Source: Streptococcus sp. oral taxon 061 (GTDB taxonomy: Bacteria > Bacillota > Bacilli > Lactobacillales > Streptococcaceae). From it: a stretch of 64,000 bases of DNA. The notes under the pieces were generated by a model. That model made no database searches, was not told the DNA's origin, and saw only the letters and a program-made list of their open reading frames with translations. The stretch is from positions 1,136,001-1,200,000 of the forward strand of contig NZ_CP058258.1 in the NCBI RefSeq assembly GCF_013394695.1. The letters run 5' to 3'. The translations under genes were made by a program, and so were the position numbers. Of this stretch, positions 1 to 64,000 are shown one piece after another. How positions within the stretch are numbered: position 1 is the first letter of the stretch; each line of letters begins with the position of its first letter.

Positions 1-296
1 GCCATGTTAAGCCCTGTTTGACCTCCAAGAGTTGGAAGCAAGGCATCTGGACGTTCCTTACGGAGAATACGAGTCACAAACTCAAGTGTGATTGGCTCGA
101 TGTAAACCTTGTCTGCAATTTCCTTATCAGTCATGATGGTTGCAGGGTTTGAGTTCACCAAGACAACCTCGTAGCCTTCTTCTTTCAAAGACAAGCAGGC
201 CTGAGTTCCAGCATAGTCAAACTCAGCAGCCTGACCAATAATAATTGGACCAGAACCAATCACCATAATTTTTTGAATATCAGTACGTTTAGGCAT
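1..296 (-). CDS. carB: Carbamoyl-phosphate synthase large subunit, N-terminal part (cut by window edge)
   Basis: About 98 N-terminal residues are visible; the rest lies beyond position 1. The start [17 protein letters not shown] and the following [13 protein letters not shown] stretch are the typical first pre-ATP-grasp region of CarB. CarB uses ammonia from CarA, bicarbonate and two ATP to make carbamoyl phosphate for pyrimidines and arginine. It is last in the visible pyrR-pyrB-carA-carB series, but a 200-base hairpin-rich gap separates it from carA. Expression should follow the PyrR attenuator at the head of the operon. Identity is near certain. Confidence 0.95.
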
Positions 297-497
297 TTAT
301 AAGATATTAAGGGCGTCAAGCGGACAAAGCTAAAATAGGAGTTATGACGAAGAACTGTCAGTTCTAGGAATAACTATCTTTTTAGCACCGTCCGTAGCCC
401 GTATTCAGTTCAGCAAATACGGACCACCCTTCTCCTTTCTATTCGTCGCCTCACAGAGCGACATTAAATAAATTCTCCGACGATTTCTCACTCGTCT
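297..497 (-). repeat. Hairpin-rich spacer between carA and carB
   Basis: No ORF is visible. The stretch holds several perfect inverted repeats: AGTTAT/ATAACT enclosing AGAACT/AGTTCT (340-375), CCGTATT/AATACGG (399-422) and GTCGC/GCGAC (about 444-462). None is followed by a clear U-run on the minus strand, so these do not look like terminators. They could be processing or stability elements, or a degenerate intergenic repeat inserted within the operon. The function is inferred only from structure. Confidence 0.5.
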
Positions 498-1577
498 TTA
501 GTTTGCTTGTTTGAAAGCTTCCATCATCTCGATGAACTCATCAAATAGATAACTTGCATCATGTGGCCCAGGAGCTGCGTCTGGGTGGAATTGCACAGAG
601 AAACCTGGTAGATATCTGTGACGTACGCCTTCAACTGACTTGTCATTGATTTCTTCGTGAGTGATAATCAAGTGCTCTGGTAAATCCTCACGGCTAACGG
701 CGTAACCATGATTTTGACTTGTGAAGTCCACGCGCCCAGTTGCAATTTCTCGAACTGCATGGTTAAAGCCACGGTGACCAAACTTCATCTTGTAAGTCTT
801 TGCACCATTTGCCATGGCAAAGAGTTGGTGACCCATACAAATACCAAAGATTGGAATCTTCCCTAGAATACCACGAATCATATCAAGTGCTTCTGGTACA
901 TCTTCTGGATTTCCCGGACCATTTGACAACATAACTCCATCAGGATTCAAATGTAGGATTTCCTCAGCTGTAGTTGTGTATGGAACTACAGTTACGTTAC
1001 AATCACGTTTTGAAAGTTCTCGTAAAATAGAATGCTTAAGACCAAAGTCTACTAGAACAACACTCAAACCAACCCCTGGAGCTGGATAAGAAGTCTTGGT
1101 AGAAACTTGTCTGATATTATCAGTCGGTAAAACAGTCGCTTGAAGTTGATCAGCAACATGATCCATACTGTCTCCAGCGTGTGTCAAGGTTGCTCGCATG
1201 GTTCCATGTTTACGGATAATCTTTGTAAGAGCACGAGTATCAATTCCTGAAATACCAGGAATTTTCTTTGCTTTTAGGAATTCATCCAAGGTCATTTGAT
1301 TCCGCCAGTTACTTGCTCTACGTGCCTCTTCGAAAACTACAACTCCCTTACAAGTAGGACTGATAGATTCGTAATCATCACGGTTAATCCCATAATTCCC
1401 CACCAATGGATAAGTGAAGGTCAAGATTTGCCCATTATAAGACTGGTCTGTAATGGATTCTTGATAGCCTGTCATCCCTGTATTAAAGACGATTTCCCCT
1501 GTTACATCAATATCTGCACCGAAGGCTTTACCTTCAAAAACTGTGCCATCTTCTAAAACTAGAAGTCGTTTTGTCAT
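498..1577 (-). CDS. carA: Carbamoyl-phosphate synthase small subunit (glutamine amidotransferase)
   Basis: CarA hydrolyses glutamine and channels ammonia to CarB. The 359-residue length is normal. The N-terminal half is the CPSase small-chain domain ([11 protein letters not shown]). The C-terminal half is a class I glutaminase with nucleophile C247 in GICMGH and H331 in [12 protein letters not shown]. The triad Glu usually two residues after that His is Asp333 here, a conservative change probably shared by streptococci. The gene lies 49 bases downstream of pyrB in the same operon and should follow the PyrR attenuator. Confidence 0.97.
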
Positions 1578-1626
1578 ATTCTCACCTCTCGTGGACGCTC
1601 ACTGGCGTCTTTTAACGTTTTGTGTC

Positions 1627-2550
1627 TTATTTGGCTTTTCTACTTGCCAATACGGATTCTAAGATTGCCATTCGAACAAAGACTCCATTGGTCATTTGTT
1701 GGACAATACGTGATTTTGGAGCTTCAACCAAGTGGTCAGCAATTTCTACATCCCGATTTACTGGAGCAGGATGCATAATGATTGCTTCTTCTTTTAAGCG
1801 ATTGTAGCGTTCTTGGTTCAAGCCATGTTGAGCATGATAGCCTTCTTTTGAAAAGACGGCTCCACTTTCGTGACGTTCATGTTGAACCCGAAGCAACATC
1901 AGAACATCCACCTGATCAACAATCTCATCAATGGTAACAAACTGTCCATAGTCCGCAAATTCTTGACTTCGCCATTCTTCAGGTCCTGCAAAGTAGAGCT
2001 CTGCACCTAAGCGTTTCAAAATCTGCATATTGGATTTGGCAACACGTGAATGGTCCAAGTCTCCAGCAATCGCAACCTTGAGTCCTTCAAAATGTCCAAA
2101 TTCTTCGTAAATTGTCATTAAATCAAGCAGACTCTGACTAGGATGTTGCCCTGAACCGTCACCACCGTTGATAATCGAAGTCGTGATTGTCGGACTCGCA
2201 ATCAATTCTCTGTAGTAATCAACCTTAGGGTGACGAATAACGCAGACATCTACCCCCAGTGCGGATAAGGTTAGGATGGTATCATAGAGTGTCTCACCCT
2301 TGTTGACTGAACTTGTCTTTACATCAAAGTCAAGTCGTTCCAATCCTAGTTTGATCTCCGCAACTTCAAACGATTTATGCGTTCTTGTCGAATTTTCAAA
2401 GAAAAGATTGGAAACAATGGGATGGTCTTCGTAAGGCAACCGAGCTCCATTCTTAAACTCAATCCCTCGTTTAATCAATTTCATAACCTGATCCACAGTG
2501 AGATCTTCCATGGACACCACATGGTTGAGTGCTTGTTGATTTTCTGACAT
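1627..2550 (-). CDS. pyrB: Aspartate carbamoyltransferase catalytic chain
   Basis: PyrB condenses carbamoyl phosphate with aspartate, the committed step of pyrimidine synthesis. The 307 residues include the carbamoyl-phosphate motif [12 protein letters not shown] (about 51-62) and the active-site region [15 protein letters not shown]. No pyrI regulatory chain is present, as in other Gram-positives, where control is through PyrR instead. It sits 17 bases downstream of pyrR and upstream of carA, all on the minus strand. Confidence 0.97.
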
Positions 2551-2567
2551 GGCTACTCCTTTAGCTA

Positions 2568-3182
<615 letters not shown>

Positions 3183-3199
3183 CTACTTTATCGAGCTCC

Positions 3200-3222
3200 T
3201 TGCCTGCCTCACGGGACAGTTT
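3200..3222 (-). promoter_or_regulatory. PyrR-binding anti-antiterminator loop of the pyr leader
   Basis: The minus strand reads CTGTCCCGTGAGGCAGGC, which carries the UCCCGUGAGG core of known PyrR-binding loops. It lies about 70 bases upstream of the attenuator terminator. PyrR-UMP binding would stabilise this loop, block the antiterminator and allow termination at 3101-3131. Confidence 0.88.
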
Positions 3223-3245
3223 TAAAGGAATATTTTATTGTCCTT

Positions 3246-3274
3246 ACTATATCACAAAGCCCAGTGCAAAGCAA
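3246..3274 (-). promoter_or_regulatory. Promoter of the pyrR-pyrB-carA-carB operon
   Basis: On the minus strand TTGCTT (3269-3274), a 17-base spacer and TATAGT (3246-3251) form a housekeeping-sigma promoter. Transcription would start near 3239, giving a leader of about 150 bases that includes the PyrR loop and the attenuator. Confidence 0.75.
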
Positions 3275-3297
3275 GTAAAAACATTCAATACTTGGCC

Positions 3298-3927
3298 TTA
3301 TAATGAACTAAAATCGTATAACTGTGGATAGTGTTCGCATTCTGGATTTTTGGGATGACAGATAGCACGACCAAAGTAAATCATGGCCTGATGCGCCGCC
3401 AACCACTTTTCTGGTGGCAAGACATCCATGACACGTTTTTCAACCTCTAGTGGTGTAGCTGATTTTTTAACAATATCATGGTGTTTACAAATGCGCTCCA
3501 CATGGGTATCTACCGCAAAAGCTGGAATTCCAAAACCCACACTCATGACTACATTAGCTGTTTTACGCCCAACACCAGCTAAGCTTTCTAATTCTTCCCT
3601 GGTCTGAGGAACTTGACCGCCAAAATCATCCAGAAGTTGTTGGGCACATTTTTTGAGGAATTTTGCTTTGTTTCGATAAAGACCTAGACGAGAAATATGT
3701 TTTGCAATTTCGCTCTCACTGGCATCTGCCATGGCTTGAGGCGTAGGGAACGCTGCAAAGAGACCTGGTGTGGCCTTGTTGACTGCAGCATCTGTCGTCT
3801 GAGCAGATAGCATAACGGCAACCAAAAGCTCAAAATGATTGCGAAAGTCTAGACTAGGTTTTGCATCGGGAAATAGAGCAATGATTTCCTCTATGACATG
3901 ACGGGCGCGTTTCTTGGATAAAACCAT
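3298..3927 (-). CDS. nth: Endonuclease III (DNA glycosylase/AP lyase) lacking two Fe-S cysteines
   Basis: This removes oxidised pyrimidines in base-excision repair. It has 209 residues with a helix-hairpin-helix LESLAGVGRKTANVV, catalytic Lys122 and Asp140 (VDTHVERI). Family members end with C-x6-C-x2-C-x5-C holding a [4Fe-4S] cluster. Here only C190 and C197 remain; the last two positions are Tyr and Phe (CEHYPQLYDF), so a classical cluster cannot form. The stop is followed immediately by the pyr promoter region. The upstream YceD gene abuts it without a gap, suggesting co-transcription and coupling. Confidence 0.93.
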   Translation of the reverse strand: MVLSKKRARHVIEEIIALFPDAKPSLDFRNHFELLVAVMLSAQTTDAAVNKATPGLFAAFPTPQAMADASESEIAKHISRLGLYRNKAKFLKKCAQQLLDDFGGQVPQTREELESLAGVGRKTANVVMSVGFGIPAFAVDTHVERICKHHDIVKKSATPLEVEKRVMDVLPPEKWLAAHQAMIYFGRAICHPKNPECEHYPQLYDFSSL

Positions 3928-4470
3928 TTACTCGTCTCCGTCAAACAGCCCTTGCAAGCCTGCAAAAGGACTATTTTCTTCTTTCTTAACTGCTTGTTGA
4001 GCTTGATATTCTTCCTCAGACATGATTTGCCAGTCATTTCCAGAGACAAAACCCTGACCAGCTTCTTCCTCAGCTGTTAAGACCTTGATTGGAATGTTTA
4101 GCAAGATATTATCTGAAACACTCTCAGCAAGGTCGATTTCACCATTTTCAATCGGTAAAACTAAGTCATCATCTAGAACTTCTTGGTCAAGTTGATTGGT
4201 AGCACCTTCCATAAAGACTTCTGTCACTGGATAAGACTCTTTCATTTCTACCGGTTCCATACTACGGCTAGAAGCTAGGACGATTGTATAAGATAAGAGA
4301 TAGTCTAGGAAAAACATACGGTCTTCGTACTGAGCCTTCCCCGCTGCTTTGATATCTTTTACATCTAAAATTTCTTGATTACGAGCACGTAAGTCAGTTG
4401 CCAAGTCTAAAGTTTGCTCAAAGTGCAAGCCTTCAGGCTGCTTACGAATTTCTTGAATATTTAATTTCAT
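3928..4470 (-). CDS. YceD/DUF177 family protein
   Basis: The 180-residue acidic protein fits the YceD (DUF177) family, which has been linked to 23S rRNA accumulation and in many bacteria lies next to rpmF. No rpmF is seen here; instead it is joined end-to-start with nth. The recognisable parts are the N-terminal MKLNIQEIRKQPEG and the conserved DRMFFLDYLLSYTIVLASSRSMEPV segment. No metal site or membrane segment is visible. The function is inferred from the family only. Confidence 0.75.
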   Translation of the reverse strand: MKLNIQEIRKQPEGLHFEQTLDLATDLRARNQEILDVKDIKAAGKAQYEDRMFFLDYLLSYTIVLASSRSMEPVEMKESYPVTEVFMEGATNQLDQEVLDDDLVLPIENGEIDLAESVSDNILLNIPIKVLTAEEEAGQGFVSGNDWQIMSEEEYQAQQAVKKEENSPFAGLQGLFDGDE

Positions 4471-4574
4471 ACTTCCTCCATAAAGATTTACTCCCTTGAT
4501 TATACCATGAAAAGAGCGCTAGCAAGGCAACTAAACTTTCAAAAAATCATTCTCTATTTTTTGATATATTTATT

Positions 4575-4602
4575 ATGACAATTTTATTTTTTGTGCTATA
4601 CT
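4575..4602 (+). promoter_or_regulatory. Promoter of the 109-aa gene
   Basis: ATGACA, a 16-base spacer and an extended -10 TGC-TATACT precede the gene at 4639. The nth/YceD pair reads the other way from 4470. The rest of the 168-base gap is AT-rich without other obvious signals. Confidence 0.7.
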
Positions 4603-4638
4603 ATAGGCATCAATACATGAGCAAAGGAGGACGCTCAT

Positions 4639-4968
4639 ATGGAAGACAAAGTTCTTTTAGCTGAAGCCTATCAACTCGTTTCAGAATTAAATCAAACTAT
4701 ACAAAACTGTAAACAAGGATTACCTGATGATCTACGCTTACAGCAAAATATAGATGAGATTCTCAGAGAACTTAAAAAAGCTGAGAAAGTAGACAACGCT
4801 ATCTTAATTGAACTGGAAACTTTTTACCAACGGACTAGTCTTTTGATTGGACTTGGCTCACTAAAACTAAACGATCAAGCTCGCACTGCTTGGAGAAACT
4901 ATGACAAGTTCCACTACGATCACGTTAAACATACATTGACACTTTACGGACCTGTTTTTGGTCTTTAA
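4639..4968 (+). CDS. Small helical protein, possibly bacteriocin-immunity-like
   Basis: This is a 109-residue soluble protein with a very strong ribosome site (AAAGGAGG, 9 bases before ATG). It is almost entirely predicted helix, with charged heptad-like stretches (ILRELKKAEKVDNAILIELETFY), and ends in TLYGPVFGL. Size and helical character recall enterocin-A-type immunity proteins, but I see no diagnostic motif, so this is a weak guess. It has its own promoter and stands just upstream of the ABC-F leader; a shared response to ribosome-targeting or membrane toxins is possible but unproven. Confidence 0.6.
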   Translation: MEDKVLLAEAYQLVSELNQTIQNCKQGLPDDLRLQQNIDEILRELKKAEKVDNAILIELETFYQRTSLLIGLGSLKLNDQARTAWRNYDKFHYDHVKHTLTLYGPVFGL

Positions 4969-4994
4969 TATAAAGAGGATTTTCTGGCTTAATC

Positions 4995-5023
4995 TTGACA
5001 AATTTTCGCAAAAAGAGTATGAT
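4995..5023 (+). promoter_or_regulatory. Promoter of the ABC-F leader transcript
   Basis: A perfect TTGACA (4995-5000), a 17-base spacer and TATGAT (5018-5023) form a strong promoter. Transcription would begin near 5030, about ten bases before the Shine-Dalgarno of the short leader ORF. A second perfect TTGACA at 5168-5173 has only a poor -10 (TAGATA) at 17 bases. Confidence 0.85.
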
Positions 5024-5054
5024 GATTGTAGCAATACTCGGAGGTAAGGGAGAC

Positions 5055-5066
5055 ATGAACAACTAA
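5055..5066 (+). CDS. Three-codon leader ORF (Met-Asn-Asn-stop) upstream of the ABC-F gene
   Basis: ATG AAC AAC TAA follows GGAGGT (5040-5045) with a 9-base spacer, a near-ideal initiation site. The stop codon lies 7 bases before a leader hairpin. Very short leader ORFs are known from attenuators of antibiotic-resistance ABC-F genes, where a drug-stalled ribosome changes RNA folding. A 15-codon in-frame extension upstream would start inside the -10 box, so the 3-codon version is the one the transcript can contain. Its translation is inferred. Confidence 0.6.
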   Translation: MNN

Positions 5067-5068
5067 GT

Positions 5069-5212
5069 CTATCAAATAAAGAACCTTTATTTAGTAGATC
5101 TTGTTTCTGTCTCTTTTTGTGTACTCTTTTTTGTGGTGGATTTTCAGCCTTTTTAAAAGAGGATTTTTTGACATAGACGATTGGCTCTACTAGATAAAGT
5201 AGAGCTTTTTGT
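5069..5212 (+). promoter_or_regulatory. Transcription attenuator of the ABC-F gene
   Basis: Three mutually exclusive structures can be drawn. A first hairpin pairs AAATAAAG (5074-5081) with CTTTATTT (5085-5092), with CTA/TAG extending it. The intrinsic terminator pairs GCTCTACT (5184-5191) with AGTAGAGC (5198-5205), followed by five T. TAGTAGA (5092-5098), overlapping the 3' side of the first hairpin, is fully complementary to TCTACTA (5186-5192) in the terminator's 5' arm and can act as antiterminator. A ribosome held on the leader ORF would disrupt hairpin 1 and favour antitermination. Confidence 0.75.
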
Positions 5213-5246
5213 TATGCAATATGGACATTCTAGAAAGTGCAATAAT

Positions 5247-6773
5247 ATGATAAACATCAATCATCTAACTATCACACAAAACAAAGATTTACGAGACCTT
5301 GTTTCCGATTTAAATATCACCATCCAAGACGGAGAAAAGGTCGCTATTATCGGCGAAGAAGGCAATGGAAAATCAACCTTACTTAAAACTTTAATGGGCG
5401 AAAGATTAGCTGATTTCTCAATCAGTGGAGAAATCCAGTCTGACTTTCAGTCCCTGGCCTGCATTCCCCAACATCTCCCTGAAGAACTGAAGAAAAAATC
5501 TCTACAGGACTACTTCTTTTTAGAGCCTACAGATTTGGACTACAGCATTCTTTATCGTTTGGCGGAGGAGTTGCACTTTGATAGCGACCGTTTTGCTAGT
5601 GACCAAGAAATTGGCAGTCTATCAGGGGGCGAAGCTTTGAAAATTCAGCTCATCCATGAATTGGCTAAACCCTTTGACATTCTATTTTTAGATGAACCTT
5701 CAAATGACCTAGATCTTGAGACGATTGATTGGCTAAAAGGTCAAATTCAGAAGATGAGGCAAACCGTTATTTTCATTTCTCATGATGAAGAATTCCTCTC
5801 TCGAACGGCAGATACCATTATCCACTTGCGACTAGTCAAGCACCGAAAGGAAGCTGAAACCCTAGTCGAACATCTAGACTATGATCGCTATAGTGAACAG
5901 AGAAAGGCTCATTTTGCCAGACAAAGCCAGCAAGCTGCCAACGACCAACGTTCCTATGAAAAAACCATGGAAAAGCATCGCAGAGTCAAGCAAAAAGTAG
6001 AAACTGCCTTGCGTAACACTAAAAATGATGTTGCGGGCCGCCTATTAGCTAAAAAGATGAAAAATGTTCTTTCTCAAGAAAAACGCTACGAAAAAGTAGC
6101 TCAGTCCATGACCCAAAAGCCGCTTGAAGAGGAACAAATCCAACTTTTCTTTTCAGATATAGAGCCATTAGCAGCTTCTAAAGTCTTAATTCGACTGGAA
6201 AAGAAAAATTTGTCTATTGGTGAGCGTGTTTTAGCTCAGGAGTTACAACTAACTGTCCGTGGTCAAGAAAAAATTGGTATTATCGGTCCCAATGGCATTG
6301 GCAAATCCACACTTTTAGCCAAGCTGCAGCAACTTCTTAATAATAAGCGAGAAATCTCGCTTGGATTTATGCCACAAGATTACCAAGAAACATTGCAATT
6401 GGCTCTATCGCCAGTAGAATTTCTCAGCCAAACTGGACATAAAGAGGAATTACAGAAAATCCAATCCTTCCTAGCCAGTCTCAATTTCAGTTATCCAGAG
6501 ATGCACCAGCAAATCCACTCCTTATCTGGAGGTCAACAAGGTAAACTCCTTCTTTTGAATTTAGTTCTACGAAAACCGAACTTTCTCCTTCTGGATGAAC
6601 CCACACGAAATTTTTCTCCAACTTCTCAACCAGAAATCAGAAAACTCTTTGCCACTTATCCCGGTGGTCTGGTTACTGTTTCGCATGATCGACGTTTCTT
6701 AAAAGAAGTCTGTACCAGTATTTATAGTCTGACAGAGCATGGTTTAGAAGTAGTTGATTTACAAGATCTTTAA
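5247..6773 (+). CDS. ABC-F family ATPase, antibiotic-resistance (ribosome protection) type
   Basis: There are two ATP-binding domains and no membrane segments. NBD1 has Walker A GEEGNGKST, signature LSGGE and Walker B LFLDEPSNDLD. A charged interdomain linker follows (about residues 215-270). NBD2 has GPNGIGKST, LSGGQQ and LLLDEPTRNFSP. The DEPTRNFSP form, in place of the DEPTNHLD usual in housekeeping ABC-F proteins, is typical of Lsa/Vga/VmlR-like proteins that clear drugs from the ribosome. I chose ATG 5247 (508 aa) because AGAAAG precedes it and upstream starts overlap the attenuator. The substrate cannot be read from sequence. Confidence 0.85.
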   Translation: MININHLTITQNKDLRDLVSDLNITIQDGEKVAIIGEEGNGKSTLLKTLMGERLADFSISGEIQSDFQSLACIPQHLPEELKKKSLQDYFFLEPTDLDYSILYRLAEELHFDSDRFASDQEIGSLSGGEALKIQLIHELAKPFDILFLDEPSNDLDLETIDWLKGQIQKMRQTVIFISHDEEFLSRTADTIIHLRLVKHRKEAETLVEHLDYDRYSEQRKAHFARQSQQAANDQRSYEKTMEKHRRVKQKVETALRNTKNDVAGRLLAKKMKNVLSQEKRYEKVAQSMTQKPLEEEQIQLFFSDIEPLAASKVLIRLEKKNLSIGERVLAQELQLTVRGQEKIGIIGPNGIGKSTLLAKLQQLLNNKREISLGFMPQDYQETLQLALSPVEFLSQTGHKEELQKIQSFLASLNFSYPEMHQQIHSLSGGQQGKLLLLNLVLRKPNFLLLDEPTRNFSPTSQPEIRKLFATYPGGLVTVSHDRRFLKEVCTSIYSLTEHGLEVVDLQDL

Positions 6774-6787
6774 CTTTTGGAAATAAA

Positions 6788-6819
6788 ACATCCAGAGAAA
6801 GTTCTCTGGATGTTTTTTT
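6788..6819. terminator. Bidirectional terminator between the ABC-F gene and htpX
   Basis: ACATCCAGAGAA and TTCTCTGGATGT form a 12-bp stem with a 2-base loop and a run of T on the plus side. It serves the convergent ends of the ABC-F gene and htpX; its 3' side touches the htpX stop codon. Confidence 0.88.
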
Positions 6820-7717
6820 ACATTTGTTTCAAACGTTCAATTCGCTCTGAAATAGGTGGATGCGTATAAAATAGTTTTTTCAAGAAACCTGGTTTTTGAG
6901 GATCATTGATATAAAGGGCACTACTAGCATCATCTACATGATGACTCATGGGTTGACTATTGTCTAATTTTTGTAAAGCATTGATCATCCCCTGAGGATT
7001 ACGAGTTAGTTCCACACTTGAAGTATCTGCTAAAAATTCTCGTTGGCGAGAGATAGCTAACTGCACCAAAGTTGCTGCTAAAGGCGCTAGAACAATGGCC
7101 AAGAGAGATAGGACCAATAAAATAATCTCAAGTCCTCCACCATCACGGTCATTACTTCTACGACTACGACTAGCTCCACCCCACCACATCATACGACCTG
7201 CCATACTCGATAAAAGGGTGATGGCACTGGCAAGAGCAACAGCAATGGTAGAGATTCGAATATCTAAGTTGCGAATATGACTAACTTCATGCCCGATTAC
7301 AGCTTCTAACTCCTCACGATTCATGATCTCTAAAAGTCCTGACGTAGCAGCAACAGCAGCATTTAGAGGATTCGAACCGGTGGCGAAGGCATTCAAACCC
7401 GGGTCATCAATTACATAAACTCGTGGCATAGGAATCTGCGCCACCAATGCCATATCCTCGACAACATGATAGAGAACAGGTTCTTCGTTTCTATCAACCT
7501 CACGCGCACCATTCATGCTCATGACAATCTCTGTAGATTGAAAAATCATGGTCAAGGCATAGATGAAACCGATAATCATAGCTACAGTCACGCCCCAGAT
7601 ACCTGAGTTCATGAACAGAAAACCAACAGCATAACCAACCAAGGCTAGCAAAAGAAAGAAGACAATTAAAAGAATCCAAGTTTTACGTTTATTACTAGCA
7701 ATTTGTTTGTACAGCAT
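6818..7717 (-). CDS. htpX: HtpX, membrane zinc metalloprotease
   Basis: HtpX is an M48 peptidase for membrane-protein quality control. Two N-terminal membrane helices (about 15-35 and 40-60) are followed by the zinc motif HEVSH in [12 protein letters not shown], two further hydrophobic segments, and the third ligand region [13 protein letters not shown] take ATG 7717 ([13 protein letters not shown], 299 aa), matching the pneumococcal start; a GTG three codons upstream overlaps the lemA stop. It forms an operon with lemA, a pairing common in Firmicutes. Confidence 0.96.
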
Positions 7718-7718
7718 C

Positions 7719-8282
7719 TTAGTCACCTAAACCACTAAAATCAACTCTAGGTACAGCCTTTTCTTCTTCTGGAGTTTGAAGGAAATCCGCTGCCTTGAAG
7801 CCAAATATAGCCGCAACCAGATTACTTGGGAAAGTTTCTAATTTAATATTGTAGTTGCTAACGACACTATTATAGAGCTGACGTGAATAAGAAATTTTAT
7901 TTTCTGTGTTAGTCAGTTCTTCTTGTAAGTGAGCAAAATTGCTACTAGCCTTCAAGTCAGGATAATTCTCTGCAACCGCAAAAATACCAGATACCTGACG
8001 AGTCAGTGCATCACTAGCTTTCATGGCTTCTGCAGGTGTAGTTGCTGCAGCTACTTGTCTACGGAGTTCAGTCACCTTTTCTAGAGTAGAACTTTCGTAT
8101 TTAGCGTAACCTTTTACTGTTTCAATTAAGTTTGGTAAGAGATCATTTCGACGCTTCAACTGAACATCAATCTGACTCCAAGCTTCCTTGGTCTGCATAC
8201 GATTTTTCACCAATTTATTATAGCAGTCAATTACCAAGAAAATAATTAGAGCAAGAAGTCCATAAAAAATCCAATTCATCAT
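7719..8282 (-). CDS. lemA: LemA family protein
   Basis: It has a short N-terminal membrane helix (about 3-20) and a mostly helical outer domain with the family landmarks [22 protein letters not shown] and FNSxV-like [21 protein letters not shown]. 187 residues is normal. LemA accompanies HtpX in many bacteria, but its biochemical role is not established. Two adjacent ATG codons could both start it. The gene shares its promoter region (8283-8373) with divergent rsmG. Confidence 0.93.
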
Positions 8283-8373
8283 AAAGCTCCTTTCTGCCTT
8301 TTGATTAGTACAAGTATATCAAATTTCCATGTTTTTGTGGTAAAATAAGATGATATACAAGAAGGATATAACT

Positions 8374-9087
8374 ATGAAACCAGAAACTTTTTACACACTA
8401 CTTGCTGAACAGAATATCAATCTTACTGACCAGCAAAAAGCACAATTTGAGCGCTATTTTGAACTCTTAGTCGAGTGGAACCAAAAAATCAACCTGACTG
8501 CAATTACTGAAAAGGAAGAAGTTTATCTTAAACACTTTTATGATTCCATCGCTCCTATCCTACAAGGGTTGATAGAAAACCAAGAAATTAAGTTACTTGA
8601 TATTGGCGCTGGTGCAGGATTCCCAAGTCTTCCTATGAAGATTCTCTACCCTCAGCTAGATGTGACCATCATTGATTCACTCAATAAGCGCATTAACTTT
8701 CTTCAGCTTTTAGCTGAGGAGCTTAATCTAGAAGGTGTTCATTTCTACCATGGGCGCGCAGAAGATTTTGCTCAAGAGAAGAATTTCCGTGCCCAATTCG
8801 ACATTGTAACAGCTCGTGCAGTTGCTCGCATGCAGGTCTTGTCTGAATTAACGATTCCTTATCTAAAGGTAGGAGGAAAACTTTTGGCACTTAAGGCCAG
8901 TAATGCACCAGAGGAATTGACAGAAGCCAAGAATGCCCTCAATCTTCTCTTCAGCAAGGTTGAAGACAACATCAGCTACACACTTCCTAATGGAGACCCT
9001 CGCTACATCACTATTGTCGAAAAGAAAAAAGAAACTCCAAACAAATATCCACGTAAGGCTGGTATGCCCAACAAACGACCACTTTAG
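8374..9087 (+). CDS. rsmG: 16S rRNA (guanine527-N7)-methyltransferase
   Basis: RsmG uses S-adenosylmethionine to methylate G527 of 16S rRNA. The SAM-binding loop [17 protein letters not shown] and the ARAVARM motif are present. I take ATG 8374 ([10 protein letters not shown], 237 aa), with AAGGA eight bases upstream; an upstream ATG lies next to a possible -10 box and has no ribosome site. The C-terminal tail [14 protein letters not shown] is typical. A hairpin-bearing repeat and the pyrP promoter follow. Confidence 0.97.
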
Positions 9088-9117
9088 GATATTTTAAATA
9101 GATACTCACAAGATTAT

Positions 9118-9222
9118 ACCTCGCGTCTTTATTTCCTTGCTCTGGAAAAAATGATTTACAAAATCATGCCTCGCTTTCTTATTTCTTGGCTCGGGAAAAA
9201 TTCGTTTACAAGACGAATTTTT
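9118..9222 (+). repeat. Tandem repeat of two units with unit-specific hairpins, downstream of rsmG
   Basis: Two imperfect units with a 50-base period each consist of a conserved core (CCTCGC, T/C-rich run, TATTT, then GGCTCGGG or GCTCTGG, A-run) followed by a different hairpin. Unit A has ATGATTT/AAATCAT (9151-9167). Unit B has AAAAATTCGT/ACGAATTTTT (9196-9222). Hairpin B with its T-run would end rsmG transcripts. The same core recurs at 49.7 kb with GC-rich hairpins, so this is a dispersed repeat family. Confidence 0.7.
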
Positions 9223-9233
9223 TCTGCTATACT
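9205..9233 (+). promoter_or_regulatory. pyrP promoter, partly inside a terminator hairpin
   Basis: TTTACA (9205-9210), a 17-base spacer and an extended -10 TGC-TATACT (9228-9233) form the promoter. The -35 box is the loop of the hairpin that probably ends rsmG, so one sequence serves as terminator RNA for one gene and promoter DNA for the next. Confidence 0.75.
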
Positions 9234-9255
9234 ATCTTAAGCAAAGGTTTTTAAT

Positions 9256-9376
9256 GTCATCCCGTGAGGTGACGAAGACGCAGAAATATATGAAATTCTT
9301 TAAGAATGAGATAATTCTCTTTTTAAAGAAGTCTTACTCTGAGAGCCTATTGCTGTAAAATAATGGGCTCTTTTTT
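9256..9376 (+). promoter_or_regulatory. PyrR-dependent attenuator of pyrP
   Basis: GTCATCCCGTGAGGTGAC (9256-9273) is a short hairpin exposing the AUCCCGUGAGGU core recognised by PyrR. Downstream, AGAGCC (9342-9347) pairs with GGCTCT (9366-9371), followed by TTTTT, the intrinsic terminator. pyrP starts 29 bases later. High UMP should shut off uracil uptake together with the pyr operon. Confidence 0.87.
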
Positions 9377-9399
9377 GATGCCCAAAAAGTGAGGTATTT

Positions 9400-10683
9400 A
9401 TGAAACAAGAATCAACTGTTGATTTGTTACTCGACGTTGACCAACGTCCTTCTTTTGGTAAGGGAATCCTACTCAGTTTCCAGCACGTGTTTGCCATGTT
9501 TGGTGCAACCATCTTGGTACCATTGATTTTGGGAATGCCTGTATCTGTTGCCCTCTTTGCTTCAGGGGTTGGTACCCTCATCTATATGATTGCAACAGGT
9601 TTTAGAGTTCCTGTTTATCTTGGTTCTTCTTTCGCCTTTATTACAGCTATGTCACTTGCCATGAAAGAAATGGGGGGTGATGTATCTGCTGCTCAGACAG
9701 GGGTTATCCTAACTGGTTTTGTTTATGTCCTTGTTGCTGCAAGTGTTCGCTTCGCAGGTACAAAATGGATTGATAAACTCTTGCCTCCAATCATTATTGG
9801 TCCTATGATTATCGTTATCGGTCTTGGGCTTGCTGGTTCTGCCGTAACCAATGCTGGTCTTGTAGCTGACGGCAACTGGAAAAATGCTCTTGTAGCTGTG
9901 GTTACCTTCCTCATCGCTGCTTTTATCAATACAAAAGGAAAAGGTTTCCTTCGTATCATTCCTTTCCTCTTTGCAATTATTGGTGGATATCTCTTCGCGC
10001 TAGCACTTGGCTTAGTTGACTTCACTCCTGTTCTTCAAGCTAACTGGTTCGAAATTCCAGGCTTCTACCTACCATTTAGCACAGGTGGTGCCTTCAAAGA
10101 ATACAACCTTTACTTCGGTCCAGAGACAATCGCAATCTTACCAATCGCGATCGTAACAATCTCAGAACACATTGGAGACCACACGGTCTTGAGCCAAATC
10201 TGTGGCCGTCAATTCTTGAAAGAACCAGGTCTTCACCGTACCCTTCTTGGTGACGGTATCGCAACATCAGTATCTGCCTTCCTTGGTGGTCCTGCTAATA
10301 CTACTTACGGTGAAAATACTGGGGTGATCGGTATGACTCGTATCGCTTCTGTCTCAGTTATCCGTAATGCAGCCTTTATCGCAATTGCCCTTAGCTTCCT
10401 TGGTAAATTCACTGCCTTGATTTCTACAATCCCTAGTGCCGTACTTGGTGGTATGTCTATCCTTCTTTATGGGGTTATCGCCAGCAACGGTTTGAAAGTT
10501 TTGATCAAGGAACGTGTAGACTTTGGTCAAATGCGTAATCTTATCATCGCAAGTGCCATGTTGGTACTTGGACTTGGTGGAGCAATCCTTAAACTTGGTC
10601 CAGTTACCCTTTCAGGTACTGCTCTATCAGCTATGACAGGTATTCTTTTGAACTTGATCTTGCCATACGAAAATAAAGAATAA
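9400..10683 (+). CDS. pyrP: Uracil permease (NCS2/UraA family)
   Basis: This is a 427-residue integral membrane protein with about 12-14 hydrophobic segments and family motifs: the N-terminal FQHVFAMFGATILVPLILGMP, the acidic substrate region TISEHIGDHTVLSQICGR, and GGPANTTYGENTGVIGMT. It imports uracil for salvage. SD GTGAGG precedes the ATG. The PyrR attenuator directly upstream supports the uracil assignment over xanthine. A terminator follows at 10.7 kb. Confidence 0.95.
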   Translation: MKQESTVDLLLDVDQRPSFGKGILLSFQHVFAMFGATILVPLILGMPVSVALFASGVGTLIYMIATGFRVPVYLGSSFAFITAMSLAMKEMGGDVSAAQTGVILTGFVYVLVAASVRFAGTKWIDKLLPPIIIGPMIIVIGLGLAGSAVTNAGLVADGNWKNALVAVVTFLIAAFINTKGKGFLRIIPFLFAIIGGYLFALALGLVDFTPVLQANWFEIPGFYLPFSTGGAFKEYNLYFGPETIAILPIAIVTISEHIGDHTVLSQICGRQFLKEPGLHRTLLGDGIATSVSAFLGGPANTTYGENTGVIGMTRIASVSVIRNAAFIAIALSFLGKFTALISTIPSAVLGGMSILLYGVIASNGLKVLIKERVDFGQMRNLIIASAMLVLGLGGAILKLGPVTLSGTALSAMTGILLNLILPYENKE

Positions 10684-10696
10684 ATTTCATTCATAA

Positions 10697-10725
10697 AAAA
10701 ATCCACTCGAGTGAGTGGATTTTTT
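10697..10725. terminator. Bidirectional terminator after pyrP
   Basis: AATCCACTC and GAGTGGATT form a stem with a 4-base loop and flanking A and T runs on both sides. It serves pyrP (plus) and the CPBP gene (minus), whose stop codon lies a few bases away. Confidence 0.88.
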
Positions 10726-10727
10726 GC

Positions 10728-11486
10728 TTAAGTCCCCCAAGCAATCAAGAGGTACAAGAGACTTGAACCAAACATATCTGCAAGAGCATGCATAAGAAAG
10801 AATGGCAGTAAATTCTTGACTACATACTTGTACAAGAAATAATAGAATAGTCCATATACAAGCCCAATAACTAAGGCCCAGAGTAATCCTTGGTAGGTAT
10901 GAAAAGAAATCCTGATAATTACGGAGTAAACTAGGACTAACCACTTATGTTTTTCTTTGACTGAAGTCAGTAAGCCCAAGAAGAAAAATTCTTCGTAAAA
11001 ACCATTTAATAAAGCATAACCAATGGCCATTGGTGTTAAAGCCATGAATTTTCTAATAATCTCCATGGGATCTATAAAAGGGATCAACTGAGGATTAAAA
11101 TAATTATACTCACCACTAAGGGTTGTTACAATATCTCCAATTATTCCAACAACTGCAAAGATAAGGGGAACCCAAATCAAAACTGACCAAGAAAAGCGAA
11201 TTGGAAGCTGTTTAAAATCATAATTTCGAATCAAAAGATAGAGGAAAGTAATCCCTAGCATAATCAACTGGAAATTGAAATTACTAGAATAAGCTGCTCC
11301 ATCACTTGCTACATTTGACGCAGTATCCACGACACTGGTAACAGTTGAAGGCGATAGACTCTCCATAAATTGTTGTGTGGAACGGATGATAAACTCTCCA
11401 AACATTAAAATAGTGATGATTAAGATATCGAACCATTTTAAGTATCTTAAAGGTTTAGCAGGATGAATACTTTGTATAAAATTCAT
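10728..11486 (-). CDS. CPBP (Abi/CAAX-protease-like) family membrane protein with altered motif 1
   Basis: The 252-residue polytopic membrane protein has about seven hydrophobic segments. The C-terminal half has the CPBP layout: motif 1 NGFYEEFFFLGLL, motif 2 IRISFHTYQGL, motif 3 FFLMHALADMF. The usual EExxxR has Leu where Arg is expected, so peptidase activity is uncertain. In streptococci such proteins are often tied to bacteriocin self-immunity, but no bacteriocin genes are adjacent. It is monocistronic, with SD GGAGG before ATG 11486. Confidence 0.8.
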   Translation of the reverse strand: MNFIQSIHPAKPLRYLKWFDILIITILMFGEFIIRSTQQFMESLSPSTVTSVVDTASNVASDGAAYSSNFNFQLIMLGITFLYLLIRNYDFKQLPIRFSWSVLIWVPLIFAVVGIIGDIVTTLSGEYNYFNPQLIPFIDPMEIIRKFMALTPMAIGYALLNGFYEEFFFLGLLTSVKEKHKWLVLVYSVIIRISFHTYQGLLWALVIGLVYGLFYYFLYKYVVKNLLPFFLMHALADMFGSSLLYLLIAWGT

Positions 11487-11563
11487 ATTTCCTCCGTTTA
11501 GCTTATTTTTCTAACTTTATTATAAACTTTCAATCTTAAAATTATATAAATTAATGCAGAACA

Positions 11564-11591
11564 TAAAAAACAACCTCTTTATAAGGTTGTT
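11564..11591 (-). terminator. Terminator of the cppA-hydrolase-EamA operon
   Basis: On the minus strand AACAACCT and AGGTTGTT form an 8-bp stem followed by TTTTT. It lies just past the stop of the EamA gene at 11598. Confidence 0.85.
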
Positions 11592-11597
11592 CTGTCT

Positions 11598-12509
11598 TTA
11601 AATAGACTTGTGTTTCTTTTCTAGCATTAAATCCTTTAAAGAAATAATAGTTACAGCCAACAAAATCATTGCCATACCAAGAAAATCTACAGGATAAAAA
11701 ATATCTCCCATAATCATAAAGGCAAAAAACACCGCAGAGATTGGCTCAATCGACGCCAGAAGACTAGATTTGACTGGTCCAACCATACTGGCTCCCTTGA
11801 GAAAAGCTGTGTAGGCAAAAACCGTTCCAATAAGAATAATTCCAGCAAAGGCTAGAAAAATATCAAATGACATAGGAATTCTAGCGCCGATAATTCCAGT
11901 AAATGGAACTGCCACAAAACCAGAAATGGTCATTCCAACACCAATAACCAAAATGCTCCCCCACTTTTGAATCAGTTTAATGGGTAAAATGATATACAAA
12001 GCATAGGTTAAAGCAGAGAACAAGCCCCAAAAGAGACCTGCTGGTGTCATAGAGAGCTGATCCATTTGACCGTGAGTCGCAATTAAAAAGGTTCCACCTA
12101 TAGCCAAAAACATAGAAATGATTTCTGCTATAGTAGGGGCTACCTTATCTTTGATGCATGTGTAAGCCAAGATTCCAACAGGACAGACATATTGAAGAAC
12201 TGTCGCTGTGCCAGCATTTGTCTCCTGAATGGCTGATAGATAAGCCAATTGATTTAGAAAGAGACCAAATAAAGAAAATAGCAAGAGAGAAAAGAGACTT
12301 GATTTATCCTTTAAAAAAGCTAGAAATTGTTCCTTAGACTTTATATAGGACAATAGAACCAAGAGGAGACCAGCAACAATCAAACGGATATTGGTCAGAA
12401 CTAGAGCTGAAATCCTATGAGCCATCAGGTACTGCCCACTGGTTCCAGATAGTCCCCAAGCGATACCTGCAATGACTGTAAATAGAGTTCCTTTTAACGC
12501 TTTAGACAT
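11598..12509 (-). CDS. EamA/DMT superfamily transporter
   Basis: This 303-residue protein has ten predicted membrane helices in two EamA repeats; the first begins FTVIAGIAWGLSGTSGQYL and the second near AGLFWGLFSALTYALYIILP. The SLLASIEPISAVFFA segment near the end of repeat 2 is typical. It is probably a metabolite exporter or importer; the substrate cannot be read. It starts 9 bases after the serine hydrolase stop with a good ribosome site, so it is the third gene of the cppA operon. Confidence 0.85.
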   Translation of the reverse strand: MSKALKGTLFTVIAGIAWGLSGTSGQYLMAHRISALVLTNIRLIVAGLLLVLLSYIKSKEQFLAFLKDKSSLFSLLLFSLFGLFLNQLAYLSAIQETNAGTATVLQYVCPVGILAYTCIKDKVAPTIAEIISMFLAIGGTFLIATHGQMDQLSMTPAGLFWGLFSALTYALYIILPIKLIQKWGSILVIGVGMTISGFVAVPFTGIIGARIPMSFDIFLAFAGIILIGTVFAYTAFLKGASMVGPVKSSLLASIEPISAVFFAFMIMGDIFYPVDFLGMAMILLAVTIISLKDLMLEKKHKSI

Positions 12510-12518
12510 GAGCCCTCC

Positions 12519-13451
12519 CTAGTCTGCTTCACGAATTAAGTCCATGACCTGATTACGGTCTATGATCCACCGAGCACGCTCGTCCTTTTCGTAGGTTCTA
12601 TTGGACAAGAAAATAGCAGCTTCCTGCTTCTTACGATTCCACATGATAAAGGTTCCAGTATAGCCTGTATGGTCTAGCCAATCTCCTTCAATATTCCAGG
12701 ATAAGGAGCGCTCTTTATCATCTAAATCTGAGAAATTCTGGCTCAAATCTTCAGCAAAATCATCCTGTAAATAATGCTCTAGGAAGATTTTTAAATCCTT
12801 CACAGTTGAAAACAATCCAGCACTCCCTGCATGTTTCCCAAGCAAACGTGCCTTTGGATCATGCACCACTCCTGCTTTCTGACCACGAACAGTCGGCACA
12901 GCACTGGTTACAGGACCAAACCTCGTTTCCTTCATCCTCCATGGATCCAAAACTTGCTCTTGCAAAATCTGATCCAAGTCCTTATCAAAATATCTTTCCA
13001 AGAGAAAACCTAGCAAGAGAAAGTGCACATCTGAATATAGAAAGGCTCGCTTCTCCCTACGATTAAGATGAAACATAGCTTCTTTCAATTCTTCTGCATT
13101 CAACTGGTCACGATTGGGAATATAAGGGTCCAAGTCTGTGGCATGAGTGAGGAGTTGACGAATTGTGATATCTTGATAGTCAGAGTCAGGTAAAAATTCC
13201 GTCACTGACTTTTCTATATCTAATTCCCCTTGATGCCATAAGAAAGTTAAGACAGTTCCAACTCCGACAACTTTGCTCACACTTGCCAAATCATAGACTA
13301 AACCTTGACAAGTCTGCTCTCCAATTTCTGGATCTGCTTCTCCGAGGTAGCAATCAGACCATTCACCATCCCGATAATACGCAAAAGAGGCACCAGGATA
13401 AATCCCTGCCTCAATTTGTTGCTTTATTTTTTGAATGATTTCTTGTTTCAT
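12519..13451 (-). CDS. Serine hydrolase of the class C beta-lactamase/esterase fold
   Basis: There are 310 residues without signal peptide or membrane anchor. The three active-site motifs are present: SVSK (SxxK), YSD (in place of YxN) and HTG in LDHTGYTGTF. The lack of an export signal argues against a role as a wall-acting penicillin-binding protein and favours a cytoplasmic esterase or peptidase. Its start overlaps the cppA stop by four bases (ATGA), so the two are translationally coupled. The substrate is unknown. Confidence 0.85.
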   Translation of the reverse strand: MKQEIIQKIKQQIEAGIYPGASFAYYRDGEWSDCYLGEADPEIGEQTCQGLVYDLASVSKVVGVGTVLTFLWHQGELDIEKSVTEFLPDSDYQDITIRQLLTHATDLDPYIPNRDQLNAEELKEAMFHLNRREKRAFLYSDVHFLLLGFLLERYFDKDLDQILQEQVLDPWRMKETRFGPVTSAVPTVRGQKAGVVHDPKARLLGKHAGSAGLFSTVKDLKIFLEHYLQDDFAEDLSQNFSDLDDKERSLSWNIEGDWLDHTGYTGTFIMWNRKKQEAAIFLSNRTYEKDERARWIIDRNQVMDLIREAD

Positions 13452-14173
13452 ACTTCTTCAAACCACAATTCGATATTGTTGGCATCCTTAGTTAGGAAAA
13501 ACTTCTCAGACTTAGGAATAAAGTAACCTGCAGTTTCAAAACGTTGACGGAGACTAGCCAATTCAAGTTCTTTTACTTGGAATTTCAACATAGACAAATC
13601 CCAAGTAACATTATTTTCAACGAGCAAATCACTACCTTGAGCTTGTTTAAAAGCTAGGCTAGTTTCGATTTCCTCTTTTTCAAGCAGGCTCGTCGTTTCA
13701 TCAGGCAAGTTAATCTCTACTGAAATATCAAATGCTGTCAAATACTGCATCTTCTCATCTTTTGAGAAAGTAACAGTTTCATCAAACTTTCTCAAATCTT
13801 TGATGTCATCTTCCGCATGGATAAGGACAAGGTCCCCTTCCGGAGAAAGAGCTTCAAAAGCAAATCCCTTATTTCCTTTATAGAGTTGAGGAAGTTTTTC
13901 CATTCTAGCTAGTAAGGCTTCAATCTCGGATGGATTCGCTACTTTTACAATCAATCTAGCTAATTTTTTGATCCCTTCAACCTTACGGCTTCTCATACTT
14001 GGTGATTCTTCTAAAACCAATTTTTCAATGCCTGACTGGTCTCCTAGCGATAAGAAAGCCGACTCTTCAAGCAAGGGTTTCATACCCAAGGTTTGGATAT
14101 AAAACAATTCATTTAATCTTCTATTATTTATCTTTAGCGTCGGGATCATACGCACAATTTGATTTACATTCAT
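13448..14173 (-). CDS. cppA: CppA family protein (C3-degrading proteinase homologue, VOC-like fold)
   Basis: 241 residues resemble pneumococcal CppA, named for reported complement C3 degradation. It has two CppA domains, an N-terminal VOC/glyoxalase-like half (IVRMIPTLKINNRRLNELFYIQTLGMK) and a C-terminal half ending EKFFLTKDANNIELWFEEV. There is no signal peptide and no classical protease motif, so the proteinase label rests on literature rather than sequence. I chose ATG 14173 (GGAGG five bases upstream) over a GTG at 14188. It is first of the three-gene operon. Confidence 0.85.
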   Translation of the reverse strand: MNVNQIVRMIPTLKINNRRLNELFYIQTLGMKPLLEESAFLSLGDQSGIEKLVLEESPSMRSRKVEGIKKLARLIVKVANPSEIEALLARMEKLPQLYKGNKGFAFEALSPEGDLVLIHAEDDIKDLRKFDETVTFSKDEKMQYLTAFDISVEINLPDETTSLLEKEEIETSLAFKQAQGSDLLVENNVTWDLSMLKFQVKELELASLRQRFETAGYFIPKSEKFFLTKDANNIELWFEEV

Positions 14174-14268
14174 AAATTCCTCCAACACTTTTTATTTTAA
14201 AGGATTTTATTTCATTTTACAAGTTATTCAACTAAAAACTTTAACTATATTAACCCCTTGAGTAGTTA

Positions 14269-14294
14269 ACCCCCTTCGCATATCCGAAGGGGGT
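14269..14294. terminator. Strong GC-rich stem-loop, probably a terminator
   Basis: ACCCCCTTCG and CGAAGGGGGT form a perfect 10-bp stem with a 6-base loop. The T-rich tail (CTTGTTTTATTTT) is on the plus side, yet the neighbouring genes on both sides read minus. It may end transcription of the 14322-15140 gene despite the poor minus-strand tail, or block antisense reading. Confidence 0.65.
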
Positions 14295-14321
14295 CTTGTT
14301 TTATTTTAGTAAAATTATTTG

Positions 14322-15140
14322 TTAGTTCTTCCAAGAAAGTTCTGCTTGAAGACCATAGTGATCACTGACCTGTGGACTTTGTTTTCCATCAAAGACAACA
14401 TGTAATGTTTCTACCTGTATATCCTTTGTCGTAAAGGCATAATCAATTCGAAGTGGTTCTGTATTTCCCTTCCAACCATCAATTTCAGGCGGAACAGTGT
14501 AACTACCACTTCTTTCTTTTGCAACTTCAAATGCATCTTGTAAGTTTAGTGGACTAGCTAAAATAGCTTGGTAACCCTCTTGGCCTGCAGGATTATTAAA
14601 ATCACCTGCTAGCAAGAGTGGCTTCTTCAATTCTTTCAGAACTGCTTCAAAGCGCGCCCATTCCTCTTGGAAGCCTTTATCCCACCAAGAGAGATGGACA
14701 CTCGCAACTGCAAGTTCTTTACCTTCAACTACTGTCTCTGCTAGAGCAACTCGACGAGTGTGGTAATCTGTCGGATCATCTACATCTGAAACCAAAATTT
14801 CACGCGCTTCAATTGGTGTTTTAGATAGGATTGCAACACCTTCATGGTAACGATCATAACCAATATGGTTGTAGGCCCAAGTCCAATAATAGTTTTGACC
14901 TTGCTCAGCTAAGTGTTCTACCAAGAGACGAACATAGTGGTCTTGATGAATCGGCTCAGCAGATGGTAATGGCTGATAAAGTGCACCAGCTTCTACTTGC
15001 GCTGAAGTAATTTCCTGGTTAATTTCCTGAAAACAAATCAAATCATAACTGTTTTCAAGTATATCTTGAAGTAAAAGTTGAAACTTTTGTTCAGGATCTT
15101 TTTCCATCCAACTATGAGTATTGAGTGTTAAAAACTTCAT
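14322..15140 (-). CDS. Endonuclease/exonuclease/phosphatase-fold hydrolase
   Basis: 272 residues with EEP-fold landmarks: N-terminal LTLNTHSW, metal-binding Glu in ICFQEIN, SVHLSWWD, LLLAGDFNNPAG and C-terminal VSDHYGLQAEL. There is no signal peptide, so a secreted sphingomyelinase role is unlikely; an intracellular phosphodiesterase or phosphatase fits better. A position beside ptsG is, as I recall, found in other streptococci. Start ATG 15140 follows AGGAG. Confidence 0.87.
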   Translation of the reverse strand: MKFLTLNTHSWMEKDPEQKFQLLLQDILENSYDLICFQEINQEITSAQVEAGALYQPLPSAEPIHQDHYVRLLVEHLAEQGQNYYWTWAYNHIGYDRYHEGVAILSKTPIEAREILVSDVDDPTDYHTRRVALAETVVEGKELAVASVHLSWWDKGFQEEWARFEAVLKELKKPLLLAGDFNNPAGQEGYQAILASPLNLQDAFEVAKERSGSYTVPPEIDGWKGNTEPLRIDYAFTTKDIQVETLHVVFDGKQSPQVSDHYGLQAELSWKN

Positions 15141-15151
15141 GCTTTTCTCCT

Positions 15152-15185
15152 ATTAAACAAGAGGTTGGAAATAGCTTCCAACCTC
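15152..15185 (-). terminator. Terminator between ptsG and the EEP gene
   Basis: GAGGTTGGAA and TTCCAACCTC form a perfect 10-bp stem with a 5-base loop. The minus-strand tail is TTGTTTAAT, a weak U-run, so some readthrough from ptsG into the next gene is plausible. Confidence 0.8.
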
Positions 15186-15192
15186 CTAAATA

Positions 15193-17379
15193 TTACAATT
15201 CTACTTTTGCAACTGCTGTTTTAGCTGCAAGAGAACCTGTTTGTTGTAATTTAACTGATTTGATCGCGTCACCATTTGTGAAGACAACTACAGTTGTAGT
15301 TTCACGACCAGCTTCACGGATAGCACCCAAGTCAGCTTTGACCAAGAGATCACCAGCAGCGACTGTTTGACCTTCTGAAACCATTACTTCAAATGGTTTT
15401 CCTTCAAGACTTACAGTATCAAGACCAATGTGAACAAGAACTTCAAGACCTGCTTCAGTTACAAGACCAAGAGCATGTTTAGTTGGGAAGACGCTTGATA
15501 CAGTACCAGAAACTGGAGATACAATGTTTCCATTTGCTGGTTCTACTGCAAATCCATCACCCATCATTTTTTGTGAGAAGACTGGATCTTTAACTTGTTC
15601 CAATTCAATCACTTGACCGTCAGCAACTGAATAAACTTCTTCAGTTACACCTTTGTAGACAACAGTATCTTTTTGAGTTGCTGCCATTTGACTTGGAAGA
15701 GTTTCAGGAATCACTTCACCTGAGTCAAGAATATCTTGGATATCTGATTTCAAAACGTCAGCTTTAGGTCCGTAGATAGCTTGGACACCTTGTCCTTTCA
15801 TGACAAGTCCCATAGCTCCTTCAGCTTTCCATTGTTCTTCTGTTCCAACTTTTTCAGCATCTTGTACAGTAACACGAAGACGAGTCATACATGCGTCGAC
15901 ATCAACGATGTTGGCACGTCCACCGAGAAGGTTGATGATGTTAACTGCTTGAGAAGCTTCTGCAACTTTAGTTTCACCAGCAGCTGAAGATTCAGATGAA
16001 CCATCTGCATTTTCGTAGTTACCGTTACGTCCTGGAGTTGCATAGTTGAATTTCTTAATCATGAAGTTAGCGATGAAGTACATGATAAATCCAAAGAGTA
16101 CTGTAACCCAGATAAAGTTAATGATATCCATACCAAGACCAGCGTTGATAGCTAGCGGAGTACGAGTCAAGAATTCGATTGAACCGAATGAGTGAACACG
16201 AAGGTTCACAATATCAGCCATTGCAAAGGCAGCACCTTGAACAAGAGCGTAAACAAGGTAAAGAGGTGTTGCGATGAACATGAACATGTACTCAATTGGT
16301 TCAGTTACCCCTGTCAAGAATGTTGCAAGAGCAGTTGCGATCATCATACCTTTGTATTGGTGTTTCTTATCTGGATCAACGTTACGGTAGATAGCCACAA
16401 TTATACCCATCAAGATACCAAACGAACCGATCATTTGTCCAACTTTGAAACGAGCTGGATGTACTGTATCTAACAAGTGTTGGTATTGACCTGCGTCAGT
16501 ACCTTTAAGGTTTACAAGGTCTGTTACCCATGCAAGCCAAAGTGGATCTTGTCCAAATACTTGAGTGCCTTTTGCTGCACCAGTTAACACATCATAAGTA
16601 CCACCAAGAGCTGTATAGTTCATTGGGATAGTCAACATGTGGTGAAGTCCGAATGGCAAGAGCAAGCGTTCCAAAGTACCATACAAGAATGGTGCAAGAA
16701 CTGGTGCTGTTTCTTGTGAATTGGCAATCCAGATACCGAAGTTGTTGATACCTGTTTGAACAACTGGCCAGAAAGCTGAAAGAAGAATTGCAGCGATTGC
16801 TGAGCGAAGAATAACTACAAATGGTACAAAACGTTTCCCGTTAAAGAATGAAAGGGCATCAGGAAGTTTACGGAAATTATAGTATTTGTTAAATGCAGTC
16901 GCTCCAACAAAACCTGAGATAATCCCTACAAATACCCCCATGTTAAGGGCTGGTGCCTCAAGTACACTAATGAAGTAATCAGCAACCTTGATAGATCCAC
17001 CAAAGATTGTTGAAACCATAGCGTTAGGATCTTTCAACATATCCCCTGATACACCGAAGATTGTACCAGTGATACGGTTAATAAGGATAAATGCAAGACC
17101 TGCCGCAAAAGCACCACCAGCACGTTCTTTAGCCCAGCTTCCTCCAATAGCGAGGGCAAACAAAATATGAAGGTTACCGATAACTCCCCAACCAATTTGC
17201 TCTAGTACGCCACCAGTAATAACTAGGGGAGCAAGGTTTGGGTCAATCATTGCAAGTGACTTACCGATTGAGATCATCAATCCAGCCGCTGGCATAACAG
17301 CGATAACCACCATTAGAGCCTTACCGAATTTCTGCCAAAATTCGAAAGACAAGACATTTTTGAATGTATCTTTCATCAT
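15193..17379 (-). CDS. ptsG: PTS glucose transporter, fused EIIC-EIIB-EIIA
   Basis: 728 residues. The EIIC domain (about 1-430) has some ten membrane helices and the GITEPIEY-like motif TGVTEPIEYMF. EIIB (about 470-550) has the phospho-Cys in DVDACMTRLRV. EIIA (about 580-728) has the phospho-His650 in LEVLVHIGLDTV. It imports and phosphorylates glucose and related sugars using HPr phosphate. A cre-like palindrome and a consensus promoter lie upstream, consistent with CcpA control. Confidence 0.93.
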   Translation of the reverse strand: MMKDTFKNVLSFEFWQKFGKALMVVIAVMPAAGLMISIGKSLAMIDPNLAPLVITGGVLEQIGWGVIGNLHILFALAIGGSWAKERAGGAFAAGLAFILINRITGTIFGVSGDMLKDPNAMVSTIFGGSIKVADYFISVLEAPALNMGVFVGIISGFVGATAFNKYYNFRKLPDALSFFNGKRFVPFVVILRSAIAAILLSAFWPVVQTGINNFGIWIANSQETAPVLAPFLYGTLERLLLPFGLHHMLTIPMNYTALGGTYDVLTGAAKGTQVFGQDPLWLAWVTDLVNLKGTDAGQYQHLLDTVHPARFKVGQMIGSFGILMGIIVAIYRNVDPDKKHQYKGMMIATALATFLTGVTEPIEYMFMFIATPLYLVYALVQGAAFAMADIVNLRVHSFGSIEFLTRTPLAINAGLGMDIINFIWVTVLFGFIMYFIANFMIKKFNYATPGRNGNYENADGSSESSAAGETKVAEASQAVNIINLLGGRANIVDVDACMTRLRVTVQDAEKVGTEEQWKAEGAMGLVMKGQGVQAIYGPKADVLKSDIQDILDSGEVIPETLPSQMAATQKDTVVYKGVTEEVYSVADGQVIELEQVKDPVFSQKMMGDGFAVEPANGNIVSPVSGTVSSVFPTKHALGLVTEAGLEVLVHIGLDTVSLEGKPFEVMVSEGQTVAAGDLLVKADLGAIREAGRETTTVVVFTNGDAIKSVKLQQTGSLAAKTAVAKVEL

Positions 17380-17404
17380 TCAAATCTCCTTTTATATTTA
17401 TTAG

Positions 17405-17430
17405 GCAAACGTTTTACGAAAACGTTTGCA
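17405..17430 (-). promoter_or_regulatory. Palindromic cre (CcpA) site ahead of ptsG
   Basis: GCAAACGTTTT and AAAACGTTTGC are perfect 11-base arms around ACG. CGAAAACGTTTGCA (17417-17430) fits the cre consensus TGWAARCGYTWNCW with one mismatch. It lies just downstream of the ptsG -10 box, where CcpA or another LacI-type repressor could block elongation. Confidence 0.75.
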
Positions 17431-17445
17431 CTTGTTTGTGACTTA

Positions 17446-17473
17446 ATTATACCACTTTTTATTTTTTTGTAAA
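17446..17473 (-). promoter_or_regulatory. ptsG promoter
   Basis: On the minus strand TTTACA (17468-17473), a 16-base A-rich spacer and a perfect TATAAT (17446-17451) form the promoter. The leader is about 60 bases and contains the cre palindrome. Confidence 0.8.
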
Positions 17474-17534
17474 GGCTTTTTTTAAAATTTTTTTCTGTCC
17501 AATCATTTCAATATCTCTCACTTATTTGCTGACT

Positions 17535-17563
17535 TTGAGTTTGCGAGTCTTTTCTGATATAAT
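17535..17563 (+). promoter_or_regulatory. Promoter of ytqA implying a leaderless mRNA
   Basis: TTGAGT, a 17-base spacer and an extended -10 TGA-TATAAT (17558-17563). The ATG begins 8 bases after the -10, so transcription should begin at or next to the start codon. No Shine-Dalgarno is present. Confidence 0.75.
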
Positions 17564-17570
17564 ATTAGCT

Positions 17571-18518
17571 ATGAAATCCTATAATACCTTGAATGATTAT
17601 TATCGAAATTTATTCGGAGAAAAAACTTTCAAAGTTCCTATCGATGCTGGATTTGATTGTCCCAATCGTGATGGTACAGTAGCTCATGGAGGTTGTACTT
17701 TCTGTACGGTTTCTGGTTCTGGAGATGCTATCGTTGCGCCTGACGCTCCTATTCGTGAGCAATTTTATAAGGAAATTGACTTTATGCACCGTAAATGGCC
17801 AGATGTAAAAAAATATCTAGTCTATTTCCAAAACTTTACTAATACTCATGAAAAACTCGAAGTGATTCGCGAACGCTATGAACAAGCTATTAATGAACCT
17901 GGAGTTGTTGGAATCAATATCGGTACACGACCAGATTGCCTGCCTGATGAGACTATCGAATACTTGGCAGAACTATCAGAGCGATTGCATGTTACTGTAG
18001 AGTTAGGTTTACAAACCACCTATGAAGCAACTTCTGAATTAATTAACCGTGCCCACTCCTATGAACTCTACGTGGAAACGGTTAAGCGCTTGAGAAAATA
18101 TCCCAAGATTGAGATTGTTGCTCATCTAATCAATGGTTTGCCCGGTGAAACTCATGAAATGATGGTGGAAAACGTTCGGCGTTGTGTAAGGGACAATGAT
18201 ATCCAAGGGATTAAACTTCACCTACTTCACCTCATGACCAACACTCGAATGCAACGCGACTATCATGAAGGTCGTTTGCGGCTTATGAGTCAAGATGACT
18301 ATGTGAAAGTTATCTGTGACCAACTTGAAATTATTCCCAAACATATAGTCATCCATAGGATTACGGGTGATGCGCCTAGAGATATGCTAATTGGTCCTAT
18401 GTGGAGTCTCAATAAATGGGAAGTTCTAAATAGCATAGAAGCTGAAATGAGACGTCGAGGTAGTGTCCAAGGATGCAAGGCTGTAAAACAGGAGTTTATG
18501 AATGAAAAGACCACTTGA
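17571..18518 (+). CDS. Radical SAM protein, TIGR01212/YtqA family
   Basis: 315 residues starting MKSYNTLNDYYRNLFGEKTFKVPID. The radical SAM cluster motif is CPNRDGTVAHGGCTFC, with wider spacing than the classical CxxxCxxC. Further landmarks are INIGTRPDCLPDE and VELGLQTTYEAT. The family is Elp3-like and usually pairs with YtqB/MnmM, suggesting a role in tRNA modification; the reaction is not established to my knowledge. It overlaps mnmM by 17 bases. A TTG further upstream lies before the promoter and is rejected as a start. Confidence 0.88.
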   Translation: MKSYNTLNDYYRNLFGEKTFKVPIDAGFDCPNRDGTVAHGGCTFCTVSGSGDAIVAPDAPIREQFYKEIDFMHRKWPDVKKYLVYFQNFTNTHEKLEVIRERYEQAINEPGVVGINIGTRPDCLPDETIEYLAELSERLHVTVELGLQTTYEATSELINRAHSYELYVETVKRLRKYPKIEIVAHLINGLPGETHEMMVENVRRCVRDNDIQGIKLHLLHLMTNTRMQRDYHEGRLRLMSQDDYVKVICDQLEIIPKHIVIHRITGDAPRDMLIGPMWSLNKWEVLNSIEAEMRRRGSVQGCKAVKQEFMNEKTT

Positions 18519-19059
18519 ATTGGCGCATGATTTTCTTGCCCAAGTCATCACAAAAGATGATGTTGTTGTAGATGCAACAATGGGAAATGGACATGATACA
18601 CTTTTTCTTGCTAAATTAGCTAAACAAGTCTACGCTTTTGATATACAAGAACAAGCTCTTCAAAAAACAAGTCAACGTCTACAAGAAGCCGGTTTGACCA
18701 ATGTTGAATTACTTCTCCAAGGTCATGAAACCGTAGATCAGTTTGTAACTGAGGTGAAGGCAGCCATCTTTAATCTAGGTTATCTTCCTTCTGCCGATAA
18801 GTCTATTATTACTAAACCTCACACAACCATTGAGGCACTTGAAAAACTCTGTCAGATGCTCGTTAAAGGCGGACGAATAGCCATCATGATTTATTACGGG
18901 CATGAAGGCGGAGATATAGAACGGGATGCTGTCTTAGATTTTGTCAGTCAGTTGCCACAACAAGAATACACTGCTACAATCTATCGTACCCTCAACCAAG
19001 TCAACAATCCACCATTTTTAGTTATGATTGAAAAATTAGAAAGGTATCGCCATGGATAA
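18502..19059 (+). CDS. mnmM: tRNA wobble-uridine methyltransferase MnmM (YtqB family)
   Basis: 185-residue Rossmann-fold methyltransferase with SAM loop VVDATMGNGHDTLFLA and the family motif AIFNLGYLPSADKSI. B. subtilis YtqB was recently shown to be MnmM, which methylates 5-aminomethyl-2-thiouridine of tRNA to complete mnm5s2U. Streptococci make mnm5s2U without the MnmC methylase, so MnmM fits. The start is preceded by CAGGAG inside ytqA; the two genes overlap, indicating coupling. Confidence 0.87.
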   Translation: MKRPLELAHDFLAQVITKDDVVVDATMGNGHDTLFLAKLAKQVYAFDIQEQALQKTSQRLQEAGLTNVELLLQGHETVDQFVTEVKAAIFNLGYLPSADKSIITKPHTTIEALEKLCQMLVKGGRIAIMIYYGHEGGDIERDAVLDFVSQLPQQEYTATIYRTLNQVNNPPFLVMIEKLERYRHG

Positions 19060-19306
19060 ACAATACCTACGAGATAAAATAGAAGGACTTCGCCACAAAT
19101 TTGTTGAATCAACCCAACATGAACGGGCAGTTGGTATGTTAGATGAAGCTCATATGAGCAAAAAGATGCTAAAAATCAAGAAAAAAATGATTACACTTGA
19201 AATGGAGCGTTGTCAAAAGAAAATCGAGCATAAGGACTGCTCTAAGATTGATCAAAAAATCCAAGAACAAAAGGAACTTTTTGAAGCTTGTCGCAAACAA
19301 AAATAA
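19052..19306 (+). CDS. Small conserved charged protein, unknown function
   Basis: 84 residues, Lys/Glu-rich, predicted as continuous helix, with three cysteines near the end (MERCQKK, KDCSK, FEACRKQ). It overlaps the mnmM stop by 8 bases and ends 12 bases before the antiporter start, so it is embedded in the ytqA-mnmM operon. A protein of this size is, as I recall, in the same place in pneumococcus. No motif is recognised; an RNA-binding or scaffold role would be a guess. Confidence 0.75.
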   Translation: MDKQYLRDKIEGLRHKFVESTQHERAVGMLDEAHMSKKMLKIKKKMITLEMERCQKKIEHKDCSKIDQKIQEQKELFEACRKQK

Positions 19307-19317
19307 GGAGGTAGAAG

Positions 19318-21372
19318 ATGAATTTACTTTTTTATCTCTTAGTATTTTTACTAGTTCTTATTGTTTCTAGCACGACCAATAAACTTCTTCCCTTTTTACC
19401 CATGCCCCTGATTCAAATTTTGTTAGGGATTGGAATTGGGCTTTGCTTACCTAACAACCAATATCACTTAGATACTGAGTTGTTTCTGGCTTTAGTCATT
19501 GGCCCACTACTCTTTCGTGAAGCTCAAGAAGCAGATGTAACCTCTATCTTAAAGCACTGGAGAATCGTTCTCTACTTGATTTTCCCAGTTATCTTTATAT
19601 CAGCTCTGAGCATGGGTGGACTCGCTCATGTCCTTTGGGCTAGCCTACCATTAGCAGCCTGTGTAGCAGTTGGTGCTGCCTTAGGGCCTACAGACCTAGT
19701 TGCCTTCGCTTCCCTTTCTCAACGTTTTTCCTTTCCAAAACGGGTTTCTAATATCTTAAAAGGGGAAGGTCTTCTTAATGATGCTTCTGGTCTAGTAGCC
19801 TTTCGTGTGGCTCTCATCGCTTGGACAACAGGAACATTTTCGCTCACCCAAGCCGGAACTTCATTAGCTATTTCCATTGTTGGAGGTTTTGCAGTCGGCT
19901 TTATAACAGCCCTAATCAATCGCTTCCTCCATACCTTTTTACTTAGTGTCCGCGCAACAGATATCGCAAGCGAGCTCTTGCTAGAACTCAGTTTGCCCCT
20001 CTTGACATTTTTCATAGCTGAAGAGATTCATGTCTCAGGTATTATCGCCGTTGTAGTCGCTGGGATTTTGAAAGCCAGTCGTTTCAAAAAAATCAACTTG
20101 CTTGAAGCCCAGGTTGATACTGTTACCGAGACTGTCTGGCACACTGTAACCTTCATGCTCAATGGTTCTGTCTTTGTCATTCTTGGGATGGAACTGGAAA
20201 TGATTGCTGAACCAATTCTTAAGAGTGCATTTTACAACAAAGTGCTTCTCTTAGTCAGCGTTTTTCTCTTGACCTTCCTACTCTTTGCCATCCGCTTTGT
20301 GATGATCTACGGCTTTTACGCTTTTCGGATTAAGAAACTTCATAAAAGCTTAGATAAGTATGTCAAAGATATGCTTCTCCTTACCTTTTCTGGCGTCAAG
20401 GGAACTGTATCCATTGCCACTATCCTTTTGATACCGTCTAATCTAGAACAAGAATATCCTCTTCTTCTCTTCCTCGTAGCTGGTGTAACACTTGTCAGTT
20501 TCCTTACGGGATTACTGGTACTTCCACACCTTTCCGAAGAGAAAGAACCATCTAAGGATCAGCTCATGCACATCGCTATCTTAAATGATGTCGCCATGGA
20601 GTTAGAGAAGGATTTAGAGAACACAAAAAACAAGGTTCCACTCTATGCGGCTATTGACAATTATCATGGACGTATTGAAAATCTCATCCTCAGTCAGGAG
20701 AACAAGGAAATCCAGGAAGACTGGGAAGCTCTCAAACTACTGATTCTCAGTATCGAGAGCGATGGTTTGGAGCAAGCCTATGAAGAAGGCAAAATCGGCG
20801 AAAGAGGATATCGTGTCTACCAACGTTATCTGAAAAGCATGGAGAAAAATATTAAACGAAACTTCGCTTCTCGAATAACCTACTACTTCCTTGTTTCTAT
20901 TCGGATTATACGTTTTCTCCTACACGAGTTGCTTACATTTGGCAAAACCCTTCGTTCCTTGAAGAACAAAGAAACCCAAAGACTTCTGGCCATTGACTAT
21001 GACCAGATTGCTGAACTCTACCTAGCCAACACTGAAATCATCATCGAAAGTTTGGAAAACCTTAAAGGGATTTATAAAAGTTCTCTGATCAGCTTCATGC
21101 AGGAATCTCGTCTCCGTGAAACCAGTCATATTACGAGTGGCGCCTTTGTGGAACGGGTTATCAATCGTATCAAACCCAATAACATCGCTGAAATGCTTAG
21201 AGGTTACTACCTTGAACGTAAGTGTATCTTTGAATACGAAGCTCAAAAACTCATCTCAGCTCAGTATGCCAAAAAGCTACGCCAAAATGTCAATAATTTA
21301 GAAACCTATTCCTTAAAAGAATCTGCTAATACCTTACCTTACGATATGATGGAATTAGTTCGAAGAAATTAA
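19318..21372 (+). CDS. Na+/H+ antiporter, CPA1/NhaP family with long cytoplasmic tail
   Basis: 684 residues. The N-terminal ~400 hold about 12 membrane helices with CPA motifs GAALGPTDLVAFASL and GEGLLNDASGLVAFR, which carry the ion-binding Asp. The C-terminal ~270 residues (from about 410) are hydrophilic, helical and probably regulatory. The likely job is sodium and pH homeostasis. SD AAGGAGG precedes ATG. It probably belongs to the ytqA transcript and is followed by the YihY gene after 37 bases. Confidence 0.9.
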   Translation: MNLLFYLLVFLLVLIVSSTTNKLLPFLPMPLIQILLGIGIGLCLPNNQYHLDTELFLALVIGPLLFREAQEADVTSILKHWRIVLYLIFPVIFISALSMGGLAHVLWASLPLAACVAVGAALGPTDLVAFASLSQRFSFPKRVSNILKGEGLLNDASGLVAFRVALIAWTTGTFSLTQAGTSLAISIVGGFAVGFITALINRFLHTFLLSVRATDIASELLLELSLPLLTFFIAEEIHVSGIIAVVVAGILKASRFKKINLLEAQVDTVTETVWHTVTFMLNGSVFVILGMELEMIAEPILKSAFYNKVLLLVSVFLLTFLLFAIRFVMIYGFYAFRIKKLHKSLDKYVKDMLLLTFSGVKGTVSIATILLIPSNLEQEYPLLLFLVAGVTLVSFLTGLLVLPHLSEEKEPSKDQLMHIAILNDVAMELEKDLENTKNKVPLYAAIDNYHGRIENLILSQENKEIQEDWEALKLLILSIESDGLEQAYEEGKIGERGYRVYQRYLKSMEKNIKRNFASRITYYFLVSIRIIRFLLHELLTFGKTLRSLKNKETQRLLAIDYDQIAELYLANTEIIIESLENLKGIYKSSLISFMQESRLRETSHITSGAFVERVINRIKPNNIAEMLRGYYLERKCIFEYEAQKLISAQYAKKLRQNVNNLETYSLKESANTLPYDMMELVRRN

Positions 21373-21409
21373 AGTCTATACAAAACAAGAAAAACTGGAG
21401 GTTTGTGAA

Positions 21410-22273
21410 ATGAAAAAGTTGTGGAAACAGCTGAACGATAGACCATTATTAAAAGCTTTTTTACACTACTATCAAGCCTCTGATAGCGAGCTAACCAGCG
21501 TTGCTGTTGCCTACTATTGGTTGATTTCAATCTTCCCTTTACTCATGATAGTGGTCAATATCTTACCCTACTTTCAAATTCCCATCTCAAACTTTCTATT
21601 AACCATCAAGGAATTTTTACCAGATACAATCTATGAAGTTGTTGCAAAGATTGTCAGAGAAGTTCTGACTCAACCATCGACAGGTTTACTGAGTTTTGCT
21701 ATCTTATCAGCTCTTTGGACTTTCTCCAAATCCATGAATTTTCTTCAAAAGGCTTTTAATAAAGCCTATGGAATCGCAAAAAATAGAGGAATTATCTCAC
21801 ATCAGATGATGAGCCTCTTAGTTAGCTTTGGACTTCAAATTCTCTTTGCGCTTGCATTATTCCTTAGTATGTTTGGCCATATGTTATTGGACCTGCTTAA
21901 AAACTACTGGAAATCCGAGAGTGCTCTGTTTTCTTATCTACAAGATTTTACAGGACCGCTGATCTATGCCTTTCTTTTTGCTACCGTGATTATGCTCTAT
22001 TATTTCCTACCAAATGTTAAAGTAAGTAAGATTCGCTACGTCATACCTGGAAGTCTCTTTGTACTAGTTACGACGATTGCTTTATTAAACATCTTTGCAG
22101 CTTATTTCAACAATTATGTCAATTATCTCGTTGACGTCAGATTTTTCAGTTCAATCGTCGTTGTTGTTATGATGTTCTGGTTCATTATCATTGCCAAGAT
22201 ATTAATCATCGGTGCCGTCATCAATGCCAGTGTTCAAAGTCTAAAAGACCCGGACTTTAAAGCAAATCAATAA
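21410..22273 (+). CDS. YihY/BrkB family membrane protein
   Basis: 287 residues with six hydrophobic segments. The family signature is at the N-terminus (LTSVAVAYYWLISIFPLLMIVVNIL), with AILSALWTFSKSMNFLQKAFNKAYG in the middle. The older label ribonuclease BN is wrong for this family; a transport or membrane-organising role is likely but unproven. SD TGGAGG precedes the ATG. It is last in its operon, ended by a strong terminator. Confidence 0.88.
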   Translation: MKKLWKQLNDRPLLKAFLHYYQASDSELTSVAVAYYWLISIFPLLMIVVNILPYFQIPISNFLLTIKEFLPDTIYEVVAKIVREVLTQPSTGLLSFAILSALWTFSKSMNFLQKAFNKAYGIAKNRGIISHQMMSLLVSFGLQILFALALFLSMFGHMLLDLLKNYWKSESALFSYLQDFTGPLIYAFLFATVIMLYYFLPNVKVSKIRYVIPGSLFVLVTTIALLNIFAAYFNNYVNYLVDVRFFSSIVVVVMMFWFIIIAKILIIGAVINASVQSLKDPDFKANQ

Positions 22274-22296
22274 GATTTCACCGATTACACAAATCG

Positions 22297-22329
22297 ATCC
22301 CCCAGTCATTTAATACTGGGGGATTTTTG
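22297..22329 (+). terminator. Terminator after the YihY gene
   Basis: ATCCCCCAGT and ACTGGGGGAT form a perfect 10-bp stem with an 8-base loop followed by TTTTT. Confidence 0.9.
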
Positions 22330-22340
22330 AATTTCCTGCT

Positions 22341-23282
22341 TTATTGTCCACTAGTCAGGGCTTGCAATTCTGTTTTTAGATACTGAGCCAAGTGTTGGTG
22401 GGCAAAAATAGTGGCATTTTTTTCTGCGGTAGGATTGTAGTTGGTGTTGGTATTTACATCATAGACATAAATGTCTCCACTCTCTGATTGAACCCATTCA
22501 ATCGCCGCAACTTCAATCTGAGCATTTTTCAAGAAACTTTCATAAGCTTCTCTCCGGTCATCTGGTAGAGGTTCTGTAATCTGGAATTTTTCAGACGTTT
22601 CTAGTTGCTCTGGTCTCTTGCCGATTTGGCAACCATCTGCTGGACAAAGTTGGAAACCATCTGAAGAATCGATCGAAACAGTATAGAGGAATTTTTGATT
22701 GATAAACTCTGAACGACGGATACGTCCATCACTTGGCTTGATGTAGGCTTGTAACAAGGTAATCCCGTCCACTGATGGTTCAAAGAGAGGGCTATTGACA
22801 TAAGTTGCCAGTTCCTCTTCATTTTGGAAGAGTTGAACGCCTAATCCCTTACCTGCACGATTGTGCTTGGTAATCAAAGGATAAATGTTTAATTTTCTTG
22901 CCGCTTCAATAATGTTTTCTTGACCCAAAACTGCAACTGTTGCAGGAGTCTCGATACCAGACTCGTTTAACTTCAAATATTGTTTGATTTTACTAATTTC
23001 AAGGTTGATAGCACCGGTACCATTCACAACTTTGCGTCCGTGTGCTTCTAACCAAGTAATCACTTGCTCTGTAAATTCTGGCGCATAACGATGTCCTCTT
23101 GTGTGTGAAGAGGCAGACATACGATTGTAAAAGATACCTTGCGGCGGTGGGCTTTGCAAATCTAAAATCCCACTAGACAAATCCCATAGTTCATAAGGGA
23201 CTTCTAATTCTTCCAACCATTTCACTAAATGTTGAGTCCATTCTAGATTCTCATGAATCACATAAACTTTTGCTTCACTCAT
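22341..23282 (-). CDS. ATP-grasp (RimK-like) carboxylate-amine ligase, substrate unknown
   Basis: 313 residues. An N-terminal pre-ATP-grasp region (VYVIHENLEWTQHLVKWLEEL) is followed by ATP-grasp features: LITKHNRAGKGLGVQLF (phosphate-binding) and the metal-binding end DIYVYDVNTNTNYNP. Such enzymes join a carboxylate to an amine via an acyl phosphate. The cysteine-bearing insert LCPADGCQIG is unusual for RimK. It lies 13 bases after the symporter gene on the same strand and is probably co-transcribed. The product is unknown. Confidence 0.8.
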   Translation of the reverse strand: MSEAKVYVIHENLEWTQHLVKWLEELEVPYELWDLSSGILDLQSPPPQGIFYNRMSASSHTRGHRYAPEFTEQVITWLEAHGRKVVNGTGAINLEISKIKQYLKLNESGIETPATVAVLGQENIIEAARKLNIYPLITKHNRAGKGLGVQLFQNEEELATYVNSPLFEPSVDGITLLQAYIKPSDGRIRRSEFINQKFLYTVSIDSSDGFQLCPADGCQIGKRPEQLETSEKFQITEPLPDDRREAYESFLKNAQIEVAAIEWVQSESGDIYVYDVNTNTNYNPTAEKNATIFAHQHLAQYLKTELQALTSGQ

Positions 23283-23295
23283 TATTCATATCTCC

Positions 23296-24546
23296 TTAAG
23301 AAAAGCTGACTGATAATTGGCTTTCCTTTTCTTCTTCTAAAATGTATCCTTCTGTTTTTTCGATAACGCTAACTGTTAAGATTTGACCCAAAACATTGAT
23401 CATAGTACGGCCAGCATTGACAAAGAAATCAACTGCAAAAATCAAGGCCACTCCTTCAACTGGCAAGCCCAATTGAGGTGCTGCAGCTAATAGAACCACA
23501 ATAGCTCCTGATGGTACGGTTGCCGCAGTTTTTCCAATTAAAGTCAAAAGTAAAACAGTAAACAAGAGACTTGATAATGAAAATTGAATGCCATAGGCAT
23601 GGGCGATAAAAATTGTCGCTACTGAGAAATAAACCGCTGCTCCTTCTAAGTTAAAAGTATATCCTAAAGGAACAACTAAATCAATTGTATGCTCGTCATG
23701 CCCCTGTTTTTTCAAATCTTTAAGAAGTGATGGCAAGACCACACTAGAACTTCCAGTAACAAAAGCCAGAGTCAAGAGACTCCAATTTTCACGAAAGGCT
23801 GACAAATACGGCACCTTAAAGAATACAGCAATCAAAGGGAAAATAAGGAGAACCAATACAGCATAAGCCAGATAAGTTCCAATTACAAACTGACCAAGCC
23901 CAATCAACTTGTCGACACCCGTAGTTGCAACATCTTTAGCGATAAATCCAAAAATACCAATCGGTGATAGTTTGATAATTACTGCAACAATCTTGTAAAT
24001 GGCTTCAATCCAGATTTGGAAACCTTCGATAATCTTCTGAGATTTGTCAGACTTAAGATTCCCAATTCCGTAACCAAGAAAGATGGCAAAAACGATAATT
24101 GGCAATAGAGCGCCATCTGAAAGAGATTTAACGATATTTGATGGAATGAAACCAAGCAAAAATTCGCTGAACTTGACATTGTTAGCAATCCCATCAAGGT
24201 TTCCACCAGTTTGACCGATATTCACTCCTTGACCAAATCCTAAATAGTAACTAGCAAATACAAACAAAAGAGTAATGGCAGTTGTTACAGCAAAAAAGTA
24301 AACCAAACTCTTGGTCAAAATTTTCCCGAAAGATTTTTTTCCGATAACTCCAGCTACTGCAACAACGATGGTTGGGAAGATTAGCGGAATGATAACCATA
24401 TTGATCAATTTAATAAAGGCTTGACCTAAAAATTGATAAAAGCCTGAAAATTGTGGCCAGATAAGTGCAGCGATAACACCTAAGACCAAAGCCACCAATA
24501 ATTGAATGCCTAGTGAGAGTTTTGACCATAACGTAACTAATTTCAT
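23296..24546 (-). CDS. Dicarboxylate/amino acid:cation symporter (DAACS family)
   Basis: 416 residues with about eight helices and two re-entrant loops. The serine-rich hairpin is FVTGSSSVVLPSLL, and the family segment NLEGAAVYFSVATIFIA replaces the more usual NMDGTA. Glutamate/aspartate or another small amino acid is the likely substrate, but the NLEGAA variant makes specificity uncertain (serine/threonine or cystine carriers use related forms). It precedes the ATP-grasp gene; ATG 24546 follows AAGGAG. Confidence 0.88.
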   Translation of the reverse strand: MKLVTLWSKLSLGIQLLVALVLGVIAALIWPQFSGFYQFLGQAFIKLINMVIIPLIFPTIVVAVAGVIGKKSFGKILTKSLVYFFAVTTAITLLFVFASYYLGFGQGVNIGQTGGNLDGIANNVKFSEFLLGFIPSNIVKSLSDGALLPIIVFAIFLGYGIGNLKSDKSQKIIEGFQIWIEAIYKIVAVIIKLSPIGIFGFIAKDVATTGVDKLIGLGQFVIGTYLAYAVLVLLIFPLIAVFFKVPYLSAFRENWSLLTLAFVTGSSSVVLPSLLKDLKKQGHDEHTIDLVVPLGYTFNLEGAAVYFSVATIFIAHAYGIQFSLSSLLFTVLLLTLIGKTAATVPSGAIVVLLAAAPQLGLPVEGVALIFAVDFFVNAGRTMINVLGQILTVSVIEKTEGYILEEEKESQLSVSFS

Positions 24547-24797
24547 AAGAAACTCCTTTGTTTTATTTGCTACTCATTCTACTACTATTCTTCTCTCCTG
24601 ACTAATATATTTTTTCTATGGTCACCATAAAAAAGATTTATAATGAAGACTCAAACTACTCCAACTTTACAAAGTAAATCACATTGATGTTTGATATAGT
24701 ATAAAAAATCAGTTTCTAAACAAAAATTTTTAGAAAAACACTGTTAAATCAAGGAATATGCTTTCCTTTTATTCAAATTTTATGATACAATATTGTT
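24547..24797. promoter_or_regulatory. Divergent intergenic region with two palindromes and a leaderless promoter
   Basis: No gene is visible in these 251 bases. ATGGT-C-ACCAT (24618-24628) could be an operator for the symporter. TTTCTAAA/TTTAGAAA (about 24712-24735) is a second inverted repeat. At the plus-strand end TGA-TACAAT (-10 at 24786-24791) lies 6 bases before the ATG of the DUF3397 gene. None has a recognised binding protein. Confidence 0.5.
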
Positions 24798-25151
24798 ATG
24801 ATTTTAATAAAACTCGCTTCTGTCTTGCTTTTGGTACTAACCTTGGCTTTGGCTATTATCTTTAGTAGATTTTTAAAGTTAAAGAAAAAGGGGATTAACT
24901 TTGCAGATTTGGCTTTTCCTTTTCTGATTTTTGAATACTATTTAATCAGTGCAAAGGTTTTTACCCATAATCAACTTCCCATTTTGGGGGCAGCCCTATC
25001 TTTGCTAGCCATCATTCTAGCCTTTTTCTTTTTAAGCAAAAAACGTAGTTTTTATTATCCAAAATTCCTTAAATTCTTTTGGAGAGCTGGATTTCTACTC
25101 ACATTGCTCATCTACATCGTTATGATTGTTCAAATCTTCATGATGAAATAA
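24798..25151 (+). CDS. DUF3397 family membrane protein
   Basis: 117 residues with about four hydrophobic segments, short loops and lysine clusters (KLKKKG, SKKRS). Size and topology fit DUF3397, small membrane proteins of Firmicutes without known function. No Shine-Dalgarno precedes the ATG, and an extended -10 ends 6 bases before it, so the mRNA should be leaderless. It is monocistronic with a hairpin downstream. Confidence 0.75.
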   Translation: MILIKLASVLLLVLTLALAIIFSRFLKLKKKGINFADLAFPFLIFEYYLISAKVFTHNQLPILGAALSLLAIILAFFFLSKKRSFYYPKFLKFFWRAGFLLTLLIYIVMIVQIFMMK

Positions 25152-25159
25152 ATCATGCC

Positions 25160-25206
25160 AGCACCTCAACAGTTGGCGACTCGTTCTTCCACATGAGGTG
25201 CTTTTC
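25160..25206 (+). terminator. Terminator-like hairpin after the DUF3397 gene
   Basis: AGCACCTCA and TGAGGTGCT form a 9-bp stem around a 25-base loop, followed by TTTCT. The long loop makes it weaker than the other terminators here. Confidence 0.6.
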
Positions 25207-25253
25207 TAATGACATTTTAAAAAAGATTATTAAAAAAATAGGAGATCAAACAA

Positions 25254-26936
25254 GTGAAAAAAACGCTCTTGGCAAGTGCCATCGCACTTACTTTTCTAGG
25301 ATTCGCAACACACCCTGCTTTGGCTGAAGAAAATAACGTAAAAACTACAGCAGAAACGACACAAGAAACTACAACTACAGAAAAAGAAAAAAAGAGCATC
25401 CCTTCAACCAAGGAAACTGCTCCTTCTACTGAAACAAGTTCAAGCGTACCAACAACTTCTACAACAAATCCAAGTGAAACTCCAGCTAAGAAAGAGGAAG
25501 ACAAGGCTCCAGAAGTCAAAAAAGAAGGTTGGGTATTAGAGGAAAACCACTGGCGTTTCTATGAAAACAATGCCCCTGTTCTTAACTGGAAAAAAATTCA
25601 AGGAAAATGGTACTACTTCGATAAGAACGGTATCATGCTCAGTGATACGATTTATGATGGATACATCCTGACTAGTAGCGGGGCTATGGTAGATAGTGGC
25701 TGGGGTAAAATCAAAGATAAATGGTATTATGCAAAGCCATCTGGTAAAATCTCTCAGCAAAAATGGGAAAAAGTTGGTGGTGTATGGTACTACTTTGACA
25801 AAGATGGAATCATGCTCAGCAACACCATTTTTGATGGTTATATCTTTACCAATAGTGGGGCTATGGCTGAGAGCGCTTGGGTCAAACAAGATGGTAAATG
25901 GTACTATGCCCAAACTTCTGGACAATTAAGTAAAAATAAGTGGGATAAAATTGGTGGTACTTGGTACTACTTTAATAAAGATGCCACTATGGCAAGTAAC
26001 CAATGGCAAGGTAACTACTACCTAAAAGCTAGCGGTGCCATGGCTGAGAAAGAGTGGATTTTTGATAAAAACTATAATAGCTGGTTCTATTTAAAATCAG
26101 GTGGTGCTTATGCAGCGCGTGAATGGATTGGTTCATACTACCTCAAGTCAGGTGGTTACATGGCTAAGAGTGAATGGATTGATGACAGCTACTACAATGC
26201 TCGTTACTATGTAGATGAAAATGGTGTCTATGTCACAGGAACTCGTAAAATCGATGGAAAAGCACATCAGTTCCAAAGTAATGGAAAATGGATAGGTGAA
26301 GTTCCAGTAAGTCGTGGATTTGAAAAAGGAAAATACACATATACCGTTTTCTTAGACCCAGGACACGGCGGTAAAGATCCTGGTGCTGTTTATTATAACA
26401 CGAATGAAAAAGACCTCACCATGCAAGTTTATCAAAAACTACGCAAGGAACTCCAAAGTCTTGGTTATACTGTTCTTTCTTCTAGAGATAGTGATGTCTA
26501 TGTCGACTTTGTCACTGAACGTTCAAGAATGGTTAATAAGACTGATTCAGATATCTTTATTAGTATTCACTTCAATGCTAGTGGCAGCCCTGCTTCTAAC
26601 CGTTCTGGTATTCAGACCTATTCTTACGAAGAAGCTGCTGGTTATCCTTCTAAGATTAATCCATACTGGCATAACCATCCCGACCGTATCAGTGAAAGCA
26701 ATCGCCTAGCTGCAGATATCCACTCTTCACTCCTAGCTGAAACAGGTGCTAAGGATGCAGGTCTTCTCCAAAGTAGCTTTGCTGTCCTTCGAGAAACCGA
26801 TAAACCAGCAGTTCTATTGGAGCTTGGTTACATTGACAATTTCAACGAAAACCAACAAATTCGTAGCGATGCTTACCAAAATAGATTGGTGGCAGGTATT
26901 GTCAAAGGTATTCAAAAATATTACGCAGGCAAATAA
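25254..26936 (+). CDS. Choline-binding N-acetylmuramoyl-L-alanine amidase (Amidase_3)
   Basis: 560 residues. A signal peptide (1-24, cut after HPALA) is followed by a Thr/Ser/Glu-rich linker (25-88) and a block of choline-binding repeats (about 90-345) with recurring GKWYYF and GAM motifs. The C-terminal zinc amidase (about 365-560) shows FLDPGHGGKDPGA, SIHFNAS and the catalytic Glu in LLELGYIDN. It should bind choline on teichoic acids and cut stem peptides from glycan. The repeat block precedes the catalytic domain, opposite to LytA, and the fold differs from LytA (Amidase_2). The start is GTG, with GGAG nine bases upstream. Confidence 0.93.
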   Translation: MKKTLLASAIALTFLGFATHPALAEENNVKTTAETTQETTTTEKEKKSIPSTKETAPSTETSSSVPTTSTTNPSETPAKKEEDKAPEVKKEGWVLEENHWRFYENNAPVLNWKKIQGKWYYFDKNGIMLSDTIYDGYILTSSGAMVDSGWGKIKDKWYYAKPSGKISQQKWEKVGGVWYYFDKDGIMLSNTIFDGYIFTNSGAMAESAWVKQDGKWYYAQTSGQLSKNKWDKIGGTWYYFNKDATMASNQWQGNYYLKASGAMAEKEWIFDKNYNSWFYLKSGGAYAAREWIGSYYLKSGGYMAKSEWIDDSYYNARYYVDENGVYVTGTRKIDGKAHQFQSNGKWIGEVPVSRGFEKGKYTYTVFLDPGHGGKDPGAVYYNTNEKDLTMQVYQKLRKELQSLGYTVLSSRDSDVYVDFVTERSRMVNKTDSDIFISIHFNASGSPASNRSGIQTYSYEEAAGYPSKINPYWHNHPDRISESNRLAADIHSSLLAETGAKDAGLLQSSFAVLRETDKPAVLLELGYIDNFNENQQIRSDAYQNRLVAGIVKGIQKYYAGK

Positions 26937-26940
26937 AGCA

Positions 26941-26969
26941 AAAGTCTCGAGAAAGCTCGAGACTTTTTT
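26941..26969. terminator. Bidirectional terminator after the amidase gene
   Basis: AAAGTCTCGAG and CTCGAGACTTT form a perfect 11-bp stem with a 4-base loop and a T-run, shared with the convergent small membrane gene. Confidence 0.9.
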
Positions 26970-26972
26970 GTT

Positions 26973-27287
26973 TTATACTTCTTTCTTGTTAGTTTCCGGA
27001 AAGAGGAAACCAATCCCCACACAAGCTAGCACACCTGCACCGATAACCAAACCACTTGAAAGTGGCAAGATATCAAGAATGGCATTAGCGATGATAAAGG
27101 CAATAATTAAGCTCATGAGACTGGCCTTATAATCTTTTTTAACCAAATTCTCAAGAGTAAAGAATAAGAATAAACCTACTGGAAAGAGTGCCCAGATGTT
27201 AACATCCAAACTTGGCCATCCAACTAAACCAAAATACAAAACTGCTGCTGCAACGACTAAAAATCCGATACCTACTACTTTTTTCAT
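26973..27287 (-). CDS. Small membrane protein with LiaI/LiaF-like helices
   Basis: 104 residues with four predicted membrane helices and a short charged C-terminus (PETNKKEV). The glycine- and valine-rich pattern (GIGFLVVAAAVLYFGLVGW, then WALFPVGLFLFFTLENL) resembles the LiaI-LiaF transmembrane region of envelope-stress proteins, but the C-terminal LiaF domain is missing. It is convergent with the amidase. No operon partner is seen, and the function is unknown. Confidence 0.65.
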   Translation of the reverse strand: MKKVVGIGFLVVAAAVLYFGLVGWPSLDVNIWALFPVGLFLFFTLENLVKKDYKASLMSLIIAFIIANAILDILPLSSGLVIGAGVLACVGIGFLFPETNKKEV

Positions 27288-27430
27288 GATATAACCTCAT
27301 TTTCTATTTTGTTAGGAAGTTTAATCTCCCCTTGACAATTACTACTATAACAGAAATAAAAAACGCAAACAATAGGTTTTGCCTATGTGGTAGTCATGAT
27401 AGACTATGTGGTCAAAAATCTTATCAAAAG

Positions 27431-27457
27431 AAAAAAGAAGTCCAAGAGGACTTCTTT
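27431..27457 (-). terminator. Terminator of tRNA-Thr
   Basis: On the minus strand AAGAAGTCC and GGACTTCTT form a 9-bp stem with a 4-base loop followed by TTTT. The 27288-27430 stretch between it and the LiaI-like gene shows no gene. Confidence 0.88.
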
Positions 27458-27462
27458 CACAC

Positions 27463-27535
27463 TGCCGATTGCAGGGATCGAACCTGTGACCTACGCGTTA
27501 CGAGTGCGTTGCTCTACCAACTGAGCTAAATCGGC
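27463..27535 (-). tRNA. tRNA-Thr (anticodon CGT)
   Basis: A 73-nt cloverleaf reads minus: acceptor GCCGATT/AATCGGC, D-arm GCTC-AGTTGGTA-GAGC, anticodon loop CTCGTAA giving CGT (reads ACG), and T-arm with GGTTCGATCC. The discriminator is A and CCA is not encoded. The last pair of the anticodon stem is A-C, a mismatch. A terminator follows. Confidence 0.95.
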
Positions 27536-27581
27536 GATTCCCCTTATAGTATAGCACTATAAGGAAGGATGTCAAGGTTTG

Positions 27582-28043
27582 TTAATCTATCTTTTTAATC
27601 AAAATCTGACAAGGATTTTGGGATCCCCACAGTTGCGGAAAAATCTCTAGTTTTTTAAAGCCAAGTCTGCAATAAAAGGCATTTGTTCGATCATAATCCT
27701 TATTAGAGCCTTCTGCTACTGTTTTCACTTGCAAATAATCAACGTTTTTGCGTGCTTCATTTTCTAAAGTAGCAAGTAATTGACTCCCAATTCCTCTACC
27801 TTGATGAGCTTTTTTTACACCGATACAATCAATCTCTGCACAATCTTCACTGGAATAGGCCAAGCTTACAAATCCAGCCAAATCACTCTCCTGATAGGCA
27901 GCCCACACTTGCAAGTCCTTGGCTCCTTCGATATAGGCTTGCGTGCTTTCTGGTATTCCAAACCATTCTGGTAAGTCATGTAAGACTTCAGTGACTACTG
28001 CCATTTTTTGTGCTTCATTCTTGACCTCTTCAATAACAAACAT
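27582..28043 (-). CDS. GNAT family acetyltransferase
   Basis: 153 residues from ATG 28043 (MFVIEEVKNEAQK), preceded by GAAAGGA; a longer reading frame continues upstream but has no better site. The acetyl-CoA loop is VKKAHQGRGIGSQLLATLE, and a NAFYCRLGF segment follows. The substrate is unknown. It lies 38 bases after the ABC permease gene on the same strand and may share its transcript. Confidence 0.82.
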   Translation of the reverse strand: MFVIEEVKNEAQKMAVVTEVLHDLPEWFGIPESTQAYIEGAKDLQVWAAYQESDLAGFVSLAYSSEDCAEIDCIGVKKAHQGRGIGSQLLATLENEARKNVDYLQVKTVAEGSNKDYDRTNAFYCRLGFKKLEIFPQLWGSQNPCQILIKKID

Positions 28044-28081
28044 TACAAAATCCTTTCTTGGTTTTAGTCTTACTTTAGCTC

Positions 28082-28867
28082 TTACGAACCAGCACTTTCG
28101 TAGGCATCTAAGCCCTTGTCCCATAGTTTCAAAGAAATGACAAAGAAGACAAGGGAAATCAGAATCAAACCACCGATATTAAAGAAGACATCCTTGTCCT
28201 GCAAGAAATAGCTGGCAGGATAGTAGGCCGTAAAAGCAAAAGGCACGATGAAGCTAATTAACCAACGAAGGAGCGAATTGTAAATGGAAATCGGGTACTT
28301 GGCAAAATCATTAAACATATAGAAAATGTAAATCATGGCACCTGACTGCTTGGTCCAAAAAGCGATGCTGGCTGTCGCGATTTTTAAAGAAGTGTAAATC
28401 AAGGTCGCAAAAGGAATACAAACTAGAAAAATCAGGAATTTTGGAAGAGTCCAAGCAATGCTAGTCGCCGTTGTTGCTAGTAAGATGCCACCGACCAAAA
28501 GTTCACCCAAGGCATCAATCTGAAACGTCTCAACGAGGATGTGAAAGAGAGGATTGATAGGACGGGTCAGATACTTGTCAAACTCCCCTTTTCGAACTAG
28601 TCGTTGACCTAAAGCCCAGAGATTGTCAAAAAAGAGATGATCTAATCCCTTTGGAATTAAGGAAAATCCATAGATAAAGGCAATCTCTTGAAAGGTCCAA
28701 CCTTCTAGCGAGGGGATGTGTTGAAAGAGTACATTGAGAAACAAGAGGTTCAGCCCTTGAGTCAGAAAGACTCCCAAGACACCAACCACAAAATCCACCT
28801 TGTATTCCATGATTTGCTTGATGTATTGTCTGATAAAAATCAGATGCATGCGTTGATATTTTTTCAT
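28082..28867 (-). CDS. ABC-2 type permease, DUF990 family (second permease)
   Basis: 261 residues with about six membrane helices. The family traits are an N-terminal IRQYIKQIMEYKVDFVVGV and the cytoplasmic segment LVRKGEFDKYLTRPINPLFHIL, which presumably contacts the ATPase. It pairs with the preceding permease and ATPase in a three-gene exporter. The two permease genes are one base apart, so equal synthesis is expected. Substrate unknown. Confidence 0.85.
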   Translation of the reverse strand: MKKYQRMHLIFIRQYIKQIMEYKVDFVVGVLGVFLTQGLNLLFLNVLFQHIPSLEGWTFQEIAFIYGFSLIPKGLDHLFFDNLWALGQRLVRKGEFDKYLTRPINPLFHILVETFQIDALGELLVGGILLATTATSIAWTLPKFLIFLVCIPFATLIYTSLKIATASIAFWTKQSGAMIYIFYMFNDFAKYPISIYNSLLRWLISFIVPFAFTAYYPASYFLQDKDVFFNIGGLILISLVFFVISLKLWDKGLDAYESAGS

Positions 28868-28868
28868 C

Positions 28869-29687
28869 CTAACCTCCCTGAATGGTGATAAATGACTGGA
28901 CTCGTTTCCAAATCAACTGAGACAAGCCCACCATCACTATAAGCCAGAAAAACTGAAGCAAAAGTGCTTGAAGAATCTGACTGGCATCGTATTTCCCAAC
29001 AATAATCATGACCGGAGTGTAAATTAAGGATGAGAAAGGCAAGAAGGACAGAATATCTGAAACGATTTTCGGAAAGAAAGCCAAGGGAATTAAACTTCCA
29101 GACATAAAGGCCACTATTGAAGTCTTGAGTAGATTGGAACCCCATAAATTTTTAAATACAAAGGCTGAAAATCCAAAGCAGATATTAAAGAAAAAGTTAA
29201 TCAGATAAGCCAGAGTTAAGCTAAAGAGATAAAGGACAGTTAATCCCAGCACTTCTACAATACCTTGCCCAGATAAGATTTTCATCAAAACAATAACACT
29301 TAAAAATGGCAGTCCAACAGAGATAAAAATCAACCACTTGGAACCAAGCTCGGTGAAAAGATAAGAGGCCGCAAAATGCACCGGTCTCAGCAAGCGCATG
29401 ATAATGGAGCCATCCTTGACCTCCTCCCCAATCATAAAAGAGCTATCTGACTTGGTCAACAGATTGGTCACAAAACTCATAATGATGTAGAGGGTGATAT
29501 CTGCCATACTAAAGCCTTGAATCAAGGACTCTTGCGAAGAATCAAAGACAGCCTTCCAGAGATAAAAGGCCACAAAAGCCCCCATGACATCACCAATCCG
29601 ATAGAGAATAAAGTTGACTCGATAGGTAATCAACTCCTGAATCCCTGCATTGATAAAGGGTTTATAACGTCTCCACAATTTGACCAT
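28869..29687 (-). CDS. ABC-2 type permease, DUF990 family (first permease)
   Basis: 272 residues from ATG 29687 (MVKLWRRYKPFINAGIQELITYRVNF), preceded by AAGGAGC. About six membrane helices are predicted. The segment VKDGSIIMRLLRPVHFAASYL matches the RPINPL-type loop of the partner permease, showing the two are paralogues. The gene starts 1-2 bases after the ATPase stop region. Related systems are annotated as daunorubicin-type exporters, but specificity cannot be inferred. Confidence 0.85.
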   Translation of the reverse strand: MVKLWRRYKPFINAGIQELITYRVNFILYRIGDVMGAFVAFYLWKAVFDSSQESLIQGFSMADITLYIIMSFVTNLLTKSDSSFMIGEEVKDGSIIMRLLRPVHFAASYLFTELGSKWLIFISVGLPFLSVIVLMKILSGQGIVEVLGLTVLYLFSLTLAYLINFFFNICFGFSAFVFKNLWGSNLLKTSIVAFMSGSLIPLAFFPKIVSDILSFLPFSSLIYTPVMIIVGKYDASQILQALLLQFFWLIVMVGLSQLIWKRVQSFITIQGG

Positions 29688-29688
29688 C

Positions 29689-30681
29689 TTAGAGCTCCTT
29701 TCGATAGAAGCGACGGATAATATCCTCAATATCCGTATCTACCATCTTCAAATCACGGACTTCAAAATCAGATAAGGTTTGCTTGATAATATCAGCTGAT
29801 TGGTAGCGGGAACTATCAAATTCAATAGTCAGGTTATTTCCTTGTCTATCAATGGACATATCAGGCAAGCCTTCATAATGGGAGACTAGATAACTTTGAC
29901 CTGGTAGCAGTTCAAAAGAAAGAGTCTTCATCTTTCCAAAGGTCTCCTTGAGCTGGCTTACCGTTCCATCAAAAATCTCTTGCCCCTTATCAATCATAAA
30001 AATCCGATCACAGAGTTGCTCAATGTCGCTCAAGTCGTGAGTGGTCAAGAGAATAGTAGTTTCTTCCTCTTGATTGATCTGGGTGATAGCACGTCGAATA
30101 TTATCCTTGACCGAAACGTCCAAGCCAATGGTCGGCTCATCTAAAAAGAGAACTTTGGGATTGTGAAGCAAGGAAGCTGCAATATCCGCCCGCATCCGTT
30201 GACCTAGTGAAAGAGTCCGCACAGGATCCTTGATAAATTCCTTCAAATCCAAAACTTCATTCAAAAAGTCCATGCGCTTATGGAAAAGCGAGTCTGGCAC
30301 ATCGTAAATCTCCTTCAAGACCGTGTAGGTCTCTTGCAGTGCCAAATCCCACCATAGCTGGGTGCGTTGTCCGAAAACGACTCCAATATCCTTGACATAA
30401 TCTTGGCGATTGTCCTGTGGAATCTTGCCGTTAATCCGACAAAAACCAGATGTCGGTTTCAAAATTCCTGTCAGCATTTTGATGGTGGTCGACTTCCCAG
30501 CGCCATTTGCTCCGATAAATCCTAAAATCTGCCCCTTTGGCACCTCAAAGGTCAAATCTTTGACCGCTTCAAAGGTCTGCTTTTCAGGATGAATAAAGGA
30601 GCGCAAAGCTCCCTTCAATCCCGGTTCCTTAACAGTCTTTACAAAATTTTTCTGAAGATGTTGCACTTCTATCATTGCCAT
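29689..30681 (-). CDS. ABC-2 exporter ATP-binding protein
   Basis: 330 residues. Walker A GANGAGKST, Q-loop VFGQRTQLWWD, signature TLSLGQRMRAD, Walker B VLFLDEPTIGLDV, H-loop LLTTHD. The Q-loop WWDL form and the C-terminal ~90-residue extension are typical of the NatA/DrrA-like group that pairs with DUF990 permeases. It is first in its operon; a promoter overlapped by a cre lies about 110 bases upstream, so glucose repression is likely. Confidence 0.9.
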   Translation of the reverse strand: MAMIEVQHLQKNFVKTVKEPGLKGALRSFIHPEKQTFEAVKDLTFEVPKGQILGFIGANGAGKSTTIKMLTGILKPTSGFCRINGKIPQDNRQDYVKDIGVVFGQRTQLWWDLALQETYTVLKEIYDVPDSLFHKRMDFLNEVLDLKEFIKDPVRTLSLGQRMRADIAASLLHNPKVLFLDEPTIGLDVSVKDNIRRAITQINQEEETTILLTTHDLSDIEQLCDRIFMIDKGQEIFDGTVSQLKETFGKMKTLSFELLPGQSYLVSHYEGLPDMSIDRQGNNLTIEFDSSRYQSADIIKQTLSDFEVRDLKMVDTDIEDIIRRFYRKEL

Positions 30682-30790
30682 ATCTATCTCCTTATCGTAA
30701 GAAACAACATTGTATTTTTGACTACAAATATTCTAAATCCTTACTTTCTACACCTTCTCAATAATATTACAGAAGGATTTATACCAACCT

Positions 30791-30828
30791 ATTATAATCC
30801 AATAAAAAAAGGAATGCAAGCGTTTGCT
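30791..30828 (-). promoter_or_regulatory. Promoter of the ABC-2 operon overlapped by a cre site
   Basis: On the minus strand TTGCAT (30814-30819), a 17-base spacer and a perfect TATAAT (30791-30796). TGCAAGCGTTTGCT (30815-30828, plus strand) fits the cre consensus TGWAARCGYTWNCW with one mismatch and covers the -35 box, the usual position for CcpA repression. The rest of 30682-30974 shows no gene. Confidence 0.75.
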
Positions 30829-30974
30829 TATAGATTATGAAATTAGAGATTTCTATCTTAAAATGATGCTTTTAACCAAAAATTATGTTTATTAGTTTCC
30901 TTAAAACACCCAAAAAAACTGCCTTCTTTTTCAACATAAGAAAAGATAAAAAGGTGATGCTGCATCACCTCCCT

Positions 30975-31382
30975 CTACCAAGTTAAGTCTTCAATCATGC
31001 TTCTTACTTGTGAATCAAGAGTCTTATTCTTCTTCAGTTCTCCAACCAAAGCCTGAATCTGCCGGACTAGATTTGGATCATTGTCATTATAGCATCGATG
31101 AAGCATCCAGATGTTATGCACAGTTGGACTTTTTAGAACTGACTCCATCAATAATTCCTCATAGCCTTGATGATAAAATCGCTCCACAAAGTGAACCAAC
31201 TCACCTGGAGCTCCAAAATCTACTTCTGGATGTTTGGAAATAAAGTCTAAGACGGGGTCAACCAAATCAAAGGGTTGAGGGTAAGCCTCCATGGCATCTA
31301 CAATCTCGTCTGCTAACTCAAATTCTTGGTCTTCAGTAATTGAATCATGCAAAGCAACTAACATATCATCTTTAGTAAGCAT
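30975..31382 (-). CDS. Small acidic protein, unknown; possibly immunity-like
   Basis: 135 residues, soluble and mostly helical, with segments EIVDAMEAYPQPFDLVDPVL and DFGAPGELVHFVERFYHQGYEELL. The pattern recalls proteins found beside polymorphic-toxin immunity genes, but I cannot name a family. SD AAGGAG precedes the ATG. It is third in a minus-strand run of three small genes (with those at 31436 and 31872) with short gaps of 53 and 37 bases. No toxin gene is adjacent. Confidence 0.7.
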   Translation of the reverse strand: MLTKDDMLVALHDSITEDQEFELADEIVDAMEAYPQPFDLVDPVLDFISKHPEVDFGAPGELVHFVERFYHQGYEELLMESVLKSPTVHNIWMLHRCYNDNDPNLVRQIQALVGELKKNKTLDSQVRSMIEDLTW

Positions 31383-31435
31383 CTGATTCTCCTTTTCAAC
31401 TGTTCAATATCATTATTCGTTTTCGAACTTCTTCT

Positions 31436-31834
31436 TCACTCATCAAACCTTGTTCGTAAGTAGTTTTCAAACTCCTTTTGGGATAAATCACTAGGAAGTT
31501 CAAACACATACTCATAGCCTTCATCACAAAAGCAAACTTTCTCTTCAGGTGGAAACCATTTCCGAAGCCAGATGATATAGGAGGCATAATCTTGTAACCT
31601 GTTCGTTGAATCAAAGTAATCAATCACAAAAACATTTTTCTTGCTACTCAAAGAACTTTCCAAGGTAAGCTGAGGACTTTGATAATCCCAAGAAAGCGAG
31701 TAAGCTTTTTCAGGATTCGTCCTTTCTCTAATCAAAATACCTGGGAATTTTTCTCTCAAAGAAGTACGAAAGGCTTGTAAATCTAGGAATATGGGGTCTT
31801 TACTCTCAATAAAGACAAAATCAGCAGTACTCAT
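31436..31834 (-). CDS. Small soluble protein, unknown
   Basis: 132 residues, alpha/beta-like, with aromatic-rich segments IIWLRKWFPPEEKVCFCDEGYEYVFELP. SD AAGGAGAG precedes the ATG. The size, cytoplasmic nature and place between two other small orphan genes fit an immunity-type cluster, but no motif supports a specific function. A shorter overlapping frame at 31396-31623 is an alternative reading of the same DNA and is less likely. Confidence 0.68.
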   Translation of the reverse strand: MSTADFVFIESKDPIFLDLQAFRTSLREKFPGILIRERTNPEKAYSLSWDYQSPQLTLESSLSSKKNVFVIDYFDSTNRLQDYASYIIWLRKWFPPEEKVCFCDEGYEYVFELPSDLSQKEFENYLRTRFDE

Positions 31835-31871
31835 CAGTCTCTCTCCTTCTTTTTAAAACTGAAAACAGACC

Positions 31872-32219
31872 TTAACCATCAATGGCAAAATTCTCCAGAC
31901 TCTCAAATGCCTGCCCCTGATAGTCAAAAGAAAAGATATGAATATCATCAAAAGTTTGATCGCAGAAAGTAACGGTTTGTCTTTCTGGCTCGATGATGGG
32001 TCTACCCAATTTTTCAGTAGCTTCTTCATCTGTGAAATACCCATAAAATTCTTGTAAATGAGGCAGTATAAAAGCAAGAATACGAGATCTATTTTTATGG
32101 TAATTGGCTGCAAGCAACTGAGCTTCCATCTCAAAGTTTCCACTTGGTCTTTCTTCCCAAGCTACAAGAACATTATCTACTTCATGAACGTAGGCTTGCA
32201 AGGACTGATCGAATATCAT
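31872..32219 (-). CDS. Small soluble protein, unknown
   Basis: 115 residues with a beta-rich look (VLVAWEERPSG, QTVTFCDQTFDDIHIFSFDYQGQAFE). The conserved-looking FYGYFTDEEATEKLGRP core suggests a real family that I cannot name. It starts with a moderate ribosome site (AAGGGA). It is first of three small genes; a promoter in 32220-32286 is likely but no clean consensus is visible. Confidence 0.68.
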   Translation of the reverse strand: MIFDQSLQAYVHEVDNVLVAWEERPSGNFEMEAQLLAANYHKNRSRILAFILPHLQEFYGYFTDEEATEKLGRPIIEPERQTVTFCDQTFDDIHIFSFDYQGQAFESLENFAIDG

Positions 32220-32286
32220 GGCTATCTTCCCTTCTATTCTATTTACAATAACAGAAAATAAAAATCACATAGAGTGAGCTAAATGA

Positions 32287-32841
32287 TTACCTAAAAGTAT
32301 CTGGCATAATTCTTTTCACACTCTCATCTTTGTCCACTAGAAAGCAATCTGGAAAGGTCATCTGTTCCCATTTTTTATAATCAAAACTTGAATCAAAATG
32401 ATTGATTAAGATTCCTAGCAAATTTCCATGAGAACTCAGTAAAATGGTTTTATCTGAATACCTTTCTTCCAAGTCCGCAAATAAATCTAAAATTCTATTT
32501 AATGCTTCTCGATTGGACTCGCCTCCAATGAGAGATTTATCTGGATTTTGCCATAAATATTGAATTGTTTCTTCAAACTCAGAATCTTCAATAAATTTTG
32601 AGGATAATTTTCTTTCACGTAGACGATTATCAAGCACTATCTTATCAAATCGAATGGGAGAACTATTAACGGTCTCAAAAGCTCGCTTATAAGGGCTTGA
32701 AATAAAGTAATCTATTTTACAAGCATTTAAAAACTCCAACTGTTCAAGAGAAGAAAATCCTTTTTCCGACAATGTTCTATTAAAATCATCACTCGAGAAT
32801 CTTGAATGAGCATGTCTAAGTACAATATAAGTGTTCTTCAT
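32287..32841 (-). CDS. Histidine phosphatase superfamily protein
   Basis: 184 residues with the phospho-acceptor motif LRHAHS (RHG variant, His near residue 10), a second conserved Arg in SSPYKRAFET, and SSHGNLLG near the end. Members are phosphoglycerate-mutase-like phosphatases; the substrate is unknown. Base composition is AT-richer than neighbours. No clear operon partner; a 55-base gap separates it from the upstream hydrolase gene. Confidence 0.85.
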   Translation of the reverse strand: MKNTYIVLRHAHSRFSSDDFNRTLSEKGFSSLEQLEFLNACKIDYFISSPYKRAFETVNSSPIRFDKIVLDNRLRERKLSSKFIEDSEFEETIQYLWQNPDKSLIGGESNREALNRILDLFADLEERYSDKTILLSSHGNLLGILINHFDSSFDYKKWEQMTFPDCFLVDKDESVKRIMPDTFR

Positions 32842-32896
32842 AAAATGTCACCTCTCAATTATTGGCATCAGTTCAAAATAACTTTCTAAATCACAG

Positions 32897-33826
32897 TTAC
32901 TCTGTTAAAAATTCTTCAATTCGAGAAACAAGTTCATTATTTTGATAATGATAGAGGTCGTGAGGCGCATCCATATAGATGACTTGAACATTAGACTGAC
33001 CACTAGCAAATCTCTCTGCATAATGCTGCCATTCTGATTGGCTAAAGGTCGTGCCTTCACCGTTAGACACTAGTAATAAGGTGGGAATTTTCGGATTGAT
33101 GCTAGAGGGAACTTTCTTGGCATTTTCCTTTACCAAACGGGATTCATGAAGCATGGCTTGTGAGATTAACTGCTTATAAGCCAGTAATTTATATTGTTGT
33201 CGTTCACTTTCAGTCAGAGTTGGATTTTTTATATAAAAGGACTCAGGAAAATAGCGTAATAAGCCAATCTTACTGCTCCAATAAGCCACAGTAAGCAAGG
33301 TCTGATTATCCTTTAAATCCTCATAACTAGCTGGTAACGCCCAATCCAGACCAACCAAGGCTTTCACCTCATCAGGATACTTTTCCTGCCAAGCCAGACT
33401 TTCGAGACTAGCCATGGAATGAGACAGAATGATAAAAGGTCCTGATATATTTGCTTGTGATAGAGCTTGACGTGTCTCAGACAAAACTTCCATCACGTCT
33501 CTGGATTGATTACTATCCTCGCTATAACCATAGCCAGCCCGCTCCATGATGACTACCTTATATTTTTTTGATAAGGAATCCGACACATTCTTAAAGTCCA
33601 ATATTGGAGAAGCAATTCCAGCACCAGATAGAAACACTATTGTCTCTGGACCATCCCCCTCAACGTAGACATTGATTTTGTGCCCATTAACGAGAACAGT
33701 TTTACCCATAGGAGTTAGAGAGGCTTGTTCCTTTTCTAAGCTGATACGATGAAAGATAAATGTCCCTACTAAAAACAAGATAAGGAAACTAAGAAGGACA
33801 AGGGCTGATTTTTTCAGTATTTTCAT
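32897..33826 (-). CDS. Membrane-anchored alpha/beta hydrolase
   Basis: 309 residues from ATG 33826. An N-terminal hydrophobic helix (about 6-25) with a positive start suggests anchoring with the enzyme outside. Hydrolase features are the nucleophile Ser in LSHSMAS, oxyanion segment VFLSGAG and His in MDAPHDLYHY. An esterase or lipase role is likely, substrate unknown. The promoter's -10 ends 6 bases before the ATG and no Shine-Dalgarno is present, so a leaderless mRNA is expected. Confidence 0.85.
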   Translation of the reverse strand: MKILKKSALVLLSFLILFLVGTFIFHRISLEKEQASLTPMGKTVLVNGHKINVYVEGDGPETIVFLSGAGIASPILDFKNVSDSLSKKYKVVIMERAGYGYSEDSNQSRDVMEVLSETRQALSQANISGPFIILSHSMASLESLAWQEKYPDEVKALVGLDWALPASYEDLKDNQTLLTVAYWSSKIGLLRYFPESFYIKNPTLTESERQQYKLLAYKQLISQAMLHESRLVKENAKKVPSSINPKIPTLLLVSNGEGTTFSQSEWQHYAERFASGQSNVQVIYMDAPHDLYHYQNNELVSRIEEFLTE

Positions 33827-33832
33827 AGCATT

Positions 33833-33861
33833 ATTGTACAAAAATTAGACTCTTTTAGCAA
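33833..33861 (-). promoter_or_regulatory. Promoter of the alpha/beta hydrolase gene, implying a leaderless mRNA
   Basis: On the minus strand TTGCTA (33856-33861), a 17-base spacer and TACAAT (33833-33838), then AATGCT and the ATG at 33826. Transcription should start at or within a base or two of the start codon. Confidence 0.7.
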
Positions 33862-33905
33862 CTTAAGTTTAAGAATTTTCCTGTATAATCTGTATATATC
33901 CAGAA

Positions 33906-33933
33906 ACAAAAAACCCACCTTCAAAGGCGGGTT
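33906..33933 (-). terminator. Terminator of fba
   Basis: On the minus strand AACCCGCC pairs with GGTGGGTT (one G-U) around a short loop, followed by TTTTTG. It lies about 25 bases past the fba stop. Confidence 0.88.
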
Positions 33934-33956
33934 TCATTTTGTATTGTTCAGCTAGA

Positions 33957-34838
33957 TTAAGCTTTACCTTCTGAACCGAATACGTCGATACGTTCTTCAA
34001 CTGATGCTTGGATAGCTTTTACACCGTCAGCCAAGAATTTACGTGGGTCGAAGAGTTTCTTCTTATCGTATTCTGCTTCGTTTGCTTCGTAGTCACGAGC
34101 AAATTTACGAGTTGCGTTAGCGAATGCGATTTGGCATTCAGTGTTAACGTTAACTTTAGCAACACCAAGTTTGATAGCTGCTTGGATTTGGTCGTCAGGA
34201 ATACCTGATCCACCGTGCAATACGATTGGGAATCCTGGTACAGCTTCAGTCAATTTTTGCAAGTGGTCAAGGTGAAGACCTTTCCAGTTTGCAGGGTAAG
34301 GACCGTGGATGTTACCGATACCTGCAGCCAAGAAGTCGATTCCTGTAGCAACCATTGCTTTAGCGTCTTCGATTGGTGCCAATTCACCGTCACCGATGAT
34401 ACCGTCTTCTTCACCACCGATAGTTCCAACTTCAGCTTCTACTGATACACCATTTGCGTGAGCAAATTCTACAACTTTACGAGCTTTTTCAAGGTTTTCT
34501 TCAACTGGAAGGTGTGAACCATCAAACATAACTGAAGTATAACCAACTTGAATACACTCAAGTGCATCTTCGTAGTGACCGTGGTCAAGGTGGATAGCTA
34601 CTGGTACAGTGATACCCATTGATTCTACAAGGTTAGCGATCAAGTTGCGAGCAACTTTGTAACCACCCATGTATTTAGCAGCACCCATTGAAGTTTGGAT
34701 CAAAACTGGAGCTTTTTTAGCTTCTGCTGCACGCAAGATAGCTTGAGTCCACTCAAGGTTGTTTGTGTTAAATCCACCAACTGCATAACCATTGTCACGA
34801 GCTGCTTGGACAAATTTTTCTGCTGAAACGATTGCCAT
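33957..34838 (-). CDS. fba: Fructose-1,6-bisphosphate aldolase, class II
   Basis: The glycolytic enzyme splitting fructose-1,6-bisphosphate into DHAP and glyceraldehyde-3-phosphate. 293 residues from ATG 34838 (MAIVSAEKFVQAARDNG), preceded by AGGAGG. The zinc region is AIHLDHGHYED; further class II segments are VSVEAEVGTIGGEEDG, GNIHGPY and VLHGGSGIPDD. Codon use is strongly biased, as expected of a highly expressed gene. vncS lies upstream, the same neighbourhood as in pneumococcus. Confidence 0.97.
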   Translation of the reverse strand: MAIVSAEKFVQAARDNGYAVGGFNTNNLEWTQAILRAAEAKKAPVLIQTSMGAAKYMGGYKVARNLIANLVESMGITVPVAIHLDHGHYEDALECIQVGYTSVMFDGSHLPVEENLEKARKVVEFAHANGVSVEAEVGTIGGEEDGIIGDGELAPIEDAKAMVATGIDFLAAGIGNIHGPYPANWKGLHLDHLQKLTEAVPGFPIVLHGGSGIPDDQIQAAIKLGVAKVNVNTECQIAFANATRKFARDYEANEAEYDKKKLFDPRKFLADGVKAIQASVEERIDVFGSEGKA

Positions 34839-34863
34839 TTTATCAGGCCTCCTGTATATTTTT

Positions 34864-34897
34864 ATGGGATATCCCATTTACATTGTTCATTTTATCA
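34864..34897 (-). promoter_or_regulatory. fba promoter and leader palindrome
   Basis: On the minus strand an extended -10 TGA-TAAAAT (TAAAAT at 34889-34894) without a clear -35. Downstream in the leader lies the perfect 14-base palindrome ATGGGATATCCCAT (34864-34877), which could be an operator or a small RNA hairpin. Confidence 0.5.
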
Positions 34898-34985
34898 CTT
34901 TTTGACAAAAAAAGCTAGTTTTTCCTGTAGTTTAGATTGAATTTCTTCTATCTAAAAATATGTAACCCTCCTCAAAGTCCTAATC

Positions 34986-36305
34986 TTACAGGTCTTTAGG
35001 TAGGTTCATATAAAAGGCTAAGTGGTCTTCATAGCGTTCAAATCGATAGTCAATTTCTTCGTTTTCCAATAAACTTTTAACTACGAATAGTCCCAAGCCA
35101 GCTCCCTTACTTTGTCGACTAGAAACCGTAAAGGATTGTTCAAACTTATCTTGCTCCTCAGGTGTACAGGCGTTCTCAATGAAAACCCAGCCATCTTCTG
35201 TCCCAATTTTTAGATAACCACCCTGAACAGAGTGTTTCACAGCATTACTGATAAGATTGGAAAGAATCAGCTTGAGTACCGAAGGATTTAGATAAGTTTG
35301 TTGGTCTGTGAGTTGATTCACAACTGAGATTTCCCTCTCTTTGGCTAATAAATCATAATCCTTTAAGAGAAAACCTGTCATTTCAAGAAGGTTGATTTTT
35401 TCCTTTTTATCTCGCAATTCTTGCACTGAAGAAAGGGATAAGATTTGCTGAACGTGGTGACTCAAATCATCTACAATTCCTAGAGAAACTCCTAGATAAT
35501 GGTCTCTATCTTTATAGCGCCCAATATTGGCTTGCATATTTTCTAAAAGAATCTTCAGACTCGCAAGAGGTGTTTTCAGTTCGTGAGAAGCTCCTCGCAA
35601 AAACTCAACCTTCATCTTTTCCAGTTGGAGGATGGCCTCGTTCTTGTCATGCAAATCCGCAATAACATTTAAGAGATGCTGATAAAGGCTATTGATTTGT
35701 TCTTTAAGATCGCCAATTTCATCCTTAGAATCCACGCGCAACCTCACCTCTGCATCCAAATCCATCATCCGTCGAGTCACTCGTTTGATTTCCAAAATAG
35801 GAGCCACAATGGTTCTAGCATAGATAAAGGCGATGAGGAGCGAAATGATGAACGACGCCAATAAAGTATAAGGCAAAAACTGAAGACTGATTTCTTCTGC
35901 TTCTTTTTGCAAATCCATAGAAGCTAAAAACTGCAAGGTCATAGTCTGACCATCCTTGGTCTCAATTTCTCTTTCCTCAATAACCAAGGAGGCTGTTTGT
36001 CTTTGTTTATCAATAGGAAGATTGTCATTGACCTCCAACTTATCTGGGGTCATCTCTCCCTTAATGGCTCCCTTAATATCACTGCTTTGAGAATAGAGTT
36101 CAAGAACTTCCTGAATGGCTTGACTATCCTTTCCTTGAAGGGATTGTGCAATTTCTGTGGCCTTCTGCCCAACACTTTCCTGACGATGACTGAGATAGAT
36201 CGGAGGAAAAAGGAAATAGATAGCCAAATGCAAACAAATGACCAAGGTAGAAAATACCGAGAAGGTATAGACAAAAATCTTTTTAAATAAACCTGAACGT
36301 CTCAT
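34986..36305 (-). CDS. vncS: Sensor histidine kinase VncS
   Basis: 439 residues. Two membrane helices (about 9-32 and 145-167) flank an external sensor domain, followed by a HAMP-like region and a histidine phospho-acceptor HELKTPLASLK. The ATPase domain has ISNAVKHS and GAGLGLFVVKSLL. VncRS was originally linked to vancomycin tolerance in pneumococcus, an interpretation later disputed. Its start overlaps the vncR stop by 4 bases. Confidence 0.93.
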   Translation of the reverse strand: MRRSGLFKKIFVYTFSVFSTLVICLHLAIYFLFPPIYLSHRQESVGQKATEIAQSLQGKDSQAIQEVLELYSQSSDIKGAIKGEMTPDKLEVNDNLPIDKQRQTASLVIEEREIETKDGQTMTLQFLASMDLQKEAEEISLQFLPYTLLASFIISLLIAFIYARTIVAPILEIKRVTRRMMDLDAEVRLRVDSKDEIGDLKEQINSLYQHLLNVIADLHDKNEAILQLEKMKVEFLRGASHELKTPLASLKILLENMQANIGRYKDRDHYLGVSLGIVDDLSHHVQQILSLSSVQELRDKKEKINLLEMTGFLLKDYDLLAKEREISVVNQLTDQQTYLNPSVLKLILSNLISNAVKHSVQGGYLKIGTEDGWVFIENACTPEEQDKFEQSFTVSSRQSKGAGLGLFVVKSLLENEEIDYRFERYEDHLAFYMNLPKDL

Positions 36306-36958
36306 TTTCTCTCCAATTTATAACCAACATTGCGCACGGTAAAAATACAGTCTAAATCCAATTTTTTCCGTAGTTCCTTGATATAGACATCGATCACTCT
36401 GTCAAAAGGAACCTCATCTGTCATCTTCCATACAGCATCGATAATCTGCGACCGTGTTAAGGCTCGACCTTCATTTTTAACCAGATAGTCTAAAATTTCC
36501 AGCTCTTTTGCATTCACTGCAACTTCTTGACCAGCTACTTTGGCGCTATAGCTGTCAAAGTCTACCTCGGTGTCTCTATAGGTAAAGATACGACTTACAT
36601 CATAATAACGTTTGAAAATAGCATCCACTCGTACTTTTAACAAAGATAGGGAAAAAGGCTTTTCCAAATAACCATCTGCTAATGCAGAAAAGGCACTCAT
36701 CTTATACTCCTCATCCTGAAAGGCTGTCAACATCAAGACCGGAACTTGGCTGCTTTTACGGATTTCTGACAAAACCTCTAAACCATTGAGTTTCGGCATT
36801 TGAATATCTAAGAGAACCAAGGCAACTTGGTGATTGGAAAATTGTTCTAAGGCCTCAAGGCCATCTGCTGCCTGAATGGTTTCATAGCCACAATCCGTCA
36901 AATAATCACTAATTCCCTCACGGATCATGTCTTCATCTTCTACAATTAGAATTTTCAT
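36302..36958 (-). CDS. vncR: Response regulator VncR
   Basis: 218 residues, OmpR/PhoB type. The receiver domain has acidic pocket VEDED, phospho-acceptor Asp in LVLLDIQMP and Lys in LEKPFS. The C-terminal winged helix ends RVIDVYIKELRKKLDLDCIFTVRNVGYKLERK. SD AAAGGA precedes the ATG. It partners with VncS and follows the vex genes on the same strand, behind a hairpin that contains a possible promoter. Confidence 0.95.
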   Translation of the reverse strand: MKILIVEDEDMIREGISDYLTDCGYETIQAADGLEALEQFSNHQVALVLLDIQMPKLNGLEVLSEIRKSSQVPVLMLTAFQDEEYKMSAFSALADGYLEKPFSLSLLKVRVDAIFKRYYDVSRIFTYRDTEVDFDSYSAKVAGQEVAVNAKELEILDYLVKNEGRALTRSQIIDAVWKMTDEVPFDRVIDVYIKELRKKLDLDCIFTVRNVGYKLERK

Positions 36959-36976
36959 ATAAATCCTTTTCTATCA

Positions 36977-37017
36977 AAAATGCTACCTATATTATATCTC
37001 ATTTGAGTGAGAATAGG
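36977..37017 (-). terminator. Hairpin between vex3 and vncR, with possible vncR promoter
   Basis: On the minus strand GCTACCTAT and ATAGGTAGC bracket a loop that includes an inner TCA/TGA and a TATAAT; ATTTTTG follows. It can act as a terminator after vex3, while the TATAAT in its 3' side may be the -10 of a vncRS promoter (no clear -35). No ORF of about 27 codons fits in this 70-base gap. Confidence 0.65.
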
Positions 37018-37028
37018 TAGCAGGTTTT

Positions 37029-38408
37029 TTATTCACTATCCAACAAGAGTTCTTTTGGTTGTTTAAAGAGGAGATTGCTTGAAGCAAGTGCCATAACTAA
37101 TACTACAAGAACTAAGCCAAGTACAAAGATGATGGCAAAGTCAGTAGGTTGAATGGAAATATCCAGACTTGAAAGTGTCTTGCTAAAGCCGTCGACTTCT
37201 GCACCACCACCAAGATTAGAGGCTTGGGCTGCCTTACTTGCCTGTTTAGCCACATCTGATGTGACATTTGCAAGCACTGTATTTCCAATGGCACGAGCAG
37301 TGTAGTTGGCTAGAAAATAAGCTGAAATTAGTGCTGGAATTGCAATCATAACTGCTTCTGTGATAAATTGTCCTAGAATACTTGCTTGTTTTAGACCAAT
37401 TGAAAGGAGAATTCCAACTTCTTTACGACGGGCGTTAATCCATAGTGTCAGTAAGAGAGCAAGTAGAAGAACAGAGAAGCTCAAGCTACCCCAGAAGAGT
37501 AGATTAGCCATCTTGTACATGCCTGAGATAGATTGTTCAAGGGCAGGATAGTTAGATGAACTCTTAATCAAGCTATACATCTTCCAGTTGATGCCGTTGA
37601 TAGACCCTATTTCTTGCATGACAGTATCTAGGTTCTTATCTCCAGCTACAAAGAAGGTAGCATCTCCATAAATAGCTGTATCTTCTGTATAACCATAGAG
37701 TTGGGCTGCTGTGTGAATATCTGTGATTGCTGTATTTTCATAAAGTTCTTGTGAATAGGTTACAGCAGATTTGTTGTGCCCATCAAAAAGTCCTTTGATC
37801 GTTACTTCTACTGTTTCGTTGGCTCCTTTTTCATTATCTGCATCGTAGATATTGGAGTTCAGTTTGACCTTATCCCCTACTTTCCAGCCATGTTTAGCAG
37901 CCAAGTCTTTGTGCATGAGAATTTGGTATTTGTCATCGTTTGTTAAATGTTCTCCTTCGACCAATTTGTAAGAGCCTGACACAAACTTGTCTTCTTTAGC
38001 CGAATCATTAACTCCTGTTATCATCAAGCTACTTCCAAAACGTTGAGCTCGATCTCCAGTTAGATTTTTCTTGGTTTCAGGCGTTTCAATCAGTTCATAG
38101 CCTGTCAAATCACCGATAGCATTAATTCGTTTGATGTAGGATTCAATGGCCTTATTCTCGGTAATTTTTTTGATATCTTCACCCTTGATATTCCCAGCAC
38201 CACGTGGAGTTCCTTGGTTGACCCTACGGTTGATTTGCATGGAAAAACTATTGGTGATATTTTTAAAGGTTTCTTGAGAAGCCTTGGCTGTCGCTCCCTT
38301 GATAGACAAGCCGACCAAACTCAAACTAGCCATCAAGAGAATGATAAGAAAGATCACAAGCGACTTGAAAAATTTTCTTGTGACATAGGCAAATGCATTG
38401 TGTAACAT
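37029..38408 (-). CDS. vex3: ABC transporter permease Vex3
   Basis: 459 residues, MacB/FtsX-like: one N-terminal helix (about 15-38), a ~240-residue external domain, then three C-terminal helices. The cytoplasmic loop ARRKEVGILLSIGLKQASI is the FtsX-type coupling segment. It works with Vex2 (ATPase) and Vex1 (paralogous permease). In pneumococcus Vex123 was proposed to export Pep27. SD AGGAAT precedes the ATG. Confidence 0.92.
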   Translation of the reverse strand: MLHNAFAYVTRKFFKSLVIFLIILLMASLSLVGLSIKGATAKASQETFKNITNSFSMQINRRVNQGTPRGAGNIKGEDIKKITENKAIESYIKRINAIGDLTGYELIETPETKKNLTGDRAQRFGSSLMITGVNDSAKEDKFVSGSYKLVEGEHLTNDDKYQILMHKDLAAKHGWKVGDKVKLNSNIYDADNEKGANETVEVTIKGLFDGHNKSAVTYSQELYENTAITDIHTAAQLYGYTEDTAIYGDATFFVAGDKNLDTVMQEIGSINGINWKMYSLIKSSSNYPALEQSISGMYKMANLLFWGSLSFSVLLLALLLTLWINARRKEVGILLSIGLKQASILGQFITEAVMIAIPALISAYFLANYTARAIGNTVLANVTSDVAKQASKAAQASNLGGGAEVDGFSKTLSSLDISIQPTDFAIIFVLGLVLVVLVMALASSNLLFKQPKELLLDSE

Positions 38409-38455
38409 AAGATTCCTTTCTAGATTTACTTCAGTTTTTAATATGTTTAAAAGTT

Positions 38456-39103
38456 TTAGTTACTGTTTGTTCTTATTTCAGTCAGTTTCTTATCCTTCAA
38501 TTCAAGTGTAATATCTGACGCCTGTGCTACTTCCTTGCTGTGGGTCACAACGATCACACACTTACCTGTTTTCTCAGCGAGAGATTTGAGCAGGTCAATA
38601 ATATCTCCAGCAGTCTTAGGATCCAAGTTTCCTGTTGGTTCATCTGCTAAAATTACTGGCGCCTCAGATACAAGACTACGAGCAATGGCAACCCGTTGTT
38701 GCTGTCCACCTGATAATTGGAGAACATTCCGCTTGATCTGACTTTCATCTAAACCAAGTTCAAGAAGGGTATCCTTGCTGGCCTTTTTATTGACCAAGCG
38801 GATATTTTCCAATGGAGAAAGATAATCAATCAAGTTATAGTTTTGGAAAACTAGCGAGATATGGTGCATACGGTGATAAGAATAACCTTGTTCACGAATG
38901 TCTTTTCCCTCAAACTTAATAGCACCTTCGACTGGGCTATCAAGCCCTGCTAATAGTGATAAGAGTGTCGATTTCCCTGCTCCTGATTCTCCAATAATAC
39001 TATAAAACTTACCTGGTTCAAAATCGTAATTGATTTTATATAATACTGCTTCTGCAGTGTTTTTGTAACGATAAGTAAGATCTTGTAATTGTAGTAAAGT
39101 CAT
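38456..39103 (-). CDS. vex2: ABC transporter ATP-binding protein Vex2
   Basis: 215 residues from ATG 39103 ([15 protein letters not shown]), preceded by AAAGGAG; a longer frame upstream overlaps vex1 and is not needed. Walker [10 protein letters not shown], signature [15 protein letters not shown], Walker [14 protein letters not shown]-loop VVTHS: the MacB/LolD type. It energises the Vex1/Vex3 permease pair. Confidence 0.94.
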
Positions 39104-39116
39104 GATTTCTCCTTTA

Positions 39117-40394
39117 TTAACTGATGGATGATAAAATTTCTTTCGGTGATTTTCTAAATAAAAATAGGAAACAAAGTGCAACTGACAAGCAGCTAATCAC
39201 AAGTAGAAAGACATAAGATTCTCCAAATGATAGGATACTGGTTGAAAGATTAGTTGCTTTTGCTAGCGTATCTTGTAATGCAGCTTGATCGCCACTTGCT
39301 AGTACAGTCTTCAAGAGATAGGAAGTAATAGCATTCCCAGCCACTAATGCTGGCAGAATAGCTGCCAATGAAACTATGATGACTTCTAGGCAGAATTGGC
39401 TAAAGATTGCTATTTTTCCTTTTCCTAGCGCCAATAAAATACCAACCTCGTAGACTCGCTCTCGTAACCAAAGGGACAAGACCAAGACCAGAGCTCCTAC
39501 ACCAGCAATCATAATGCCATAGAGGAAAATTTGTAGGAAGGTTTGGAAGGTCGAAACTGAATCCTTGATTTGTTCAAAGGCCTTGTTTTCCTTTTCCACT
39601 TGGTAACCTTGGTTTTCCAGAGATAATTTTTCAACCTCTTGAATGATACTATCCATATCTTTTGGATTTTCTAGATAGAGACGAGCGGCAGTAACTTGAG
39701 CTTCCTTATTTCCAAGAAGAGTTTGGCTACTTTCGTAGTCTGTATAGACCGTATTTTCACTAAAATCTGATGATAGACCGGTAAATTTCTCTTGCTTCTG
39801 ACCTGAGAAAACACCTACGATTTCATAATCTAGCCTTTGTCCACTATTTCCTTCTACTTGAGCAGGGTTTAAGCTAATCTTCTCTCCTACTTTTAGATTG
39901 TTTTTCTTGGCTAAATCTTCGTGGATTAAGATTTTTTTTCGATCCCCTTTTTGGATATGTCTTCCTTCTTTAAGGGTAAAAGCGGAACTTGTAAAAGAAA
40001 CATCCTTGGAAGAATCTTCCAAAGCAATCAAACTGATAAGATTTTTTTCAGCCTCTGTCAAATCATCCCTTTGGATACTTTGTTCTCCAGTAACGACTTC
40101 TTTGTCAGTTAACTTGGCTATTGTTTCTAACTCAGGTGAAATCTTCTCAAGGCCCTTTATCTTTTTAAGCTCATCTAGTTGAGACAGTTGAAAGGTCTGA
40201 TCTGCTTCTATTCTTTTAATAGAAAAAGATGTATTCAATGAACGATAGAGATTATTTTCTACTGTTTTGTTTGACTTCATGAGCGTCAAACAAGCCGATA
40301 TTCCAGCCAATAAGACAAATAGAATCAGGAATAATATGAGACTTCTCAGTCGTTTTCTGCTGACGTAAGCCCAAGCTCTTTGAGTGGGATTCAT
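39117..40394 (-). CDS. vex1: ABC transporter permease Vex1
   Basis: 425 residues from ATG 40394 (MNPTQRAWAYVSRKRLRSL), with GGAGG six bases upstream. The MacB/FtsX topology is as in Vex3, with which it is paralogous: helix, large external domain, three helices; coupling loop RERVYEVGILLALGKGKIAI. It is first of the vex operon. A weak promoter with TATAAT lies near 40425 on the minus strand. Confidence 0.92.
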   Translation of the reverse strand: MNPTQRAWAYVSRKRLRSLILFLILFVLLAGISACLTLMKSNKTVENNLYRSLNTSFSIKRIEADQTFQLSQLDELKKIKGLEKISPELETIAKLTDKEVVTGEQSIQRDDLTEAEKNLISLIALEDSSKDVSFTSSAFTLKEGRHIQKGDRKKILIHEDLAKKNNLKVGEKISLNPAQVEGNSGQRLDYEIVGVFSGQKQEKFTGLSSDFSENTVYTDYESSQTLLGNKEAQVTAARLYLENPKDMDSIIQEVEKLSLENQGYQVEKENKAFEQIKDSVSTFQTFLQIFLYGIMIAGVGALVLVLSLWLRERVYEVGILLALGKGKIAIFSQFCLEVIIVSLAAILPALVAGNAITSYLLKTVLASGDQAALQDTLAKATNLSTSILSFGESYVFLLVISCLSVALCFLFLFRKSPKEILSSIS

Positions 40395-40460
40395 ATAGCA
40401 CCTCCATATTTGTAAATCCATTATAATATTCAAATATGAAATGTTTATGAAATAAGAAAA

Positions 40461-40522
40461 AAAGAGCAAAAATATATTTGCTCTTTTTTACGAAAAATAA
40501 AAAGCTAGCCGAAGCTAGCTCA
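40461..40522 (-). terminator. Two tandem terminators after tRNA-Leu
   Basis: Hairpin 1 (40503-40520) is AGCTAGC/GCTAGCT with a TTCG loop on the minus strand, followed by TTTTTATTTTT. Hairpin 2 (40461-40486) is a perfect 10-bp AAAGAGCAAA/TTTGCTCTTT stem with T-runs on both sides. Together they insulate vex1 from the tRNA transcript. Confidence 0.85.
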
Positions 40523-40529
40523 TCTACTA

Positions 40530-40615
40530 TGCGGAGAGAGGGACTTGAACCCTCACGACCTAAAGCGGTCACAGGATCCTTAGTCCTGCGCGTCTGCCAA
40601 TTCCGCCATCCCCGC
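40530..40615 (-). tRNA. tRNA-Leu (anticodon TAA)
   Basis: An 86-nt class II tRNA reading minus: acceptor GCGGGGA/TCTCCGC, D-arm with GGCGGAATTGGCAGACGC, anticodon stem CAGGA/TCCTG around CTAAGGA giving TAA (reads UUA), a long variable arm, and T-arm GGTTCAAGTCC. CCA is not encoded. Two terminators follow. Confidence 0.95.
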
Positions 40616-40692
40616 GTCGATTACTTTACTAGTATATCAACTTTGAAAAAAAATGTCAAGACTTTTTTCAGATTTTTTCATCTTGAAATGTA

Positions 40693-41268
40693 TTATTCTG
40701 TAATTTCAAGCAAATTTTCATCAACCAATTTTGCACCAAGTGTATTCTTAAAATGTCCAAGTGCAAAGGCATGATTTTCAGGCCAAATGGATGCTACTGC
40801 TGGTTTCACAACTTCTATCTGATAACCAAGATTATAAGCATCAATCGCCGTATGCAAGACACAAATATCTGTAAGAACTCCCGTCAAAATGACAGTATCC
40901 ACTTTACGCTCTCTGAGACGGATATCCAAATCAGTGCCAGAAAAAGCTGAATAGTGACGCTTGTCCATCCAGAAAACACGACTTTCATCAGCATGCTCCT
41001 GATAGAAGTCGGCTAACTTGCCATACAAATTTCGTCCACTAGTCCCAATAATGTTATGTGGCGGGAAGAGTTTACTTTCAGGATGAAAAACATCATTTTC
41101 TTCATGGGCATCGATTGTAAAAAAGATATAATCTCCACGTTCAAAAGCCTTTTGGGTCACCCCATATATATCATCAGATATTGCTTGAGCTGGAACACCC
41201 GCAGTCAGTTTCCCATGATCCGCTACAAAATCTTCTGTATAATCAATAGAAATTAGTGCCTTAGCCAT
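40693..41268 (-). CDS. pncA: Nicotinamidase (isochorismatase-fold)
   Basis: 191 residues. The catalytic triad is Asp9 (SIDYTEDF), Lys103 (WMDKRHYSAF) and Cys136 (LTDICVLHTA), with metal ligands D53, H55 and H71. It deamidates nicotinamide to nicotinate, which PncB (50645-52105) and then NadE carry to NAD. The start overlaps the codY stop by one base (TAATG), so translation is coupled to codY. No terminator separates the two. Confidence 0.94.
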   Translation of the reverse strand: MAKALISIDYTEDFVADHGKLTAGVPAQAISDDIYGVTQKAFERGDYIFFTIDAHEENDVFHPESKLFPPHNIIGTSGRNLYGKLADFYQEHADESRVFWMDKRHYSAFSGTDLDIRLRERKVDTVILTGVLTDICVLHTAIDAYNLGYQIEVVKPAVASIWPENHAFALGHFKNTLGAKLVDENLLEITE

Positions 41269-42056
41269 TAATAGTCCCTCTTTTTCACTTCTTCAAAAAT
41301 ATCTGGGATTAGAACTTTGAGATAAGTTCCTTTCATACCAAGAGAACGACTTTCAATAATCCCTGCTGATTCGAGTTTACGCAGTGCATTGACAATCACC
41401 GAACGTGTAATACCGATACGATCTGCAATGATAGAAGCTGTCAATTGACCTTCATTACCATTTAGTTCTCCTAAAATAGCTGATACTGCTCGCAATTCAG
41501 AGTATGAAAGAGTGTTAACCGCCATAGTGACAGCTGTACGACGACGAATATTTTTCTCATCTTCCTCGCGTTGGAAGTTCAAGAGTTGAATTCCTACTAC
41601 TGTACTGGCAATCTCAACAAGAATCAAATCATCTTCTTCAAACTTTTTATCATTACGCCAAATAATCAAAGAACCCAAGCGAATACCAGAGACATGGATT
41701 GGAGCAATTGTTGTCAAACCATCTGGAAAATCTGAACGACTTTCAGTCGGAAAAATAGTCAAATCATGTTCAACTGGAAGGTTATACTCCGTATCATAAA
41801 TCATGTTTGCTGCTTGAATATATTCATCAGGGAAAATTTTTGATTGGAAAAATTGCTCTACACGGTCATTATTGGTCTTGTAGCGCATAAAGTATCCCAA
41901 GAGGCGTCCTTTACTATTCAAAATGCAGGCATTGCAATCAATGATATCAGCCAATTGACGCGTGATTGCGTTGTAGGGAAGATCATCTTGTAATTTCTCC
42001 TCAGAACGCTTTAGGATCGATGTAATTTTTCTTGTTTTTTCTAATAAATGTACCAT
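41268..42056 (-). CDS. codY: CodY, GTP/branched-chain amino acid-sensing global repressor
   Basis: 262 residues. The N-terminal GAF domain (1-150, [23 protein letters not shown]) binds isoleucine, leucine or valine. The C-terminal winged helix (about 200-250) has the recognition helix [33 protein letters not shown]. It represses amino-acid uptake and synthesis genes in rich conditions. A near-consensus CodY box lies 57 bases upstream, implying autoregulation. pncA follows in the same transcript. Confidence 0.97.
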
Positions 42057-42112
42057 TTTTTACCTCGCATATAATCGCTTTCATTATATCACAAAATTCT
42101 GACTACTTCAAC

Positions 42113-42127
42113 AATTATCTGAAAATT
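42113..42127 (-). promoter_or_regulatory. CodY box upstream of codY
   Basis: AATTATCTGAAAATT differs from the consensus AATTTTCWGAAAATT at one position. Its location in the codY promoter region fits negative autoregulation, as described in other Gram-positives. Confidence 0.8.
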
Positions 42128-42132
42128 GTTTA

Positions 42133-42148
42133 TTGAATTGCAATTCAA
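42133..42148. promoter_or_regulatory. Perfect 16-base palindrome next to the CodY box
   Basis: TTGAATTGCAATTCAA is fully self-complementary and sits five bases from the CodY box. It could bind another dimeric regulator, or be part of the promoter architecture. No known consensus fits with confidence. A partial second CodY-like sequence (TTCGAAAATTTT) follows. Confidence 0.45.
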
Positions 42149-42296
42149 GTGTATTCGAAAATTTTACCTATTTTTTATTATTTTCTTATTGACAGCTTCC
42201 TACATTTTTGATAAGATAATATTACAAGATAACAAATTTATAAATACAAACTTCTCGTATGATTATTTTCTTGACTTTTGGTCTCCTTATATATAA

Positions 42297-42328
42297 AAGC
42301 GATCCACCACAGTGAACCGCTTTTTTTG
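42297..42328 (-). terminator. Terminator after deaD
   Basis: AAGCGGTTCAC and GTGGATCGCTT (minus strand) form a stem with two mismatches followed by TTTATAT. It lies directly past the deaD stop. Except for the CodY box and palindromes, the 42057-42296 gap shows no gene. Confidence 0.75.
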
Positions 42329-43903
42329 TTATTTATCTCCTTTGTTACGAATCACAAAGCCTGTCTTCTTCTCGCTTGAAGTATTACGTGGATTTTTATT
42401 ATCCTTACGGTAACGTTTTTCCTTCTCAAAGCGGTCGTTCTTGCGACTGCCTTTTTTGAAATCATCACGACGACCATTGCCACGGCGATCACGATCTCGA
42501 CGGTCGTCACCACGACGGCCACCACGACCAGACTTGCCTTTTGCTCCAAATCCACCACCAGATGGTTTGAATGGTAATGGTTTCTCACGTGCAATTTCAA
42601 CTTCTGGAAGACTATCTGGATCCTGAACCGTTAAGCTAAGGATGTACATGGCCAATTCTTCTGGGCTGAATTCGGCTGCCAATTTACGGGCATCTTTTGC
42701 GAATTTATCAAAGTTTCCACGAATAGCTTCATCAGCAAAGTCACGTTCAATTTTCTTGAGTGCAACCTGTTTCTTAGCTTGGAAGGCTTCTTCTGCACTT
42801 GCAGGCTTGAGGCCTTTCATGCGTTTCTTAGTCAAGTTCTCGATAATTTGGAGATAACCCATCTCATTTGGTGCAACAAAAGTGATGGATTGACCTGACT
42901 TACCAGCACGACCTGTACGACCGATACGGTGAACATAACTCTCAGGATCTTGAGGAATATCATAGTTGTAGACATGGGTCACACCTGAGATATCCAATCC
43001 ACGTGCAGCAACATCTGTTGCAACAAGGACATCAAGATTCCCATTTTTAAAATCACGAAGGACACGAAGACGTTTGTTTTGGTCAAGGTCTCCATGAATA
43101 CCTTCCGCACGGAAACCACGGATCTTCAGACCACGAGTCAACTCATCTACACGGCGTTTGGTACGACCAAATACAATCGCAAGTTCAGGTTGCTCCACGT
43201 CCATGAGACGAGTCATGGTATCAAATTTTTCTTGTTCTTTAACTCGGATATAGTATTGGTCAACCAATTCAGTTGTTAATTCCTTAGCAGCAATCTTCAC
43301 ATGCTCAGGTTCTTTCATAAACTGAACTCCGATACGTTTGATGGCATCTGGCATAGTTGCTGAAAAGAGTAAGGTTTGACGATTTTCTGGGACACGAGAG
43401 ATGATGGCTTCAATATCCTCAAGGAAGCCCATGTTAAGCATTTCATCTGCTTCGTCAAGGATAAGAGTTTCAATGTCCTGTAGTTTCAAGGCCTTGCGTT
43501 TGATCAAGTCTAGAAGACGACCAGGCGTTCCAACTACGATATGAGCTCCTGATTTAAGTGCCTTGATTTGTTTTTCGATACTTGAACCACCATAAACAGA
43601 ACGGACTTTTACACCCTTGCTTCGACCAAAGCGGAAGAGTTCTTCCTGACTTTGTACAGCTAGTTCACGGGTTGGTGCAATGACCAAAGCTTGAATGGTT
43701 CCTTCTTCTGTACGAATTTTTTCAAGGGTTGGCAAGCCAAAGGCTGCAGTTTTCCCTGTACCGGTTTGAGCTTGTCCGATAACATCTTTCCCTTCAAGAG
43801 CCAAAGGAATGGTTTGCTCTTGAATCGGACTTGCTTCTACAAATCCTGCTTTTTCGATTTCTGCTAACAAATCCGCAGAAAGATTAAATTCATTAAATTT
43901 CAC
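42329..43903 (-). CDS. deaD: DEAD-box RNA helicase (CshA/DeaD type)
   Basis: 524 residues. Helicase motifs: AQTGTGKTAAFG (I), PTRELAVQ (Ia), DEAD in LILDEADEMLN (II), SAT (III), HRIGRTGRAG (VI). A basic, glycine/arginine-rich tail (about 440-524) should bind RNA. Roles are in ribosome assembly and mRNA decay, especially in the cold. The start codon is GTG with only a weak ribosome site. A ~140-base structured leader precedes it, suggesting post-transcriptional control. Confidence 0.94.
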   Translation of the reverse strand: MKFNEFNLSADLLAEIEKAGFVEASPIQEQTIPLALEGKDVIGQAQTGTGKTAAFGLPTLEKIRTEEGTIQALVIAPTRELAVQSQEELFRFGRSKGVKVRSVYGGSSIEKQIKALKSGAHIVVGTPGRLLDLIKRKALKLQDIETLILDEADEMLNMGFLEDIEAIISRVPENRQTLLFSATMPDAIKRIGVQFMKEPEHVKIAAKELTTELVDQYYIRVKEQEKFDTMTRLMDVEQPELAIVFGRTKRRVDELTRGLKIRGFRAEGIHGDLDQNKRLRVLRDFKNGNLDVLVATDVAARGLDISGVTHVYNYDIPQDPESYVHRIGRTGRAGKSGQSITFVAPNEMGYLQIIENLTKKRMKGLKPASAEEAFQAKKQVALKKIERDFADEAIRGNFDKFAKDARKLAAEFSPEELAMYILSLTVQDPDSLPEVEIAREKPLPFKPSGGGFGAKGKSGRGGRRGDDRRDRDRRGNGRRDDFKKGSRKNDRFEKEKRYRKDNKNPRNTSSEKKTGFVIRNKGDK

Positions 43904-44057
43904 GTTATTCTTCTTTCTAAAGATGGTGCGAAGCCATCCTATAGCGCTTAGTTTATACTTTTCTTGTCATGACGTACTTTCATACCTTTTATGAAAGACC
44001 GTGTTGCTTCTTTTCCACTAAAGAAAAGTACTGCTTTTTTGCAACTTATCTAGTATA
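43904..44057 (-). promoter_or_regulatory. deaD promoter and structured 5' leader
   Basis: On the minus strand an extended -10 TGT-TATACT (TATACT at 44052-44057) starts a leader of about 140 bases. It can fold into hairpins GATGG/CCATC (43922-43938), CTTTCATA/TATGAAAG (43977-43997) and CTTTTC/GAAAAG (about 44013-44030). Long structured leaders on cold-shock helicase genes are known elsewhere; function here is inferred. The 44058-44244 remainder holds the har promoter (TGC-TAGAAT near 44215). Confidence 0.6.
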
Positions 44058-44244
44058 ACACAAGACCGGGGCAAAAGATAGTCTAACCACCTGATTAAAT
44101 CATGTAAACGATTTTTCTATCTTATGAGCTCAATTCCCAAAAGCATTCTCGAGACTATTTTGTTTGGATATTTTTTCCCGTAGCAGATTTGTGCAAAAGT
44201 TTTTTTCTTGTGCTAGAATGAAAATCAAACAGGAGGATTTAAAA

Positions 44245-45561
44245 ATGTTAACATACGATTTAATTGTCATTGGATTTGGTAAGGCTGGTAAGACGCTTGC
44301 TGGGAAACTAGCCTCAGCTGGTAAAAAAGTTGCCCTTATCGAACGTAGCAAAGCTATGTACGGTGGAACTTGTATCAACATCGGTTGTATCCCAACAAAA
44401 ACTTTGCTAGTTGCAGCTGAAAAGAACCTTTCATTTGATCAGGTCATGGCTACTAAAAATACGGTTACTACACGCCTCAATGGAAAAAATTATGCTACTG
44501 TAGCTGGTACAGGTGTAGATATCTTTGATGCTGAAGCACACTTTGTCTCAAACAAGGTTATTGAAATTCAAGCTGGAGATGAAAAACAAGAACTGACTGC
44601 TGAAACAATCGTTATCAACACTGGTGCTATTTCAAACGTATTGCCAATTCCAGGCCTTGCTATAAGCAAGAACGTCTTTGACTCAACAGGTATCCAAAAC
44701 TTAGAACAATTACCAGAAAAACTTGGTGTACTTGGTGGAGGAAATATCGGCCTTGAATTTGCCAGTCTCTACAACAAACTTGGAAGCAAGGTTACAGTCC
44801 TAGATGCTTTGGATACTTTCCTACCACGCGCAGAACCTTCTATCGCTGCTCTTGCCAAACAATACTTGGAAGAAGATGGAATTGAACTCCTTCAAAATGT
44901 CCGCACTACAGAAATCAAAAACGACGGTGACCAAGTGCTTGTCGTGACCGAGAATGAAACATACCGTTTCGACGCGCTTCTCTACGCAACTGGTCGTAAG
45001 CCAAATGTAGAACCACTTCATCTTGAAAATACAGATATCGAACTAACTGAACGTGGCGCTATCAAAGTCGACAAACACTGCCAAACAAACGTTCCAGGTG
45101 TCTTTGCAGTTGGAGATGTCAACGGTGGACTTCAATTCACCTACATTTCTCTAGATGACTTCCGTGTTGTCTACAGCTATCTTGCTGGTGATGGTAGCTA
45201 CACACTTGAGGATCGTCTCAATGTACCAAACACCCTCTTCATCACTCCTGCACTTTCACAAGTTGGTTTAACTGAAAGCCAAGCAGCTGATTTGAAACTT
45301 CCATACGCTGTTAAGGAAATCCCTGTTGCTGCTATGCCTCGTGGCCATGTAAATGGAGATCTTCGTGGTGCCTTCAAAGCAGTTGTCAATACAGAAACCA
45401 AAGAAATTCTCGGTGCAACTATCTTCTCAGAAGGTTCACAAGAAATCATCAACATCATCACTGTTGCTATGGACAACAAGATTCCATACACTTACTTCAC
45501 AAAACAAATCTTCACTCACCCAACCTTGGCTGAAAACTTGAATGACTTGTTTGCGATTTAA
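44245..45561 (+). CDS. har: Flavoprotein disulfide reductase, Har/RclA-like (hypothiocyanous acid reductase)
   Basis: 438 residues from ATG 44245, with GGAGG eight bases upstream. FAD-binding GFGKAGKTLAGKLA, redox pair C43/C48 in GGTCINIGCIPTKTLL, NAD(P) fold LGGGNIGLEFASLY, second FAD motif GVFAVGDVNGG and C-terminal FTHPTLAENLND. The pneumococcal homologue near codY-deaD-murT was reported as Har, which detoxifies HOSCN produced by host peroxidases. The same neighbourhood here supports the name; a mercuric reductase or lipoamide dehydrogenase is less likely. Confidence 0.85.
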   Translation: MLTYDLIVIGFGKAGKTLAGKLASAGKKVALIERSKAMYGGTCINIGCIPTKTLLVAAEKNLSFDQVMATKNTVTTRLNGKNYATVAGTGVDIFDAEAHFVSNKVIEIQAGDEKQELTAETIVINTGAISNVLPIPGLAISKNVFDSTGIQNLEQLPEKLGVLGGGNIGLEFASLYNKLGSKVTVLDALDTFLPRAEPSIAALAKQYLEEDGIELLQNVRTTEIKNDGDQVLVVTENETYRFDALLYATGRKPNVEPLHLENTDIELTERGAIKVDKHCQTNVPGVFAVGDVNGGLQFTYISLDDFRVVYSYLAGDGSYTLEDRLNVPNTLFITPALSQVGLTESQAADLKLPYAVKEIPVAAMPRGHVNGDLRGAFKAVVNTETKEILGATIFSEGSQEIINIITVAMDNKIPYTYFTKQIFTHPTLAENLNDLFAI

Positions 45562-45578
45562 GCTAAGATAAACTTATG

Positions 45579-45607
45579 AAAAACAACCCTCCTAGGGTTG
45601 TTTTTTC
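45579..45607 (+). terminator. Terminator after har
   Basis: AAAACAACCCT and AGGGTTGTTTT form an 11-bp stem with a 3-base loop and a T-run. It separates har from the murT promoter. Confidence 0.9.
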
Positions 45608-45644
45608 TTATCCAAAATCTCAATTCTATCTTTTCCGTCTTTTA

Positions 45645-45653
45645 TGATATAAT
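45645..45653 (+). promoter_or_regulatory. Extended -10 promoter of murT-gatD, implying a leaderless mRNA
   Basis: TGA-TATAAT ends at 45653 and the murT ATG begins at 45660, six bases later. No Shine-Dalgarno is present and the -35 is poor, as expected for an extended -10 promoter. Confidence 0.72.
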
Positions 45654-45659
45654 AGAAAC

Positions 45660-47003
45660 ATGAAATTTAAAACTACTTTGGGCCTTCTTGCTGGGCGTTC
45701 TTCTCACTTTATTTTGAGCCGTCTTGGCCGTGGAAGTACGCTTCCTGGAAAACTCGCCCTTCAATTTGATAAAGATATTTTACAACATTTAGCAAAGAAC
45801 TACGAAATTGTAGTGGTAACTGGTACCAATGGGAAAACCTTGACAACCGCTCTCACTGTCGGTATCCTAAAGGAAATTTATGGTCAAGTTTTAACTAATC
45901 CAAGTGGTGCCAACATGATAACAGGGATTACAACGACTTTCTTGACTGCAAAATCGTCAAAAATTGGAAAAAATGTTGCAGTGCTTGAAATCGATGAAGC
46001 TAGTCTCTCACACATCTGTGACTACATCCAACCAAGTCTTTTTGTCATTACCAATATCTTCCGTGACCAAATGGACCGCTACGGAGAGATTTATACGACC
46101 TACAACATGATTTTGGACGCTATTCGAAAAGTTCCTACTGCTACTGTCCTCCTTAACGGTGACAGTCCACTTTTCTACAAGCCTGCAATTCCAAATCCTG
46201 TTCAGTATTTTGGTTTTGATTTGGAAAAAGGTCCAGCAAAACTTGCTCACTACAATACTGAAGGTATTCTCTGCCCAGACTGTCAAAGTATTTTGAAATA
46301 TGAGCTTAATACTTATGCCAACTTAGGAGCATATATCTGCGAAAACTGTGGATGTAAACGTCTTGACTTAGACTATCGTCTGACAGAATTGGTTGAGCTG
46401 ACCAACAATCGTTCCCGCTTTGTTATCGATGGTCAGGAATACGGTATCCAAATCGGTGGGCTTTATAATATCTATAATGCTCTCGCTGCAGTCGCTATTG
46501 CTCGTTACCTTGGAGCGGATTCTCAACTGATTAAGCAAGGATTTGACAAGAGTCGCGCTGTATTCGGTCGCCAGGAGACCTTCCATATCGGTGATAAGGA
46601 GTGCACGCTGGTTCTCATCAAGAATCCTGTTGGTGCTACCCAAGCTATTGAGATGATAAAATTAGCTCCTTATCCGTTTAGCCTTTCTGTTCTCCTAAAT
46701 GCCAACTATGCAGACGGAATTGATACCAGCTGGATTTGGGATGCTGATTTTGAACAAATTACTGAGATGGATATCCCAGAAATCAACGCCGGTGGCGTTC
46801 GTCATTCTGAAATTGCTCGTCGTCTTCGAGTAACTGGTTATCCAGCTGATAAAATCACTGAAACAAGCAGTCTGGAACAAGTTCTTAAAACGATTGAAGC
46901 TCAAGACTGCAAGCATGCTTATATCCTTGCGACTTATACGGCCATGCTGGAATTCCGAGAATTACTATCCAATCGTCAGCTTGTTAGAAAGGAGATGAAC
47001 TAA
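45660..47003 (+). CDS. murT: Lipid II isoglutaminyl synthase, Mur ligase-like subunit MurT
   Basis: 447 residues. ATP-binding [13 protein letters not shown], central Mur ligase domain with an inserted zinc ribbon (C205, C208, C227, C230), and C-terminal domain with the Asp-containing [13 protein letters not shown]. With GatD it amidates the D-glutamate of lipid II to D-isoglutamine, needed for peptidoglycan crosslinking and beta-lactam resistance in pneumococcus. It overlaps gatD by one base. Probably leaderless. Confidence 0.95.
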
Positions 47004-47785
47004 TGGTTTATACTTCACTTTCCTCAAAAGACGGCAACTATCCTTACCAGCTAAATATCGCCCACCTCTATGGTAACCTCATGAACACCTACGGAGATAA
47101 TGGGAATATTCTTATGCTTAAGTACGTAGCTGAAAAGCTTGGTGCCCATGTAACAGTTGACATCGTTTCACTTCATGATGATTTCGATGAAAATCATTAC
47201 GATATCGCCTTTTTCGGTGGTGGCCAAGACTTTGAACAAAGTATCATTGCTGGTGATTTACCTGCTAAAAAAGAAAGTATCGATAACTTTATCCAAAATG
47301 ATGGTGTTGTCCTTGCTATCTGCGGTGGCTTCCAACTATTGGGTCAATACTATATCGAAGCTTCTGGAAGACGTATCGAAGGCCTAGGTGTCATGGGACA
47401 CTACACTCTCAATCAAACTAACAACCGCTTTATCGGTGATATTAAAATTCATAACGAAGAATTTGATGAAATCTACTATGGTTTTGAGAACCACCAAGGC
47501 CGTACCTTCCTCTCAGATGACCAAAAACCACTCGGTCAGGTCGTTTACGGAAATGGAAACAACGAAGAAAAAATCGGTGAAGGCGTTCACTATAAAAATG
47601 TTTTCGGTTCTTATTTCCACGGACCTATTTTATCCCGTAATGCAAATCTAGCCTATCGCTTGGTCACTACTGCACTCAAGAAAAAATATGGTCAGAGCAT
47701 TGTCCTTCCAGCTTATGAAGATATCCTCAGCCAAGAAGTAGCTGAAGAATACAGCGATGTGAAAAGCAAGGCAGAATTCAACTAA
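47003..47785 (+). CDS. gatD: Lipid II isoglutaminyl synthase, glutaminase subunit GatD
   Basis: 260 residues, CobB/CobQ-type glutamine amidotransferase. The nucleophile is C107 in [11 protein letters not shown] and the His is H206 in GSYFHGPIL. It supplies ammonia to MurT. SD AAAGGAG lies inside the murT end and the ATG overlaps its stop (TAATG), so the subunits are made in balance. Confidence 0.95.
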
Positions 47786-47792
47786 TCTTTCT

Positions 47793-47827
47793 ATTCCAAC
47801 ATGCTATTAGCTGTTGGAATTTTTTTT
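47793..47827 (+). terminator. Terminator after gatD
   Basis: ATTCCAACA and TGTTGGAAT form a 9-bp stem with a 10-base loop followed by seven or more T. Confidence 0.9.
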
Positions 47828-47901
47828 ACCTTCATTTCCCCTTCTCCCTTGCATTTTCTACTAATTTTTGCAAAAATAGAGGGGTAGAAAGAAGGTAGCA
47901 T

Positions 47902-48984
47902 ATGTCTAAATTACAACAAATCTTAACTTATCTTGAATCAGAAAAGCTAGACGTCGCTGTCGTATCTGACCCCGTCACAATTAATTACCTCACTGGCTTT
48001 TACAGTGATCCACACGAACGCCAAATGTTCCTCTTTGTCCTTGGAAATCAAGAACCACTTCTCTTCGTTCCAGCCCTTGAGGTTGAGCGTGCAAGCAGCA
48101 CTGTCTCATTCCCAGTTGTTGGTTATGTGGACTCTGAAAACCCTTGGAAGAAAATCCAAAACGCCTTGCCACATCTTGATTTCAAACGTGTTGCAGTTGA
48201 GTTTGATAACCTCATCTTGACTAAATACCACGGTTTAAAATCTGTCTTTGAAACTGCGGAATTTGAAAACTTAACTCCACTAATCCAGCGTATGCGCTTG
48301 ATTAAGTCAGCTGACGAAGTGCAAAAGATGATGGTAGCAGGTGTCTATGCAGACAAGTCTGTCAAAGTCGGTTTTGACAATATCTCTCTTGACAATACTG
48401 AAACAAATATCATTGCACAGATTGATTTTGCCATGAAACGCGAAGGCTATGAAATGAGTTTTGATACTATGGTTTTGACAGGTGATAACGCTGCAAATCC
48501 ACACGGTATTCCTGGGGCCAACAAGGTTGAAAATAACGCCCTTCTCCTCTTTGATCTCGGTGTAATGGTCAATGGTTATGCATCAGATATGACTCGTACA
48601 GTCGCTGTCGGTAAACCTGATCAATTCAAGAAAGATATTTACAACTTGACTCTTGAAGCCCAACAAGCTGCCCTTGACTTTATCAAACCTGGTGTGACAG
48701 CTCATGAAGTAGACCGCGCAGCTCGTGAAGTGATCGAAAAAGCTGGCTACGGTGAGTACTTCAACCATCGTCTCGGTCATGGTATCGGTATGGATGTACA
48801 CGAATTCCCTTCAATCATGGAAGGAAACGACATGGTTATCGAAGAGGGTATGTGCTTCTCAGTTGAACCCGGCATCTACATCCCTGGTAAAGTCGGTGTC
48901 CGTATTGAAGACTGTGGTGTTGTGACCAAAGACGGCTTTGACCTCTTTACAAGTACCAGCAAAGATTTGCTTTATTTTGATTAA
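47902..48984 (+). CDS. pepQ: Xaa-Pro dipeptidase (PepQ-type, M24)
   Basis: 360 residues. The N-terminal creatinase-like domain (1-125) is followed by a pita-bread domain with metal ligands Asp in LLLFDLGVM and ASDMTRT, His in HRLGHGIG, Glu in FSVEPGI and VRIED. It cleaves X-Pro dipeptides from the cytoplasmic peptide pool. SD GAAGG precedes the ATG. It is monocistronic between two strong terminators. Confidence 0.93.
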   Translation: MSKLQQILTYLESEKLDVAVVSDPVTINYLTGFYSDPHERQMFLFVLGNQEPLLFVPALEVERASSTVSFPVVGYVDSENPWKKIQNALPHLDFKRVAVEFDNLILTKYHGLKSVFETAEFENLTPLIQRMRLIKSADEVQKMMVAGVYADKSVKVGFDNISLDNTETNIIAQIDFAMKREGYEMSFDTMVLTGDNAANPHGIPGANKVENNALLLFDLGVMVNGYASDMTRTVAVGKPDQFKKDIYNLTLEAQQAALDFIKPGVTAHEVDRAAREVIEKAGYGEYFNHRLGHGIGMDVHEFPSIMEGNDMVIEEGMCFSVEPGIYIPGKVGVRIEDCGVVTKDGFDLFTSTSKDLLYFD

Positions 48985-48997
48985 AAAGTATTTTATA

Positions 48998-49038
48998 AAA
49001 AATAAGATGGAAAAGCTAAACTTTTCCATCTTATTTTT
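48998..49038. terminator. Long bidirectional terminator between pepQ and a GNAT gene
   Basis: An 18-bp perfect stem (AAAAATAAGATGGAAAAG and its complement) with a 5-base loop. Its right arm covers the stop codon and last codons of the minus-strand GNAT gene, so the terminator is partly coding. Confidence 0.9.
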
Positions 49039-49573
49039 TGATTTGATAATAAATTTTATCAGCAATATAACCTTTTCGTTCAACTGCATTTGGAATCGTC
49101 TTCCAAAAAGTCATACCCGCCTTTTCCATAACACGCCCTGATGCTGGGTTTAGACTTACATAGCAAGCATCAACCTCTTCAAATCCAATCTCATCTAGAC
49201 AGTATGATAAAATTGCCTTCAAGGCTTCTGTCATGATTCCTCGTCCCCAGTAGTCCATCCCTAAGATATATCCGATCTCACAGCTAGAGTTTTCTTCATG
49301 CACACTGACAAGACTAATATCTCCGATGACCTGGGGTGGATTTTCTTTGAGACAAATAGCCCATTTGTAGTAATTTGGATTGTCATAGGATTTTACCCAA
49401 TTGCCAATAGAATTTCGAGTCTGTTCGACATTCAGGTGAGGATCCCAAGTCACATAGGTCAGATTCTCTGAGCGTGAAGCCCAATTATCAAACATGGCTT
49501 GAGCATCAGTTTCCACAAATCTCCTTAATATCAAACGTTTTGTCTCAATAGTTTGTGTCCCTACTGCTCTCAT
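49031..49573 (-). CDS. GNAT acetyltransferase, RimJ/RimL-like
   Basis: 180 residues. The N-terminal ETKRLILRRFVETDAQAMFDNWAS is the RimL-type opening, EIGYILGMDYWGRGIMTEALKAIL the acetyl-CoA region, and NPASGRVMEKAGM the closing motif. It may acetylate ribosomal protein N-termini or another amine. The gene ends within the long terminator shared with pepQ. SD GAGAG precedes the ATG. Confidence 0.87.
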   Translation of the reverse strand: MRAVGTQTIETKRLILRRFVETDAQAMFDNWASRSENLTYVTWDPHLNVEQTRNSIGNWVKSYDNPNYYKWAICLKENPPQVIGDISLVSVHEENSSCEIGYILGMDYWGRGIMTEALKAILSYCLDEIGFEEVDACYVSLNPASGRVMEKAGMTFWKTIPNAVERKGYIADKIYYQIKK

Positions 49574-49656
49574 AATGGTAACTCTCTTTCTATTTTATGG
49601 ATGGCTTCAAACTTGCATTGACATATCTCAGTCTCCTATTTCAAGTTATAAAGCGA

Positions 49657-49823
49657 AAAAGGTCCTCCGGACCTTCTTCGCTTTTGTATTTTCAGGCTCG
49701 GGCTAAAAAAGTCCCCCGGACCTGCCTCGCTTTTCTATTTTCAGGCTCGGGCTAAAAAAGTCCCCCGGACCTGCCTCGCTTTTCTATTTTCAGGCTCGGG
49801 CTAAAAAAGTCCCCCGGACTTTT
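49657..49823. repeat. Tandem 49-bp repeats with terminator hairpins downstream of nadE
   Basis: Three units begin at 49674, 49723 and 49772 with an exact 49-base period. Each has the core CCTCGCTTTTCTATTTTCAG-GCTCGGGC (first unit diverged) and ends in GTCC-CCC-GGAC within A/T arms. A fourth, diverged hairpin GGTCC-TCC-GGACC (49661-49673) closes the array. Read from nadE (minus), each hairpin is followed by T-runs and works as a terminator. The core also occurs at 9118-9222 with different hairpins. Confidence 0.85.
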
Positions 49824-50648
49824 TTACTCCCAAAACTTATCAAACACTGTGATTGGTAGATGGCGTTTGTGTTGGCCTTTGTACCACCATTTTTCAATGG
49901 TTGCTTGGGCTTCTGGGCTTACTTGTTTACCTTCGAGATAATCATCAATTTCATTGTAAGTAACTCCCAAGGCTACTTCGTCTGCAATACCTGGTTTTTC
50001 TTCTTCTAAGTCTGCTGTTGGAACTTTTTCATAGAGGGCTGGATCAGCTCCAAGTTCTTTCAAGAGTTGTTTTCCTTGGCGTTTATTGAGGCGATAGAGT
50101 GGGAGAATATCTGCACCACCGTCACCAAACTTGGTAAAGAAACCTGTGATATTTTCCGCAGCATGGTCTGTCCCGATAACAGCTCCGCTATGAGCACCTG
50201 CAAGGGCATATTGGGCAATCATACGGCTACGAGCCTTGATATTTCCTTTGTTAAAATCGGAAACTACACTTCCTGTTGCTTCGACTGCTACTGTCATAGC
50301 ATCAGCAGATTCCTTGATATTCACTACTAAGCTCACATCTGGCTGGATAAAAGCTAGGGCTTTTTGGGCATCTGCTTCATCAGCTTGTACTCCATAAGGC
50401 AAACGAACTGCTATAAATTTATAGCTATCATCACCTGTTTCTGCTCGCATTTCTTCCATGGCTAGTTGAGCCAAGCGTCCTGCTAAGGTCGAGTCTTGAC
50501 CTCCAGAAATGCCTAACACAAAAGTTTTTAAGAAGGGATGCTTCTTTAAATATCGTTTTAAAAAGTCAATCGAACGACGGATTTCTTCCTGGGCGTCAAT
50601 CACTGGTTTTACACCTAGTTGCTGGATAATGGTTTCTTGCAAACTCAT
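49824..50648 (-). CDS. nadE: NH3-dependent NAD+ synthetase
   Basis: 274 residues of the ammonia-dependent short form. The PP-loop is [17 protein letters not shown]; further family stretches are [29 protein letters not shown] and [22 protein letters not shown]. It converts nicotinate adenine dinucleotide to NAD, the last step after PncA and PncB. Its start overlaps the pncB stop by 4 bases. The stop abuts the hairpin repeat array. Confidence 0.96.
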
Positions 50649-52105
50649 TCTTCTTCTCCTTCGCCTAGAGCTTCCTTACGCATCTTATCAATCAAGTCCA
50701 TCTTGTCTTGCCATACGTCACGAGCCAAGTCCACAGGATAATGTTGTGGGTTCAGTACGCGTTTGTATTCATCCCAGAGCTTATCAAATTCCTTACGAGC
50801 ATAGGCTTGAATTTCAGGCAGACTTGGTAAGTCATAAACTAGCTTACCTTCCTTGAAAATGTCTACCAAGAGAGGAACAGCATCAAAATTACGGACAGTT
50901 TTCTTGATATAAGTATAGGTTGGATGGAACATCTTGATTTCAGTCATGCTAGCAACATCGACACCATCATAGGTAATGTAATCGCCTTCTGATTTGCCTT
51001 TTTCACGACTGGTGATGCGCCAAACTTGTTTCTTACCTGGTGTTGAAACTTTCTCAGCATTGTTTGAAAGTTTAATGGTATTGCGCATATGACCATTCTC
51101 GTCTTCAATAGCAACAACCTTGTAAACTGCTCCAAGTGCTGGTTGGTCATAAGCAGTGATGAGTTTAGTACCTACACCCCAGACGTCAATCTTAGCTTTT
51201 TGCATCTTGAGATTAAGGATGGTATTTTCATCAAGATCATTGGATGCATAGATCTTAGCATCCGTAAATCCTGCTTCATCCAGTTGTTGACGAACTTTTT
51301 TAGAAATATAGGCAATATCTCCAGAGTCAATGCGGACACCAAGGAAATTAATCTTGTCACCAAGTTCACGCGCAACCTGAATCGCTGCTGGAACACCGAT
51401 GCGAAGAGTATCGTAGGTATCTACTAGAAAGACACAATTTTTGTGCGTTGAGGCATAAGCCTTGAAAGCCTGATAGTCATTTCCATAAACTTGAACTAAA
51501 GCATGAGCATGAGTTCCTAAAACCGGAATACCAAAGAGCTTACCTGCACGTACATTACTAGTTCCATTGGCACCACCAATAACAGCCGCACGAGTCCCCC
51601 AGATAGCCGCATCCATTTCTTGCGCACGACGTGTTCCGAATTCCATCAAAGGTTCATCATCAATGACTGAACGAATACGAGCCGCCTTAGTCGCAATCAA
51701 GGTTTGAAAGTTGACGATGTTCAAGAGAGCTGTTTCAACCAATTGACACTGAGCCAAAGGACCTTCCACTTGAACAATCGGTTCATTGGCAAATACCAAG
51801 TCCCCTTCTTGAGCAGAACGTACAGTCAATTCCAACTTGAGATTACGGAGATATTCCAAGAAGGCGCCATGATAACCAAGTGATTCCAAATAAGCAATAT
51901 CGCTCTCAGAAAAGCGCAGGTTTTCTAAGTAGTTCACAATTCGTTCCAAACCTGCAAATACAGCATAACCGTTTTTGAAAGGTTGTTGGCGGAAATAAAC
52001 TTCAAAAACTGCTTTCTTATTATGAATGCCTTGGTCGAAGTAAACTTGCATCATGTTAATTTGATACAAATCAGTGTGCAAAGTTAAACTATCATCTGGG
52101 TACAT
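50645..52105 (-). CDS. pncB: Nicotinate phosphoribosyltransferase
   Basis: 486 residues of the long Gram-positive type. Landmarks are [15 protein letters not shown] at the N-terminus, [32 protein letters not shown] and [19 protein letters not shown]. It makes nicotinate mononucleotide from nicotinate and PRPP. Together with pncA (40693) and nadE this gives a complete nicotinate salvage branch except for nadD, which is outside the window. SD GAAGGA precedes the ATG. Confidence 0.96.
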
Positions 52106-52171
52106 ATACTGTCCTTCTTCCCTATTTGTAAAAAGATGAAAATGTTTCTTCTTTTCTCATAAACTAGTACT

Positions 52172-52200
52172 ATTATAACACATTTTCTCGATATTGATAA
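52172..52200 (-). promoter_or_regulatory. Promoter of pncB-nadE
   Basis: On the minus strand a perfect extended -10 TGT-TATAAT (TATAAT at 52172-52177) with a TTATCA -35 17 bases upstream. It lies about 70 bases before pncB. Confidence 0.7.
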
Positions 52201-52212
52201 AAAGCTAACAAG

Positions 52213-52701
52213 CTATTCCATGCTCTCGAGCTTATCCATATCTTTTTCATACTTCTTCTGAGCCCATTCACCATAACTTTTCAAACCTAAGTTTCCAATA
52301 AATACCCAAGGGAGATAAAAGACATAAGTAAATACCCAAGCAAAAATGTATTTAAGATGTAGAGGGTTGTGCTGATAAATTTCGATATTGAACTGATAGT
52401 TCTGTAGCATCAAGGTAGCTGTAATCACTAGAGTTAATAATAGGCAACCTAAAATTGTAAAATGAAAACGACTATAGTAAGTCACACCTAGACTTCTAGC
52501 ACGATTGATAAAGTAAAAATTCCCTATGATAATAATAGCGAGAAGCATGCTAGGATTAAAAAGGCTTGGTGCTAACACTGCTATGAAATAAGCTAGAAAC
52601 AACAATCCGATAGAAATATAAAAACTCTCTGCACCAGCTTTATGAAGTTGTTGCTCTTCTCTTTCGTCTAATAATTGGTAATAATAAAATCTATTTTTCA
52701 T
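52213..52701 (-). CDS. Membrane protein paired with an XRE regulator
   Basis: 162 residues with four membrane helices between charged ends (QLLDEREEQQLHKAG at the front, KKYEKDMDKLESME at the back). Its start overlaps the 3' end of the upstream HTH gene by 11 bases. Such HTH-plus-membrane-protein pairs are common in Firmicutes and may form a sensing or self-regulated unit. No enzymatic motif is visible. Confidence 0.75.
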   Translation of the reverse strand: MKNRFYYYQLLDEREEQQLHKAGAESFYISIGLLFLAYFIAVLAPSLFNPSMLLAIIIIGNFYFINRARSLGVTYYSRFHFTILGCLLLTLVITATLMLQNYQFNIEIYQHNPLHLKYIFAWVFTYVFYLPWVFIGNLGLKSYGEWAQKKYEKDMDKLESME

Positions 52702-52900
52702 CTTCTTCCTCCCAAAATAATTGGTCTAAAGTTTTCCCTAAGCATCTGCAAATAGACTGGCAAAGCGAAAGCGAGGGATTGTACTTTCCAGCTTCTATCA
52801 AGCCGATAGTCTGGCGCGTAACCCCGACAGCTTCTGCCAAGTCACCTTGTGTCATATCAAGCTCTACTCGAGCTAGTTTTAATTTTAAATTCTTAGCCAC
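52691..52900 (-). CDS. XRE-family HTH transcriptional regulator
   Basis: 69 residues from GTG 52900 (VAKNLKLKLARVELDMTQ), chosen because GGAGG lies six bases upstream; a longer ATG-started frame adds a basic stretch with no ribosome site. The Cro/CI helix-turn-helix is MTQGDLAEAVGVTRQTIGLIEAGKYNPSLSL, with CRCLGKTLDQLFWEEE at the end. It probably represses its own operon with the membrane partner. Confidence 0.88.
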   Translation of the reverse strand: MAKNLKLKLARVELDMTQGDLAEAVGVTRQTIGLIEAGKYNPSLSLCQSICRCLGKTLDQLFWEEEDEK

Positions 52901-53009
52901 TTGTAACCTCCGCCTTAATTTTAAAAGTCGCGCTTCTTTTTTCAACATTATTATATCATATATTTTACATTATGCAATATATATCTGTCATTTTGTGCGA
53001 TTTTTTTAA

Positions 53010-53041
53010 CAAAAAACTCTACCACTTACATGATAGAGAGT
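53010..53041 (-). terminator. Terminator after the HAD gene
   Basis: An imperfect stem (AACTCTCTATCA against TGGTAGAGTT on the minus strand) is followed by TTTTT. The 52949-53009 stretch upstream of the HTH gene is AT-rich and should contain its promoter. Confidence 0.7.
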
Positions 53042-53048
53042 TCTCTGC

Positions 53049-53645
53049 TTATTCAAATTTTTTCAAAATATCTACAAGGTCACTTCTTTGTTTTACTTGA
53101 TAGGCTTTGATTCCTAGGCTTTCAGCCATCTTAGTGTTATCTGCTAAATCATCAAGAAAGACACAATTTGCTGGATCCAACTCATATTTACTGAGGATTT
53201 CCTCAAACATTTTTCGATCAGGTTTGATGACCTTAATATCACAAGAAAGAACAAACCCATCTAAAATCTTTGCTAGAGGTGCTAGTTGATTTTTCAATAA
53301 TTCATAAAAAACTGGTGAGGTATTAGATAGGACAAAAATACGATGGCCATTTTCCTTTAAACGTGCAAGAAGCGGAAAGACTTCCGTGTAAATATCGATA
53401 TAGGCAGGCCAGTTCCAAATGACTTCTTCAACCTTTTTCTGATAGCAATCTCCTAATAGGGAAAGAACCTTATCAACCAATTCTTCTCGAGTCAAAGTCC
53501 CTAAGTCCAATCTTTCCCAAAGCCCCGACTGGAAAATAGCCTTGTCTAAAATTAGATAATCTTTCTGAGTTTTAGCTACAGCTTTCAAAATCTTATCCTT
53601 GTTCCATTCCAGTAGAACATTACCCATATCCAGTATGATATCCAT
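53049..53645 (-). CDS. HAD superfamily hydrolase
   Basis: 198 residues from ATG 53645, with GGAGG seven bases upstream. Motif I DMGNVLLEWN carries the nucleophile Asp but has Gly-Asn where phosphatases have the second Asp, a form common in the YihX-like group. Motif II is VLSNTS, Lys is in VIKPDRKMFE, and motif III is CVFLDDLADNT. It is probably a small-molecule phosphatase; substrate unknown. Confidence 0.87.
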   Translation of the reverse strand: MDIILDMGNVLLEWNKDKILKAVAKTQKDYLILDKAIFQSGLWERLDLGTLTREELVDKVLSLLGDCYQKKVEEVIWNWPAYIDIYTEVFPLLARLKENGHRIFVLSNTSPVFYELLKNQLAPLAKILDGFVLSCDIKVIKPDRKMFEEILSKYELDPANCVFLDDLADNTKMAESLGIKAYQVKQRSDLVDILKKFE

Positions 53646-53697
53646 CAACCTACCTCCATCATTATGTGAACGATCTCTTTAAGCGTCCAATGTCTGT

Positions 53698-54108
53698 TTA
53701 CAAATCTTTTTGATAATAGTGCCTTTGTCCAGTATAGGGATAGTCTTTCAAAGTAAAAACTTCCTTGTAGCCATACTTCTGATAAAAGGCAGGCGCTTGA
53801 AACTGATAAGTATTTACAAAAGCAAAGCGACAGTTTCTCTTCTTAGCTTCACTTTCTGCTTGCTGCAATAGTTGGGAGCCAATTCCTTGTCCTCGTATGT
53901 CTTCTTTTACAAACAAATATTCGATTTCTAGCCAGTTTCCAAAAGTCTCTCCTACTAAACCAGCCATGAGTTCACCGCTATCATCTTCGACATAAATATT
54001 AAGTGGCTCGCTTTCAGCAGCTTCTCTTTTGGAACGATTATAAGAGCGAATCAAGTCTCCTATTATTTGCGATTTCTGAGACTCTGTATTTTCCAATCTT
54101 ACCTGCAT
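53698..54108 (-). CDS. GNAT family acetyltransferase
   Basis: 136 residues from ATG 54108, with AGGAGG four bases upstream. The acetyl-CoA loop is VKEDIRGQGIGSQLLQQAESEAKKR, followed by FVNTYQFQAPAFYQKYGYKEV. The form resembles small N-acetyltransferases acting on amines or antibiotics, but the substrate is unknown. It lies 52 bases upstream of the HAD gene on the same strand. Confidence 0.84.
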   Translation of the reverse strand: MQVRLENTESQKSQIIGDLIRSYNRSKREAAESEPLNIYVEDDSGELMAGLVGETFGNWLEIEYLFVKEDIRGQGIGSQLLQQAESEAKKRNCRFAFVNTYQFQAPAFYQKYGYKEVFTLKDYPYTGQRHYYQKDL

Positions 54109-54167
54109 AAAACCTCCTAAATACACTTATAGCATGATTATAACCATATTTAGATAGACTGTCAAAC

Positions 54168-54197
54168 TAAAAAACTCACCAACCTGAGTTGATGAGC
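54168..54197 (-). terminator. Terminator after the amino acid permease gene
   Basis: On the minus strand CTCATCAAC pairs with GTTGGTGAG (one G-U) around a short loop and is followed by six T. It lies right after the permease stop. Confidence 0.87.
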
Positions 54198-54204
54198 TTA
54201 TGAC

Positions 54205-55578
54205 TTATTTTCTAAATTTCCATTGGCTATAAATACCAAAAGCGATAATCCAGATAGCTGAACCTCTAGCTCCCATTACGGTTGATTCTTGTAAGAAGAG
54301 CGTTCCAAATACAAAGATAAAGAAGAGCATGGTCAGAGGATTTAGCAAGCGATATTGAGGCATGAGATAGCCATCTACCATAAAGTCTTTAGACTTGCGA
54401 TACTTGAGATGAGCTACCATGATCAAGATGTAGATGGCGATATAAACACCTGATGAAGATGCTGTAATCAAAGCAAAGGCATCTGATACGCCAGGAAGTA
54501 CATTGATGAAGGCTGCAAAACCAATCAAGACAGCAGAAGCAATGATAGCATTCTGAGGAACGTTGTGGCGTGAAAGTGTATCTGCCTTAATAGCTTTTAA
54601 GAAACGATTTGGTGAATCATGGGCAATTTGGTACAAGTGACGACCTGTTGAGTAAAGAGTTGAATTCAAGGCTGACGCAGCGGAAGTCAAGACAACAAAG
54701 TTAATCAAGGCCGCCGCCCACTTAAGACCAACAAGTTCAAATACCGTTACAAATGGTGAATCTGTCGCAGAAAGCTCACGCCAAGGAATAATAGACATGA
54801 TGGCTAAGAGAGCCCCACCATAGAAAAAGATAATTCGCAAGGGAATTTCCTTAACAGCCTTAGGCAAGACTTTTCTAGGATCCTTAGTTTCAGATGTTGT
54901 AACACCGATAAACTCAATCATCAAGTAAGCAAAGAAAACCATTTGAAAGGCCATGACAAAGTTCATCCCTCCATTTGGGAAAAGGGAGAACTGCTCACTA
55001 ATATTGGCGAGACTTGCTGAACCATATGGAGTTTCAAAGCCAGTCAAGACTAGAAAAATCCCTGTCGCGATCATGGCGAGAATAGCCACAATTTTAATCA
55101 TGGCAAACCAAAATTCTACCTCACCAAAGATTTTAACAGCAATCAGATTGACCAAGCCCAAAATTGTTAGGAATACAACCTGAATCAACCAAGATGGCCA
55201 AGAGGGAAACCAAAACTGAACATAGTGAGCAATAGCTGTAATCTCTGCCATACCAATAAAGACTACTGATAACCAATAAGACCAAACCGAGAAATAGCCC
55301 CATCCCTTACCTAGATAACGAGTAATAAAATTGATAAAGGTGTGTTGCTCTGGATCCTGGTACAACATTTCCCCGATAGCACGCATCATGAGATACATGA
55401 AGCCACCTGTAATCATATAGACCAAGACAATCGAAGGTCCAGTTAAACTGATAGACCGACCAGCTCCAAGAAATAATCCCGTACCAATCGTTCCGGCAAT
55501 GGCCATAACCTGAACATGGCGATTGGTTAAGCCACGCTCCATTTTACTTTTCTTTTTGTGCTTTTTTTCTGAATTCAT
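54205..55578 (-). CDS. APC-family amino acid permease
   Basis: 457 residues with 12 predicted membrane helices. The amino acid transporter signature is near the N-terminus: ERGLTNRHVQVMAIAGTIGTGLFLGAG, then GPSIVLVYMITGGFMYLMMRAIGEM. It is most like the AAT subgroup (AapA/CycA/ProY types). The substrate is not decidable; D-serine/alanine/glycine or an aromatic amino acid is possible. The Lys-rich cytoplasmic N-terminus is typical. It is monocistronic with its own terminator. Confidence 0.9.
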   Translation of the reverse strand: MNSEKKHKKKSKMERGLTNRHVQVMAIAGTIGTGLFLGAGRSISLTGPSIVLVYMITGGFMYLMMRAIGEMLYQDPEQHTFINFITRYLGKGWGYFSVWSYWLSVVFIGMAEITAIAHYVQFWFPSWPSWLIQVVFLTILGLVNLIAVKIFGEVEFWFAMIKIVAILAMIATGIFLVLTGFETPYGSASLANISEQFSLFPNGGMNFVMAFQMVFFAYLMIEFIGVTTSETKDPRKVLPKAVKEIPLRIIFFYGGALLAIMSIIPWRELSATDSPFVTVFELVGLKWAAALINFVVLTSAASALNSTLYSTGRHLYQIAHDSPNRFLKAIKADTLSRHNVPQNAIIASAVLIGFAAFINVLPGVSDAFALITASSSGVYIAIYILIMVAHLKYRKSKDFMVDGYLMPQYRLLNPLTMLFFIFVFGTLFLQESTVMGARGSAIWIIAFGIYSQWKFRK

Positions 55579-55603
55579 ATAGTCTCCTTATTTTTTAGAA
55601 TTA

Positions 55604-55646
55604 AGAAAAGGAGTAATAGGAAACGCTTTCCCTAAATCTACTCCTT
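55604..55646 (-). terminator. Terminator after greA
   Basis: AAGGAGTA and TACTCCTT enclose an inner GGAAA/TTTCC stem, followed on the minus strand by TTCTT. The core GGAAACGCTTTCC resembles a cre but fits the consensus poorly. Confidence 0.8.
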
Positions 55647-55657
55647 CCTTTTTCCTA

Positions 55658-56140
55658 TTAAACGGTTTTTTCAACTTTTAAGATTTTAACATCATAGCTT
55701 CCAGCAGGTGTTTCGATTGTAACAACATCACCTTTTTTCTTACCAATCAATGCTTGACCAATTGGGCTTTCATTTGATACTTTTCCTGCAAAGGCATCTG
55801 CTCCAGCCGAACCAACGATAATGTATACTTCCTTTTCGTCTTCTCCAACTTCTTGGATTGTTACAGTTTTTCCGATAGCAACTTCATTTTTTGCAACAGC
55901 ATCGCTGTTAACGATTTCTGCGTAACGAATCTTAGTCTCTAGACTTGAGATTTGTCCCTCAACGAAGGCTTGCTCGTCCTTAGCTGCTTCATACTCACTG
56001 TTTTCTGACAAATCACCATATGAACGAGCAATCTTGATACGTTCTACAACTTCTGGACGACGTACTAGTTTCAATTCTTCTAATTCTTTTTCAAGTTTTT
56101 CCTTTTCTTCCAAGGTCATTGGATAAGTTTTTTCTACCAT
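55658..56140 (-). CDS. greA: Transcription elongation factor GreA
   Basis: 160 residues from ATG 56140 ([16 protein letters not shown]). The N-terminal coiled coil carries the acidic tip region [24 protein letters not shown]; the C-terminal FKBP-like domain has [16 protein letters not shown]. It rescues backtracked RNA polymerase by stimulating transcript cleavage. It lies 75 bases after mltG, an arrangement conserved in streptococci. Confidence 0.97.
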
Positions 56141-56214
56141 TTTTCTCAACTTTCTTTTAATTGAATTAATAAATATATGCTTTAAAGCAAAATTATGTGG
56201 AAAACCACATAATT

Positions 56215-57861
56215 TTAGTTTGTGCTATTTGATTGGTTTAGTTTACTATTGATATGTTCTTGAACATTACGATCATGTTCTTCCAACGTTGTTGCATAGT
56301 AAACTTTACCATCTTGAACATTGGCTACAAAGTAGAGATAGTCACTCTTTGTCTGATTGATACTTGATTCGATAGCATCCAAGCTAGGGCTATCAACTGG
56401 CCCAGGCATAAGACCTACTTTTGTATAATCATTGTACGGTGAATCGATAGAAGTATCAATAGCTGCATCATCAGCAAGACTGATATTTTGACCAAGTTTA
56501 CCTTCTGCGTAAAGGATAGCGATATTACTTTGAAGTGGCATACCCAGGTTCAAACGATTATAAAATACACCAGCAATCAGCTTGCGATCCTCTGTTTTTG
56601 CTCCTTCTTTCTCAACAAGAGAGGCAATTGTTAAGAGCTCATTTACTGTTAAGTTCTTTTCTTTGATTGTAGCATAGTGACTAGATAGATTTTTATCCAT
56701 AGCAGCTAGCATTTCATCAATTAAACTTTCAACAGTTGTGTTTTCTTTAATCGTATAAGTTGCAGGGAAAAGATAACCTTCTAAACGGTAACGAACACCA
56801 CTATCTTTTGTAGGTAAGCTTTCAAGAAGATTTGGATATTTGGTTACCTCTTGAGCAATAAAGTTCTCATCTTGAACTTTAGCCAAAAATGCTTCCGCTG
56901 TCAAAGCTTCCTTAAAGTTACCTTGAAGTTGGCCAACAGTTTGAGCAATTTGCTCTAAAGTATATCCCTCTGGAATAGTCAAGCTTGCAAGTGTAACCTC
57001 TTGAGGTTCAGGTGTCCCACCTTTTTGCAACTCTTTAATGACATCTTCAACGCTCATACTCTTTTGAAGATTATAATAACCAGATTTTAATTCATTATAG
57101 TTTTTATACTTAACATAAAGTGTAAAGACTAAACCGTTTTTAATGACACCAGATTTTTCTAACGTTGAACCAATTTCTTGAGCATTAGATCCATCTGGAA
57201 TCTGAACAGTCATATATTGTTTAGAACTTGGATCCACTGGTTGCAAGGCTGATTCAGCATAACGAAGTCCAAAGAAACCACCAGCACCAAGTAGAATCAG
57301 CAATACCAATACTGTGACTAAAAATCCTTTCAAGCGGGATTTTTTCTTTTTCTTGGCTGGTTTCGCAGACTCCCTACGACTTCTTTTAGGAAGTTCATCT
57401 ACCTCAGTATTTTTCTGATTAGCATTTCCAGTTGTTAATTCTTCCTGATTAGTGGCAAAACCTACAGTTCCTTTATCTTCATGTGATTTTTCATGAGTAC
57501 GGTAGGAAACTGAAACCTTAGTCGGTATTGAATTAATTTCATCTTTATCTGAGATTGATTGAGATAAGTCAACTGATGCTTCTTCCACAGCTTCCTCTGC
57601 AACTTCCTCTTTAAGATCTGGACGAGGAGGAACAGCAGGTGCATTCTCAATCAATTGTTCAACGGTTGAAACAGAATTAGCAATCAGCTCTTCTTCTGGA
57701 GTTATTACTCGTTCTTCTGTTTTTGTATCAGAAGAGTTCATCAAATTTGAAAAGAGGTCATCTGTTTGTTCTGTTAAACTTTCCTCTTTCTTTAATCGTT
57801 CTAAGTCTCGCAAGATCTGATCTTTAAAGCTCAACTTTTCTTCATTTGAATTTTCGCTCAA
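56215..57861 (-). CDS. mltG: Endolytic murein transglycosylase MltG
   Basis: 548 residues. A long acidic cytoplasmic N-terminus (1-180) ends in a KKKKSR basic patch, one membrane helix follows (about 184-206), then a LysM-like subdomain and the YceG catalytic domain with the Glu in [26 protein letters not shown]. In pneumococcus MltG is essential and works with the peripheral wall synthesis machinery, cutting nascent glycan. The start is TTG, with GGAGG nine bases upstream. Confidence 0.95.
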
Positions 57862-57943
57862 AGGTATTTACCTCCTTGTTGATAATCCTTAATATTATAT
57901 CTTAAAAACCAGAGAAAAGCAACCTTGGAAGCCTTTCTAGTCG

Positions 57944-58438
57944 CTAATTCCTATTTTCCCAGACCATATTATACCATTCTTCTCCCGCAAATTGGGATTT
58001 AGACTTGCCTTCATTGACAAAACCATGCTTCTCATAGTAATCAATCAGGTAGTCATGGCAAGTCAGATTAATTCCCTCACGTTCATGCTTGAGAGCCACT
58101 TTCTTTAAGGCAGTTAAGAGTTTTCTTCCCAGCCCCAAGGATTGAGCTTTCTTTGCAACAGACAGACATGTCACAGATATATACCCACCTTCTTGATGAC
58201 TGTGATCTTCTATTTCTTCTGTAAAGGATTGGTCCTGCAAATAGCGATGAGGGACTACTGGTCCTTCAATATAACCGAGTATCTCTCCATCTTTTTCAGC
58301 CACTAAAAAACTAGTCTTAATCTCTTTTAAGTGAGCTTCAAAAACAGATCGAGGTATGGCTTCTTCAATTGAGAAATTCTCTAATTCAATCTCTAAAATA
58401 CGGTCTAAATCACTAAGTCTAGCTTGTCGAATAATCAT
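57944..58438 (-). CDS. GNAT family acetyltransferase (second of pair)
   Basis: 164 residues from ATG 58438, with AGGAGG four bases upstream. It opens IIRQARLSDLDRILEIELENFSIEEAIP; acetyl-CoA region LSVAKKAQSLGLGRKLLTALKKVAL; DYLIDYYEKHGFVNEGKS. The ATG overlaps the stop of the preceding GNAT gene (ATGA), so the two are coupled. The pair lies between murC and mltG, but nothing in the sequence shows a wall substrate. Confidence 0.87.
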   Translation of the reverse strand: MIIRQARLSDLDRILEIELENFSIEEAIPRSVFEAHLKEIKTSFLVAEKDGEILGYIEGPVVPHRYLQDQSFTEEIEDHSHQEGGYISVTCLSVAKKAQSLGLGRKLLTALKKVALKHEREGINLTCHDYLIDYYEKHGFVNEGKSKSQFAGEEWYNMVWENRN

Positions 58439-58950
58439 AGTTCCTCCTGATAATAGGGATTCTGCCAACGCATGAGAAAGGCAAATTCACTGCTCCTTTC
58501 TCCTTCTATAATCCCTTGTTCCACAAATCCATTCATTTCAAAATAGGCCAGCAATTCATCCTCACAAAGAAGATAAATACCGGGACTATTTTGTTGAAGA
58601 ACAACTTGTTTGAAGGCTGCTAGCAACAAGGTTCCAAATCCTTGCCTCTGATAATCCGGACGAACAGATAAACCAGCAATCACAAAATTTCTATCACTGA
58701 TAAGTTCAACATTTGCCACCTCTTCTATCCATCTACTTAGTGAGGAATTAGCAAGATCTATTCCTAGGATATAAGCAATCACCATATCATCAAGACTAGC
58801 TAAGAGAAACGTATCCGCATGACTGCGGATACGTTCTTCCATCATTTTTCTATTTGTTATTTCTCGAGAACCTGCTGTGCAATCAGAAATCAAGCAAATT
58901 TGTTCCATATCTGATTGCGTGGCTTCTCGAATTTTAATTGGAAATTCCAT
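58435..58950 (-). CDS. GNAT family acetyltransferase (first of pair)
   Basis: 171 residues. N-terminal IKIREATQSDMEQICLISD, acetyl-CoA loop LSVRPDYQRQGFGTLLLAAFKQVVL, closing LLAYFEMNGFVEQGII. It starts 8 bases after the murC stop and overlaps the second GNAT gene, so murC-GNAT-GNAT is one transcript. Substrate unknown. Confidence 0.87.
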   Translation of the reverse strand: MEFPIKIREATQSDMEQICLISDCTAGSREITNRKMMEERIRSHADTFLLASLDDMVIAYILGIDLANSSLSRWIEEVANVELISDRNFVIAGLSVRPDYQRQGFGTLLLAAFKQVVLQQNSPGIYLLCEDELLAYFEMNGFVEQGIIEGERSSEFAFLMRWQNPYYQEEL

Positions 58951-58958
58951 TTTGTTCC

Positions 58959-60293
58959 TTACTGAACATTACTTGTCAAATTTGACAAGAGACGTTCGAA
59001 TGAGTATTCATATGACTGAATATCACCTGCTCCCATAAAGACATATACAGCATTGTCATGGTCTAAGAGAGGAGACACATTTTCAACAGTGATAACTTGA
59101 TGTTTTTTATCAATCTTGGCTGCTAAATCTTCAACCTTAACATCACCATGGTCAACTTCACGAGCAGAACCATAGATTTTTGCTAAGTAAACTGCATCAG
59201 CCTGGTTCAAGGCTTGCGCAAAATCATCCAACAAAGCAATTGTACGAGTAAAGGTATGCGGTTGGAAAATAGCAACGATTTCCTTGCTTGGGTATTTTTG
59301 ACGTGCAGCATCTAGAGTTGCGATAATTTCAGTTGGGTGATGCGCAAAATCATCGATGATAACAGTATCATTGACAATCTTTTCTGTAAAGCGACGCTTA
59401 ACGCCTCCAAAAGTATTCAAGTGTTCACGTACTAAATTCAAGTCAAAGCCAGCAGTATAAAGCAAACCAATCACTGCTGTTGCATTCATGATATTGTGGC
59501 GTCCGAAAGTTGGAATGTGGAATTGACCCAGTTCTTGACCACGGAAGTGAACTGTGAATGTTGAACCTGTAGTAGAACGAAGCAAATCGCTGGCTACAAA
59601 GTCATTGTTTGCTGCTTCAAAACCGTAATAATAGATTGGAGCATTTGTCGTAATCTTACGCAACTCAGCATCTTCACCGTAGACAAACAAACCTTTGGTG
59701 ATTTGTTTAGCATAATCATTGAAGGCGTTAAAGACATCCTCTAAGCTTGTGAAATAGTCAGGATGGTCAAAGTCGATATTAGTAATAATAGAGTACTCTG
59801 GGTGATATGGCATGAAATGACGTTCGTACTCGTCTGATTCAAAGACAAAATACTTGGCATTTTCAGAACCACGACCTGTACCATCTCCAATTAGATAGCT
59901 TGTATCAGTGATGTGTGACAAAACGTGAGAAAGCATACCTGTTGTTGAAGTCTTACCGTGTGCTCCGGCAACACCCATGCTGATAAAGTCACGCATAAAG
60001 CTACCAAGAAACTCATGATAACGTTTATAACTTAGTCCGTTCTTGTCTGCATAAGCAATTTCAACATTGTTGTCTGGACGAAAGGCATTCCCAGCGATAA
60101 TTTCTAAATCACCTTGAAGGTTTTTCTCATCGAAAGGTAAAATTTTAATACCTGCTTGCTCTAATCCACGTTGGGTAAAGTAATATTTTTCAACATCAGA
60201 TCCTTGGACCTTATGCCCCATTTGGTGCAACATTAAAGCCAAGGCACTCATCCCTGATCCTTTAATTCCGATAAAATGATAGGTTTTTGCCAT
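58959..60293 (-). CDS. murC: UDP-N-acetylmuramate--L-alanine ligase
   Basis: 444 residues. MurC N-terminal [30 protein letters not shown] loop [13 protein letters not shown], central EYERHF, and C-terminal [14 protein letters not shown]. It adds L-alanine to UDP-MurNAc in the cytoplasm, the first peptide step of peptidoglycan. It follows the unknown 197-residue gene by 11 bases and leads into two acetyltransferase genes. Confidence 0.97.
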
Positions 60294-60304
60294 CTTTTTC
60301 CCCT

Positions 60305-60898
60305 TTACTCTGTCATATTTGTCAAGTTCAACTCTTGAGCAATTTTACGTTCTTTTTCTGATTGATTTTCTTTTTTGTTATAAATCTGGCTTTTCTTTAG
60401 AAAATCATAATTATTTTTCTTTGGTCCCAGATGCTCTTCTTTGCTTGTCTCTTGCATCTGAGGAGCCATTTCAGCCAAAATATAATGTTTCTGAGTTAGT
60501 TTGTCACTAAATTTTGCTAGCTCCCCAGGATTTTCCTTTTGGAAAGGAGCTGTTGGCTGATTTGTCTGTCTTACTAAATTATTTGAAGGTTTATAACGTT
60601 TCGTAAAACTAACATCTTGAGTCAAATATTTTGCTGAACGTTTCCGTTTTAGATCAGCTCTTGCTTCTTCACGAGCAAGTTCAGCATAGGATTTTTCCTT
60701 CTTTTCAGGTAGCTTATTTGATGCTTGAACCGGTGACTTTTTTTCGGTAGTAATTGGTGACCATTCCAAGTAGTTTTTGTCCTGGTAGTCTCCCTTGATA
60801 TTACTGATGAAATCCGACTCATCATATAAATCCATAAATGGCATCTCTGTCAGTATAATCTCATCATCTGACACTATTGGAAATCGTACTTGTTTCAT
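60305..60898 (-). CDS. Conserved low-complexity cytoplasmic protein, unknown
   Basis: 197 residues, rich in Lys, Glu, Asn and Gln with no membrane segment. Most is predicted disordered except the central [20 protein letters not shown] helix. It sits between the SNF2 helicase gene (46 bases) and murC (11 bases), the same arrangement I recall from pneumococcus. The conserved position suggests a real product. No function can be assigned. Confidence 0.75.
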
Positions 60899-60944
60899 TT
60901 TTATTCCCTTTCAATACTCCATTATAACGTAAAGTCTTGATTTT

Positions 60945-63900
60945 TCAAGTCTTGGCTTCAGAAATTCCTAATATTTCTTGAATTTCACTAAGTGTGAGAC
61001 TTCCACGAGACTCTGTTCCGTCCAAGACTTCAGAGACCAGATTTCTTTTCTGTTCCTGCAACTCTTGAATTTTCTCCTCGATTGTACCTCTAGTTACCAG
61101 ACGATAAACCTCAACAGCTTGTTCTTGTCCCATACGGTGGGCCCTGCCAATAGCCTGCGATTCAACTGCCGGATTCCACCATAAGTCTACCAGAATAACT
61201 GTGTCTGCACCAGTAAGATTGAGACCAACTCCACCAGCTTTTAGAGAAATCAAAAACACATCGCGCTCCCCTTGGTTAAAAGCCTTGGTCATTTCTTGGC
61301 GTTCCTGTGAAGGAGTTGAACCTGTAATCTTAAAGGAAGTTAAGCCAAGCTGTGGCAACTCCTCTTCGATGCGGTCAAGCATCCCCCTAAATTGGGAGAA
61401 GATGAGTACACGATGATTTCCTTCAGCAATTTGACTCAGTAGATCTCGTAAACTATCAAGTTTCCCGCTATCTCCCTTATAATCCTCCATAAATAGGGCT
61501 GGAGTATCACAAATCTGACGAAGACGCATGAGCCCTGTTAGAATTTCAACTCGATTTCGTTGAAATTCTGCATCGGTCACCTGACCCAAACGCTCTTGCA
61601 TTTGTTGAAGTTGAGCTAGATAGATGACCTTTTGCTGGTCTTCCAGTTCATTCTTATAAACAACTTCTATCAAATCAGGTAGCTCTGTAAGAACATCCTC
61701 TTTTTTTCGACGCATGACAAATGGTTTGATAAACTGTGCCACTCTCTCAGCCGGTAATTTCATAAAGTCTTTTTTTACTGGTAAAAGTCCTGGCAAGACA
61801 ATTTGAAAAATAGACCACAATTCGCCGAGGTTATTTTCAATCGGTGTTCCCGATAGAGCAAAGACTGATGGAACCACAAACTTTCTCAAAGTTTTCGCAA
61901 TTTTAGTCTGGGCATTTTTCATCACCTGAGCTTCATCTAGAAATAGAAAGTCAAAAGATAAATCCTGATAAATCTCGCTATCTTGCCTGAAAGTAGCATA
62001 ACTGGTCACATAGACCTGATGTTTTTCAGCTAAAATAGTCTCGCGATAAGGTTTCAATCCATGCACAACAGCTACATCCAAATGTGGTGCAAATTTTTTA
62101 AATTCATCAGCCCAATTATAGATGAGGCCAGATGGAGCAAGAATTAAAACTCGGTTTTTTTCGTGCATCTGGCTACTCAGAAAGGCAATAGCTTGTAAGG
62201 TCTTACCAAGTCCCATATCATCCGCTAAAATCCCACCAAATCCATAATGGTGAAGCATTTGAAGCCATTGAATCCCCTTTTTCTGATAATCTCTGAGATC
62301 AGCTTTGATATTCAGAGCTGTCATCGGAAAATCCTCTGGATGCGTCAAATCGTGCGCCAAATGCCTAAATTCTTCGGTAAATGTTACTTGGTCCTGATCC
62401 TTAAAAAGATGAGAAAGGGTATAAGACAATGATTTGCGTGCATGGAAAGTATCACTCTCTATCTCCCCAATTCCCAAATCATCCAAATCCTGACGAATAC
62501 GCTTGGTCTCTTCGTCGAAATAATAAACCTGGTTAGTGGAAGAAATATAATAATCTTGCTTTGCAACCAGAGCCTTCATCGCTCGATTAATTTCTTCTTG
62601 ATCTATATCCTGAAAATCAAATTGAATTTCTAGAAGACTTCCCTTGGACGAGATGTGGACTTGAGGTTTCTGAACTCGATAAAGGTCCTGCAAGCTCTCA
62701 GAAATCTTTAATTCTCCAAGCACCGCAAAGGCTGGCAAAATTTCCTGAAAGAACGTATGGATTGCATCAGCTTTCAAACTCTGACGCCATGAATGAAAAT
62801 CTGCTTCAAATCCAGCTGATAGAGCTAGCTGAAAAATCTTTTTTTCTAGTTGAATATCACTAGCAAAAGGGAGATTCTCTAGTTCATTTCGAGTAGTTAT
62901 TAAGCAAGTTTCATATTGGAACTGCATATCTAAACGAATAGATCCGTCCTCTTCTCGTTCCATGTAGAAAGACGGGCGGAAAGATTGAATTTGAAGCGAC
63001 TCAGGAGCCTCTACTTTTCCGAGCTCTTTAAACTGGGACAAGGTCGAAGCTAAGAGATCTCGATCACTACTATCAAACTGTAAAATCTTCCTACCACTAT
63101 GATCTAAAGGAACTTTTCTAAGAGCATCTAATAAACTAGCCTGTTTTTTCGTCATCAGGAAAAAATTCCCCTTGGAGAATAATACTTGTCCTCTGTAAAA
63201 GAAATTAAGCCCTGCCTGTTCGAAAATTTCCATTTCAAAATAGTTGGATTTTTCTTCAATTCTAAATGAAAATAAACCTGTTTGGCCATCAAAGTCTTGG
63301 AAGAGAAGATGATGATAACTCGAAAGTTGGTGGTCAAACTGAAAGGCATCTAAGCCCATCAGTAGACTAGCCCCCTGCTCAAAAAAGGTTTTAGGGAAAT
63401 AGAGATGTCGCCCTTGATTTGGAAAAAAAATATTGTAGTCAATCTTCTCTTCAACCAAACCTAATAAGAAATTCAAAACTTCTTGACTGGCTTTATCAAA
63501 TTGTTCAAGTTTTAATGAAGACTCATAATGCTTTCCTATCATGTAAGGTTTGGAAAACTCTATGACTTTTAAGAAAAGAGGGATATCCCTAATCACATAA
63601 AACTTGTCTTGCTGAGAAAGACCAATCCTTAAAGTCCAGATAATACGATTAGTTCCTGCTTCTACCTGACCCTGTGCAGAAAGCTGATAGAGGTCAGACT
63701 GACTAGGTGCTTGGATAGACTCCAAGAATTTTCCTCCGAAAGTCACTTGTGTCTCAACAGTTTCCTTTTCTTCCTGATTAGCCTCTAGATTGAGTAAGAT
63801 TTCTTGCCCTAGTTGGTCATTTTTTAGGTAATATTCCAATGCTGCCAAATGAACACAGTAACCTCTTTTTTTGAAAAAAGCACAGGTACAAAAAATCAAA

Positions 63901-64000
63901 TCGTCATCCAAACTATAGCGAATTTCTTCCTCCGCTACACGCGCATAGATGCGATGGTCCTGTTCTTTAATGATTTCAATCTGACCAGTTTCGTAGAGTT
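60945..64000 (-). CDS. SNF2-family DEAD/DEAH helicase with SWIM zinc finger (5' end beyond window)
   Basis: At least 1018 residues, open to the window edge. Near the visible N-terminus a SWIM finger CTCAFFKKRGYCVH (C-x-C-x8-C-x-H) follows LYETGQIEIIKEQ. The C-terminal half is a RapA/SNF2 motor: DDMGLGKTLQAIAFL (I), FLFLDEAQVMKN (II), SGTPIENNLGELWS (III), FSQFRGMLDRIEE (IV), GGVGLNLTGADTVILVDLWWNP (V), QAIGRAHRMGQ (VI). It probably remodels protein-DNA or protein-RNA complexes; bacterial role unclear. First visible gene of the murC transcript. Confidence 0.93.
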   Translation of the reverse strand, partial: LYETGQIEIIKEQDHRIYARVAEEEIRYSLDDDLIFCTCAFFKKRGYCVHLAALEYYLKNDQLGQEILLNLEANQEEKETVETQVTFGGKFLESIQAPSQSDLYQLSAQGQVEAGTNRIIWTLRIGLSQQDKFYVIRDIPLFLKVIEFSKPYMIGKHYESSLKLEQFDKASQEVLNFLLGLVEEKIDYNIFFPNQGRHLYFPKTFFEQGASLLMGLDAFQFDHQLSSYHHLLFQDFDGQTGLFSFRIEEKSNYFEMEIFEQAGLNFFYRGQVLFSKGNFFLMTKKQASLLDALRKVPLDHSGRKILQFDSSDRDLLASTLSQFKELGKVEAPESLQIQSFRPSFYMEREEDGSIRLDMQFQYETCLITTRNELENLPFASDIQLEKKIFQLALSAGFEADFHSWRQSLKADAIHTFFQEILPAFAVLGELKISESLQDLYRVQKPQVHISSKGSLLEIQFDFQDIDQEEINRAMKALVAKQDYYISSTNQVYYFDEETKRIRQDLDDLGIGEIESDTFHARKSLSYTLSHLFKDQDQVTFTEEFRHLAHDLTHPEDFPMTALNIKADLRDYQKKGIQWLQMLHHYGFGGILADDMGLGKTLQAIAFLSSQMHEKNRVLILAPSGLIYNWADEFKKFAPHLDVAVVHGLKPYRETILAEKHQVYVTSYATFRQDSEIYQDLSFDFLFLDEAQVMKNAQTKIAKTLRKFVVPSVFALSGTPIENNLGELWSIFQIVLPGLLPVKKDFMKLPAERVAQFIKPFVMRRKKEDVLTELPDLIEVVYKNELEDQQKVIYLAQLQQMQERLGQVTDAEFQRNRVEILTGLMRLRQICDTPALFMEDYKGDSGKLDSLRDLLSQIAEGNHRVLIFSQFRGMLDRIEEELPQLGLTSFKITGSTPSQERQEMTKAFNQGERDVFLISLKAGGVGLNLTGADTVILVDLWWNPAVESQAIGRAHRMGQEQAVEVYRLVTRGTIEEKIQELQEQKRNLVSEVLDGTESRGSLTLSEIQEILGISEAKT

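What the first reader, a model, noticed from the sequence alone, without database searches (positions are those of the whole stretch)
4995..5246. ABC-F gene controlled by a three-codon leader ORF and a switchable terminator
A consensus promoter is followed within 25 bases by a GGAGGT site and the ORF Met-Asn-Asn-stop, then a hairpin, then an intrinsic terminator 35 bases before the ABC-F start. A 7-base segment overlapping hairpin 1 (5092-5098) is fully complementary to the terminator's 5' arm (5186-5192), giving a complete antiterminator logic. Ribosome-mediated attenuation of resistance ABC-F genes is established for Listeria lmo0919 and B. subtilis vmlR. A minimal Met-Asn-Asn sensor on this streptococcal gene is, to my knowledge, not described.
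Basis: partly seen in the sequence, partly recalled or inferred. Interest (0 to 1): 0.75.

Follow-up and report, generated by a model that had tools for sequence, protein, structure and literature searches.

The report
Tripeptide-sensing attenuator before streptococcal ABC-F gene
A short RNA leader in streptococci appears to use a ribosome held on a three-codon mini-gene to decide whether a downstream ribosome-protection-like gene is transcribed, so an RNA until now listed as a small RNA of unknown function is most likely a drug-responsive switch.

Summary
Window 5030-5210 is a leader with promoter, SD, ORF Met-Asn-Asn-stop (5055-5066), a long hairpin (SL-1, 5040-5127) and an intrinsic terminator (5183-5210) before an ABC-F gene (5247-6773). 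The antiterminator is 14 contiguous pairs (5085-5098 with 5186-5199), not 7. In silico, the free RNA forms SL-1 plus terminator; masking RNA through 5070, about the edge of a ribosome with the uORF AUG in its P site, flips it to the antiterminator. In ABC-F orthologs down to about 40% identity a short uORF plus terminator was found at 89 of 93 loci; M-x-N-stop occurs in 18 of 22 leader clusters, and both pairings co-vary in partner-swap tests. The transcript is known (Rfam SpF43; pneumococcal F43/srf-19) as an sRNA or 'potentially an RNA switch'; the published srf-19 end falls at this terminator. The mechanism is that of B. subtilis vmlR (uORF MIN): a new member of a known kind. Not shown: uORF translation, drug induction, and resistance by this ABC-F, which misses the cut-off of every resistance family shown, although its ortholog profile is closest to VmlR2, VmlR and Sal(B).

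The parts
4995..5023 (+). sigma-70-type promoter, TTGACA-17-TATGAT
   Evidence: 11 of 12 matches; similar -35 and -10 sequences in aligned relatives
5030..5210 (+). attenuated leader transcript (about 178-181 nt); counterpart of pneumococcal srf-19 and, for its first 99 nt, of F43/SpF43
   Evidence: Rfam RF02436 at 5030-5128, 113.9 bits, cut-off 70; srf-19 coordinates (PMC6212727) transferred by my arithmetic through the start of SPD_1137 give about 5033-5210 if there are no indels; exact TSS inferred
5040..5045 (+). Shine-Dalgarno GGAGGT of the uORF
   Evidence: conserved
5055..5066 (+). uORF ATG-AAC-AAC-TAA (Met-Asn-Asn)
   Evidence: conservation
5040..5127 (+). SL-1, anti-antiterminator hairpin (inner arms 5067-5081 with 5085-5099; outer arms bury SD and AUG)
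   Evidence: -27.9 kcal/mol, z -3.43; swap test of its two arms across 22 leader clusters, 0 of 20000 permutations reach own pairing
5085..5098 (+). 3' arm of SL-1 = 5' arm of the antiterminator
   Evidence: own-partner preference in relatives
5186..5199 (+). 3' arm of the antiterminator (terminator 5' arm plus loop)
5183..5210 (+). intrinsic terminator, 9-bp stem, 6-nt loop, then U-tract
   Evidence: stem sequences differ yet pair in relatives; end of srf-19 transfers to here
5247..6773 (+). ABC-F gene, 508 aa (519 aa if started at 5214); SP_1282/SPD_1137 ortholog
   Evidence: E150, E451, H179 and H480 invariant, both signature motifs invariant or (S427) nearly so among 28 orthologs; AlphaFold model pLDDT 90.4; SP_1282 from PMC3395615 and PMC4243769, SPD_1137 by residue H431

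Best explanation
The leader is a ribosome-mediated transcription attenuator. Without stress, the ribosome that loads on GGAGGT while the leader is being made reads Met-Asn-Asn, terminates and leaves; SL-1 closes, its 3' arm is occupied, the terminator forms and RNA polymerase stops at about 5210, giving the short transcript (SpF43/srf-19). When a drug that blocks the peptidyl-transferase centre freezes the ribosome on the first codons of the uORF, the ribosome covers RNA to about 5070 or beyond, SL-1 cannot close, its 3' arm (5085-5098) pairs with 5186-5199 as soon as that emerges, the terminator is pre-empted, and polymerase reads into the ABC-F gene, whose product is expected to rescue drug-stalled ribosomes. 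Shown here by computation or taken from papers: the parts, their conservation, their co-variation, the thermodynamic switch, and the published short transcript ending at the terminator. Inferred: translation of the uORF, stalling by drugs (most likely pleuromutilin, lincosamide, streptogramin A), read-through, and protection by this ABC-F.
For: Anatomy. Switch: free 5030-5215 gives 9 of 9 terminator pairs and 0 of 14 antiterminator pairs; with RNA masked through 5070 or further, 0 of 9 and 14 of 14; masked only through 5066 the terminator stays. The uORF A is at 5055, so 5070 is +15, and the 30S toeprint on vmlR is at +16 (PMC9226507). Conservation: short uORF with SD plus terminator found by script at 89 of 93 ABC-F loci; peptide MNN 70, MKN 7, MYKKSIA 4, MRN 2, six others 1 each of 89; by leader cluster (22) MNN 12, MKN 3, MRN 2, MIN 1, others 4. 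Specificity: SD-plus-uORF pattern, up to 3 mismatches, in 142 of 284 Streptococcus genomes, reversed-pattern control in 2 of 284; one of the 142 (G145) lies far from its ABC-F. Co-variation: SL-1 arms, none of 20000 permutations reaches own pairing; antiterminator arms, 6 of 20000, 43 of 20000 over the whole span. Outside Streptococcus, orthologs of 41-48% identity carry other short ORFs by eye, e.g. Met-Tyr-Thr-Ile and Met-Arg-Ile. Transcript: F43 (PMC3395615) and srf-19 (PMC6212727), 'alternative terminator present'.
Against: No experiment on drug induction of this gene was seen. The protein misses the cut-off of the general ribosomal-protection ABC-F model (303.5 of 380 bits) and is far below every named resistance family shown. 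In finished RNA the masked leader flips in only 5 of 22 clusters (WIN, L058, L063, L071, L087). Before the terminator's 3' arm is made, 18 of 22 masked leaders pair the terminator's 5' arm upstream by 7 or more pairs, but so do 7 of 22 unmasked ones (L061, L063, L071, L079, L080, L081, L085), so kinetics or pausing must matter. For L081, L082, L095 and L097 the masked prediction is weak. RNAalifold on plain MAFFT alignments gave little: 2 of 11 pairs with two-sided change in one clade and a different, non-covarying structure in the clade of the window. Slager et al. keep srf-19 among 34 sRNAs, not among their 29 RNA switches (PMC6212727), and set aside most of Mann's validation reports for discrepancies. 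srf-19 groups in expression with late-competence genes (PMC6560143), which a drug sensor does not predict. A ribosome-profiling study with retapamulin/lefamulin names no sORF here in its main text, though its listed ORFs are 5-43 aa, longer than this one.
Confidence: 0.87

Rival explanations
1. SpF43/srf-19 is a trans-acting small RNA, as annotated; the downstream gene is independent of it.
For: Annotated as sRNA in Rfam and in three pneumococcal surveys; 'Northern' listed for F43; the 2025 survey lists it in 385 strains as a putative sRNA.
Against: It is tied to the ABC-F gene: of 46 genomes among G001-G099 with the pattern, 36 have an ABC-F place printed, and in 36 of 36 the pattern is 189-432 nt upstream on the same strand (read off by me). 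Of 20 genomes (of 33) without an ABC-F hit at 1e-60, 1 has the pattern, and that one has a split ABC-F right behind it. Arm 2 co-varies with a terminator outside the Rfam family. The F43 deletion is not among the eight attenuated mutants. A side role in trans is not excluded.
Confidence: 0.05
2. Attenuator of the same RNA logic but with another signal: uORF codons sense amino-acid (asparagine) shortage, as in trp-type attenuators.
For: Two tandem Asn codons in a 3-codon uORF; the masking logic works for a ribosome held at any uORF codon.
Against: Codon 2 varies widely (N, K, I, D, R, Y) and in 4 of 22 clusters the third codon is not Asn or the ORF is longer; the gene is an ABC-F, not an amino-acid gene; vmlR-type uORFs of the same length respond to drugs (PMC9226507).
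Confidence: 0.04
3. Attenuator controlled by a ligand or protein; the uORF is incidental.
For: [quoted passage not shown]
Against: No other Rfam family reaches threshold in 4960-5300. The uORF is kept where it is unpaired: in 7 of 14 far-clade folds printed (L080, L083, L086, L087, L090, L092, L097) the AUG is wholly unpaired, and five of these still read MNN. One change is synonymous (AAT, L015).
Confidence: 0.04

Closest known systems
Bacillus subtilis vmlR leader (uORF Met-Ile-Asn; PMC9226507, passages)
   Same: Three-codon uORF lying in SL-1; SL-1 as anti-antiterminator; intrinsic terminator; antiterminator formed when a ribosome stalls on the uORF; ABC-F downstream. Peptides M-I-N and M-D-N occur in both groups.
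   Different: Different sequence and different ABC-F lineage; vmlR also has a pause hairpin SL-2 and an SD-sequestering SL-4, which I did not test here; vmlR induction is measured, this one is not.
Listeria lmo0919/vgaL leader
   Same: Listed as ribosome-mediated attenuation of an ABC-F (PMC12421871, passage).
   Different: Its uORF was not read here; sequence not compared.
Clostridioides difficile cplR leader (uORF Met-Arg-Ile; PMC10201436, passages)
   Same: Short uORF inside a 5' hairpin, terminator, antiterminator.
   Different: Terminator there also sequesters the gene's SD; ABC-F of another family. Two Lactobacillales orthologs here carry Met-Arg-Ile too (L130, L137).
msrDL-msrD (uORF MYLIFM; PMC10314930, passages)
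   Same: Ribosome stalling on a leader ORF prevents terminator formation before an ABC-F; the window's own genome carries this leader too (L136).
   Different: Six-codon, macrolide-induced arrest at the stop codon; gene of a mobile operon.
Rfam SpF43_sRNA (RF02436) / F43 / srf-19
   Same: Same RNA.
   Different: Annotated as an sRNA; the Rfam family ends at SL-1, so the terminator and the antiterminator partner lie outside it.

Membership tests
ribosome-mediated transcription attenuator of an ABC-F gene (vmlR type) | short uORF with its own SD in the leader of an ABC-F gene, conserved | tested here: met
   89 of 93 loci by script; L069 by eye; L032 and L072 have short or cut leaders; L084 only a longer ORF
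ribosome-mediated transcription attenuator of an ABC-F gene (vmlR type) | uORF lies within an anti-antiterminator hairpin | tested here: met
   window; relatives: (six of 22 clusters have SL-1 z weaker than -1.5)
ribosome-mediated transcription attenuator of an ABC-F gene (vmlR type) | intrinsic terminator between uORF and gene | tested here: met
ribosome-mediated transcription attenuator of an ABC-F gene (vmlR type) | terminator used in vivo | not testable with these tools
   published srf-19 end in S. pneumoniae D39 transfers to it; not this strain
ribosome-mediated transcription attenuator of an ABC-F gene (vmlR type) | mutually exclusive antiterminator released by a ribosome held on the uORF | tested here: met
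   in silico only: for the window; in relatives, 18 of 22 masked against 7 of 22 unmasked with 7 or more upstream pairs before the terminator 3' arm is made
ribosome-mediated transcription attenuator of an ABC-F gene (vmlR type) | uORF translated; drug stalls it; read-through rises | not testable with these tools
   needs toeprinting, term-seq or reporter
ABC-F protein | two ABC domains with intact catalytic motifs joined by a helical linker | tested here: met
named antibiotic-resistance ABC-F families (NCBIfam Sal, Vga, Msr, CplR, producer, Lsa, OptrA, Vga(F), Car(A)) | score above the curated cut-off | tested here: not met
   best Sal 204.4 of 725 bits; general model NF000355 303.5 of 380 (best 25 of 193 families shown)
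antibiotic-resistance ABC-F, PLSA type (as a way of working) | closest solved relatives are PLSA factors and linker is of resistance-domain length | tested here: inconclusive
Rfam SpF43 sRNA | score above gathering cut-off | tested here: met
   113.9 of 70 bits
Rfam SpF43 sRNA | acts in trans on other RNAs | not tested
   no target test made
known riboswitch, T-box or protein-bound leader | match to such an Rfam family in 4960-5300 | tested here: not met
   only SpF43 above threshold

The most novel reading that the evidence does not exclude
An Rfam 'sRNA' family is really the terminated form of a genus-wide drug-sensing switch: most streptococci (251 of 284 genomes have the ABC-F at 1e-60) and relatives in other Lactobacillales carry a core, not yet recognised intrinsic ribosome-rescue ABC-F, under a minimal M-x-N-type start-codon sensor whose geometry is set so that a ribosome frozen with AUG in the P site is just enough to flip the RNA.
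Probability: 0.55. Interest if true: 0.68.

Novelty: new member of a known kind. Interest (0 to 1): 0.55.

Why it matters
It would turn a pneumococcal RNA that has been catalogued, deleted in a mouse study and listed again in 2025 as a putative sRNA into a cis switch with a clear assay. It would also point to an inducible, chromosomal ABC-F in most streptococci that the resistance families tested do not name, which makes the question of intrinsic streptococcal tolerance to ribosome drugs directly testable.

Tried and rejected
RNAalifold on MAFFT alignments of SL-1: in the far clade (A2, 13 rows) 11 pairs, 2 with two-sided change; in the near clade (A3, 11 rows) it gave an SD-with-arm-2 pairing of 8 pairs with no two-sided change. 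Both alignments are gappy in the stems; I did not rely on them and used partner-swap tests, which need no alignment. I hand-picked the 13 and 11 rows from 89 leaders.

Swap tests, all versions: antiterminator with arm 2 limited to +65, 22 clusters, 6 of 20000; 17 clusters after leaving out L097, L071, L074, L075, L079 (chosen), 0 of 20000; whole uORF-to-terminator span, 22 clusters, 43 of 20000. SL-1: 0 of 20000 for 22 and for 17. Against mononucleotide shuffles of arm 2 the own pairing was not exceptional in L071, L074, L075, L076, L079, L083, L097 (100 or more of 500 shuffles as good). In six clusters (L071, L074-L076, L079, L082) SL-1 z was weaker than -1.5; in L076 and L079 arm 2 sits further downstream after an insertion, in L074 and L075 I found no convincing antiterminator.

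uORF choice: eight loci had more than one candidate (L029, L035, L058-L060, L076, L078, L085), and the script then preferred ATG-started ORFs ending in chosen codons, mostly Asn (for L058-L060 ATGAACAACTAA outright). The other 81 had one. No shuffled-sequence rate for 'uORF plus terminator' was computed. L097 belongs to a broken ABC-F, and its terminator call is doubtful.

Considered and dropped: plain terminator of the upstream gene (does not explain uORF, SL-1 and co-variation); a second promoter-like site at 5222-5251 (chance level); a covariance model (not built). Plasmid search: 4426 records match, none at 60% identity or more. No tree was built, so a housekeeping ABC-F subfamily is not excluded.

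Papers: only passages or search listings were read, none whole; Dar 2016 was not read. No supplementary files were available.

Full report
What is there. The window lies in one chromosome of an unnamed Streptococcus; named loci with 83-92% identical proteins are S. infantis, S. oralis, S. mitis, S. pseudopneumoniae and the like. Upstream of a 508-codon ABC-F gene (5247-6773) sit a promoter (TTGACA 4995, TATGAT 5018-5023), an SD GGAGGT (5040), the ORF ATG-AAC-AAC-TAA (5055-5066), a long hairpin and a terminator (5183-5206, then U).

The RNA logic. The first 99 nt match Rfam SpF43_sRNA (113.9 bits, cut-off 70) and fold into one long hairpin, SL-1, that buries the SD and the start codon (z -3.43). 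The 3' arm of its inner stem, 5085-5098, can pair over 14 contiguous positions with 5186-5199, which is the terminator's 5' arm plus loop. SL-1 and the antiterminator exclude each other, and so do antiterminator and terminator. In a folding calculation the free leader forms SL-1 and the terminator (-52.8 kcal/mol; with the antiterminator forced, -37.5). If the RNA up to 5070 or beyond is masked, as by a ribosome, all 14 antiterminator pairs form and the terminator is gone; masking only to 5066 does not do it. A ribosome with AUG in its P site reaches about +15/+16 from the A (vmlR toeprint at +16; PMC9226507), which is 5070/5071. So arrest on the start codon is just enough.

Conservation. A script found an SD-led ORF of at most ten codons plus a terminator at 89. 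The other four: L032 and L072 have short or cut leaders, L069 has Met-Asp-Asn-Lys-Lys by eye, L084 only a longer ORF. Peptides among the 89: MNN 70, MKN 7, MYKKSIA 4, MRN 2, and MDNNK, MDSNK, MIH, MYI, MIN, MDN once each; the choice among several candidates in eight loci is told in Tried and rejected. In 22 clusters of leaders below 80% identity, M-x-N-stop occurs in 18. Protein identity to the window falls to about 40% in this set. The SD-plus-uORF pattern with up to three mismatches occurs in 142 of 284 Streptococcus genomes, against 2 of 284 for the reversed pattern. One of the 142, G145, is a chance match far from its ABC-F; on the other side diverged leaders are missed: the nine leaders examined at about 65% identity (L049-L057) carry MNN with another spacing. 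Of 20 genomes without an ABC-F hit at 1e-60 (of 33 such), one has the pattern, and behind it lies an ABC-F split over two frames.

Co-variation. Arms were exchanged between the 22 clusters. For SL-1 none of 20000 permutations reaches the own pairing (mean -24.5 own, -18.0 crossed, kcal/mol). For the antiterminator 6 of 20000 permutations reach it with arm 2 sought within +65, 43 of 20000 over the whole span. Examples: window TAGTAGA/TCTACTA; L070 TAGTAGT/ACTACTA; L058 GATAGA/TCTATC; L085 CAGGT/ACCTG; L086 ATCAAGT/ACTTGAT. Plain RNAalifold consensus folds were poor. In most relatives the masked leader flips only as long as the terminator's 3' arm has not been made: 18 of 22 clusters then have 7 or more pairs of the terminator's 5' arm with upstream RNA, against 7 of 22 unmasked; in finished RNA the flip is complete in WIN, L058, L063, L071 and L087. 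So timing, perhaps a polymerase pause, should matter.

Beyond the genus. In an even draw of 295 genomes of the order (streptococci included), 69 have an ABC-F hit at 1e-80, in 15 of 74 genera. I fetched 19 leaders of other genera. By eye, several hold a short ORF behind a purine-rich stretch: Met-Tyr-Thr-Ile (L118, L119, L120, L122, L123), Met-Ile-Lys-Phe (L121), Met-Leu-Thr-Ile (L125), Met-Lys-Val-Asn (L128), Met-Arg-Ile (L130, L137). That is 10 of 19; the other nine show longer, TTG-started, uncertain or no such ORFs, and nothing was tested statistically.

The transcript is known. Mann et al. list F43 at 99 nt between SP1281 and SP1282 on the same strand, with 'Northern'; a deletion was made and is not among the eight attenuated mutants (PMC3395615, passages). 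Slager et al. list srf-19, D39V 1170746-1170923, 'ncRNA of unknown function', with the footnote 'alternative terminator present'; they count it among 34 sRNAs, not among 29 RNA switches (PMC6212727, passages). Their residue H431 of SPD_1137 fits the 519-aa form starting at window 5214, which by my arithmetic puts srf-19 at about 5033-5210 if there are no indels, that is from the promoter to the terminator's U-tract. Later papers call it a 5'-UTR-located sRNA of SPV_1137 (PMC9812572, passage), 'potentially an RNA switch' with a late-competence-like expression pattern (PMC6560143, passage), or a putative sRNA listed in 385 strains (PMC12323649, passages). In the listings and passages none connects it with a uORF or with drug sensing; subscription journals and supplements were out of reach.

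The protein. It has two intact ABC domains (E150, E451, H179, H480 invariant among 28 orthologs, signatures invariant or nearly so) and a confident model (pLDDT 90.4). It misses the cut-off of the general ribosomal-protection model (303.5 of 380) and of the named resistance families shown. With one sequence the best solved relative is YheS; with a profile of 28 orthologs it is VmlR2, then VmlR and Sal(B), ahead of YheS, and the linker is nearer to theirs in length. In fold comparison VmlR2 and VgaL lead but EttA is not far behind. So it may work like, but cannot be filed as, a PLSA-type resistance ABC-F.

Judgement. The best account is a vmlR-type attenuator. The three-codon uORF is not itself unusual (vmlR has MIN). 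What is new, as far as I could search, is the identification of SpF43/srf-19 as this switch, its spread through the genus and its co-variation. It is a new member of a known kind, with a clear prediction on when it should fire.

Noticed in passing
G000:C1:959156-960580 (-), leader in L136: The same genome carries an msrD-like ABC-F (534.1 bits to NF000355) behind the end of what reads like an efflux-pump gene, with the msrDL leader MYLIFM: a known attenuated ABC-F as an internal comparison.
   Followed up: partly
window 3101-3232 (-) and 9254-9357 (+): Rfam PyrR binding site before a pyrR-like ORF and Rfam SpF44_sRNA before a permease ORF (gene names are my reading of the ORFs). A 2025 paper gives F44 as a PyrR-binding site (PMC12323649), so a second 'sRNA' family here is also a cis leader.
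   Followed up: partly
window 5113-5128 and relatives: A T-rich stretch followed by GTG and CTC-like sequence right after SL-1 recurs across the genus; F43 ends there (99 nt) while srf-19 ends at the terminator. It may be a polymerase pause or an early stop; unexplained.
   Followed up: no
leaders of L003, L010, L011, L019 and others: Among window, L001-L042 and L048 the uORF-to-terminator gap has two sizes, 111-117 or 202-219 nt (two at 264 and 309), from an insertion between SL-1 and terminator; the switch parts stay intact.
   Followed up: partly
window 4639-4968 (+): The 109-aa upstream gene matches no Pfam or NCBIfam family; in L020, L035 and L041 only its first codons seem to remain before the leader.
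   Followed up: no
PMC4243769, SNP 61 bp upstream of SP_1282: An isolate pair differs by an A-to-G change 61 bp upstream of SP_1282; whether it falls in the terminator depends on which start codon was used.
   Followed up: no
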